From Gemmatimonadales bacterium (GTDB lineage Bacteria > Gemmatimonadota > Gemmatimonadetes > Gemmatimonadales > GWC2-71-9): DNA of 43,307 nucleotides. Shown here one piece after another: positions 1 through 43,307 of the stretch (within the stretch, counting starts at the first letter, position 1; the number at the start of each line of letters is the position of its first letter). A program made the position numbers and the translations under genes. Below the pieces are notes generated by a model. It searched no databases. It worked only from the letters and a program-made list of their open reading frames with translations, and was not told the DNA's origin. The stretch covers positions 1 to 43,307 of the forward strand of contig JACDHV010000003.1 in assembly GCA_013820855.1 (NCBI GenBank). Direction: 5' to 3'.

Positions 1-1
1 G

Positions 2-388
2 TTCACGCTCCTGCTGCTCGGCGGGTTCGCCGCGCTGGCGCTGGCGCTCACGGCGATCGGGCTCTACGGCACTACCGCCTACGGAGTGGTACAACGCACC
101 CGGGAGCTCGGCATACGGCTCGCCCTCGGTGCGACGCGTCGCGACGTTCTCTGGGGCGTCATGCGGCACGCGCTGGTGGTGCTCGGCTGCGGGATCGCGA
201 TCGGGCTGGCCGGGGCCCTGCTGCTGGCCCGGTTCCTGTCCACGCTGCTGTTCGAGGTGAGCGCGACCGACCCCGACGTCTACGCCGCGATCGCGCTCGT
301 GCTCCTCGCCGTGGGTGCGGCCGCCGGATTCCTGCCCGCGCGTCGGGCGACCCGCATCGATCCCATCGTGGCCCTGCGCTCGGAGTGA
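2..388 (+). CDS. ADOP/MacB-like ABC transporter permease (FtsX domain), C-terminal part, truncated by window start
   Basis: Open from base 2: FTLLLLGGFAALALALTAIGLYGTTAYGVVQRTRELGIRLALGA...LPARRATRIDPIVALRSE*, the typical C-terminus of ADOP-type permeases. Confidence 0.9.
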   Translation, partial: FTLLLLGGFAALALALTAIGLYGTTAYGVVQRTRELGIRLALGATRRDVLWGVMRHALVVLGCGIAIGLAGALLLARFLSTLLFEVSATDPDVYAAIALVLLAVGAAAGFLPARRATRIDPIVALRSE

Positions 389-2802
389 TCCACTCCATGG
401 CCTCGCCGTTCTCGACCCTGCGCCACGCTCTCCGCTCGCTGCGCCGCGCTCCGGCCTTCACCCTGGCCGCCGTCACCACGCTCGCGCTCGGCATCGGCGC
501 CACCACGGCGATCTTCAGCGTCGTGAGCGGTGTCCTGCTCGACCCCCTGGGCTATGCCGACGCCGATCGCCTGGTGGTCGTGTGGGGCCGCCATGCGACG
601 ATCGGACGCGAGACGGTTTCGCTGCCCGACTTCCTCGACTGGCGCAGCGAGGCGCGCTCGTTCGAGTCGCTCGCCGCGATGACGCACACCCGGTTCAATC
701 TGACCGGCTCGGGCGAGCCGGAAGTCGTGCGTGGCGGGCTCAGCACCGCGGAACTCCTCGGCGTCTTCGGTATCGTGCCATCGGTCGGACGCGGGTTTCG
801 CGAGGAGGAGGAGCGAGGCGCCGCACCGCGCGTGGCCATGCTGGGTGAAGGGTACTGGCGACGGCGGTTCGGGGGTCAGCGGGAGATCGTCGGCCGGCAG
901 ATCCTGCTGAGCGGCACTCCCCACACGGTGGTTGGCATCGTGCCCGCCGCGCTGCGCCTCGAGGAGCCGGTGGAGGTATGGACGCCGCTGGTCACCGATT
1001 CCACCCGACCTCGGCGCGCCGACTTCCTCACGGTCTTCGGCCGGTTGCATGAGGGAGCGACCGTCGAGCGGGCGCAGGAGGAGATGGCGACGATCGCCCG
1101 GCGGCTCGAGGTCCAGTATCCGGAGACCAATGCCCACTGGAGCGCGGAGGTGGTGAGTCTCCGCGAGCAGATGGTGGGCGAGTTCCGGCCGGCGCTCCTC
1201 GTCTTCATGGGCGCGGTGGGTCTCGTCCTGCTCATCACATGCGCCAACGTGGCGAACCTCATGCTCGTTCGCGTGGCCGGACGGGCGCGCGAGATCACCA
1301 TCCGCTCGGCGCTGGGAGCCTCCCGCGCCCGGCTCGCCGGCGAGCTGCTGTTGGAGTGCGTGATTCTCGCGCTCCTTGGCGGCGCACTCGGCCTCCTCCT
1401 GGCTCTCTGGGGCATCGAGGCCATGCGCTCGCTGCAGCCCGGCACCATTCCCCGAATCGACGAGATCGGCCTCGATCCGCAGGTGCTCGGGTTCGCCCTC
1501 GCCGTCTCGCTGCTCACCGGCCTGCTGTTTGGATTGGCCCCGGTGTGGCGCCTCGCGGGACGCGACCTGCAGGGAGGGCTCGGCGAAGGGAGCCGCGGCG
1601 TCGCCGGGGGCCAGGGCATTCAGCGGGCGCGGTCCGCGCTGGTGCTGGCGGAGGTGGCGCTCGCCTTCGTCCTGCTGGCCGGTGCCACGCTCCTGCTGCG
1701 GAGCTTCGACCGGCTGCAGCAGGTGGATCCGGGTTTCTCCGCCGATCACGTCCTGACCGCCCGGCTGGGCCTGCCGCGCCTGAAGTACGACGACGACGCC
1801 AAACGCATCGCCTTCGGCGAGCGGCTGCTGGCGATGGTGGCGGAGCAGCCGGGCGTCCGGTCGGTCGGGCTCGTGTCGGACGCGCCGCTCGGGGACTCCC
1901 CTCCCTATCTGAGCTTCGAGATCCAGGGGAAGGAGGCGCCCCGCGACGGATCGGTGCAGGACGCCGCGGTGTTCACGGCCACTGCGGAGTACTTCGAGAC
2001 GCTGCGCATCCCCCTCGTCGAGGGTCGGTTCTACGACCGGACCGACCGCGCGGGGAGCGAGGCCGTGGCCGTCATCAACCAGACGATGGCCCGCCGGTTC
2101 TGGGCTGCGGGGGGCGTCGTCGGCGCACGGATCACGCTGGACGACCCCAACGATCTGGAGGCGCGGTGGCTGACCGTGATCGGCGTCGCCGGCGACGTCC
2201 GCCAGGACCGCTTGAGCGAGCGGGCGTACCCCCAGATTTACCTGCCGTTCGCGCAGATGCCGACCCGCTCCATCGTGCTCGCGGTCAGGGCCGATGACCC
2301 GGCGTCGCTCACACCGGCGCTTCGCCGGTCGCTAGCCCAGCTCGATCCCGATCTCCCGCTCGCCAATGTGACCACTCTCGAGGACCGGAAGGCGGCCTCC
2401 CTCGCGCGGCCGCGGGTGAACGCAGCGGTGCTGGGAGCCTTCGCTCTCGCCGCGCTGGTGCTCGCCGCCGTCGGGATCTACGGCGTCGTCGCCTACGGCG
2501 TGGTGCAGCGTACTCGGGAGCTGGGGATCCGGATGGCGCTCGGCGCCGGCGGAGGGACGCTTCTGCGGATGGTGATCCGCCAGGGTATGGCGCCCGTGCT
2601 TGCCGGCATGGCCATCGGGCTCGCCGGAGCGCTCGCGGGCGGCCGCGTGCTTCGAAGCCTGTTGTTCGGCGTCGGCGCCGCTGATCCCGTGACCTTCATC
2701 GGCGTGACCTTCTTCCTCGTCGCGGTGGCGCTGGCGGCGATCTCTCTCCCCGCGCGTCGCGCGGCCCGGTCGGATCCGATGTCCGCGCTGAGGAACGACT
2801 GA
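385..2802 (+). CDS. ADOP family ABC transporter permease (MacB_PCD + FtsX domains)
   Basis: 805-aa ORF; LRHALRSLRRAPAFTLAAVTTLALGIGATTAIFSVV N-terminus, two FtsX regions, ends PARRAARSDPMSALRND. GTG at 385 overlaps the previous stop; ATG alternative at 397. Confidence 0.93.
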   Translation: MIHSMASPFSTLRHALRSLRRAPAFTLAAVTTLALGIGATTAIFSVVSGVLLDPLGYADADRLVVVWGRHATIGRETVSLPDFLDWRSEARSFESLAAMTHTRFNLTGSGEPEVVRGGLSTAELLGVFGIVPSVGRGFREEEERGAAPRVAMLGEGYWRRRFGGQREIVGRQILLSGTPHTVVGIVPAALRLEEPVEVWTPLVTDSTRPRRADFLTVFGRLHEGATVERAQEEMATIARRLEVQYPETNAHWSAEVVSLREQMVGEFRPALLVFMGAVGLVLLITCANVANLMLVRVAGRAREITIRSALGASRARLAGELLLECVILALLGGALGLLLALWGIEAMRSLQPGTIPRIDEIGLDPQVLGFALAVSLLTGLLFGLAPVWRLAGRDLQGGLGEGSRGVAGGQGIQRARSALVLAEVALAFVLLAGATLLLRSFDRLQQVDPGFSADHVLTARLGLPRLKYDDDAKRIAFGERLLAMVAEQPGVRSVGLVSDAPLGDSPPYLSFEIQGKEAPRDGSVQDAAVFTATAEYFETLRIPLVEGRFYDRTDRAGSEAVAVINQTMARRFWAAGGVVGARITLDDPNDLEARWLTVIGVAGDVRQDRLSERAYPQIYLPFAQMPTRSIVLAVRADDPASLTPALRRSLAQLDPDLPLANVTTLEDRKAASLARPRVNAAVLGAFALAALVLAAVGIYGVVAYGVVQRTRELGIRMALGAGGGTLLRMVIRQGMAPVLAGMAIGLAGALAGGRVLRSLLFGVGAADPVTFIGVTFFLVAVALAAISLPARRAARSDPMSALRND

Positions 2803-2804
2803 CC

Positions 2805-5232
2805 ATGGACTCGCTGGTGCAGAATCTCCGATTCGCCGTACGGTCGCTCAGGAAGAGTCCCGCCCTGACCACTTCGGTGGTCCTGACGCTGGCGCTCTGC
2901 ATCGGCGCCACGACCGCGATCTTCAGCGTGGTGCACGCGGTCCTCTTCCGCCCGCTGCCCTTCGCGAATCCGGAGGAGATCCTGCTGGTCCGGACGACGT
3001 GGAAAGACATGCCGAGCTCGTTCTCGGTCGGCAATTGGGCCGACGTGCATCGGCAGGCCACGACCTTCCAGTATCTCGTCCCCGCGCACGGCGAAAGCTT
3101 CAACCTCGCCGGCTCGGACACGCCGGAGAACGTGGACGGCGCGCGCGTGGGCGCCGACTACTTCGCCTTGCTGGGCGTTCAACCTGCGCTGGGCCGCAGC
3201 TTCCTCCCCGAAGAGGCGGCGGCCGGGCGGGCCGGCGTGGTGCTGCTGAGTGACGGGCTCTGGCGGCGGCGGTTCGGCGGAGACCCCGGCGTGGTGGGCG
3301 CCGAGATCCGGCTCGACGGCCTGCCGCACACGGTGATCGGCGTGATGCCGGCCTCCATGGATTACACCCTTCTCGATGAAGACCTCTGGGTGCCGACGGC
3401 ATTCACGCCCGGGCAGCTCGCGATGCACGACGAGCACTATCTCACGGTGTTGGCCAGGCTCCGGCCCGGGGTCGGCCTGGCACGGGCGGAGGAGGAACTG
3501 CGGACCCTGGGCCGGTGGCTGGAGACGACGTACCCCCGAGACAACCGGGACCGCGCGATCGTGATGGTCTCTCTGATGGAGGAGCTGGTGGGCGACTACC
3601 GCCCCCGGCTCTTGGTGCTGCTGGGCTCGGTGGTGTTCGTGCTGCTCATCGCCTGCGCCAACATCGCCAACCTGCTGCTCGCCCGGGGGGCCGCGCGCTC
3701 CCGGGAGACGGCGATCCGCGCGGCGATCGGAGCGGGCCGCGGCCATCTCCTCCGCGAGGCTCTCACGGAGAGCATGGTGCTCGCGGCGGCAGGCGGGCTG
3801 CTCGGGCTCCTGGCCGCGTACTGGGGTGTCGGGATGCTGACCGCGTTCGGCCCCGAGGACGTTCCGCGTCTGGCGCTCGCCCGGGTGGAGGGGCCGGTGC
3901 TCGCCTTCGCGCTCGGGCTCACCGTGCTGAGCGGACTGGTGTTCGGCCTGGCGCCCGCCTTCCGCACCGCCGCACGGCTGCCGCACGAGGCACTCAAGGA
4001 GGGCGGACGCAGCGGATCGCGCGCCGGCAGCCGGGACCGGCTCCGCAACGTGCTGGTCGTGAGCGAGATCGCACTGGCGCTGGTACTCCTCACCGGCGCC
4101 GGGCTCCTGATCCGGAGCGCGATCGCGCTCAACGGCGTTCGATCCCGGCTTCGATCCGCGTGGCGTCGTCGCGGGGCGGGTCTCCCTTCCGGCGGTGGCT
4201 TACGAGACGCCCGGGCAGGTGACCCGCGCTTTCGAGCGCATCCAGGCGGGCATCACGGCCGTGCCCGGCGTGGCGAGCGGGGCGCTGGTCTCGGCGGCGC
4301 CGCTGGAGGGTGGTGGCAGCAACGGTCTCGTGCCCGAGGGTCGTCCGATCGACATCTCCTCCTCCATCAACTCGCTCATGCGGCTGGTGACGCCGGACTA
4401 CTTCGCGACGATGCGGATCGAGCTCGTCCGCGGCCGCGGCTTCGGCCCCGACGACCGGCAGGGCGCGCCGCTGGTCATGGTGATCAACGAAACGCTGGCC
4501 CGCGAGGCCTTTCCCGGGCAGGACCCCATCGGGAAGCGGATCGCGTGCTGCGAGCCAGGGCCCGACGGCTCACCGAACTGGAAAGAGGTGGTCGGGGTGG
4601 CCAGAGACGTCCGCGCCACGGGCCTCGAGGAAGAGCCGGTGCCCGAGTTCTACCTCCCGATGGTGCAGGCGCCCGGCGCGGCGTGGAGCTGGACCGATCG
4701 GACCATGACCGTCGTGGCGCGGGCGCAGGGAGACGCGATTCCGCTCATGGCTCCGCTTCGCCGCGCCGTCGCGGAGGTCGACCCGGCGCTCCCGCTCTAC
4801 AATCTTGGCACGATGCAGGGCAGGCTGATGGATTCCCTGGCGCAGTCCCGCTTCAGCACGATGCTGCTGACGCTGTTCGGCGCGCTCGCGCTCGCCGCCG
4901 TCGGCGTGTACGGTGTCATCTCCTATGGCGTCGCCCAGCGGACCCAGGAGATCGGGATCCGGATGGCGCTCGGGGCGTGCCACGCCGACGTGCTGGCCAT
5001 GGTGGTGCGCCACGGTGCGGGGCTGGCCGGGATCGGGCTCGTCATCGGCCTGGCCGGAGCGCTCGCGCTGTCCCGGCTGGTTTCCAGCCTGCTGTTCAGG
5101 GTGAGTCCGACCGATCCGCCGACGTTCGCGGCCGGAATGGTGGTGCTGACGGCGGTCGCGGTGCTCGCGGCGGCGATTCCGGCGCGGCGGGCGGCCCGCA
5201 CAGATCCCATGGTCGCCCTGCGGAACGACTAG
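2805..5232 (+). pseudogene. ADOP family ABC transporter permease interrupted by a 1-nt frameshift near 4138
   Basis: Frame 0 encodes MDSLVQNLRFAVRSLRKSPAL...LLIRSAIALNGV; frame 1 continues DPGFDPRGVVAGRVSLPAVAYETPGQ...RTDPMVALRND*. Removing one T in ggcgttcgatccc restores NGVDPGFDP. Confidence 0.85.
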
Positions 5233-5233
5233 C

Positions 5234-5944
5234 ATGGCGCTCGCGATCGATCCGCTGATCCGCCTCGAGGGAGTCTCCAAGATCTTCCATACCGAGGAGG
5301 TGGAGACCCACGCCCTCTCAGGTGTGGACCTCGAGATCCGGGCCGGCGAGTTCGTGGCGATCGGGGGGCCCTCGGGCTGCGGCAAGACCACGCTGCTGTC
5401 CATCCTCGGCCTGCTCGATTCCCCGAGCGAAGGCAGCTACGTGCTCGCCGGCGAGCCGGTGGCGACGCTCTCGGCGGCGCAGCGGGCCCGGGTACGCAGC
5501 CGGGCCATCGGCTTCATCTTCCAGGCCTTCAATCTCATCGGCGACCTGGACGTGTTCCAGAACGTCGAGCTCCCGCTTCGATACCGGGGGATGGCCGCCG
5601 CCGAGCGGCGGGCCCTGGTGCACGAGGCGCTGGGGCGCGTCGGCCTGCTCCACCGGATCCGTCACTACCCGTCGCAGCTCTCGGGGGGACAGCAGCAACG
5701 CGTCGCCGTGGCGCGGGCGGTGGTGGGCAAGCCGCTGGTGCTCCTCGCCGACGAGCCCACCGGCAATCTCGATTCCCGGAACGGCGCGCAGGTGATGGAG
5801 CTGCTGGGCGAGCTCCACGACGACGGTGCCACGATCGCGATCGTCACCCACGACGCGCGGTACCTGAGCCGCGCCGGGCGCCATGTCTTTCTCTTCGATG
5901 GGCGGGTCGTGCCCCACTCGCCGCTCGACCGGGAGGTGGCATGA
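5234..5944 (+). CDS. ABC transporter ATP-binding protein (MacB/LolD type)
   Basis: Walker A GGPSGCGKTT, signature LSGGQQQRVAVARA, Walker B LLADEPTGNLDS, H-loop IVTHD. Confidence 0.93.
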   Translation: MALAIDPLIRLEGVSKIFHTEEVETHALSGVDLEIRAGEFVAIGGPSGCGKTTLLSILGLLDSPSEGSYVLAGEPVATLSAAQRARVRSRAIGFIFQAFNLIGDLDVFQNVELPLRYRGMAAAERRALVHEALGRVGLLHRIRHYPSQLSGGQQQRVAVARAVVGKPLVLLADEPTGNLDSRNGAQVMELLGELHDDGATIAIVTHDARYLSRAGRHVFLFDGRVVPHSPLDREVA

Positions 5945-8403
5945 TGGACGTGTTCCGGCGGGATCTTCGTTTCGCGGCACGCAGCCTGTCTCGGAGTCCG
6001 GCGTTCACGGCGATCGCCGTGCTGACGCTGGCCCTCGGCATCGGCACCAACACCGCGATCTTCAGCGTGGTGAACGCAGTACTGCTCCGGCCGCTGGCCT
6101 ACCGCGAGCCGGGGCGGCTGATCTCCATCCGGTCGGCGCTGGACGCCCGCGCGGCGCAGGGGCTCCCGTCGTCGGCGCCGGAGTATCGGGACTACCGCCG
6201 CGAGGTGCCGGCGCTCCAGGACATCGCTGCCGTCTGGCCCATCAACATCAATCTCACCGGGCACGGCGAGCCCGAGCGGATCCAGGCCGCGGTCGTCTCC
6301 ACCAACTACTTCTCGGTGCTGGGAGTGGCGCCGGTGCTGGGCAGGACGTTCGGCCCCGAGGACGACGGCGGGCGCATCGGATACGTCACGCTCATCTCCT
6401 ACGACCTCTGGCAGCGTCGCTTCGGGGGCCGCCGCGACGTGATCGGGAAGAGCGTCCGCCTGGACGACGACCCGATGACGATCATCGGGGTGATGCCGAA
6501 GGGCTTCCGCCACCCGGTGGAGAGCGGCGCGTCGCCGATGGACGTCTGGGCGCCGATCGAGCTGGCCAACACCGACTCCAACTTCATCGACTTCCGCGAC
6601 ATGCGGGTATTCGACCTCTTCGGCCGTCTCGCGCCCGGCGCGACCCTGGAGCAGGCGAGCGCGCAGTTCGAGGCGCTGCGTGGCAGGCTCGCCGAGCGCT
6701 ATCCCGACGTCTATCTCACCTCCCTCGGCTGGCGGGTGGACGTCGCGCCGCTCGCCGAACGGGTGGTCGGCGACGTGCGGCCGGCGCTGCTGGTTCTCCT
6801 CGGCGCGGTGGGATTCGTCCTGCTGATCGGCTGCGCCAACGTGGCCAACCTGCTGCTGGCGCGCGCGACGACGCGCGATCGCGAGATCGCCATCCGGACG
6901 GCGCTGGGGGGCGGGCGCTCGCGCCTCGTCCGCCAGCTCCTGACCGAGAGCCTGATGCTCGCGGCCATCGGCGGGGCACTTGGGCTCGCGCTCGCCGTCT
7001 GGGGCACCGAGGCGCTCGGCCGGCTCGCCGCCCTGCACCTGCCGCGCGCCCGGGAGATCGGCGTGGACTGGAACGTTCTTGGCTTCACCGCGGTGGTAGT
7101 CCTCGTCACCGGCATCGGGTTCGGACTCATTCCGGCCCTGCAGACCACCCGGCCGGATCTCCAATCGGTGCTCAAGGATTCCGGCCGTGGCGCGAGCGCG
7201 GGGGCGCCGCGGGCGCGCGTGCGGGGCGCGCTGGTGGTCGCAGAGGTGGCGGTCGCGCTGGTGCTGCTGACCGGGGCCGGGCTCCTGCTCAGGAGCTTCG
7301 AGCGGCTGCTCGCCGTCGAGACCGGGTTCAACCCGGACAACCTGCTGACTCTTCAGGTCTGGCTGCCGTGGCCCAATGAGGCGGAGAAGGGCCGCTATTT
7401 CACCCAGGAGCAGCGGCTCGCGTTCTACGACCGCGCCGTGGAGAAGGTCCGCCAGGTGCCCGGCGTTCGCGACGTGGCGCTCACGTCCCGACTGCCGCTT
7501 CGCGGCCGGAACAACACCCGCTTCACCATCGAAGGCAGGGCGCCGGCGGCCGACAAGCCGCCGCCGATCGCCGAGTTCCGGTCGGTCACGCCGAGCTACT
7601 TCGAGACGATGCAGATCGCGATCCTTCGCGGTGAAGGTCTCCCGGAGCTGGCGGACTCGGCCTCCGGCGGCACGGCGGTGATCAACCGCAGGATGAGCGA
7701 GAGGTACTTCCCGGACGACGACCCGATCGGGGGGCGGATTCAGATCTTCGGGCCGGAGGGCCCATGGCTCACCATCCGGGGCGTCGTGGGCGACGTTCGC
7801 CAGATCGGCCTGGACGAGCCGCCCTTCGAGGAGCTGTACGTGTCCGCGCGGTCGAACGCCGGCCAGGAGATGGCGATGATCGTCCGGACCACGGGCGATC
7901 CGGAGTCGCGCGCGGCCGCGGTGACCAACGCGGTGCGCTCCGCCGACCCGGAGCAGCCGGTCTTCGCGGTCATGTCCATGGATCGCCTCATGGCCAACGC
8001 CACGGCCGAACGGCGCTTCTCGCTGCTGCTGCTCACCCTCTTCGCCGCGATCGCACTGGTGCTCTCGGCCATCGGCATCTACGGTGTCATGGCCTACACC
8101 ACGACCCAGCGGCGTCATGAGATCGGAATCCGCCTGGCGCTGGGCGCCGGCGGCTCGGATGTGTTGCGGCTGGTGGTCGGGCAGGGGATGCGGATGGTGC
8201 TGGCCGGTCTGGCCGGCGGGCTCTTCGGGGCGTGGGCTCTGAGCCGGGTGCTCTCGAGCCAGCTCTTCGGCATCACGGCGCGGGACCCAGTGACCTTCGT
8301 GACCGTCGCCATCCTGCTCGGTGTCGTGGCCCTGGCGGCGACCTGGTTCCCTGCTCAACGGGCTACCCGGGTGGATCCCATGATCTCCTTGAGATCCGAA
8401 TGA
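5941..8403 (+). CDS. ADOP family ABC transporter permease
   Basis: 820 aa; ATG overlaps the preceding ATPase stop; ends PAQRATRVDPMISLRSE. Confidence 0.93.
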   Translation: MMDVFRRDLRFAARSLSRSPAFTAIAVLTLALGIGTNTAIFSVVNAVLLRPLAYREPGRLISIRSALDARAAQGLPSSAPEYRDYRREVPALQDIAAVWPININLTGHGEPERIQAAVVSTNYFSVLGVAPVLGRTFGPEDDGGRIGYVTLISYDLWQRRFGGRRDVIGKSVRLDDDPMTIIGVMPKGFRHPVESGASPMDVWAPIELANTDSNFIDFRDMRVFDLFGRLAPGATLEQASAQFEALRGRLAERYPDVYLTSLGWRVDVAPLAERVVGDVRPALLVLLGAVGFVLLIGCANVANLLLARATTRDREIAIRTALGGGRSRLVRQLLTESLMLAAIGGALGLALAVWGTEALGRLAALHLPRAREIGVDWNVLGFTAVVVLVTGIGFGLIPALQTTRPDLQSVLKDSGRGASAGAPRARVRGALVVAEVAVALVLLTGAGLLLRSFERLLAVETGFNPDNLLTLQVWLPWPNEAEKGRYFTQEQRLAFYDRAVEKVRQVPGVRDVALTSRLPLRGRNNTRFTIEGRAPAADKPPPIAEFRSVTPSYFETMQIAILRGEGLPELADSASGGTAVINRRMSERYFPDDDPIGGRIQIFGPEGPWLTIRGVVGDVRQIGLDEPPFEELYVSARSNAGQEMAMIVRTTGDPESRAAAVTNAVRSADPEQPVFAVMSMDRLMANATAERRFSLLLLTLFAAIALVLSAIGIYGVMAYTTTQRRHEIGIRLALGAGGSDVLRLVVGQGMRMVLAGLAGGLFGAWALSRVLSSQLFGITARDPVTFVTVAILLGVVALAATWFPAQRATRVDPMISLRSE

Positions 8404-8426
8404 GGGGGCGCGCCGATGTCCCAATG

Positions 8427-8504
8427 GTCGCCACTGCCGCTTCCCTCCTGCCCGCGCTGCGGGCGACCCACACCGACCCGATCACCGTCATCCGGAGCGA
8501 CTGA
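8427..8504 (+). pseudogene. C-terminal relic (about 25 codons) of another ADOP permease
   Basis: VATAASLLPALRATHTDPITVIRSD* aligns by eye with the family C-terminus (LACYLPARRATRVDPALTLRSE); its TGA overlaps the next gene's ATG at 8504. Confidence 0.7.
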
Positions 8505-10957
8505 TGAGCAGTCTCGGACACGACCTGCGCTTCGCCTTGCGTGCCCTGCGGCGCACATCCGGGTTCACGGTCGCCGCGGTCGCGGCACTGGCCCTCGGGA
8601 TCGGCGCGACGACCACCATCTTCACCGTGGTGAACGGCGTGCTCCTCCGGCCCCTGCGGTACGAGGCACCCGATCGCCTGGTGAACATCTGGAACGATCT
8701 GGGCGAGGGCGCGCAGTCGCTCCCCGCCGTGTCGCCGCTCGACTTCCGCGACTACAAGCAGCGGAGCCGCACCTTCGAGGACTTCGCGGCGGCCGCCGAG
8801 GGCAACGTGGCCAACCTCCGGGGCAACCTCACGGGCGAGGGCGAGCCGGAGCGGGCGGACATCGTCACGGTTACGGCCAATTTCTTCCCCCTCCTGGGCG
8901 TCAGCCCCATGCTCGGCCGCCAGTTCCTGCCCGAGGAGGAGGTGGTGAACGGACCGCACGTGGTGATGCTGAGCCACCGGCTCTGGCAGCGCCGGTTCGC
9001 CGGGGATCCGTCGCTGGTGGGGAAGACCATTCAGGTCGATGGCGTCGCCCACGAGGTGGTGGGGATCCTCCCGCGGGACTTCAGCCTCCAACTGCCCACC
9101 GAGGCGTTCCAGGTTACCGACGGCGACCTCTGGGCGCCGATCCAGTTCGACTACGGCACGCCGCTGCCGCGGAACCTGACGTTCTTCACCGTGTTCGGAC
9201 GGCTCGCCCCCGGAATGACCTTCGAGCAGGCGCAGGCCGAGATGGATCTGATCGCCGAACAGTTCCGGTCGGAGTTCAAGGAGCACGCCGCGTCGAAGCT
9301 TCGCATCCGCGCCGTGCCGCTGCACTACGACGTGGTGAAGCATGCGAGACCGGCTCTTCTCATCCTGCTCGGCGCGGTGGGAATGGTGCTGCTGATCGCG
9401 TGCGCCAATGTGGCGAACCTGCTCCTGGTGCGGGGAACGACCCGCCGCGCCGAGTTCGCGCTGCGCACGGCGCTTGGCGCGAGCCGGACGGCGCTGGTGC
9501 GTCAGGTGCTGACTGAAAGCCTGCTCCTGGCGGTGGCCGGGGGCGGGCTCGGCCTCGGCATGACCGTATCCGCGCTCGCGGTGCTCCGAAGGCTCCACCC
9601 CGCCAACCTTCCGCGACTGGCCGACGTCCAGCTCGACGCGACGGTGCTCGTCTTCACCGCGGCCGTCTGCGCGGTCACCGCGGTGCTGTTCGGCCTCGTG
9701 CCGGCGCTGCGCGCGGCGGGCACCGACCCGCAGGAGCATCTCAAGGCGGGCGGCCGAGGTGGCAGCGCCGGCGACCGCCGGGGAGCGCGGAACCTACTCA
9801 TCGTCGCCGAGGTGGCCCTGTCCGTGGTCCTGCTGGTCGGCGCCGGTCTCCTCATCCGGAGCTTTCTCGCGCTGCAGCGGGTGGACCCGGGGTACGACGC
9901 CGGCGACGTGCTGACGTTCGAGCTCTCGATGCCGTTCGGCAAGTACCCGGGAGGACCGTCGCGTCGGGCGTTCTTCCGGGATCTGACGGGACGGCTGGAG
10001 GCGCTGCCGGGTGTGAGGAGTGTCGGCAGGGTCTCCCAGCTTCCGCTCACCGGCAGCGGGCCGCTCTCGCCGTTCGCGTACGACGAGGAGACCGCGCGCA
10101 ACTTCGAAAGCGTGACCGCCGACGGGCGCAACATCTCGCCCGAGTACTTCGAGGCGATGGATGCCCAGCTCGTCGCCGGCCGCACCTTCACCTACCAGGA
10201 CTCGGCCGGCACCCCGCCGGTGATCATCGTCGACGAGACGCTGGCCCGTCTCGCGTGGCCGGGAGAGACCGCGGTCGGGAAGCAGCTGCAGCTCGCGCCG
10301 ACCGGCGAGGAGAACGCCTTCTCCGAGGTGGTGGGCGTCGTCGAGCACATGCGCCAGCACGACCTCACCCGCGACATTCTCCACCAGATCTACTACCCGA
10401 TCGGTCAGGGCACGCCGACGACGATGACCTTCGTCGTGGAGACCGCGATGGACCCCGCCAGCCTGATCCCGGTGGTGCGCCGGACGGTGGAGTCCATGGA
10501 CCCGGACCTGCCGGTGAGCCGCCTCGCGCCGATGAGCGAGTATCTCTCCGAAGGCCGTGCGCAGGCGCGGTTCAGCCTGGTGCTCATGTCGGCTCTCGGT
10601 GGGGTGGCGCTCCTGCTCACGGCCGTGGGCGTCTTCGGCGTCATCTCGTACTCCGTGAGTCAGCGGACGCGCGAGTTCGGCATACGGCTGGCGCTCGGCG
10701 AGGATCCGCGGCACACCAGGCTGAGCGTGGTACGCGGCGGGATGCGCCTGGTGCTGCTGAGCATCGGCATCGGGCTGGTGGGCTCGCTGGCCGTCACCCG
10801 GCTGATCGCGGGGCTGCTCTACGAGGTGCGGCCCGCCGATCCGGTGACCTTCGCCGGGATCGGCCTGCTGCTCGCGCTGGTGGCGCTGCTCGCCTGCTAC
10901 CTGCCGGCTCGGCGCGCGACCCGCGTGGACCCCGCGCTGACGCTCCGGAGCGAATGA
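8504..10957 (+). CDS. ADOP family ABC transporter permease
   Basis: 817 aa; same N- and C-terminal signatures as its neighbours. Confidence 0.93.
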   Translation: MSSLGHDLRFALRALRRTSGFTVAAVAALALGIGATTTIFTVVNGVLLRPLRYEAPDRLVNIWNDLGEGAQSLPAVSPLDFRDYKQRSRTFEDFAAAAEGNVANLRGNLTGEGEPERADIVTVTANFFPLLGVSPMLGRQFLPEEEVVNGPHVVMLSHRLWQRRFAGDPSLVGKTIQVDGVAHEVVGILPRDFSLQLPTEAFQVTDGDLWAPIQFDYGTPLPRNLTFFTVFGRLAPGMTFEQAQAEMDLIAEQFRSEFKEHAASKLRIRAVPLHYDVVKHARPALLILLGAVGMVLLIACANVANLLLVRGTTRRAEFALRTALGASRTALVRQVLTESLLLAVAGGGLGLGMTVSALAVLRRLHPANLPRLADVQLDATVLVFTAAVCAVTAVLFGLVPALRAAGTDPQEHLKAGGRGGSAGDRRGARNLLIVAEVALSVVLLVGAGLLIRSFLALQRVDPGYDAGDVLTFELSMPFGKYPGGPSRRAFFRDLTGRLEALPGVRSVGRVSQLPLTGSGPLSPFAYDEETARNFESVTADGRNISPEYFEAMDAQLVAGRTFTYQDSAGTPPVIIVDETLARLAWPGETAVGKQLQLAPTGEENAFSEVVGVVEHMRQHDLTRDILHQIYYPIGQGTPTTMTFVVETAMDPASLIPVVRRTVESMDPDLPVSRLAPMSEYLSEGRAQARFSLVLMSALGGVALLLTAVGVFGVISYSVSQRTREFGIRLALGEDPRHTRLSVVRGGMRLVLLSIGIGLVGSLAVTRLIAGLLYEVRPADPVTFAGIGLLLALVALLACYLPARRATRVDPALTLRSE

Positions 10958-10997
10958 GCCCGCCCCTCTGAAGCGCGTCATGTGGGAGCCGATCCCT

Positions 10998-11023
10998 CGC
11001 TCCGCTCGGGAGATGACGGAGCG
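10998..11023. repeat. Intergenic inverted repeat CGCTCCG-N12-CGGAGCG within a ccctcgctccgctcggg-type palindromic sequence
   Basis: 7-bp perfect arms 10998-11004 and 11017-11023, in the gap between permease and ATPase. Confidence 0.5.
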
Positions 11024-11062
11024 CACCACACTCGAGTTCCACCTTCTCTGGACGACGACCCC

Positions 11063-11752
11063 GTGATCCGACTCATGAATCTCGACCGCTCCTACGAAGC
11101 CGGCCCGACCCGGACCTACGGGCTCCGGCGCATCAACCTGGAGATCCGGGAAGGCGAGTTCCTCACGATCATGGGACCGTCCGGGGCGGGGAAGTCCACC
11201 CTGCTCAGCATCCTGGGCATGCTCGACAACGCCTGGACCGGCGAGTACTGGTTCCTCGACCAGGCGGTGCACGAGCTGCCGGCCAAGAAGCGGATCGAGC
11301 TCAACAAGAGGTACATCGGCTTCGTATTCCAGAAATACCACCTGATCGACGACCTCACCGTGTACGAGAACCTGGAGATTCCGCTCTCCTACCGCGATAT
11401 CCGGCCCAAGGAGCGCGCGGCGATCGTGGCCGAGTCGCTGGACCGGTTCCAGATCGTGGGCAAGAAGGATCTCTATCCCAGCCAGCTCTCCGGCGGACAG
11501 CAGCAGCTCGTCGGGGTGGCTCGAGCGGTGATCGCCGGCCCCAAGCTGCTGCTCGCCGACGAGCCCACCGGCAACCTGCACAGCGCGCAGGGCGAGGAGA
11601 TCATGGAGCTGTTCACCCGGCTCAACCGGCAAGGAACGACGATCGTGCAGGTGACGCACTCCGAGCGGAACGCCTCGTACGCGCACCGGACGATCCACCT
11701 GCACGACGGCTGGGTGGTGGAGCCGACGGGGCAGGAGGCGCACGCGGGATAG
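11063..11752 (+). CDS. ABC transporter ATP-binding protein with variant D-loop (GNLHS)
   Basis: GPSGAGKSTLLSILGML, LSGGQQQLVGVARA, LLLADEPTGNLHSAQG, VTHSE. GTG start at 11063 chosen over the ORF start at 10982. Confidence 0.88.
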   Translation: MIRLMNLDRSYEAGPTRTYGLRRINLEIREGEFLTIMGPSGAGKSTLLSILGMLDNAWTGEYWFLDQAVHELPAKKRIELNKRYIGFVFQKYHLIDDLTVYENLEIPLSYRDIRPKERAAIVAESLDRFQIVGKKDLYPSQLSGGQQQLVGVARAVIAGPKLLLADEPTGNLHSAQGEEIMELFTRLNRQGTTIVQVTHSERNASYAHRTIHLHDGWVVEPTGQEAHAG

Positions 11753-11757
11753 GCCCG

Positions 11758-11796
11758 CCGGGGAGGGAGCGGGATCCCGGGCAGGTCCCTCCCCGG
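11758..11796 (+). terminator. Hairpin, 11-bp perfect stem (CCGGGGAGGGA / TCCCTCCCCGG) with 17-nt loop, no U-tract
   Basis: Arms 11758-11768 and 11786-11796, just after the ATPase stop. Confidence 0.45.
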
Positions 11797-11861
11797 GCGG
11801 ACTAGGTGGTGCGATCGCCCGTCTGCCCGACCGCCCCGCCGGCCGCTACATTCTGAGACCC

Positions 11862-13235
11862 GTGCCGAACTCCCCCGCGTCTCCAGCAGCCCAAATCCTG
11901 GTCGCCGACGATCAGCCTCACGTCCGGGAAGCCCTTCGGCTGCTGCTGAAAGGCGAGGGCTACGCCATCGAGACCGCGGCCTCGCCCGCCGGCGTGCTCT
12001 CGGCGGTGCAGGCCGCCGACTTCGACGCCGTGCTCCTCGATTTGAACTACGCGCGCGACACCACCACCGGCCGCGAGGGATTGGAGCTGGTCTCGCAGCT
12101 CCAATCCCTGGACGCCACGCTCCCGACGGTGGTGATGACGGCCTGGGGCAGCGTGGAGAAGGCGGTCGAAGCGATGCGCCGCGGCGCCCGCGACTTCATC
12201 GAGAAGCCATGGGACAACAACCGTCTCCTCGCCACCCTCCGCACCCAGGTCGAGCTGGGCCGCGCGCTGCGGCGCACCCGCCGGCTGGAGGGGGAGAACC
12301 GCCTGCTTCGCCGGGAAGGCGCGCCGGAGCTGATCGCCGTGTCCCCGGCGATGCGTCCCGTGCTCCAGCTCATGGATCGGGTCGCGGCATCGGACGCGAA
12401 CGTGCTGGTGAGCGGCGAGCACGGCACCGGAAAGGAAGTCGTCGCCCAGTGGCTGCATGCCGCGTCGCCCCGCGCGGCACGGCCGCTGGTCGCGGTCAAC
12501 CTCGGTGGGCTCTCCGAAGGCCTCTTCGAGAGCGAGATGTTCGGCCACGTGAAGGGCGCCTTCACCGACGCGCGGATGGATCGCATCGGGCGCTTCGAGC
12601 TGGCCGAAGGCGGCACCCTCCTGCTCGACGAGATCGGGACCCTGGCGCTGCGGCAGCAGGCCAAGCTGCTGCGGGTGCTGGAGACCGGGGAGGTGGAGCG
12701 GGTCGGCGCATCGCGCGCCCGGCGCATCGACGTCCGGCTCCTCTCGGCGACGAACGCGGACCTCTCGGCGGAGGTGGCTGCCGGCCGGTTCCGCGAGGAC
12801 CTGCTCTTCCGGCTCAACACCATCGAGATCCGTCTGCCGTCCCTGCGCGAGCGACGGGAGGACATCAGGGTCCTCGCGGAGCACTTCCTCGGGCGGTACG
12901 CCGCGCGCTACCGGAAGGCGCTGATCGGCTTCGAGCCCGACGCGATCGAGGCGTTGGAGGCGCACGCTTGGCCCGGCAACGTCCGCGAGCTGGACCACGC
13001 GCTGGAGCGCGCGGTCCTCATGGCGCAGGGCGACGTGATCCGCGCCGCGGACCTCGGCCTGCGTCTCGCCCCCGGGGCGGTGCCGCGGCTCAAGGACATG
13101 CCGCTCGAAGAGGTCGAGCGGCTCCTCATCCGGAAGGCGCTGGAGCGGCACGGCGGCAACGTGAGCCAGGCGGCCAAAGCGCTGGGACTGAGCCGCAGCG
13201 CCCTCTACCGGCGGCTCCAGCACTATGGGCTCTAG
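11862..13235 (+). CDS. Sigma-54-type AAA+ response regulator (NtrC family: REC, AAA+, Fis HTH)
   Basis: REC (ILVADDQPHVREAL...VVMTAWGS...FIEKPWD), GEHGTGKE, GAFTDA loop, LLLDEIGTL, Fis-like C-terminus GNVSQAAKALGLSRSALYRRLQHYGL; GTG start. Confidence 0.92.
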   Translation: MPNSPASPAAQILVADDQPHVREALRLLLKGEGYAIETAASPAGVLSAVQAADFDAVLLDLNYARDTTTGREGLELVSQLQSLDATLPTVVMTAWGSVEKAVEAMRRGARDFIEKPWDNNRLLATLRTQVELGRALRRTRRLEGENRLLRREGAPELIAVSPAMRPVLQLMDRVAASDANVLVSGEHGTGKEVVAQWLHAASPRAARPLVAVNLGGLSEGLFESEMFGHVKGAFTDARMDRIGRFELAEGGTLLLDEIGTLALRQQAKLLRVLETGEVERVGASRARRIDVRLLSATNADLSAEVAAGRFREDLLFRLNTIEIRLPSLRERREDIRVLAEHFLGRYAARYRKALIGFEPDAIEALEAHAWPGNVRELDHALERAVLMAQGDVIRAADLGLRLAPGAVPRLKDMPLEEVERLLIRKALERHGGNVSQAAKALGLSRSALYRRLQHYGL

Positions 13236-14580
13236 CCGGAAGCGCGCGCGAACCCACGAGTCGAAGGTATTCACGGGTGCCCTCGCCGCCGGGCTCCCGG
13301 CCCTCCTCGTGGCGGAGTGGCTCCTCTGGACCGGCGACCACCCGCTCCGCGTGCGGCTCACCTTCACGCTACTGGCAGTCGGCGCATGGCTGATCGGCGC
13401 GCTGCTCCTTCGCGAGCGTGTCGTCCGCCCGCTGCAGACGATCTCCAACCTGCTCGCCGCCCTGCGCGAGGGCGACTACTCGATTCGCGCGCGCGGCGCG
13501 AGTGCCGACGACGCGCTCGGTCTGGCGCTGCTGGAGGTGAACACGCTGAGCGAGACGCTGCGTGGGCAGCGGCTCCGCGAGCTGGAGGCGACCGCGCTGC
13601 TCCGGCGGGTGATCGAGGAGATCGACGTGGCCGTGTTCGCCTTCGACGGCGACCTCAGGCTCCGGCTGGTGAACCGGAGCGGGGAGCGCCTGCTGGGCCA
13701 GCCCTCCGAGCGGCTGATCGGCCGTCCGTCCGAGACGCTTGGCCTGAGCGACTGGCTGAGTGGCGAAAGTCCCCGTACCTTCGACGCGACGTTTCCCGGG
13801 GGCGCGGGCCGCTGGGAGGTGCGGAGCGGAACCTTCCGCCAGGACGGGCTTCCCCATCAGCTGCTCGTCATCTCCGACCTGAGCCGGGTGCTTCGCGCGG
13901 AAGAACGCCTGGCCTGGCAGCGCCTGGTGCGGGTCCTGGGACACGAGATCAACAACTCCCTCGCGCCGATCAAGTCGATCGCGGGAAGTCTCCGAAGCCT
14001 CGCCGCCCGGCCTGCCCGGCCCGCGGACTGGGAGAACGATCTCCGCTCGGGACTCGAAATCATCGAGGGCCGCTCCGAGGCACTCGGGAGGTTCATGGGC
14101 GCCTACGCGCGGCTCGCCCGCCTGCCGCGGCCGGTGCCGGGCTCTGTGGACGTGGCCGGCTGGGTGCGCCGGATAGCGGCGCTGGAGACGAGGCTGGAGG
14201 TGAGGGTGACGGGTGGTCCGGCGGTCACCGTCACCGCCGACGGCGACCAGCTCGACCAGCTGCTCATCAACCTTGTCCGCAATGCCGCCGACGCCGCGCT
14301 CGAAGCCGCCGGCGGCGTGGAGGTCGGTTGGAGCACCGTGGCCGGCGTGCTCGAGGTGGTGGTGGAAGACGAGGGTCCCGGCCTTCCGGATCCCGGCAAT
14401 CTCTTCGTGCCGTTCTTCACCACCAAGGCGACCGGCTCGGGGATCGGTCTGGTGCTGAGCCGCCAGATTGCCGAAGCGCACGGCGGGGCGCTGTCGCTGG
14501 AGCCCCGGAAGCGAGGTCGCGGCGCCCGCGCCTGCCTCCGGCTGCCGCTCGGCGAGCGGAGGGAACCGGGCTTCTCCTGA
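13225..14580 (+). CDS. Sensor histidine kinase (NtrY-like; HAMP/PAS region, HATPase)
   Basis: LGHEINNSLAPIKSIAGSL H-box, LLINLVRNAADAALE N-box, EDEGPGLP and GSGIGLVLSRQIAEAHGG; overlaps the regulator's 3' end. Confidence 0.92.
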   Translation: MGSSRKRARTHESKVFTGALAAGLPALLVAEWLLWTGDHPLRVRLTFTLLAVGAWLIGALLLRERVVRPLQTISNLLAALREGDYSIRARGASADDALGLALLEVNTLSETLRGQRLRELEATALLRRVIEEIDVAVFAFDGDLRLRLVNRSGERLLGQPSERLIGRPSETLGLSDWLSGESPRTFDATFPGGAGRWEVRSGTFRQDGLPHQLLVISDLSRVLRAEERLAWQRLVRVLGHEINNSLAPIKSIAGSLRSLAARPARPADWENDLRSGLEIIEGRSEALGRFMGAYARLARLPRPVPGSVDVAGWVRRIAALETRLEVRVTGGPAVTVTADGDQLDQLLINLVRNAADAALEAAGGVEVGWSTVAGVLEVVVEDEGPGLPDPGNLFVPFFTTKATGSGIGLVLSRQIAEAHGGALSLEPRKRGRGARACLRLPLGERREPGFS

Positions 14581-14657
14581 CGGTCGTCCGGCGAAGGCGG
14601 CCGGGCGGCTGGAACGGTGGGCGTTCGTGAATCCAATTCTGAAACGAGGCGGCGGAG

Positions 14658-15104
14658 ATGTTCAAGGAATTCAAGGCATTCGCCATGCGGGGGAACGTCG
14701 TCGATCTGGCGGTGGGCATCATCATCGGCGGGGCGTTCGGCAGCATCGTACGGTCGCTGGTAGACGACGTCATCATGCCGCCGATCGGTCTCGCGCTCGG
14801 CAATGTGGACTTTTCGGATCTTTTCCTTCTGCTGAGTGAGGGAGTCAAGGCTGCGCCGCCCTACACCACGCTGGCCGAAGCTCAGCAGGCCGGCGCCGTC
14901 ACCATCAATTACGGCCTCTTCGTCAACAGTGTCATCACGTTTCTCATCATCGCCCTCGCGGTATTCCTGCTGGTCCGCTCCATCAATCGTCTCCAGCCCC
15001 AGGAGGCTGCCGCGGCACCGTCGACCAAGGATTGTCCCTACTGCCGGATGCCGATTCCCGTCGGTGCCACGCGGTGCCCGGAGTGCACGTCGGAGTTGCG
15101 GTAG
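14658..15104 (+). CDS. mscL: Large-conductance mechanosensitive channel MscL with C-terminal zinc ribbon
   Basis: MFKEFKAFAMRGNVVDLAVGIIIGGAFGSIVRSLVDDVIMPPIGL; C-terminus CPYCRMPIPVGATRCPECTSELR. Confidence 0.95.
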   Translation: MFKEFKAFAMRGNVVDLAVGIIIGGAFGSIVRSLVDDVIMPPIGLALGNVDFSDLFLLLSEGVKAAPPYTTLAEAQQAGAVTINYGLFVNSVITFLIIALAVFLLVRSINRLQPQEAAAAPSTKDCPYCRMPIPVGATRCPECTSELR

Positions 15105-15173
15105 GTGGGCGGGAGAATCCGCCATGCCGGCGAGCGCGGACGAGACTCCACCTAACTTTGTACCGCCAAGTAC

Positions 15174-15202
15174 TTGCTGGCAGAGTCAATCCTTCCTATA
15201 GT
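15174..15202 (+). promoter_or_regulatory. Sigma-70-like promoter TTGCTG-N17-TATAGT upstream of a three-gene operon
   Basis: -35 at 15174-15179, -10 at 15197-15202, 17-nt spacer, in an AT-richer gap; preceded by ACTTTGtaccgcCAAGTACTT. Confidence 0.5.
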
Positions 15203-15207
15203 GCGTG

Positions 15208-15831
15208 ATGGCGTCTCCCCAGCGCGTTCCCCGCGAGCGCGTCCCCCGCCGCCCGGCCCACCCGCTGCACGCGCGAGCCATGGACGACCTGTCGTTCATC
15301 CGCAGGACCATGGAGCATGCCACCGCGTTTACCGCCGTGCCGGGCTGGGGGGGTGTGGCCATGGGCGTCACTGCCCTCGCCGCCGCGACGCTCGCGAGCC
15401 GGGGCGCCACGCCGGCCGAGTGGCTGGCAACCTGGCTGATCGCCTCCGCCGCAGCGCTGCTGATCGGCGGGTGGGCGATGGCGAGAAAGGCGCGCCATGC
15501 CGGCACCACGGTGTTCTCGTACTCGGGGCGGCGTTTCGTGCTCGGTTTCCTTCCGCCGCTCGCGGTCGGCGCGCTGCTCACCGCTGCGGTGGCGCGTGCG
15601 GGGCTCTATCAGGCGCTCCCGGGCACCTGGCTGCTGCTCTACGGCGCCGGGGTCGTGACAGGCGGGGCCTTTTCGCTTCGAATCGTGCCGATCATGGGCG
15701 TCTGCTTCGTAGTCCTCGGCGTGGTGGCGCTCTTCGGGCCCCCAGCCTGGGGGAATGCACTCATGGCGGCGGGGTTCGGCGGCCTCCACATCGTGTTCGG
15801 TCTGCTGATCGCCAGGAGGTACGGTGGCTAA
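15208..15831 (+). CDS. Hypothetical multi-pass membrane protein paired with a regulator
   Basis: Hydrophobic segments; overlaps the next gene. Start uncertain: 15208 or 15281 (MDDLSFIRRTMEHATAFT). Confidence 0.7.
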   Translation: MASPQRVPRERVPRRPAHPLHARAMDDLSFIRRTMEHATAFTAVPGWGGVAMGVTALAAATLASRGATPAEWLATWLIASAAALLIGGWAMARKARHAGTTVFSYSGRRFVLGFLPPLAVGALLTAAVARAGLYQALPGTWLLLYGAGVVTGGAFSLRIVPIMGVCFVVLGVVALFGPPAWGNALMAAGFGGLHIVFGLLIARRYGG

Positions 15832-16213
15832 ATCCAATCTCGCGCCGCGCGACCCGAACGAAGGCGCGCCCGGACGGCGGCGGCTGGAAGGCGTTCGCGG
15901 CGAGGCGGCGGGTCACGGCCCGTTGGAGCTCGACCGGCTGATCCACGAGCGAATGCGACTGGCGATCGTGAGCGCCCTTGCGGTCAACGACTCCCTCACG
16001 TTCAACGAGCTCAAGCGCCTGCTGGACACGACCGATGGCAACCTCAGCGTGCACGCGCGCAAGCTCGAGGAAGCCGATTATATCGTGTGCACCAAGTCGT
16101 TCGAGGGCAGAGTGCCGCGCACCCGGTACCAGCTGAGCGCGGCGGGCCGTCAGGCGCTCGAGCGCTATCTCGCCCACATGGAGGCGCTCATTCGCGCCAC
16201 CCGGGAGCGGTAG
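15824..16213 (+). CDS. Winged-helix transcriptional regulator (HTH_34-like)
   Basis: [77 protein letters not shown]. Confidence 0.85.
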
Positions 16214-16239
16214 AACCTTTTTTTTTGGAGAGTTACTTT

Positions 16240-16953
16240 ATGCAGCAAAGCGCTCTTCACGTCGGCATCATCATGGACGGCAACGGCCGGTGGGCGGCCC
16301 GGGGCGGCCAGGACCGCTCGCTTGGCCACCACGAGGGAGCCCGCGCGGTTCGCCGGGTCGTGGAGGCGGCACCCGAGCTGGGGATCGGCGTGCTGACGCT
16401 GTACGCCTTTTCAGCCGACAACTGGCGGCGACCGCCGGCGGAGGTGGCGGTGCTCATGCGGCTCTTCCGGGAGTACTTGCGGGTCGAGGCCGAGCGCTGC
16501 ATCGAGAACGGGGTCCGGCTGGAGATCATCGGCCGTCGGGACCGCATCGATCGGCGTCTGCGCCGGCGCATCGATGCCAGCGAGCGCGCCACCGCCGCCG
16601 GCGCCCGGCTCCACCTCCGGATCGCGTTGGACTATTCGTCGAGGGACGCCATCCTTCGGGCCGCCCAGTGCCTCCGGCCGGACACCGTGCCGACCCGCGA
16701 CTCCTTCGGCCGCCTGCTCGCGATCGTGGATCACGGAACGCCGGTTCCGGAGCTCGACCTGCTCATTCGCACCGGAGGAGAGCGCCGACTCAGCGACTTC
16801 CTGCTCTGGGAGGCGGCCTACGCCGAGCTGCTCTTCGTGGAGCGGATGTGGCCCGATTTCGGAGCCGAGGATCTCGCCCAGGCACTCGGGGAATTCGCGA
16901 CCAGAGAGCGCCGGTACGGGGGCCTGCGACCGGCGACCGCCGATGCTTGCTGA
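16240..16953 (+). CDS. uppS: Isoprenyl transferase / undecaprenyl diphosphate synthase-like cis-prenyltransferase
   Basis: [12 protein letters not shown]...[37 protein letters not shown]...[31 protein letters not shown] Shine-Dalgarno just upstream. Confidence 0.9.
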
Positions 16954-17245
16954 ATATCGGATCGACTCGAGTTTGTCGCGGGGACGGTGAACGCGGACCG
17001 GGGATCATTCGGGAGGAGGCTCCACGATATGGCGCGCACCGACGCGCAGTACCGGGTGGCTGGTGCGGCTGCTCACACACGGAAAACACTTAACGATGAC
17101 GCCGGAAGACGTTAGACACTGGTAGCTTAGTAGGTTATCTTAAAGTGATTTATGTGCTGCCACCTGTGCTTTATGGACGCGTGATTTCCGGAAGCGATCC
17201 CTGCCTGCGCGCGCCGGATGTCGAATCTCTCGGGAGGGCTCCGCC

Positions 17246-17670
17246 ATTTCCCCCATTCGTGAGGTGTATCCCTACCTCATCGTTCGCGGTGCCGCGGCCG
17301 CCCTGTGGAGTTCTACCGCGAAGTCTTCGGCGCGGAAGAGACCGTGAGGATGGCCGACCCGGACGGCCGGCGCATCGGCCATGCGGAACTGAGGCTGGGC
17401 CCCGCCACCATCATGGTGGCCGACGAATACCCCGAGCTCGGCATCCTGAGCCCCGCAGCCTATGGCGGAACCGGCATGACGCTCCACCTTCACGTGGACG
17501 ATGCGGACGCGATGGCGGATCGTGCGCTCCGCGCCGGAGCCACGATGGTGCGGGAGCCCGCCGACTTCGACCATGGCGAGCGCCAGTGCCGGGTGCGCGA
17601 TCCCTTCGGCCACGAGTGGCTGCTGGGACACGAGATCCGGAAGCCCCCCATGGACGAGGTGCTACGCTAG
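17246..17670 (+). pseudogene. VOC/glyoxalase (PhnB-like) family protein, frameshifted near its N-terminus
   Basis: Frame 2: ISPIREVYPYLIVRGAAAAL; frame 1: EFYREVFGAEETVRMADPDGRRIGHAELRLGPATIMVADE...RVRDPFGHEWLLGHEI; shift near 17298-17306. Confidence 0.75.
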
Positions 17671-17712
17671 GCGGCCCGGGCGTGGCCGGCGCCGGCGTGG
17701 GAGAAGCCGTTC

Positions 17713-17748
17713 ACACCTTGACGGGGACGGCAGAAGCTATCAAGGTGT
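17713..17748. promoter_or_regulatory. 9-bp perfect inverted repeat (ACACCTTGA-N18-TCAAGGTGT), candidate operator
   Basis: Arms 17713-17721 and 17740-17748, 12 nt upstream of a TTGACA hexamer at 17761-17766. Confidence 0.45.
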
Positions 17749-17775
17749 ACGCGTATTCCCTTGACATGTGAGTAT

Positions 17776-18066
17776 ATGATGCCGCAGCCAACGACGCTGG
17801 CAGGTCAGCGCCCGAGCTCCGCTGCAGCCACTTTGCCTCTCGGCGAACGCCGCGAGGCCCGCCTCCGTCCCGAGCACGCCACGCGCTACCCGGGCATCGA
17901 GGCGAATCTATGGGAGCCGGCCGCCGTGCTGTGTGACCGAGTGCTCGCAGGTGGGTTGCTCCGCGGATCGCCGGTTGGCTGGCGCGACCGTGTGCTGCCC
18001 GCAGAGCATTTCGAGTTCCGTGGTGGATTCCCTGAAGGCGAGCGCCCGCGGCGCGAAGATCGCTGA
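17776..18066 (+). CDS. Hypothetical protein
   Basis: MMPQPTTLAG...LRPEHATRYPGIEANLWEPAAVLCDRVLAGGLLRGSPVGWRDRVLPAEHFEFRGG; globular-looking composition, no family assigned. Confidence 0.4.
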   Translation: MMPQPTTLAGQRPSSAAATLPLGERREARLRPEHATRYPGIEANLWEPAAVLCDRVLAGGLLRGSPVGWRDRVLPAEHFEFRGGFPEGERPRREDR

Positions 18067-18159
18067 GCGGGTCGCTCGCTGCGTCACCCCGACGGGCCGC
18101 ACCCTCCCGGTGCGGGCCCGATTGGTCGTGCGTGCCTGGAGAAGTCGCTCGCTGGAAGT

Positions 18160-19866
18160 CTATCGATCCGCGCCACCCCGCTGAAACACCGTTTTTCCCT
18201 CCAGTATCGTCCGCACCACGGGCACTCCGTGAATCTCGTGCGGCCCGACGTCGAACAGGTTCCTCTCCAGGATCACCAGATCGGCGAGCTTCCCGACTTC
18301 GATCGAGCCCGTCTCCCGCTCCTGGTGATTCTCGTACGCCGTGTTGATGGTGTACATCGCGATGGCCGTGGGGAGGTCCACCACCTCCTCCGGACGCCAG
18401 GGTGCTCCGGTCGAGCCGTCGGACGGCGCCCGCCGCGTGATCGCGACCTGGATGCCGTCCAGCGGCGCGAGTGACGAGACGGACCAATCGCTCCCTCCCG
18501 ACACCACCGCCCCGGACTCGACTACGCTGCCGATCGGATAGAGCCAGCGGGAGCGCGACGGTCCGAGCGCGGGCTCCGCGAGCCTGGTGAGGTACTCGTC
18601 CCCATTGGCCCAGAACGGCTCGAAGTTGGCGATGACGCCGAGCCGCCTGAACCTGGGAATGTCGGCCGAGTCGATGAGCTGGAGGTGGGTGATGGTGTGC
18701 CTGGCGTCGCGCGGACCGTTCGCCTGCCTCGCGTGCTCGAAGGCGTCGAGGGTCATGCGGATCGCGCGGTCGCCGATGGCGTGCACGTGGATCTGCCATC
18801 CGTCGCGGTCGAGCGCGGCGGCGAGACTGTCGAGCATCGGCTGGGCATAGGTGGGCCTGCCGGTGTCGCCCCCGCGGTCGAGATACGGCGCGAGGAGCGC
18901 CGCGGTCCCGGATTCGATCACGCCGTCCTGGTACAGCTTCGCGGCGATCGGACGGACCCGCGGCCTCGCGTATCGGGTACGCCAGCCCCTCAGGCGGGTC
19001 ACGAGGTCCGCGACACCGATCGAGTCGGGCTCGGCAGCCACGGCGACCGTGAGCCGGACGGTGAGCCGGTCGGCGCTGTCCGCCGCGGCGTAGGCTCGGA
19101 GATGGCTTTCCGGCGCGGACGCCTCCAGCACCGCGGTGATGCCGGCTTCGTTCGCCAGCCGCTGCGCCCGATCCAGCCCGGCCGCCAGCTCGGCGGCGGT
19201 CCGCTCGGGAAGGAGCCGCGACACCAGATGGATGGCGCTCTCGCGCAGAGTCCCGCTCGGCTCACCGCTGCGGGGATCGCGCTCGATCCGGCCATGCGCC
19301 GGGTCCGGCGTGTCGCGGGTGATCCCGGCGAGCTCCAGCGCCCTGCTGTTGGCCCAGGCGGAGTGGCCGTCCGCCGCGTCGATCAGCGCGGGCCGGTCGG
19401 AGACGACCCGGTCGAGCAGGGCACGCGAAGGATTCGCGCCGGGAAAGGCGGTCAGCTCCCAGCCGACCCCGCGCACCCAGGGCACCTCGGGCCGCGCCGC
19501 CGCGCACGCGGCGATCGAGTCGGCGATCGTCGCGGCGCTCTCGAGGGTGAACAGCGTGCACTCGCCGAGCTCCACGCCGCCGGTGAGAAGATGAACGTGC
19601 CCGTCCTGGAATCCCGGCAGCACCATCCTTCCGGCCAGGTCGATCGTCTCCGTCGCGGGGCCGATCATTCCGCCGGGAACGCTGTCGCTCCCCACGTACA
19701 CGATTCGCCCGTTCTTCACGCCGACGGCGGTGGCCCACCGCCGCGCCGCGTCCACCGTGTAGACCGCGCCGCCGCGGAGCAGGAGATCGGCGGGCTGCGC
19801 GACCGGCGCGGCATCGCCCGACCGGCACGCCAAAGTGAAGAGGATGCCGAGGGAGCGCCACTGCAC
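18160..19866 (-). CDS. Amidohydrolase family protein (YtcJ-like metal-dependent hydrolase)
   Basis: ADLLLRGGAVYTVDAARRWATAVGVKNGRIVYVGSD...MVLPGFQDGHVHLL...HVHAIGDRAIRMTLDAFE...GKLADLVILERNLF. Confidence 0.92.
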   Translation of the reverse strand: MQWRSLGILFTLACRSGDAAPVAQPADLLLRGGAVYTVDAARRWATAVGVKNGRIVYVGSDSVPGGMIGPATETIDLAGRMVLPGFQDGHVHLLTGGVELGECTLFTLESAATIADSIAACAAARPEVPWVRGVGWELTAFPGANPSRALLDRVVSDRPALIDAADGHSAWANSRALELAGITRDTPDPAHGRIERDPRSGEPSGTLRESAIHLVSRLLPERTAAELAAGLDRAQRLANEAGITAVLEASAPESHLRAYAAADSADRLTVRLTVAVAAEPDSIGVADLVTRLRGWRTRYARPRVRPIAAKLYQDGVIESGTAALLAPYLDRGGDTGRPTYAQPMLDSLAAALDRDGWQIHVHAIGDRAIRMTLDAFEHARQANGPRDARHTITHLQLIDSADIPRFRRLGVIANFEPFWANGDEYLTRLAEPALGPSRSRWLYPIGSVVESGAVVSGGSDWSVSSLAPLDGIQVAITRRAPSDGSTGAPWRPEEVVDLPTAIAMYTINTAYENHQERETGSIEVGKLADLVILERNLFDVGPHEIHGVPVVRTILEGKTVFQRGGADR

Positions 19867-19918
19867 CAGATCCTGGAAATCGATGATGGGGCGTCGGAGT
19901 GGAGTCGACAGGGACCGC

Positions 19919-20314
19919 TCAACGGGCGGCGGACGCGCCGGAGCCGCCGACCCGCTGCCGGACCGCTTCGATGTCCTCTACCGGACGCACCTCGACGCAG
20001 CCGGTCCGGGCCCAGGGAAACTCCGCCGCGATGCGGACGGCCTCCTCGATATCCTCGGCCTCGATCAGGTTGAAGCCGCCCAGAACCTCCTTCGCCTCGG
20101 CGAATGGCCCGTCGGTCGTAGTCGTGCGGCCGTTGCGGATCCGGACGGCCTTCGCCTGGTCCGCGTCAGCGAGCATCCGGGATTCGATCAGGTGCCCGGT
20201 GTGCTTCAGCTCGTCGGCATGCGCCAGACACTCGCGCATCATGGCGTCGGGCTGATCCGGTGGCAGGGAATCGAGCAGCGTGCCGTCATTGTAGATCAGG
20301 AGCATGAACTTCAT
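19919..20314 (-). CDS. YciI family protein (DGPF domain)
   Basis: MKFMLLIYNDGTLLDSLPPDQPDAMMRECLAHADELKHTGHLIESRMLADADQAKAVRIRNGRTTTTDGPFAEAKEVLGGFNLIEAEDIEEAVRIA. Confidence 0.92.
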   Translation of the reverse strand: MKFMLLIYNDGTLLDSLPPDQPDAMMRECLAHADELKHTGHLIESRMLADADQAKAVRIRNGRTTTTDGPFAEAKEVLGGFNLIEAEDIEEAVRIAAEFPWARTGCVEVRPVEDIEAVRQRVGGSGASAAR

Positions 20315-20364
20315 GGCGAATCCCCCCGGTTGATGGAGCCGTGCTCCGTGGTGGTGGCGGGTGC

Positions 20365-21699
20365 TCACCGCCCGCCGCGGCCGTCGCCTGGACGGCGCGT
20401 CCGGCTGCGGCCGCCGTTCCGCGGCCCTCCCTGACGAGCCCCTTCCGCCGTCTCGTTCGCCGCCCGGCGTTTGGTCTTGGCCTCGGCCCGGGCGCGATCC
20501 TCCGCCTTCTTCGCGCGGATCGCGACGATGCGATCGGCGATCGGTATCTCCAGACGGGCTCCGGCGCGCGCGGCGTAGTCGAAGTCGGGGACGATCACCC
20601 GAGGCAGCCGCTTGCCGAGCTCCCGCTCGATTCTCCGGAGATCGCCATCCTCCTCCGGCGCCACGAAGGTGAACGCGTCGCCGACGGCCTCCGCCCGAGC
20701 GGTGCGGCCCACCCGGTGGATGTAGTCCTCGGGCACCTTCGGCACGTCGAAGTTCACCACATGGCCGAGCGACTCGATGTCGATACCGCGTGCGGCGATG
20801 TCGGTGGCGACCAGCACTCGGTACTTGCCGCCCTTGAACCCGGCCAGGGCCTCGGTCCGCTGCGCCTGCGAGCGATTCCCGTGGATCCGCTCCGCGACGA
20901 TGCCGTGCTGCACCAGGTATTTCGCCAGGCGGTTGGCCCGGTGCTTCGTGCGGGTGAAGACGAGCGCCTCCCGCATCTCCCCGCGCTGCAGCAGCGTGAG
21001 GAACAGCGCGGTCTTCAGCTCCTGCGGCACCGGGTACACGGCATGGGTGATCCCCACCGCCGGCGTGGAGCGCCGCTCGAGGTTGATGCCGACCGGATCG
21101 CGAAGCATCTGGCGGGTGAGCGCGAGAATCGGGTCGGGCATTGTGGCGCTGAAGAAGAGCGTCTGGCGTCGGGCCGGCGGGGGCAGGTGCCGCAGGATCT
21201 TGCGAATCTCGGGCAGGAATCCCATGTCGAGCATCCGGTCGGCCTCGTCGAGCACGAGTATCTCGAGCCCGGAGAGCTTGGCATACGGAAAGCGGAAGTG
21301 GTCCATCAGGCGCCCGGGCGTCGCGACGATCACGTCGGCGCCGCTCCGGAAGGCGTGCTCCTGCGGGCCCATGCCGACGCCGCCGAAGACCGAGGCGCCG
21401 GTGATGGGTGTGTGCACGGCGAGATCGTCGAGGTCCTCCACGATCTGGGCGGCCAGCTCGCGGGTGGGTGTGAGCACCAGCGCGCGGGTGACGCCGCGGG
21501 GCTTGTCGATCAGGCGGTGGAGGATCGGCAGGAGGAATGCCGCGGTCTTGCCGCTCCCCGTCACGGCGCAGGCGAGGACGTCCCTGCCGGCGAGCGCCGG
21601 GGGAACGGCCTCGGTCTGGATCGGCGTCGGGCGGACGAAGCCCAGCTCCTTGATACCCTTGAGGAGGTTCGGATGGAGCTTCAGCTGGGTGAACGGCAC
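20365..21699 (-). CDS. DEAD-box ATP-dependent RNA helicase (RhlE-like)
   Basis: PTPIQTEAVPPALAGRDVLACAVTGSGKTAAFLLPIL, PTRELAAQ, LDEADRMLDMGF, SATMP, ATDIAARGIDI, HRVGRTAR; basic tail. GTG start at 21699. Confidence 0.95.
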   Translation of the reverse strand: MPFTQLKLHPNLLKGIKELGFVRPTPIQTEAVPPALAGRDVLACAVTGSGKTAAFLLPILHRLIDKPRGVTRALVLTPTRELAAQIVEDLDDLAVHTPITGASVFGGVGMGPQEHAFRSGADVIVATPGRLMDHFRFPYAKLSGLEILVLDEADRMLDMGFLPEIRKILRHLPPPARRQTLFFSATMPDPILALTRQMLRDPVGINLERRSTPAVGITHAVYPVPQELKTALFLTLLQRGEMREALVFTRTKHRANRLAKYLVQHGIVAERIHGNRSQAQRTEALAGFKGGKYRVLVATDIAARGIDIESLGHVVNFDVPKVPEDYIHRVGRTARAEAVGDAFTFVAPEEDGDLRRIERELGKRLPRVIVPDFDYAARAGARLEIPIADRIVAIRAKKAEDRARAEAKTKRRAANETAEGARQGGPRNGGRSRTRRPGDGRGGR

Positions 21700-21877
21700 G
21701 CGGGTTCCTTGGATCGAAGTCGGGCGGGTGCCAGGCCGGAATGCCGGGCGGACGACGGCCGCTGGCGCGGAGGGCGAAGCATAGAGACGAAGTGGGGACC
21801 CGGCAACGGCGGCGCGTCCGCGTGGCCGTATCGGCGGGAGGGTAGCCATCGGAGCGGGATCGAAGTAGCCTCCGTCC

Positions 21878-22153
21878 ATGTCCGTCCTCCACGACCTCGA
21901 GGCTCACCGCTTCACCATTCCGGTGGCCTCCGGAACCGCGGTTCTCTCCTACGCGCCGGCCGGTCCCGGTGTGCTCGAGCTCTACAGCACCTTCGTGCCC
22001 GCAGCCGACCGTGGACAGGGCGTCGCCGCGCGCCTCGTCGAGGCGGCAGTCGGCTACGCGCGCGGCGAAGGTCTCCGCATCGTTCCGAGCTGCTGGTACG
22101 TCGCCAACTGGATTAGGGAGCATCCCGAGCACGCGGATCTGATCTCCGCCTGA
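21878..22153 (+). CDS. GNAT-related N-acetyltransferase (short, COG2388-like)
   Basis: LELYSTFVPAADRGQGVAARLVEAAVGYARGEGLRIVPSCWYVANWIREHPEHADLI. Confidence 0.88.
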   Translation: MSVLHDLEAHRFTIPVASGTAVLSYAPAGPGVLELYSTFVPAADRGQGVAARLVEAAVGYARGEGLRIVPSCWYVANWIREHPEHADLISA

Positions 22154-22178
22154 CCGTGGTGAAGGTCCCGCCGAGGGC

Positions 22179-23525
22179 TCAACGCGACGAAGCAGGGCGT
22201 GTCGCGTTCGGGGTACCGGGCGGCCGCGGCGCGGCCGGCAGGAGCGCGTCCACCACGATCTCCGAACGCCCCGAGACGACCGCGCGGACCAGCAGCGCTT
22301 CAGGCGCCGCCCTGACGTCCCGAACGTCGCCGTCGCGGATCTCCGACCGGAGCCGAACGCCCTTGGCGAGCTCCCGGTTCAAGTTCTGCCGCAGCAGATC
22401 GCGGCCCTCGGCGAGCGTCGGACTCAGGTCGAGGCGGACCCGGGTCCTGAGAAACCTCTCGACCGCCTCGCCGCCGAGCCACGCCAGAGCTCCCGTCAGC
22501 GCGTTCCGGGTCCCCACGTCGTACCGCAGGTCGGGCATGAACAGGGTGGCCGTGGCCGTGTCGTACGCCGGGTGGCCGACCGCGTAGAGCACTCCATCGA
22601 CCGGGCCGCTCACGCCGAGCCTCACCGCAATCGTTCCATCGCCGAGTCCGAGAAGGTGGAGGCTGTCCACCGTGAGCCGCTGCCCGGCCACCTCGATACG
22701 CATGCCGCGCAGCTCCCGGGTAAGGATGCTGCTCGCCACGTCGTAAGGCAGGCGTGCCTCGGTGAGGAGATGAAGGGCCGAAGCACGCGCCGTGCTGTCC
22801 TTCGGCGGTGGCAGGGGACGCTTCCCGGGAGCGGGGCGCGCACCGCCGGTCACCCTTGGATTGGCGGAGAGTCCCACCGTGGTCAGCAGGGTGTCCTTTC
22901 GCAGCTCCAGCACGCCCAGCCGGACCGCCGAAGGGTTCACCGTGAGCCAGAGGCTGTCGGTGAGCCGAATCGGCCGCTGAAGCACGTCCCAGATCCGTCG
23001 CGCCTGTCCCGGCACATCCACCGCGGCCAGGCGGACCCCCGCCTCGCCGGCCTTCTGTTGCAGGGCCGTTCGCGCGGCGTCCACGACATCGTCGGTGACG
23101 TCGATGCCGAGGGCGGTGATGGTGCACTTGTCGCGGTCGGTCTTGGACAGGGGCTCGACGACGGCCTGCGTGCGCGGGCTCAGCGTCCAGTCGGGGGCGA
23201 GCCGCACGTGCATGGTGACGGCGAGGCGCACCCGGGGCGCGTCGCCTTCCAGGCCGCACGAGGCTCCGACCTCGGGCAGCACCGGCAGGTCGTACCACAG
23301 GCGGGCGCGGTACGCCACGTCCGTTCGCAGGGTGGCGGACCGGCCACGTACCGCCATGGCGAACGGGTTCCGCTCGAGCACGAAGGCATAGCTGAGCCGG
23401 TCGTTGTCGGGAGCCTGTCGGCGCTGCTCCAGGTCGCCCATAGTCGGCGGAATAGCGGAGTCGAGCCAGGCGAGCGCGGGCCCCAGATGGTAGCGCACCG
23501 GACCATCCATGTACGACTCGGGCAC
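22179..23525 (-). CDS. DUF4403-like protein, probable lipoprotein; true N-terminus upstream (to about 23640)
   Basis: ESYMDGPVRYHLGPALAWLDSAIPPTMGDLEQRRQ...; frame open upstream encoding LRGTLSLVAAAVLGTGCGADRVAPPPPRATGNW. Confidence 0.75.
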   Translation of the reverse strand: MPESYMDGPVRYHLGPALAWLDSAIPPTMGDLEQRRQAPDNDRLSYAFVLERNPFAMAVRGRSATLRTDVAYRARLWYDLPVLPEVGASCGLEGDAPRVRLAVTMHVRLAPDWTLSPRTQAVVEPLSKTDRDKCTITALGIDVTDDVVDAARTALQQKAGEAGVRLAAVDVPGQARRIWDVLQRPIRLTDSLWLTVNPSAVRLGVLELRKDTLLTTVGLSANPRVTGGARPAPGKRPLPPPKDSTARASALHLLTEARLPYDVASSILTRELRGMRIEVAGQRLTVDSLHLLGLGDGTIAVRLGVSGPVDGVLYAVGHPAYDTATATLFMPDLRYDVGTRNALTGALAWLGGEAVERFLRTRVRLDLSPTLAEGRDLLRQNLNRELAKGVRLRSEIRDGDVRDVRAAPEALLVRAVVSGRSEIVVDALLPAAPRPPGTPNATRPASSR

Positions 23526-23646
23526 CGGCGGCAGCGAGTCGGTCCAGTTCCCCGTCGCTCTCGGCGGCGGCGGCGCGACCCTGTCCGCCCCACAGCCGGT
23601 GCCGAGAACCGCTGCCGCGACGAGGGAGAGGGTCCCGCGCAGAAGG

Positions 23647-24225
23647 TTATGGGGTGGGGAAGTTGTTGACGACGCCGCCGGCGCGCACCGTACGCGCCAC
23701 CCGCTCGGCGAAAATCCGCGTGCCCGCGCGCACCATGGCTTCGGGCTCGCCCTTGAGCTCCGTCGTATCGTCCAGGACGATGGTGCCGGAGGGCGCGTGG
23801 ATCAGCTGTGCGGTGAGGAGCCAGATGAGATTGCTCGTCTTGCTCACCTTGGCCATGACCACCCAGGGCACGTCCACGGTGGTCGCCACGTGCCGCGCGC
23901 AGGCGACGATGACGTTGCAGGGGAGCCCGCCGGTGATGGCGCGCGCCGTGTCGGAGTCGGCCACCGAACGCACCGTCTCGGGCTCGGCGAGCTGGGCTCC
24001 CAGCAGGTTCTGGAGCGTGGAGTCGAGTACCGTGGTGGCGAGCACCGCCCTGGCCGTGTCGGTCGCCTCGATCACGTTCGCCTGGGCGTTGTAGAGCGCG
24101 ACATCGAGAGCAGCGACCCTGGCGTCGGGTGGCTCGAGGGGCGCAGGGTCTGCGGCCTGCGCGTGCAATGGAGAACCGAGAGCGCCGGCGAGGAGCAGCG
24201 GGGCGAGTAGAAATCGTCTAGTCAT
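23647..24225 (-). CDS. Secreted hypothetical protein (DUF2380/DUF3280-like)
   Basis: Signal peptide MTRRFLLAPLLLAGALGSPLHAQA; IEATDTARAVLATTVLDSTLQNLLG...VMAKVSKTSNLIWLLTAQLI. Confidence 0.7.
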   Translation of the reverse strand: MTRRFLLAPLLLAGALGSPLHAQAADPAPLEPPDARVAALDVALYNAQANVIEATDTARAVLATTVLDSTLQNLLGAQLAEPETVRSVADSDTARAITGGLPCNVIVACARHVATTVDVPWVVMAKVSKTSNLIWLLTAQLIHAPSGTIVLDDTTELKGEPEAMVRAGTRIFAERVARTVRAGGVVNNFPTP

Positions 24226-24257
24226 ACCTATAAGGCAACAGGGTTGGTCGCCCGATT

Positions 24258-25207
24258 TCAACCCCGCAATTTTCTCCGCTCGTAGGTGTAGATCACGGGC
24301 AGGTAGAAGATCAGGTCGGCCATCAGCTTGCCGGCGAGAATGCCGAGCCCGGTGTCCGCCCAAGCGAAGCCGAGTTTCGGCTGCGCGAGCGTGGGATCGA
24401 GGTGACTCCCGAGGACACGGACGAGGAGGTGGCAATCATGGCCGCGCCGAAGACCACGTCTCGCCAGGCCGCATCGGGCCAGAAGGGAACGCCCTCCCGG
24501 CGCAGCAGCTCGTCGTAGTTCCGACGATAGGTCGCGGGATCCACCGGCTCTCCCGCCTTCGGCCGCTCGGAGATGCCGTGCCGGAGCACCAGTATCAGGT
24601 GCAGACCGATCATCAGGAACACCAGTGCCGGCAGGAAGAAGACGTGAAACGCGAAGAAGCGGCTCAGCGTGGCGCCGCCGATGGTGTCTCCGGCGATGAT
24701 GAAGCGCGCGATCTCGTCGCCCACGACCGGCATGCGCCGGGCCTGCGCGGCGCCGACGATGACCGACCAGACGGCGGTCTGGTCCCACCGGAGGAGCTGC
24801 CCGGTGAATGCCAGCGCGAGGGTGAGCAGCAGGAGCACCGCGCCGCTGAGCCAGTTGAGCTCGCGGGGGAACTTGTATGCCGCCATGAGATACGTGCGCG
24901 ACACGTGGATGCCGATGAGCAGCACCATGGCGGACGCGCCGAAGTAGTGCATGCCGCGCAGGAACCGGCCGAGGAGCGCCTGCTCCGAGATGAACTGCAG
25001 GCTCTCGTACGCCTGGCCGCTCGACGGCACGTATGCGGTGGCGAGCGCGATTCCGGTGGCGACCTGGAGGACGAACGCCAGGAGGGTGGCGCTGCCGAAG
25101 ACGTACCACCAGCCGGTCCGAGGCGGCACCGGATGCTGGAGTGCCCGGCGCGTGGCGGTGAGCAGACCGCTGCGGTCGTCGAGCCAGGCCAGGAACTGCT
25201 GGATCAC
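24258..25207 (-). pseudogene. Cytochrome b (b6/bc type) N-terminal half with disrupted, possibly foreign C-terminus
   Basis: [41 protein letters not shown]...[15 protein letters not shown]...[30 protein letters not shown]...[33 protein letters not shown], then frame change near 24405-24425 to ...[48 protein letters not shown]. Confidence 0.8.
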
Positions 25208-25214
25208 GGCGGGC

Positions 25215-25715
25215 TCACGCGATGGGGATGGGACTGGTCTGGATCTCGACCTGACCGTTCCGCACCCGCACCGGGTACGTCGGCAGCGGCTTGGGCGGGG
25301 GTCCGGCCGACACGGTGCCATCGGCGTAGTACACGCCGCCGTGACAGGGACAGAGGAACAGCTCGGCAGCGGCCACCCAGCGCACCGGGCAGCCGAGATG
25401 GGTACAGTGGACCGAGTATGCGATGAAGCGCGACTGGTCTTCGCGCCGGAGCCACGCCGCGGTACGCGCCGTCACCCCCGCCCAGGGCAGGGCTGAAGCA
25501 TCATCGAACCGCACGGTCACCGTCTTGCCCACCTCGAACTCGTCGACTCCTCCGACAGGGCGCCACACCCGAGGCTCCCTGCGGGTGAGCGGCGCGAAGA
25601 GGAAGCCGATGACGGGCAGCCCTAGCACCGCGCCGACCGCGGCCGAGAGCCCCACGGAGAGGCGGGTCAGGAAGCGGCGTCGCTCTGGTGGCGCAGCCGG
25701 GGGAGTCGCGTTCAT
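25215..25715 (-). CDS. Ubiquinol-cytochrome c reductase/b6f-type Rieske 2Fe-2S protein
   Basis: [34 protein letters not shown] and CPCHGG cluster motifs; adjacent to cytochrome b. Confidence 0.93.
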
Positions 25716-26032
25716 AGAAGTTCCGTCAGCGGAGGCGGTAGGCGAAGCGCCGGGGAGCCAACATAGGAAGCGCATCGGGGCACGACAAGCATGAGCCGCC
25801 ACGGGCAAGCTGGGAGCAACCTAATGTTGTACCTGAGAGCTGAGCTGTAGATCATCTGAATTGAAATGACTTACTGCAAGCAGCCCACTCATTCCCGACC
25901 TACTTCGGGCAGAGGCGCTCGCCGGTTTACCATGGAAAGGTGCCTCGAAACGGTGCCGATCCGAACCGCTCGGCACGTCCGGACGGGTCGTCTGCTTGAC
26001 AGAACTGCGCCCGCTGGGAGCATTACTGGTCC

Positions 26033-27020
26033 ATGCGCAACAAGGCGCTGCCCCGTCTCGTCCTGATCGCCGCGCTGGCGGTGGCCGCCGGCCGCACCGC
26101 GCACGCCCAGAGTCTCCGCGCACAGCTCGGTGGACTGTTCATCTTCGGTGAGGGGCAGGACCCGCTGTTCCTCGGGGGCACCGGCGACCCGAACAATCCG
26201 GACTCCGTCAGCATCCACGGCAGCCACTTCGTGCCCGCGGCCGTCGCCAGCAACGGCACGGTCATTTCCTTTCTGACGAACTCCATCGGCAGCAACGTCG
26301 CGAACGTGCCGGTGAGCGCCACGAGCGGCGGCTCCACCTTCAGCTTCGAGGGCGGTGTTCCGGTGCGAACCTCGACCTCGGCCGGCCCGGTCTTCGGCGA
26401 GCGGGCGCAGACCCTGGGCCGCGGCCGCATCCTCGCGGGCATCGCGCGAACCGGCGTGCATTTCAAGGCCCTCCGCGGTGTCGATCTGGACAATGTCCGC
26501 TTCACGTTCACGCACGGGAATTGGGACTTTCCGGGCTGCGACGAGGTGGCGGGCGGTGACTGCTCGCTGCTCGGTGTTCCGGTGGTCGAGAACGAGACCA
26601 TCGACCCCCTCCCGCGGTCCACTTCTTCGGCGGAACCCCGGAGAACCCGGTGCTCACCGCCTCGCGCTTCGTGCGCGGGTCCGCCACCGGCCTGGGCGAC
26701 GCGAACGCCCGGGTCAAGGTGAATCTTCGCCGGAGCGAGCCGCTGGCGGTCGGCGTGCTTGCAGACGTGAGATTTCCCACCGGCAGCGAGAAGGACCTGC
26801 TCGGCGCCGGCGCCTTCGCCGCGCGCGGCCTGGCCATCGTGTCGCCCGGTTCGGCGACTTCTCGCCGCACGCGAACGTGGGCTACCTGTATCGCGGAGGC
26901 GAATTCGAGAGTGACGCGGTGCTGGGCACCCTGGGCTTCGTCACCCGCTGACGCCCTGGGCCACGGTCGCGGTGGACGTGATCTCTCAGCTTCAGGTCGG
27001 CGACAGCCCGCTCGAGGTGC
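26033..27020 (+). pseudogene. Putative outer-membrane beta-barrel protein with at least three frame changes
   Basis: MRNKALPRLVLIAALAVAAGRTAHAQSLRAQLGGLF... (frame A); VHFFGGTPENPVLTASRFVRGSATGLGDANARVKVNL (frame B); RFGDFSPHANVGYLYRGGEFESDAVLGTLGF (frame C); HPLTPWATVAVDVISQLQ (frame D). Confidence 0.6.
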
Positions 27021-28168
27021 CGGATCCGGTCCCAACGGCCGCCCTCGCGGCGGAGAGTGGCGCTGAAGGCGACGGTCTGTCGCTCGTTGCGCTGGCTGCT
27101 GGTGTTGAGACAGGTGTACGAGCCGCGCACCAGCGCCTCGGCGTTGGAGTCGGTGACGTCGAGTCGCTCACGTCGAGCTGTGCACGGACGTCGCGCACCA
27201 GTTGGAAGAACTGCTCCCAGCCGTGCCGCTGCGCCCCCGTCATCCCCGGATAGACCCGCTGCAGATCGTTCAGGTTCCGCGATTCGACCGCGCTTGCATA
27301 CTGGGCCGATAAGGTTGCGGATGTCGGGTCTCGGGTCGACCGGCCGCGGTGGCGGGGGAGCCGCGCGAGCCGGAACGGGGGCCTCCTGCACCGGGGGGGG
27401 GCGGGCGCGAGGGCCGTGTCCCGCACCGGGGCCGCTGCCGGGCCGGGAGGGGAATCCACGGGTGGCGCAGGTGCTGCCGCGCCGGCACCGTCGGTTGGAA
27501 TTCTGATGTGCGGCGGCCCGGGCGTGGGCGCCGTGTCGGCAGGGAGTGGAGGCCTTGGCACGGCCGCCGCCGCAGGGGGCTCCCGTGGAACCGCCGGACG
27601 CCTGTCCTGCGCCGGCCTTCGCTCGACGTTGGGCAGCGGCCGGTCGCGCGGCACCCGGGGCTCCGCGGCCTCTCCCGGCGCTGGGCCGGCGGCGAATCGG
27701 CACCGGGAGGTGTTCCGGCCGCGGGCTCGAGCGTGTGCGTGACCTCCAGGGCGGTCTGCGGCCGGTCCGCCGGGCGCTTGGCGAGGCACTCCCGCACCAC
27801 AGAACGCCGATGCCGAACGCCATGACCACCATGTAGGCGAGGGCGAGGTCCATCACGAACGCGGGGTCCCGCTTCCCGGTCCGGAGATAGGCGTAGAGCG
27901 CCACCGAGATGGCGAGGCAGCTCGTGGCGATCCCGTCCACCACGTTGAATCGAGCCCATCGGGGGTCCACCGGCTCGGCGAAGTAGAGGGCGACGTGTCC
28001 CAGCGCGGGCGCGAGGATCCAGAGCCCGCCCGCGACGAACGCCATGATCTCGACCCGGCGGGATGCCTGGCGAAGCAGGTCACCCGGCAGCTTGCGCGGT
28101 CCGGGCGTGGTCCTGGGCCCGGTGATGGTCTCGCGCGCGAGGCGGCCGATCAGCTTGGGCGTGGGCAT
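26985..28168 (-). pseudogene. Serine/threonine protein kinase-like gene lacking the catalytic core, with several frameshifts
   Basis: N-terminal membrane segment GDLLRQASRRVEIMAFVAGGLWILAPALGHVALYFAEPVDPRWARFNVVDGIATS...MVVMAFGIGVL joins at about 27805 to kinase C-lobe end VVRECLAKRPADRPQTALEVTHTLE, then Pro-rich linker and LSAQYASAVESRNLNDLQRVYPGMTGAQRHGWEQFF. Confidence 0.6.
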
Positions 28169-28171
28169 CGA

Positions 28172-28768
28172 CTACTCCGGAGTCGGGGAGCGAAGCCGCT
28201 CCACGTCCTCGGGGTGATCGAGATCCGCGAGCACGGCCGGCGGCCATTCCATCACGGCGGCTTCGTCGTGGTAATCTCGAACGACGCCCCGGCCTCCCGT
28301 CTCATCTGCTCGGCCGAGGGCGGGAAAGAGGGGCCGGGCATAGAGCGTGGGTGGCGCCTGCACGCCGCCGTAGAGGGAGACCACCATCGGCGCCGAACCC
28401 TGACGGAACCTCTCGACCAGGCCCGCCACCATCGCGGATGTCACGAGCGGCATGTCGGCGAGGAGCACGACCGCGGCCTCGCAGTCGGCGGGGACCCGCT
28501 CGATGCCGGTCCTGAGCGAGTGGTGCATCCCACCCGCGTAGTCCGGGTTCACGACCAGCGTCACCTCCAGTCCCTGGAGTGCTTGCGCCACCCGGCTGGC
28601 CTCGAACCCGAGCACGACGATGACGGGCGCGAGACCCGCCTCGAGCGCCCGGCGCGCGGTCCGGCGGACCACGGCCTCCTCACCGAGGTCCACCAGCAGC
28701 TTGTTGGTGCCGAGCCGGGAGGAGGTGCCCGCGGCGAGCACCACGCCGGCCACGGGGCCGATGCGCAT
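28172..28768 (-). CDS. Nucleotidyltransferase family protein (MobA/MocA-like NTP transferase)
   Basis: VAGVVLAAGTSSRLGTNKLLVDLGEEAVVRRTARRALEAGL...VVLLADMPLVTSAMV...GGRGVVRDY. Confidence 0.9.
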   Translation of the reverse strand: MRIGPVAGVVLAAGTSSRLGTNKLLVDLGEEAVVRRTARRALEAGLAPVIVVLGFEASRVAQALQGLEVTLVVNPDYAGGMHHSLRTGIERVPADCEAAVVLLADMPLVTSAMVAGLVERFRQGSAPMVVSLYGGVQAPPTLYARPLFPALGRADETGGRGVVRDYHDEAAVMEWPPAVLADLDHPEDVERLRSPTPE

Positions 28769-28776
28769 CTCCACGG

Positions 28777-29667
28777 TCACCTCCGGCGCGGCCAGAGCGC
28801 GCCGAGTCGGAAGTCCCATTCGGGGGGGTCGAACGCCTTGTTGCCGCCGGTCGGGTAGTGCGTCAGCTCGCCGACGACGATCCGGTCGTTCTTCAGGGCG
28901 TAGAGATCCACCCGCACGAAGTCGAACTCCTGTGCCAGGCACTCCGCGAGCATCCGCATCCTGCCGAAGCTCGAGGGCAGTGGGATGTCGGGCCCGGGCG
29001 GGTAGTACATCCGGAGTGCCGCCGGGCTGCCGTCGGGATGGTAGAAGTTGCGGGTGTGTCGCGTGAACCGGTCGAAGTCCACCTGCACCAGCGCCGCGGT
29101 GCCCCCGAAGCACAGCCACTTCCAGTCGGGTGGGATGTTCCCCTCTTCCCCTTCGAGGAGCTCCTCGATCACGAGCCGGGGACGAATACCCCGGTAGCCC
29201 CACTCGCCGTTCTTCCGCCAGTAGGGGTAGGCCAGCCATCCGCGGGCGCGCTCGACGATCGCCGAGCGGGTGGCGTCGTCGTCGGACGTGACGACTGCCG
29301 TCATGCCGCTCCCGTGGGTCGCCTTCACGACGTAACGGGCCGGGAGCTCCAGACGTCGCAGCTCGTCCGGGGCGTCGAGCACGCCGTAGAGGTCCGGCAG
29401 GTGTCCGGGACCGGCTCGCCGCTCGACGAAGTCGCGCAACGCGAGCTTGTCGGAGGTGACCGTGAGGAGCGGATCGCGGTCGCGCGCCATCTTGAGGAAC
29501 AGGTGGTGGGTGAGCGTCCGCGGGTTGGAAACGGGGAGAGGCGATCCGTGCCAGAGCAGGTGGCGCAGGCGCTGGAAGCCCATCGGCGGCAGGAGCGACG
29601 CCACGCTGCGTATCCGGCGCCAGAGCCTCCGCGAGCGCCGGAGCGCGGGCGTGACGTCAGGAGACAT
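28777..29667 (-). CDS. TupA-like ATP-grasp family protein
   Basis: SDKLALRDFVERRAG...RYVVKATHGSGMTAVV...EELLEGEEGNIPPDWKWLCFGGTAALVQVDFDRFTRHTRNFYHPDG...DFVRVDLYALKNDRIVVGELTHYPTGG. Confidence 0.88.
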   Translation of the reverse strand: MSPDVTPALRRSRRLWRRIRSVASLLPPMGFQRLRHLLWHGSPLPVSNPRTLTHHLFLKMARDRDPLLTVTSDKLALRDFVERRAGPGHLPDLYGVLDAPDELRRLELPARYVVKATHGSGMTAVVTSDDDATRSAIVERARGWLAYPYWRKNGEWGYRGIRPRLVIEELLEGEEGNIPPDWKWLCFGGTAALVQVDFDRFTRHTRNFYHPDGSPAALRMYYPPGPDIPLPSSFGRMRMLAECLAQEFDFVRVDLYALKNDRIVVGELTHYPTGGNKAFDPPEWDFRLGALWPRRR

Positions 29668-30725
29668 CGGCCCGCAAGCCGAGGAATGCCGCATAGCGCC
29701 GGGCAGCCGCGCCGACCACGTGGCGCGCCGTAGAGTCGAGGCGTGTGAATGGGTTCAAGGAGATCCTGACGGAGCTCTCCCTCGTCGTCCTCGTCCACGT
29801 CCCCACGACCCGGCCGTTCACGACGATCGCGGGTCGGAGGATGTCCATGCCGTTCACCCCTCGCTCATGCGCCGGCGCGAGGATGGCGGCGCGATCGCGG
29901 TAGGCGACGGTATACTCGTCGAACGCCGGCAGGAGCCACGCCCGTCGTGAGGACGTGTCGGCCCGCTTGGCTGCCATCCAGTACCTCCGGCCTGCCAGCT
30001 CGTGAGAGACGAGCTGCCCGCTCGCCATGGCCAGGCCACCCATCGCCTCCCGGAGCGGAAGCCCCGACCACCAGGCGAAGGCGTGGAGGGCGGCGGGGCC
30101 GTGGCTGGTGAAGTAGCGTCGCGCCAGCTCGGCCAGCGCCTCGTCCCGGGCCATCCGCTTCCCTGGGGGCACCCATTCCTCCAGCAGGACGAACGTCTGG
30201 TGCTTCCCCTCCCGCGGGCCGACGCAGATGAGACCATCGTGCGCCAGGCGCCAGGTGAGGTGGAGACCCCGCCCGCCCGCGGTCGAAAGTCCCGCGCGGT
30301 CCAGCGTCCGATAAAGCGCGTCCCGGGCGAGGGACCGTCCCCCTTCCAGCGCCTCGACTACGACTTTGCGACTCCGGGCCAGCGCTTTCGCATCCAGGCC
30401 ATAGTCCCGCTCCAGTCGCGCCGCGCTCGACGCCACCACGCGGGGTGTCATCAGCGCCAGCATTCAACGGGCGTCCTCTGCCGCCACGAAAATGCAGTGT
30501 GCCGCGCATCGGCCAGGTGCGGACGATTCTGCGGTCGGCGATGGCGCGCTCGACGAGGCGCTCCGTGCCGCCGCGGGTCCGGAGCCCTATGGCCCACAGC
30601 GAGCCCAGGTAATCCTGCGCCTGGACGGCACCCAGCCACCGCACCGGCTCGGCGGGATCGTCGAAGTCCGTCGCCGCAAGGCGCTGGCTCTGCAGACGGT
30701 GGCGGCGAAGGTTGGCGGGCATCAT
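29657..30725 (-). pseudogene. Winged-helix DNA-binding domain protein (HTH_42/YcaQ-like), frameshift plus in-frame stop
   Basis: N-part LGAVQAQDYLGSLWAIGLRTRGGTERLVERAIADRRIVRTWPMRGTLHF; C-part MLALMTPRVVASSAARLERDYGL...; the junction needs removal of one T and TGA to TGG to give HFVAAEDARWMLALM. Confidence 0.8.
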
Positions 30726-30838
30726 CGGCCGGAATTATATCAGCCGGGAAGCCGGGCGTCGTGTGTGCTCTTGCCCGCGAATCGGCCGCTCCATAGTGGG
30801 ACGGTGCCTCTTGGCCTCACCTCCACTGGAGAGCTCTC

Positions 30839-31957
30839 ATGGCTCGCTTCATCCCGAACGTGTCCGCGGCGACCGCGATCGGCGCCGCGCTGGTTCTTGC
30901 GTGCGCCGACCCCTCGTCTCCCGCCCCCGAATCCGCTTCCTCGCTCGAGTCGGCCTCTCACCCCGCCGGTGCACCGACGCTGCGGGTGCAGCACAGCGGC
31001 ACGACCAACCGGCTCCAGGCGATCAGCCCTGTCGATGCGAAGGCGGTGTGGGCCAGCGGCCTGGGGGGCACGTTCGTGCTCACCACCGACGGCGGCAGGC
31101 ACTGGGAAGCCGGGGTGGTGGAAGGGGCTGAGCTGCTGCAGTTCCGCGACGTGCATGGGGTGAGCGAGAAGGTGGCATATCTGCTGTCCACCGGCTTCGG
31201 CGAGGACTCGCGCATCTACAAGACGGTGGACGGCGGCAAGACCCGGACGTTGCAGTTCAAGAACCAGCACCCCAAGGGCTTCTACGACTGCTTCGACTTC
31301 TGGACCCCCGACCGGGGCATCACCACAGGCGACGCGGTGAACGGCCGACTTCCGGTGATTCGCACCAGGAACGGCGGCGCCGACTGGCGCAGGATCGCCG
31401 GCAAGCTGCCGCCGGCCCAGCCAGGCGAGGCGGCGTTCGCCGCCAGCGGCACCTGCGTCGCCACCCAGGGCACCGAGCACGGCTGGATCGCCACCGGGGC
31501 CGCGGAAAGGGCGAGAATCCTGGCCACCACCGATGGCGGCGACACCTGGAATTCGTACGACACGCCCATCGTGCAGGGCACGCCCGCCTCGGGCCTCTTC
31601 ACGGTGGCCTTCCGCGACCGCCGGCACGGCATCCTCGCCGGAGGCGATCTCGAAGCGCCCGACGCGCTCTCGGACAACGTCGCCCTGTCGAGCGACGGAG
31701 GAAGGACCTGGAACCTGATGAGCGGCACCCCGTTCCCGGGAGCCGCCTACGGGCTGAGCTACGTGTCCCCCGACGACCAGGGCTTCAGACGGACCGTGGT
31801 CATCACCGGACCGGCGGGCGCGGCCTGGACCAGGAATGAAGGGAAGAAGTGGCACCTGCTCGATGGGGTGCGCGACTACTGGGCCGTGGCCTTCGCCAAC
31901 CGCCGCCATGGATGGCTGGTGGGAACCGAGGGCAGGATCCTGAAGCTGGTCTTCTGA
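30839..31957 (+). CDS. YCF48/BNR-repeat (sialidase-like beta-propeller) lipoprotein
   Basis: Signal GAALVLACADPS; repeats GGTFVLTTDGGRHWEAG, IYKTVDGGKT, ILATTDGGDTWNSY, VALSSDGGRTWNLM, AWTRNEGKKWHLL. Confidence 0.85.
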   Translation: MARFIPNVSAATAIGAALVLACADPSSPAPESASSLESASHPAGAPTLRVQHSGTTNRLQAISPVDAKAVWASGLGGTFVLTTDGGRHWEAGVVEGAELLQFRDVHGVSEKVAYLLSTGFGEDSRIYKTVDGGKTRTLQFKNQHPKGFYDCFDFWTPDRGITTGDAVNGRLPVIRTRNGGADWRRIAGKLPPAQPGEAAFAASGTCVATQGTEHGWIATGAAERARILATTDGGDTWNSYDTPIVQGTPASGLFTVAFRDRRHGILAGGDLEAPDALSDNVALSSDGGRTWNLMSGTPFPGAAYGLSYVSPDDQGFRRTVVITGPAGAAWTRNEGKKWHLLDGVRDYWAVAFANRRHGWLVGTEGRILKLVF

Positions 31958-31967
31958 GCGCGAACGG

Positions 31968-33302
31968 CTACGCGGACCGGGCGGCCGCCTCTCCCGCCGC
32001 CCGGCCCGTCGCCCAGGCCCACAGAAAGTTGTAGCCGCCGATCGGGCCGAACGCGTCGAGCACCTCGCCGCAGATGAAGAGTCGGGGGTGGCGGCGGCTC
32101 TCCATGGTCCGCGGATCGATCTCCGCCAGGCTCACGCCGCCTCCCGTCACCTCCGCCTTCCGGTAGCCTTCGTCGCCGACCCAGGGCAGCTCGCCCCGCA
32201 CCAGCACGGAGATCAGTCGAAGCCGGTCCTCGCGGCGCAGCTGGGCCAGCGGATGGGACGCCGCTACGCCGGCCTGCATGGCGAGCGCGTCGGCGAGCCG
32301 CTCGGGCAGGTCGCGGCGGAGCACACCCGCCACCGTGCGCGTGCCCACCGGCTGGAGCGCCGACTCCCAACCCGCCTCGTCGCGCGCGGTCCACCGCACC
32401 GTGAGCCGGGCCGTGCCATCCGCCTCCTGGCGCGAGCGCACCAGGACGTGCGACACGTCCAGCACCGAGGGCCCGCTGTACCCGCGGTGGGTGAAGAGGA
32501 AGCCTCCCGAGGAGGCCGAGTGTCGGTGATCGCCACTCGCGCTGATGGTGACCGGGAGCGAGACACCGGCGAGCGCGCCGAATGGCGAGGGCCCGGCCAC
32601 GATCGGTGTCAGCGCCGCGTACGTCGGATGCAGGGTGTGCCCCAGCGCCCGCAGGATCGCGATCCCGCGGCCGTCACTTCCGGTGTTCGGGACCGACAGC
32701 CCGCCCGTCGCCACGACGACCGCATCCACCACGAGCGGCGCGGCGCCCTCGCGCTCGACCTCCCACCCGCGGGCGCGAGGAGCGAGACCGGTGACGAGCG
32801 TATCCGGCACGAAGCGCGCCCCCGCGCGGGCCGCCAGCGTCAGCAGGCCGTCGCGCACGTCGCGAGCGCGGTGCGAGGCCGGGAAGAGCTTCGCGGACTC
32901 CGGCTCTTCCACCAGCGGCATCCCCAGCCCGCGCTCGAAGAAGGCGACCTGGTCCGCCAGCGGCCAGGAGCGGAGGATCTTGCGGAGCGTGTTGGGTGAG
33001 GAGTCGGTGACGAAGCGGCGCTCGTCCACCCGCGCCGGGAGGATGTTGCAGCGGCCGCCGCCACTGATGAGGATCTTTCGCCCACCGTCTCGCGTACGCT
33101 CGAGCAGCAGCGTCTCGGCACCGGCGGTGGCCGCGAAGATCGCCGCCAGCGTCCCCGCGGCACCGGCTCCGACTATGGCGACGCGGCGATTCCGGATAGC
33201 CCCTCCAGGATCGAATTCGACGAGTGAACGGCGGGCAGGAAACTTACTTCCCTTGTCCCGACAGGTCGGCGTTTCTAGTATTGGCCCCTGCCGCGTCGCC
33301 AT
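31968..33302 (-). CDS. NAD(P)/FAD-dependent oxidoreductase, HI0933/YhiN (BaiN-like) family
   Basis: RRVAIVGAGAAGTLAAIFAATAGAETLLLERTRDGGRKILISGGGRCNI; C-terminus GGVSLAEIDPRTMESRRHPRLFICGEVLDAFGPIGGYNFLWAWATGRAAG; start uncertain. Confidence 0.93.
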   Translation of the reverse strand: MATRQGPILETPTCRDKGSKFPARRSLVEFDPGGAIRNRRVAIVGAGAAGTLAAIFAATAGAETLLLERTRDGGRKILISGGGRCNILPARVDERRFVTDSSPNTLRKILRSWPLADQVAFFERGLGMPLVEEPESAKLFPASHRARDVRDGLLTLAARAGARFVPDTLVTGLAPRARGWEVEREGAAPLVVDAVVVATGGLSVPNTGSDGRGIAILRALGHTLHPTYAALTPIVAGPSPFGALAGVSLPVTISASGDHRHSASSGGFLFTHRGYSGPSVLDVSHVLVRSRQEADGTARLTVRWTARDEAGWESALQPVGTRTVAGVLRRDLPERLADALAMQAGVAASHPLAQLRREDRLRLISVLVRGELPWVGDEGYRKAEVTGGGVSLAEIDPRTMESRRHPRLFICGEVLDAFGPIGGYNFLWAWATGRAAGEAAARSA

Positions 33303-33387
33303 GGTCAGAGCCCGCGCGTCCTTCCCGCGTCCCACCGAGGTGTTCGTGCTAGTCCCGTCTCCCACCGCTCGACCCAGCCGCTGAGCC

Positions 33388-34482
33388 GTGGGAGACGCAC
33401 TGCGCGTGACCTATCTCGTCCGTGCCGCTGCCCGGGATATCGAGGCGAGGGCCGAGTCGTTGCTGCTCGAGCAGACCGTCGAGCTGCCGCGCTCGAGCCT
33501 TCGCGAGCCGGCCGTGGTGGAGCGGGTCCTGGGGCAGGTCGAGCGCGTCGAAGCAGGGAGCGAAGGCAGCCACCGGGTGACCGTCACCCATCCTCTCGTC
33601 ACCACCGCCTTCGACCCGGCCCAGCTCCTCAACGTGCTCTTCGGCAATTCCTCGTTGCAGCCTGACGTGGTCCTCGCGGATGTGGAGCTTCCCGATTCGG
33701 CGTTCGATTGGCTTCCCGGTCCGCGGGCCGGCGTCGCTGGGCTGCGCGCCCTCACTGGGGTCAGGAGCCGGCCGCTTCTCGCGACGGCCCTGAAGCCCAT
33801 GGGACTCGAGCCGAAGCAGCTCGGCGCGCTCTGCCGCACTTTCGCCGCCGCCGGGATCGACCTGGTGAAGGACGATCACGGCCTCGCGGACCATCCATTC
33901 TGTCCCTTCGAGGCACGGCTCGAGGCCGGCCTGCGCGCCACCGAGGGCACGCCGACGCTGTACGTGCCGAACCTGATCGGCACTCCGGAGCGCGTACTGA
34001 GACAGCTCGAGACCGCCCGAGCGGGGGGAGCGAAGGCGGTGCTGATCTCCCCGATGATCGTGGGCCTTCCCCTGCTGCACCAGCTGGCGACTCTCCCGGA
34101 CGGTCTGCCGATCGTCGCGCATCCGTCGCTGGCGGGGGTCCTCCGCGCGGAGTCGACGGTCGTGCTGGGCAAGCTGTTCCGCTGGTACGGCGCCGACGCG
34201 GTGATCTTTCCTCATGCCGGCGGCAGGTTCACCTTCGACATGGAGACGTGCCGAGCGCTGGCCCGGACGCTTCGCGCCCCGTCCTCCCGTGCTCGGCCGA
34301 GCTTTCCGGTTCCCGCTGGAGGGCTCGACGTCGATCGGGTCGAGGAGACGCTGGCCTTCTACGGCGCCGACAGCATCCTGTTGATCGGCCGCGGTCTCTA
34401 CGAGGCGGGCGAAGACCTCTACGAGCGGACCCGTGCGCTGGTGGCCCGGGTGGCCCGGGCGGCGTCCGCGGAGCGCGCATGA
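33388..34482 (+). CDS. RuBisCO-like protein (Form IV, RuBisCO large-chain superfamily)
   Basis: 364 aa; LLATALKPMGLEPKQLGALCRTFAAAGIDLVKDDHGLADHPFCPFEAR (KPxxG; KDDH instead of KDDE), YVPNLIGTPERVLRQLETARAGGAKAVLISPMIVGL, HPSLAGVL, GLDVDRVEETLAFYGADSILLIGRGLY; GTG start. Confidence 0.88.
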   Translation: MGDALRVTYLVRAAARDIEARAESLLLEQTVELPRSSLREPAVVERVLGQVERVEAGSEGSHRVTVTHPLVTTAFDPAQLLNVLFGNSSLQPDVVLADVELPDSAFDWLPGPRAGVAGLRALTGVRSRPLLATALKPMGLEPKQLGALCRTFAAAGIDLVKDDHGLADHPFCPFEARLEAGLRATEGTPTLYVPNLIGTPERVLRQLETARAGGAKAVLISPMIVGLPLLHQLATLPDGLPIVAHPSLAGVLRAESTVVLGKLFRWYGADAVIFPHAGGRFTFDMETCRALARTLRAPSSRARPSFPVPAGGLDVDRVEETLAFYGADSILLIGRGLYEAGEDLYERTRALVARVARAASAERA

Positions 34483-34922
34483 AGACGCACATTCGACGGA
34501 CCGGCGATGGCCGGTGGGAGGGTGTCCCGGTGTCCGCCTACAAGCCGGGCGGCACTCACTTCGCGGGAATTACGCGGCAGCTGCTGTTCGACGGCGGCGA
34601 AGGGCTGGGCTGTCAGCTGCGGTACTTCGAGATCGAGCCGGGCGGGCACTCCTCGCTCGAGCGGCACCGCCACGTGCACGCGATCATGGTGATCCGCGGC
34701 GAGGGAAGGGTACTGGTCGGCGACCGTGTGCTGGATCTCGCCACTCACGACCTCGTGCGCGTACCTCCGCTGACCTGGCATCAATTCCGGGCCGGCGAGG
34801 GTGAGCCGTTCGGCTTCCTCTGCATGGTCGACTGCGGGCGGGACACGCCGGAGCGGCCGGACGCCGGCGTCCTGGCGGAGCTGCGCCGCGATCCGGCGGT
34901 CGCGGACTTCATCCGGGTCTGA
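34479..34922 (+). CDS. Cupin domain protein translationally coupled to the RuBisCO-like gene
   Basis: ATGA overlap with the RLP stop; cupin motif 1 GGHSSLERHRHVHAIMVIRGEGRVLVG, motif 2 LVRVPPLTWHQFRAG; C-terminal FLCMVDCGRDTPERP. Confidence 0.9.
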   Translation: MKTHIRRTGDGRWEGVPVSAYKPGGTHFAGITRQLLFDGGEGLGCQLRYFEIEPGGHSSLERHRHVHAIMVIRGEGRVLVGDRVLDLATHDLVRVPPLTWHQFRAGEGEPFGFLCMVDCGRDTPERPDAGVLAELRRDPAVADFIRV

Positions 34923-34969
34923 ATCCCGGCCTCTGCAGTCGAGTCGCCGGTAAATCCTTTCCCGCGGGT

Positions 34970-35551
34970 CTAGCGGTGCTCTCCCGTCGCGTTGCCGATG
35001 ACGGCCCCCAGGTCGTCGGGAGCGCGGTGCCGGCATTCGCGCCTGAGATCCTCGATGTCCGCCGAGAGGAAGGCGCCCAACAGGCCATCCATGGTGATCT
35101 CGAAGGCCGGCAGCTCCTTCTTGGCGACGCTGTTGGAGTACATCGCCAGCACCGCGCGCTCGTCGAAACGGTAGAAGGAGTACGTGGGATACCGCCCGAA
35201 CAGCCGCACCTGGATCGGCTTCTGGTACTCTCGAGCGAGGCGGGCGAAGTAGCGGTAGGCGTCCTCGACCATCGCGGGAATCAGCGGCCCATCGTCGAAG
35301 TGCTTCTCCAGCGAGAACATGAGCTCGTGGTTCTCCAGATCCGGCAGAAACACCTCCAGGCTCGTGCCTTCCCGGCCGAGAAACGCCTTGATCGCCGCGT
35401 CGTGATTCTCCCGCCAGCGCCGCGAGTGGATGAAGTACAGCACCATCGCGCTCGACGACCCGATGAGCTCATCGAACCGGTACACGAATCCGGCGAAGGT
35501 GCCGACCCGAACGATCCCGGGAGGCTCGGGCACGAGGGGTGTGGACGTCAT
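34970..35551 (-). CDS. Conserved hypothetical protein (possibly DUF5919-like)
   Basis: IVRVGTFAGFVYRFDELIGSSSAMVLYFIHSRRWRENHDAAIKAFLGREGTSLEVFLPDLENHELMFSLEKHFDDGPLIPAMVEDAYRYFARLAREYQ. Confidence 0.55.
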   Translation of the reverse strand: MTSTPLVPEPPGIVRVGTFAGFVYRFDELIGSSSAMVLYFIHSRRWRENHDAAIKAFLGREGTSLEVFLPDLENHELMFSLEKHFDDGPLIPAMVEDAYRYFARLAREYQKPIQVRLFGRYPTYSFYRFDERAVLAMYSNSVAKKELPAFEITMDGLLGAFLSADIEDLRRECRHRAPDDLGAVIGNATGEHR

Positions 35552-35599
35552 GGGCAGGATGCTAGCTCACTCGATGACCATCGGCAATTCGTGGCAGCC

Positions 35600-36078
35600 G
35601 ACCTCGACGGAGGCTGGCGCCTTGCGGGGCTCTGGGCCGAGGCCGATCTGGAGCACGCGGCCCGCGTAGACCCGCAGTCCGCCGAGGTGATCGGCGACCT
35701 CGGCGCGATCTACACCAGACTCCGGCGGTACCGGGAGGCCCGCGCCGCCCTCGAACGGGCCCGGGTGCTTCGGCCGTCCAGCTTGAGCCTGGCCCATGCC
35801 CGTGCGCGCCTCGCCGCGATGGAGGGCGACCTCGAGGGCATTCGCCAGGTGTTCCGCTCGATGGAGGAGATCGTGGGGCGGCGCCGCGTAGTGGCATACG
35901 TGGCGCTGAGGGAGGACCTGATCTGGGCACTCGACGACGAGGCTCGCCGCGCGGTGCTGGAGCTGACACCCGCATCCACGTTCTCGCCGGCAGGCCCGAG
36001 GAGGCGATCGACCGCCTCGTGGCGCTGGCCGACGAGCCGGGCCTCCGATCGGGACCGCTCTTCCGGATCGATGCCAGT
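35600..36078 (+). pseudogene. TPR-repeat protein fragment, apparently truncated at both ends
   Basis: EADLEHAARVDPQSAEVIGDLGAIYTRLRRYREARAALERARVLRPSSLSLAHARARLAAMEGDLEGIRQVFR...LIWALDDEARRAVLELTPASTF, then frame change to EAIDRLVALADEPGLRSGPLFRIDASL; abuts the GDH stop. Confidence 0.55.
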
Positions 36079-37494
36079 TTAGGGAAAGATGCCGAGCTGC
36101 TCGTAGCTCAACGCCACCTTGTCGATCGCGACGATCATCGCCGCGGTGCGCATGATCTCCTTCCCTCCCAGTTGCTTCCAGACTTCACGAATGGGGTGGT
36201 AGGCGCCGATCATCGTCTCTTCCAGACCCGAGTTCACCAGGTCCTCCTCGCTCGCGCCATGGGTCACGCGCTCCACCTCCTCGGGCGTGAAGCGGCGGCC
36301 GGTCACCCCCTCCACCGCTTCCAGCAGCCGGGTGTAGGCTCCCTGCTCGAAGCGCTTCTGCATCCGGCCGAAGCGCACGTGGCTGAGGTTCTTGACCCAC
36401 TCGAAATACGAGACCGTCACCCCGCCGGCGTTGATGTAGGAGTCGGGGATTACCATGATCCCGCGCGCCGCCAGGATCTCGTCCGCCTCGACCGTGGTGG
36501 GACCATTCGCGGCCTCGACGACCATCTTCGTCCTGAGCCGTGGCGCGTTCTCCGCGGTGATCTGCCGTTCCAGCGCTGCCGGGATCAGGATGTCGCACTC
36601 GAGCTCCAGCGCCTCTTCCCGGCGGGCGAGACTGGTGGCCCCCGGGAAGTCCAGAATGCTCCCGCGCTCCTTGCGGTGCGCCATCACCGCTTCGAGGTCG
36701 AGTCCCTTGTCGCACGCGATGGCCCCCTCGGATTCCGACAGCCCGACCAGCACCGCGCCGGCCCGCTGAAAGAATTGCGCGGCGTGATACCCCACGTTGC
36801 CGAGGCCCTGCAGCACGACGCGCTTTCCGGCGAGGCCGGGCGACATGCCGAGCGCCTTCATGTCCTCCTTCACGCTGCAGATCTCGCGGACCCCGAAGAA
36901 GACGCCGCGTCCGGTCGCCTCGACCCGCCCGCGAATGCCGCCTGCGCTCACCGGCTTGGCCGTGACGCAGCCGAGCGCGTCCAGCTCGCCGGGGCGAAGC
37001 TGGGTGTAGGTATCGGCGATCCAGGCCATCTCGCGGGGTCCCGTGCCGACGTCGGGGGCCGGCACGTCGAGACCGGGACCCATGAAGTTCTTCCGCACCA
37101 GCTCGAACACCATCCGGCGCGTGATCCGCTCCAGCTCACCGACGGAGTAGCGCTTCGCGTTGAGCCTGATCCCACCCTTGGCCCCGCCGAACGGCACGTC
37201 CACCAGCGCGCACTTGTACGTCATCAGCGCCGCCAGCGCCTGCACCTCCTCCGCGTCCACGGTCTCGGCGTACCGGATGCCGCCTTTGGTCGGAAGCTTG
37301 TGGTGGCTGTGCTCGGCCCGCCAGGCATGCATCACCTCGATGCGGCCGTCGTCCCGTTTGATCGGGAAGCTGGTATAGAAGAGATTTTTGCACGCCCGGA
37401 TGTTGGCGAGCAGGGTGGGGTCGTGGTCGGTGAACCCGGCCGCGTGGTCGAAGGCCCGGTTGACCTGCTCGAGGAAGCTGGAGCCGAGGGACAT
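36079..37494 (-). CDS. gdhA: Glu/Leu/Phe/Val dehydrogenase (glutamate dehydrogenase)
   Basis: HHKLPTKGGIRYAETVDAEEVQALAALMTYKCALVDVPFGGAKGGI...MAWIADTYTQL...VVLQGLGNVGYHAAQFF...VVEAANGPTTVEADEIL...PDSYINAGGVTVSYFEWVKNL. Confidence 0.96.
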   Translation of the reverse strand: MSLGSSFLEQVNRAFDHAAGFTDHDPTLLANIRACKNLFYTSFPIKRDDGRIEVMHAWRAEHSHHKLPTKGGIRYAETVDAEEVQALAALMTYKCALVDVPFGGAKGGIRLNAKRYSVGELERITRRMVFELVRKNFMGPGLDVPAPDVGTGPREMAWIADTYTQLRPGELDALGCVTAKPVSAGGIRGRVEATGRGVFFGVREICSVKEDMKALGMSPGLAGKRVVLQGLGNVGYHAAQFFQRAGAVLVGLSESEGAIACDKGLDLEAVMAHRKERGSILDFPGATSLARREEALELECDILIPAALERQITAENAPRLRTKMVVEAANGPTTVEADEILAARGIMVIPDSYINAGGVTVSYFEWVKNLSHVRFGRMQKRFEQGAYTRLLEAVEGVTGRRFTPEEVERVTHGASEEDLVNSGLEETMIGAYHPIREVWKQLGGKEIMRTAAMIVAIDKVALSYEQLGIFP

Positions 37495-37595
37495 GAGTGC
37501 TTTCTCGCGGAGAGCGAGGGAGGGTGGAGGGGTGGGACGAATATAGACGGGAGCCCGCCGGACGGAGGCCGCGCGACGCCGGCGAGGACTTCGGC

Positions 37596-37841
37596 TCAGG
37601 CCGCGCGCTCGCGCCACCCCGCCGCGAGCAGGCTCCCGATCACCATCAGCGTCACGGCGAGGATGGCGAACGCCGCATAGCTTCGCAGGGCGCGCCGTCG
37701 ATATTCCATCCCGCGGGGCGTCAGCCGCTCGGGCGTCCACGCGATCTCGAGCGGGCTCACACCCGGGCGCCGATGGCGCACCATCTGCACATAGCAGTAG
37801 ACCCCATGGGCCCACAGGGCGATCGCGAGGGCCGCGGCCAC
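37596..37841 (-). CDS. Small membrane protein
   Basis: 81 aa with two hydrophobic segments (ALAIALWAHGVYCYVQM and AAFAILAVTLMVIGSLLAAG). Confidence 0.55.
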   Translation of the reverse strand: MAAALAIALWAHGVYCYVQMVRHRRPGVSPLEIAWTPERLTPRGMEYRRRALRSYAAFAILAVTLMVIGSLLAAGWRERAA

Positions 37842-38010
37842 CGAAAATGCCGCCAGGACGAGCAGGCGCTCACCTCCGCCTCGTACGTGTCAGCAACGAG
37901 TCCACTCGCCGTCTCGGGCCGGGCAATCGGACGTCCCACCGGCTATCTTACGGGGGTGAGCCGCGCGTTGTCTCGCCGGTCGGCTCTACTCCCACCACTG
38001 GCAGGTGCGT

Positions 38011-38355
38011 ATGGCAACGGCCCCGGAGTCCTTTGAGAATGCTTCGACCCCATCGCGCCCTCTCGTGGAGCGGGTTCGCGAGCGGGTAGACAAGGCCGCG
38101 GCGAGCCTCGGCGACAAGAGGCGGGAGCGGCGCGGCGCGCAGACGCTGGGGTCCAAGGCGCCGCGCGAGCTCCGGGCGCTTCGCCGGGTATTCCGCGAGA
38201 TGGGACGCACGCAGCGCACGGCCCGCCGGCAAACGGGGCAGGCACCGTCCCCCGTCGTTCGGGACGCCGCCCGCGCGTTTCGAGCGGCGCCCAGCATGTC
38301 GGCGTTGGTGCTGGTGGCCGCGTCGCTCGACGAGGTAGGTCTGCTCTCCTGGTGA
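38011..38355 (+). CDS. Hypothetical protein, Arg/Ala-rich
   Basis: MATAPESFENASTPSRPLVERVRERVDKAAASLGDKRRERRGAQTLGSKAPRELRALRRVFREMGRTQR... Confidence 0.45.
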   Translation: MATAPESFENASTPSRPLVERVRERVDKAAASLGDKRRERRGAQTLGSKAPRELRALRRVFREMGRTQRTARRQTGQAPSPVVRDAARAFRAAPSMSALVLVAASLDEVGLLSW

Positions 38356-38391
38356 TCGCCCGGCGGCCTCGGGCGGTTTCCGCCCGGGTGC

Positions 38392-38751
38392 TCAGCGGGA
38401 GTCGCGGCTCTCCTCCCGCAATACCGCCAAACTTCTGGTGCCCAGTGTGATCAGGGCCTCGAATCGACCCTTCACCCCGACTTTCGAGCCCGTGCGCGGC
38501 GGTCCGCTCCTGTCGCTCACGACGGTGAGCGTGCCGGTCTCGTCTCTCACCTGGTAGGCGCCCAGCCCCAGCCCACCGCCCGACTCCCTCACCTCTCCGT
38601 GGACCCGCACCGTCTTCCCGTCGTAGCGCGCGGGATTGTCGAGCAGCTGGCCGATCGGTGTGACGCCCGCGCAGCCGACAAGGACCAGCAGGCCGGCGGC
38701 GAGCGGAACGAACGCGGCCAGTCGGGGGACGCGAAGGGACCGAAGGGACAT
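38392..38751 (-). CDS. OB-fold-like lipoprotein
   Basis: Lipobox LLVLVGCAG; IGQLLDNPARYDGKTVRVHGEVRESGGGLGLGAYQVRDETGTLTVVSDRSGPPRTGSKVGVKG. Confidence 0.75.
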   Translation of the reverse strand: MSLRSLRVPRLAAFVPLAAGLLVLVGCAGVTPIGQLLDNPARYDGKTVRVHGEVRESGGGLGLGAYQVRDETGTLTVVSDRSGPPRTGSKVGVKGRFEALITLGTRSLAVLREESRDSR

Positions 38752-38859
38752 GGCGCAACTCCTGGTCGAGGGTGCCGTCGTCGCTGGGCACGACCCGGCG
38801 AATCTACTCCACGCCGCGGTCGGTGGCCAGCACGCTCGTAGGTGCACGGTACCGGGCCG

Positions 38860-40206
38860 TCAGGCAGCGGACCGCGCGAAGAACTCCCGCTGCAGCCGGC
38901 GCAGCAATGGGATGGAGAGAAGTACCGAAATCAGGTTCGGGATGGCCATCAGGCCGTTCAGCGTGTCCGCGATGTCCCACACCACGTGCAGGGACCCCAC
39001 GGCGCCCAGATAGATGAATACCAGCCAGAGGAGCCGGTACGGAACCGCGGCGCGGCTGCCGAGCAGGTACACGATACCGGTCTCGCCGTAAAAGCTCCAC
39101 CCGATCAGCGTGGAGAACGCGAACAGCACCAGCGCGGTCGTGACGACCAAATGGCCCCACTCGCCGGGCAGGCCGGCGGCGAACGCACGGCCGCTCAGCG
39201 CGGCCCCCGTCTCACCGCTCTCCCATGCGCCTGTCACCAGGATCACCAGCCCGGTCGTGGTGCAGATCAGCAGCGTATCGACGAACACCTCGAATATGCC
39301 GTACATGCCCTGGCGGACGGGGTGGTCGGTGCTGGCGGCGGCGTGCACCAGCGGCGCGCTGCCCAGCCCGGCTTCGTTCGAGAACAGCCCGCGCGCGATG
39401 CCGTAGCGCAAGGCCAGCATGATCGTGCTGCCCGCGAAGCCTCCGGTGGCCGCGCTGCCGCTGAAGGCGCCCTCGAAGACCAACCCGAAAGCGCCGGGAA
39501 TCTCGGGCAGGTGGGTGAGGAGCACCACCAGAGTGCCGGCGACGTACAGGATCGCCATGAAGGGCACCAGGACCTCGGCGAAGGCGGCGATGCGCCGAAT
39601 CCCGCCGAGGATCACCATGCCGGCGAGGACGACCAGCACTCCGCCGACGAGCGCCGGTGCGACCCCGAAGCTGGCCTGGAGACTCTGCGCCACGGAATTC
39701 GCCTGCACCATGTTGCCGATGCCGAAGGCGGCGAGGGACGTGAACAGCGCGAAGACGCCGCCCAACCAGGGCAGCCCGATTTTCCTGAGCGTGTACATCG
39801 CGCCGCCTCGCATGATCCCCGACGCGTCTCTCTCCCGGTAGTGGAGCGCCACCACGATCTCGGCGAACTTGGTTCCCATGCCGAGCAGCCCGGAAATCCA
39901 CAGCCAGAAGAGGGAGCCCGGCCCGCCGATCGCGATCGCGGTCGCCACCCCCGCGATGTTGCCGACTCCGACCGTCGAGGCCAGCGCGGTGGCGACCGCC
40001 TGGAAAGGTGTGACGCTGCCCTCTCCGGTGGAGGGCCGTCGCAACCTTCCCAGAACTTCGCCGAGCGCGGTGCCGAGGTGCCGGAACTGCACGCCGCGGG
40101 TGACGAACAGGAGAAGAAGCCCGGTGCCCATCAGCAGCACCAGCATCGGTGGCCCCCAGACGAGGCCGTTCAGCCACGCGTTCGCGCGGGTGATGAGATC
40201 GAGCAT
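38860..40206 (-). CDS. Sodium:alanine (AGCS) symporter family protein
   Basis: VQFRHLGTALGEVLGRL...GEGSVTPFQAVATALASTVGVGNIAGVATAIAIGGPGSLFWLW...GMGTKFAEIVVALHYRERD...ARGLFSNEAGLGSAPLVHAAA. Confidence 0.95.
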   Translation of the reverse strand: MLDLITRANAWLNGLVWGPPMLVLLMGTGLLLLFVTRGVQFRHLGTALGEVLGRLRRPSTGEGSVTPFQAVATALASTVGVGNIAGVATAIAIGGPGSLFWLWISGLLGMGTKFAEIVVALHYRERDASGIMRGGAMYTLRKIGLPWLGGVFALFTSLAAFGIGNMVQANSVAQSLQASFGVAPALVGGVLVVLAGMVILGGIRRIAAFAEVLVPFMAILYVAGTLVVLLTHLPEIPGAFGLVFEGAFSGSAATGGFAGSTIMLALRYGIARGLFSNEAGLGSAPLVHAAASTDHPVRQGMYGIFEVFVDTLLICTTTGLVILVTGAWESGETGAALSGRAFAAGLPGEWGHLVVTTALVLFAFSTLIGWSFYGETGIVYLLGSRAAVPYRLLWLVFIYLGAVGSLHVVWDIADTLNGLMAIPNLISVLLSIPLLRRLQREFFARSAA

Positions 40207-40350
40207 GTGGTCGCAGGTTCCGAGGGTTGATGGTCCGAGTGGGTTCCGCTGGGGCGCCGAAAGCTGGTGACATGACGGGACTTTGGGTAGCGGGGGAGGA
40301 CGGCGCACCTATTGCTGTTTGGGAGGTGTCCCCCAACGGAAGCCGCTCGA

Positions 40351-40996
40351 ATGCCCATGGACAGCCTCAACCGTTCCGCCGTGGCGCGCTACGCTCTCGC
40401 GGTCTGCGGCATGCTGGCGCTCTCCGCCTGCGCCTCGAAGTACGCGCAGGTTCCTGCGCGGCTCGACCTCCGTCCATACGGCAGAGTCGCGCTGGTCACC
40501 TTCGTGAGCGACGAGGAGCACCGGGCGATGAGTGTGTTGGCCACCCAGCAATTCGCCGAGAAGCTGCTCGCCGGCCAGCCCGGCATCGAGCTTCTCGAGC
40601 TCGGCGCATCGGATTCTGTGGTCAAGCGCCTCCCGCCGGGCACCGACCCGATCGTGCTGGCCCAGGCCCTCGGGGAGGGGGGGGAACATCCCGGCGGTGT
40701 TCGTCGGACAGCTCAAGGTTTCAGGGATGAAGCCGCGGGCGCGCCTCAATGTCAGCGACGTGAACGTGCGGGCCACCGTGTCGGCCGAAATGACGGTGCG
40801 CCTCCTCTCCACCCGCACTGGTGGCACGCTGTGGCGCTCGAGCTCGGCTGCCAGCGGTACGGTGGGGCGGGTCGCGCTCGCCGGCGGTTTGCCCTCCGTT
40901 GCCCTGCGGGATACCGAGGAGGCCCACGGCGAGATCGTGCGCTCGCTCGTGGCCGACGTGACGCGCGACCTGAGGCCCACGTGGGTGAAGCAGTGA
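40351..40996 (+). pseudogene. Lipoprotein with frameshift at a G8 homopolymer
   Basis: MDSLNRSAVARYALAVCGMLALSACASKYAQVPARLDLRPYGRVALVTFVSDEEHRAMSVLATQQFAEKLLAGQPGIELLELG...AQALGEGG | NIPAVFVGQLKVSGMKPRARLNVSDVNVRATVSAEMTVRLL...RDLRPTWVKQ*. Confidence 0.8.
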
Positions 40997-40998
40997 CA

Positions 40999-41472
40999 TC
41001 ACAGGACCCAGGCGGCACTCGAGAGCACCAGCGCGCCACCGGCCCGGTCGGGTAGCGCGAGGCCCTGCCAGACCCGAATCAGGAGTACGTACCGAGGCAG
41101 CCGTGCGAGCGAGAGGCTGAGGGCGTAGACCATCGGCCGTGGCCGGACGGACAGCAATGCGATCCGGATGACGGTGTACGGGATCGGCAGCAGCGCGACG
41201 AGCACGACCGCGACATAGAAGCTCCTCCCGGCGCGGGACATCGCCACCGCCCGTGTTTTCCCTCCGGCCCATCGCCGCCCCGCGGCGCCGATCACCGCGA
41301 CGTCCACCAGGCCCGCCCGCCCCGCACGCCCACTGCCCAGCGCGGCGAAGACAGAGGCTTCGCGAAAGGTGTGTCGGGCGGCGAACCGGAGCAGCACGCA
41401 GTCGAACGGCAGCGGAAAGGCGGTATTGGTCACCACCGCCAGCGGAATGAACCGCGGCAGGTCGGCGGCCAC
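40999..41472 (-). CDS. Hypothetical membrane protein
   Basis: RFIPLAVVTNTAFPLPFDCVLLRFAARHTFREASVFAALGSGRAGRAGLVDV...; hydrophobic helices. Confidence 0.65.
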   Translation of the reverse strand: MAADLPRFIPLAVVTNTAFPLPFDCVLLRFAARHTFREASVFAALGSGRAGRAGLVDVAVIGAAGRRWAGGKTRAVAMSRAGRSFYVAVVLVALLPIPYTVIRIALLSVRPRPMVYALSLSLARLPRYVLLIRVWQGLALPDRAGGALVLSSAAWVL

Positions 41473-42143
41473 CGCTCAGGCCGCCTGTACGCCGCCACGC
41501 CGGGGGCAGGGCATCGTGGGGTACACTCCGTGGGGCGCCGCCGCCGCGAAGTCCAGAGCACCGCGGTGCGCTGCCGCTCGAACATCGGCGCACGACTCCA
41601 GGGGATGCGGCGATTGAAGGAGCGGAGGGGATGGGACAGCAGCTGGCTGAGCGGCGTCTCGTGGACGACCAGCCCACCGGGCGCGAGCACCCGGGCTATC
41701 TCCTCCAGCGCGATCTCGGGCCGCGCGATGTGATAGCAGGTGCCGAAATCGATGACCAGATCGAATGCGGCATCCGGGAAGGGCATGCGCCGGACATCGG
41801 CCGGCACGAGCTCGGCGGTGGCGCCGGCATGCGCCAGCCGCAGCCGGGCCTCGTCCAGAAAATCGGCCTCGACATCGAGCCCGACGAGGCGCGACGGCCG
41901 CAGCAGTTTGTCCAGCACCGGCAGTGCCACCCCGCGCCCGCAGCCGATCTCGAGCACCCGTCCGTGCGAGGGGAGGCCGAGAGCGCGAATCATCAGCGGG
42001 ACTTCGAGTGATTCCTGCCGGGAGTTCCGGCCCTCCTCGTTGGGGAAGGGCCGGTACTCCCTGTCGGCGTGGTATGCGGCGGCGCCGGGGAAGTGAGGCG
42101 CGTCAGGAATCCTGACGGCGGGGCGGACCCCTGCGGGTGCCAT
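41430..42143 (-). CDS. Class I SAM-dependent methyltransferase
   Basis: GRVLEIGCGRGVALPVLDKLLRPSRLVGLDVEADFLDEARLRL...VPADVRRMPFPDAAFDLVIDFGTCYHIARPEIALEEIARVLAPGGLVVHETPLS; C-terminal end uncertain. Confidence 0.88.
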   Translation of the reverse strand: MAPAGVRPAVRIPDAPHFPGAAAYHADREYRPFPNEEGRNSRQESLEVPLMIRALGLPSHGRVLEIGCGRGVALPVLDKLLRPSRLVGLDVEADFLDEARLRLAHAGATAELVPADVRRMPFPDAAFDLVIDFGTCYHIARPEIALEEIARVLAPGGLVVHETPLSQLLSHPLRSFNRRIPWSRAPMFERQRTAVLWTSRRRRPTECTPRCPAPGVAAYRRPERWPPTCRGSFRWRW

Positions 42144-42346
42144 GAGCCGCTCCGGTTGAGGTGGGCGATCCGATCGCACCGCACCGTACCAACCGGCCGT
42201 GACCTGTGTGTGACTCCGCTCCACGGCGTTGCCCACGGCCGCTCCGCGCCGTACCTTCACCCATCGGCAGCCAGCCGGATCTGCCGGCCCCGCGCACACC
42301 CCTCGCGCACCCCAGTCGTCACCCGACCGTCACTCGGAGGCATCCC

Positions 42347-43160
42347 GTGCCCCCCGGCGTCCCCAGGAGCAGGTGATCCTGAACCTCGCGCTCAATGCCA
42401 GGGACGCGATGCCGCGGGGTGGACGCTTCACCGTCGCCACCTCGCTGGAGCGGCTGGACGCTCGCTTTGCCGCGCGCTATCCCGGCATCGAGATCCGGCC
42501 GGGCGACTACGCTCGCGTCACGGTCACTGACACCGGTGTCGGAATGGACGCCGAGACCCTGGCGCGGGCCTTCGAGCCGTTCTTCACCACCAAGCCCGTC
42601 GGCGAAGGAAGCGGTCTCGGTCTCGCCACTGTGTACGGGATCGTGAAACAGTCGAACGGGTACATCTGGGGTGAGAGCGGTACCGGCGCGGGGACCACCT
42701 GGCACATGTACCTGCCCCGGGTGGTGGGACAACAGGCCGGGCGCGGTCCCGAATACGCCGAGTCGCTCCCCCTCGAGCGACGCGCCGAGACGGTTCTGGT
42801 GGTGGATGACGAGCCGATGATGCGGGCGCTGGCGCGGCGGGCCCTCGAGATCTACGGCTACACGGTGCTGGAGGCGGAGCACGGCCGAGCGGCGGTGCAG
42901 CGATGGCCGCCGGTGACCACCAGGTGGCCGCCGTAGTGGCCGATATCGTCATGCCCGAGATGGATGGAAAGGCACTGGGTGAGTGGCTGCGGGCCTCGTA
43001 CCCCGGCCTGCCCGTCCTCTACATGTCGGGGCACACCGGCGACGATCTGGCGCGGCGAAACCTGCTGGAGCCCGGCGTGTGCATCCTCCAGAAGCCGTTT
43101 CGGCCGGACGAGCTGGTCGCGCGCGTGCAGGAGCTGGTGACGGGCCGGAAGGCGACATGA
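42347..43160 (+). pseudogene. Hybrid sensor kinase fragment: HATPase + receiver domain, N-terminal part missing, frameshift in receiver
   Basis: QEQVILNLALNARDAMPRGGRFTVATSLE...VTVTDTGVGMDAETLARAFEPFFTTKPVGEGSGLGLATVYGIVKQSNGYI; AETVLVVDDEPMMRALARRALEIYGYTVLEAEHGRAAVQ | AMAAGDHQVAAVVADIVMPEMDGKALGEWLRASYPGLPVLYMSGHTGDD. Confidence 0.8.
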
Positions 43161-43201
43161 CCCGGGGCCTGCCTCACCTTCCGATGGTTCCGCTCGCACT
43201 G

Positions 43202-43307
43202 CTAGTGTGAAGTCCCAGAGATTCTTTTCGTAAGTCGCTCGATCTTGGCCAGGATACTATCGGCCGTGGCGGTCCACTGGAAGGGCCGCGCGGTCTCGTT
43301 GTAACTC
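43202..43307 (-). mobile_element. IS630-family transposase, C-terminal end (truncated by window end)
   Basis: Minus strand reads SYNETARPFQWTATADSILAKIERLTKRISGTSH*, characteristic of IS630-type transposase C-termini. Confidence 0.85.

Follow-up and report, generated by a model that had tools for sequence, protein, structure and literature searches.

An RLP gene and a cupin gene that overlap by four bases in a Gemmatimonadales genome very probably form a two-gene, translationally coupled MTA-isoprenoid shunt module of methionine salvage; we put the probability of this at about 0.88. That role is the most likely one for the pair because mtnA and dxs are likewise encoded in this genome. In the route proposed, MtnA, encoded elsewhere in the genome, would supply 5-methylthioribulose-1-P, which the RLP would convert to 1-methylthioxylulose-5-P by 1,3-isomerisation. 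The metal-binding cupin would then remove the methylthio group, in a thiol-dependent manner by analogy with Rhodospirillum rubrum, and the products would be 1-deoxyxylulose-5-P (DXP), destined for isoprenoids, and methanethiol for re-use. A first-pass annotation of the DNA had suggested that an RLP and a methylsulfurylase cupin of the R. rubrum type work together in another phylum. The tree, the cupin homology, the adjacency, the fusions and the presence of mtnA and dxs described below bear that suggestion out.

The window, by which is meant the whole analysed stretch of 43,307 nucleotides, is contig C23 of an assembly of 363 contigs and 3.49 Mb that is 94% complete. A genome labelled as belonging to the order but to another family (G126) has a 4-kb stretch with 100% identity to plasmid NZ_CP007130 of Gemmatirosa kalamazoonensis, a species of Gemmatimonadales; by these kinship labels the window probably belongs to a Gemmatimonadales family that is not Gemmatimonadaceae. 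The RLP-cupin unit stands alone there, between a divergent flavoprotein gene upstream and a convergent gene downstream, and its GC content is 70.3% (70.1% for the window). The RLP open reading frame matches Pfam RuBisCO_large (PF00016) with 50 bits at a cut-off of 30.1, and the cupin matches Cupin_2 (PF07883) with 47.5 bits at a cut-off of 27.2. Coordinates and Pfam matches agree with the first description of the locus, a 364-aa ORF of the RuBisCO superfamily ending in an ATGA overlap with a 147-aa cupin (see the table).

Table. Positions of the RLP-cupin unit, its borders and its motifs in the window, and of related features at other loci.
Feature	Location	Strand	Remarks
DeepYkr-clade RubisCO-like protein (RLP), predicted 5-methylthioribulose-1-phosphate 1,3-isomerase	33388..34482	+	364 aa, GTG start
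RLP motif K136-P-M	33793..33801	+	RuBisCO: KPK; DeepYkr clade: KPM/KPQ/KPL/KPV
RLP motif K161-D-D-H	33868..33879	+	RuBisCO: KDDE
Cupin, predicted 1-methylthioxylulose-5-phosphate methylsulfurylase	34479..34922	+	147 aa
ATGA stop/start overlap of RLP and cupin	34479..34482	+	four shared bases; translational coupling
Cupin H63-x-H65-x-H67, predicted metal ligands	34665..34679	+	invariant in 58/58 cupins
Cupin H101	34779-34781	+	grouped with predicted metal ligands
Cupin C115	34821-34823	+	invariant among 58 cupins
Divergent HI0933-like/TIGR00275 flavoprotein gene	31968..33365	-	5' border of the two-gene unit
Convergent gene	34970..35551	-	bounds the unit at its 3' end; matches no Pfam or NCBIfam model
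PNP-II, divergent purine nucleoside phosphorylase	C186:12625-13455 (G000; L083:1489-2322)
RLP-cupin fusions	L033:7965-9578; L034:7980-9599; L055:5841-7487		anammox Planctomycetota and Fibrobacterota
Cupin-less RLP/split-transketolase loci	L056:4963-9125; L196 (Shinella plasmid NZ_OZ000535) 913-9047; L020:2432-9140

The RLP belongs with the enzymes known as RLP1. Its best solved relative is 3qfw (phmmer E 7.7e-89; 45% identity), followed at some distance by MtnW (E 3.3e-36). In a tree of 100 rows, built in the quick mode of IQ-TREE with SH-aLRT support and with other RLP forms sparsely sampled, it falls in a clade of 33 rows (SH-aLRT 100) together with 3qfw and Rhodopseudomonas RLP1, and MtnW falls outside. 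This placement among the RLP forms, which the annotation had called for, thus points to RLP1. All but one of the 33 rows, Rhodopseudomonas RLP1 among the 32, have a cupin gene adjacent; the genome of the single exception, L002, carries a close cupin elsewhere.

KPM at residue 136 and KDDH at residue 161, both reported at first pass, are indeed present in the RLP, and it retains the carbamylatable lysine of the latter and the first lysine of the former. They had been read as arguing against RuBisCO activity. The motifs do differ from those of RuBisCO, though KDDH is no peculiarity of this protein, being the usual motif of nearly all DeepYkr RLPs fetched. That the protein is a bona fide RuBisCO of forms I-III is rejected on these motifs, on its score against the type III model (77 bits, cut-off 497) and on the tree.

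The closest characterised system is in R. palustris, where deletion, metabolite tracing and enzyme assay identified RLP1 (RPA2169) as the 5-methylthioribulose-1-P 1,3-isomerase and the neighbouring cupin (RPA2170) as the 1-methylthioxylulose-5-P methylsulfurylase (PMC5893883). The window shares with that pair the adjacency of the genes, the RLP clade and KDDH. It differs in having KPM where RLP1 of the R. palustris type has KPQ (with KDDH), in the four-base overlap and in the lack of any MtnP found in the genome.

Among solved cupins only 3kgz, 3ibm and 3jzv match the window cupin strongly. The last of these is Rru_A2000, the R. rubrum methylsulfurylase, a function assigned partly from established knowledge; it and the window cupin share 52% identity over 134 residues (E 2.6e-41). 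The window cupin is about 54% identical to 3kgz, which itself resembles the RLP-linked cupins of Rhodopseudomonas at 72-89%. In an alignment of 58 cupins E61, H63, H65, H67, H101 and C115 are invariant, and the window cupin keeps these and every other invariant column. The homology to the R. rubrum methylsulfurylase for which a check had been advised is therefore borne out by the 52% identity and the retained residues. The RLP of R. rubrum, presumably Rru_A1998, lies outside the 80 loci gathered for comparison, and the likeness to R. rubrum meant here is that of the cupins, together with the logic of the pathway, and not that of the RLPs. The methylsulfurylase function of Rru_A2000 is on record (PMC5893883). 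In R. rubrum the pathway includes MtnP (PMC5893883), of which none was found in the window genome.

The pairing of the two genes was followed in 151 genomes of relatives and in a separate set of 80 named loci spanning many phyla. A close cupin occurs in 24 of the 151, and in 23 of these an RLP directly adjoins it; the remaining one is a genome only 61% complete. Counting the window, six genomes of the genus have the pair, and every one of them shows the same ATGA junction. Given this conservation of both adjacency and junction, the pairing is not due to chance. Within the fetched stretches, 41 of the 80 loci from other phyla have a cupin that adjoins the RLP or forms one protein with it. Both Pfam domains are found in each of the three fusions, which are single ORFs of 537-548 aa from Candidatus Scalindua, from a member of the Brocadiaceae and from one of the Chitinispirillaceae; in the first of these the cupin match falls slightly short of its cut-off. 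Since the two are found joined in one protein, the fusions are strong evidence that RLP and cupin act together. What the first-pass annotation held to speak against its own proposal, namely a cupin outside the methylsulfurylase clade beside an RLP of unrelated function, or an unconserved adjacency, is not what is found.

In the same 100-row tree the RLPs of the window genus group with those of Verrucomicrobiota and Rhodothermaceae, and the pairs in the rest of the family are on a different branch, with Acidobacteriota and Ectothiorhodospiraceae. To judge from these branches, transfer probably brought in the pair on more than one occasion, with the genus apparently obtaining its own independently of its family relatives.

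For the rest of the pathway the genome was searched family by family. The annotation had seen neither a methylthioribose kinase nor an isomerase. That holds for the window, but not for the genome as regards the isomerase, since mtnA is present on contig C4, where it is cut by the contig end and still scores 292.9 bits (curated cut-off 279). Linkage of mtnA to the pair is rejected: its neighbours in the genus are enoyl-CoA-hydratase-like and glycerol-kinase-like genes (sequences judged by eye). Nor is it specifically associated with the pair in its occurrence, because 117 of the 151 relatives have it, with or without the pair. A full dxs is also present (753 bits), which excludes the shunt as the only source of DXP. 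The shunt would add to isoprenoid supply and not replace Dxs, from which DXP would also come in the ordinary way.

The search that found mtnA did not find mtnP, which had been named as a gene to look for. No MtnP match (TIGR01694) turned up in the 94% complete assembly or in any pair-bearing relative, and neither MtnP nor MtnN was found in the genome, as its only two PF01048 proteins are both purine nucleoside phosphorylases; no known equivalog thus covers the conversion of MTA to 5-methylthioribose-1-P. MtnP is present in 11 of the 151 genomes, and the RLP-cupin pair is absent from all of them; on its own this lack of overlap is not significant (P 0.13). Two proteins of the trans-sulfuration family in the genome both score below the cut-off for OAH sulfhydrylase, the enzyme by which methanethiol would be returned to methionine.

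One of the two PF01048 phosphorylases, here termed PNP-II, is divergent. In it and its orthologues Asp replaces the Asn of the 'ITN' motif of other PNPs, and Ile, Val or Leu replaces the His of their 'SHAEV'; the same pattern is present in the solved structures 4m1e and 4lna. In human PNP, Asn243 contacts the 6-oxo group and His257 the 5'-OH. The Asp and the hydrophobic replacement therefore suggest MTA as substrate, a nucleoside of a 6-aminopurine whose 5' group is non-polar. At E <= 1e-85, PNP-II is common in Gemmatimonadales and occurs in 108 of the 151 genomes, including all 25 that have an RLP. Only one of the 11 MtnP genomes has it, and that genome is 7% contaminated. Fisher's test for this near-exclusion gives P 1.3e-5, uncorrected for relatedness; since five of the 11 MtnP genomes are of one genus, that figure overstates the independent evidence.

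PNP-II may thus take over from the absent MtnP the formation of 5-methylthioribose-1-P, though this is less certain than the steps that follow it. The broader proposal, that this protein of the trimeric type evolved independently as a second MTA phosphorylase, stands in for MtnP throughout Gemmatimonadales and supplies the route through MtnA, RLP and cupin, is put forward tentatively, at a little under even odds. Possibly PNP-II is a plain adenosine phosphorylase instead, and it bears on this reading that Thermus has guanosine-specific and adenosine-specific PNPs, according to a review (PMC6302742). A literature search on PNPs of the Asp type gave nothing direct.

Though the shunt is strongly preferred, other functions for the pair have to be weighed. 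MtnA-type pathways serve the salvage of both 5'-deoxyadenosine and MTA. The main substrate could accordingly be 5-deoxyribulose-1-P from 5'-deoxyadenosine, with the RLP yielding DXP directly and the cupin otherwise employed, and the failure to find MtnP fits with this. A deoxy substrate, however, has no need of a cupin that cleaves C-S bonds, yet the RLPs of this branch nearly always have such a cupin as partner, and the one here keeps all the invariant residues of the methylsulfurylase family; this reading is improbable. About half as probable is a drift of the DeepYkr RLP and cupin, in this lineage, to another pentulose phosphate with a 1-thio or 1-hetero substituent. Both the missing upstream MTA phosphorylase and the mere 45% identity of the RLP to the solved RLP1-type protein 3qfw would be accounted for, but the RLPs of R. 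rubrum and R. palustris are only 53% identical and have a common function (PMC5893883), and the invariant residues are kept in RLP and cupin alike.

That the RLP is the DK-MTP-1-P enolase, MtnW, of classical methionine salvage is very unlikely. Its top NCBIfam score is to a model of MtnW type (PRK09549, 167 bits), but this is far below the cut-off of 409, as are the 122.8 bits against the MtnW equivalog TIGR03332 (cut-off 513.6); moreover MtnW (2oek) has KDDE in place of KDDH and lies outside the RLP clade of the tree. An apionate-type decarboxylase or transcarboxylase (OiaX-like) with an unrelated cupin, the fallback of the first-pass annotation, can practically be dismissed, as the similarity is that of the superfamily only (60.3 bits against the OiaX model, NCBIfam cut-off 700), the RLP groups in the tree with RLP1 enzymes whose function is established, and the cupin is a methylsulfurylase homologue, which would be without purpose on a substrate having no methylthio group at C1.

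RLPs in other settings were met in the course of the survey. Some members of the DeepYkr family lack a cupin neighbour. They belong to the one RLP family with the window RLP and are linked to mtnA, but they have transketolase subunits where the window has a cupin, and they occupy a separate part of the tree. The C subunit of a split transketolase is near the RLP in 21 of 39 cupin-less loci and in no cupin locus, and some of the former have the operon sugar ABC transporter, mtnK, mtnA, transketolase N, transketolase C, RLP. These associations suggest methylthioribose or deoxyribose catabolism, with transketolase taking the cupin's place. Among the papers searched, none was found joining DeepYkr RLP, mtnK/mtnA and split transketolase in a catabolic sense. 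A Lachnospiraceae cluster (L040:331-14840) comprises a sugar ABC transporter, mtnK, mtnA, a DeepYkr RLP, a class II aldolase, an aldehyde dehydrogenase of the CoA-acylating type and a microcompartment shell protein, and suggests breakdown of methylthioribose or deoxyribose tied to a bacterial microcompartment. Three loci (L152, L153 and L154, in genomes G117, G112 and G144, which are labelled as of the Gemmatirosa family) encode an RLP of another sort, whose motifs are KPN and KDDE; that of L152 is about equally similar to the type III RuBisCO, OiaX and MtnW models and is below every cut-off.

The RLP-cupin pair has already been worked out in purple bacteria, and the pair in Gemmatimonadales is most likely a further case of it. 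An experimentally defined route of sulfur salvage and isoprenoid supply would thereby be extended to this order. The entry of the route differs, in that it is present in a genome where MtnP, the usual first enzyme, was not found. For this step PNP-II provides a testable candidate, as the missing MTA phosphorylase of the many genomes that have mtnA and lack mtnP.
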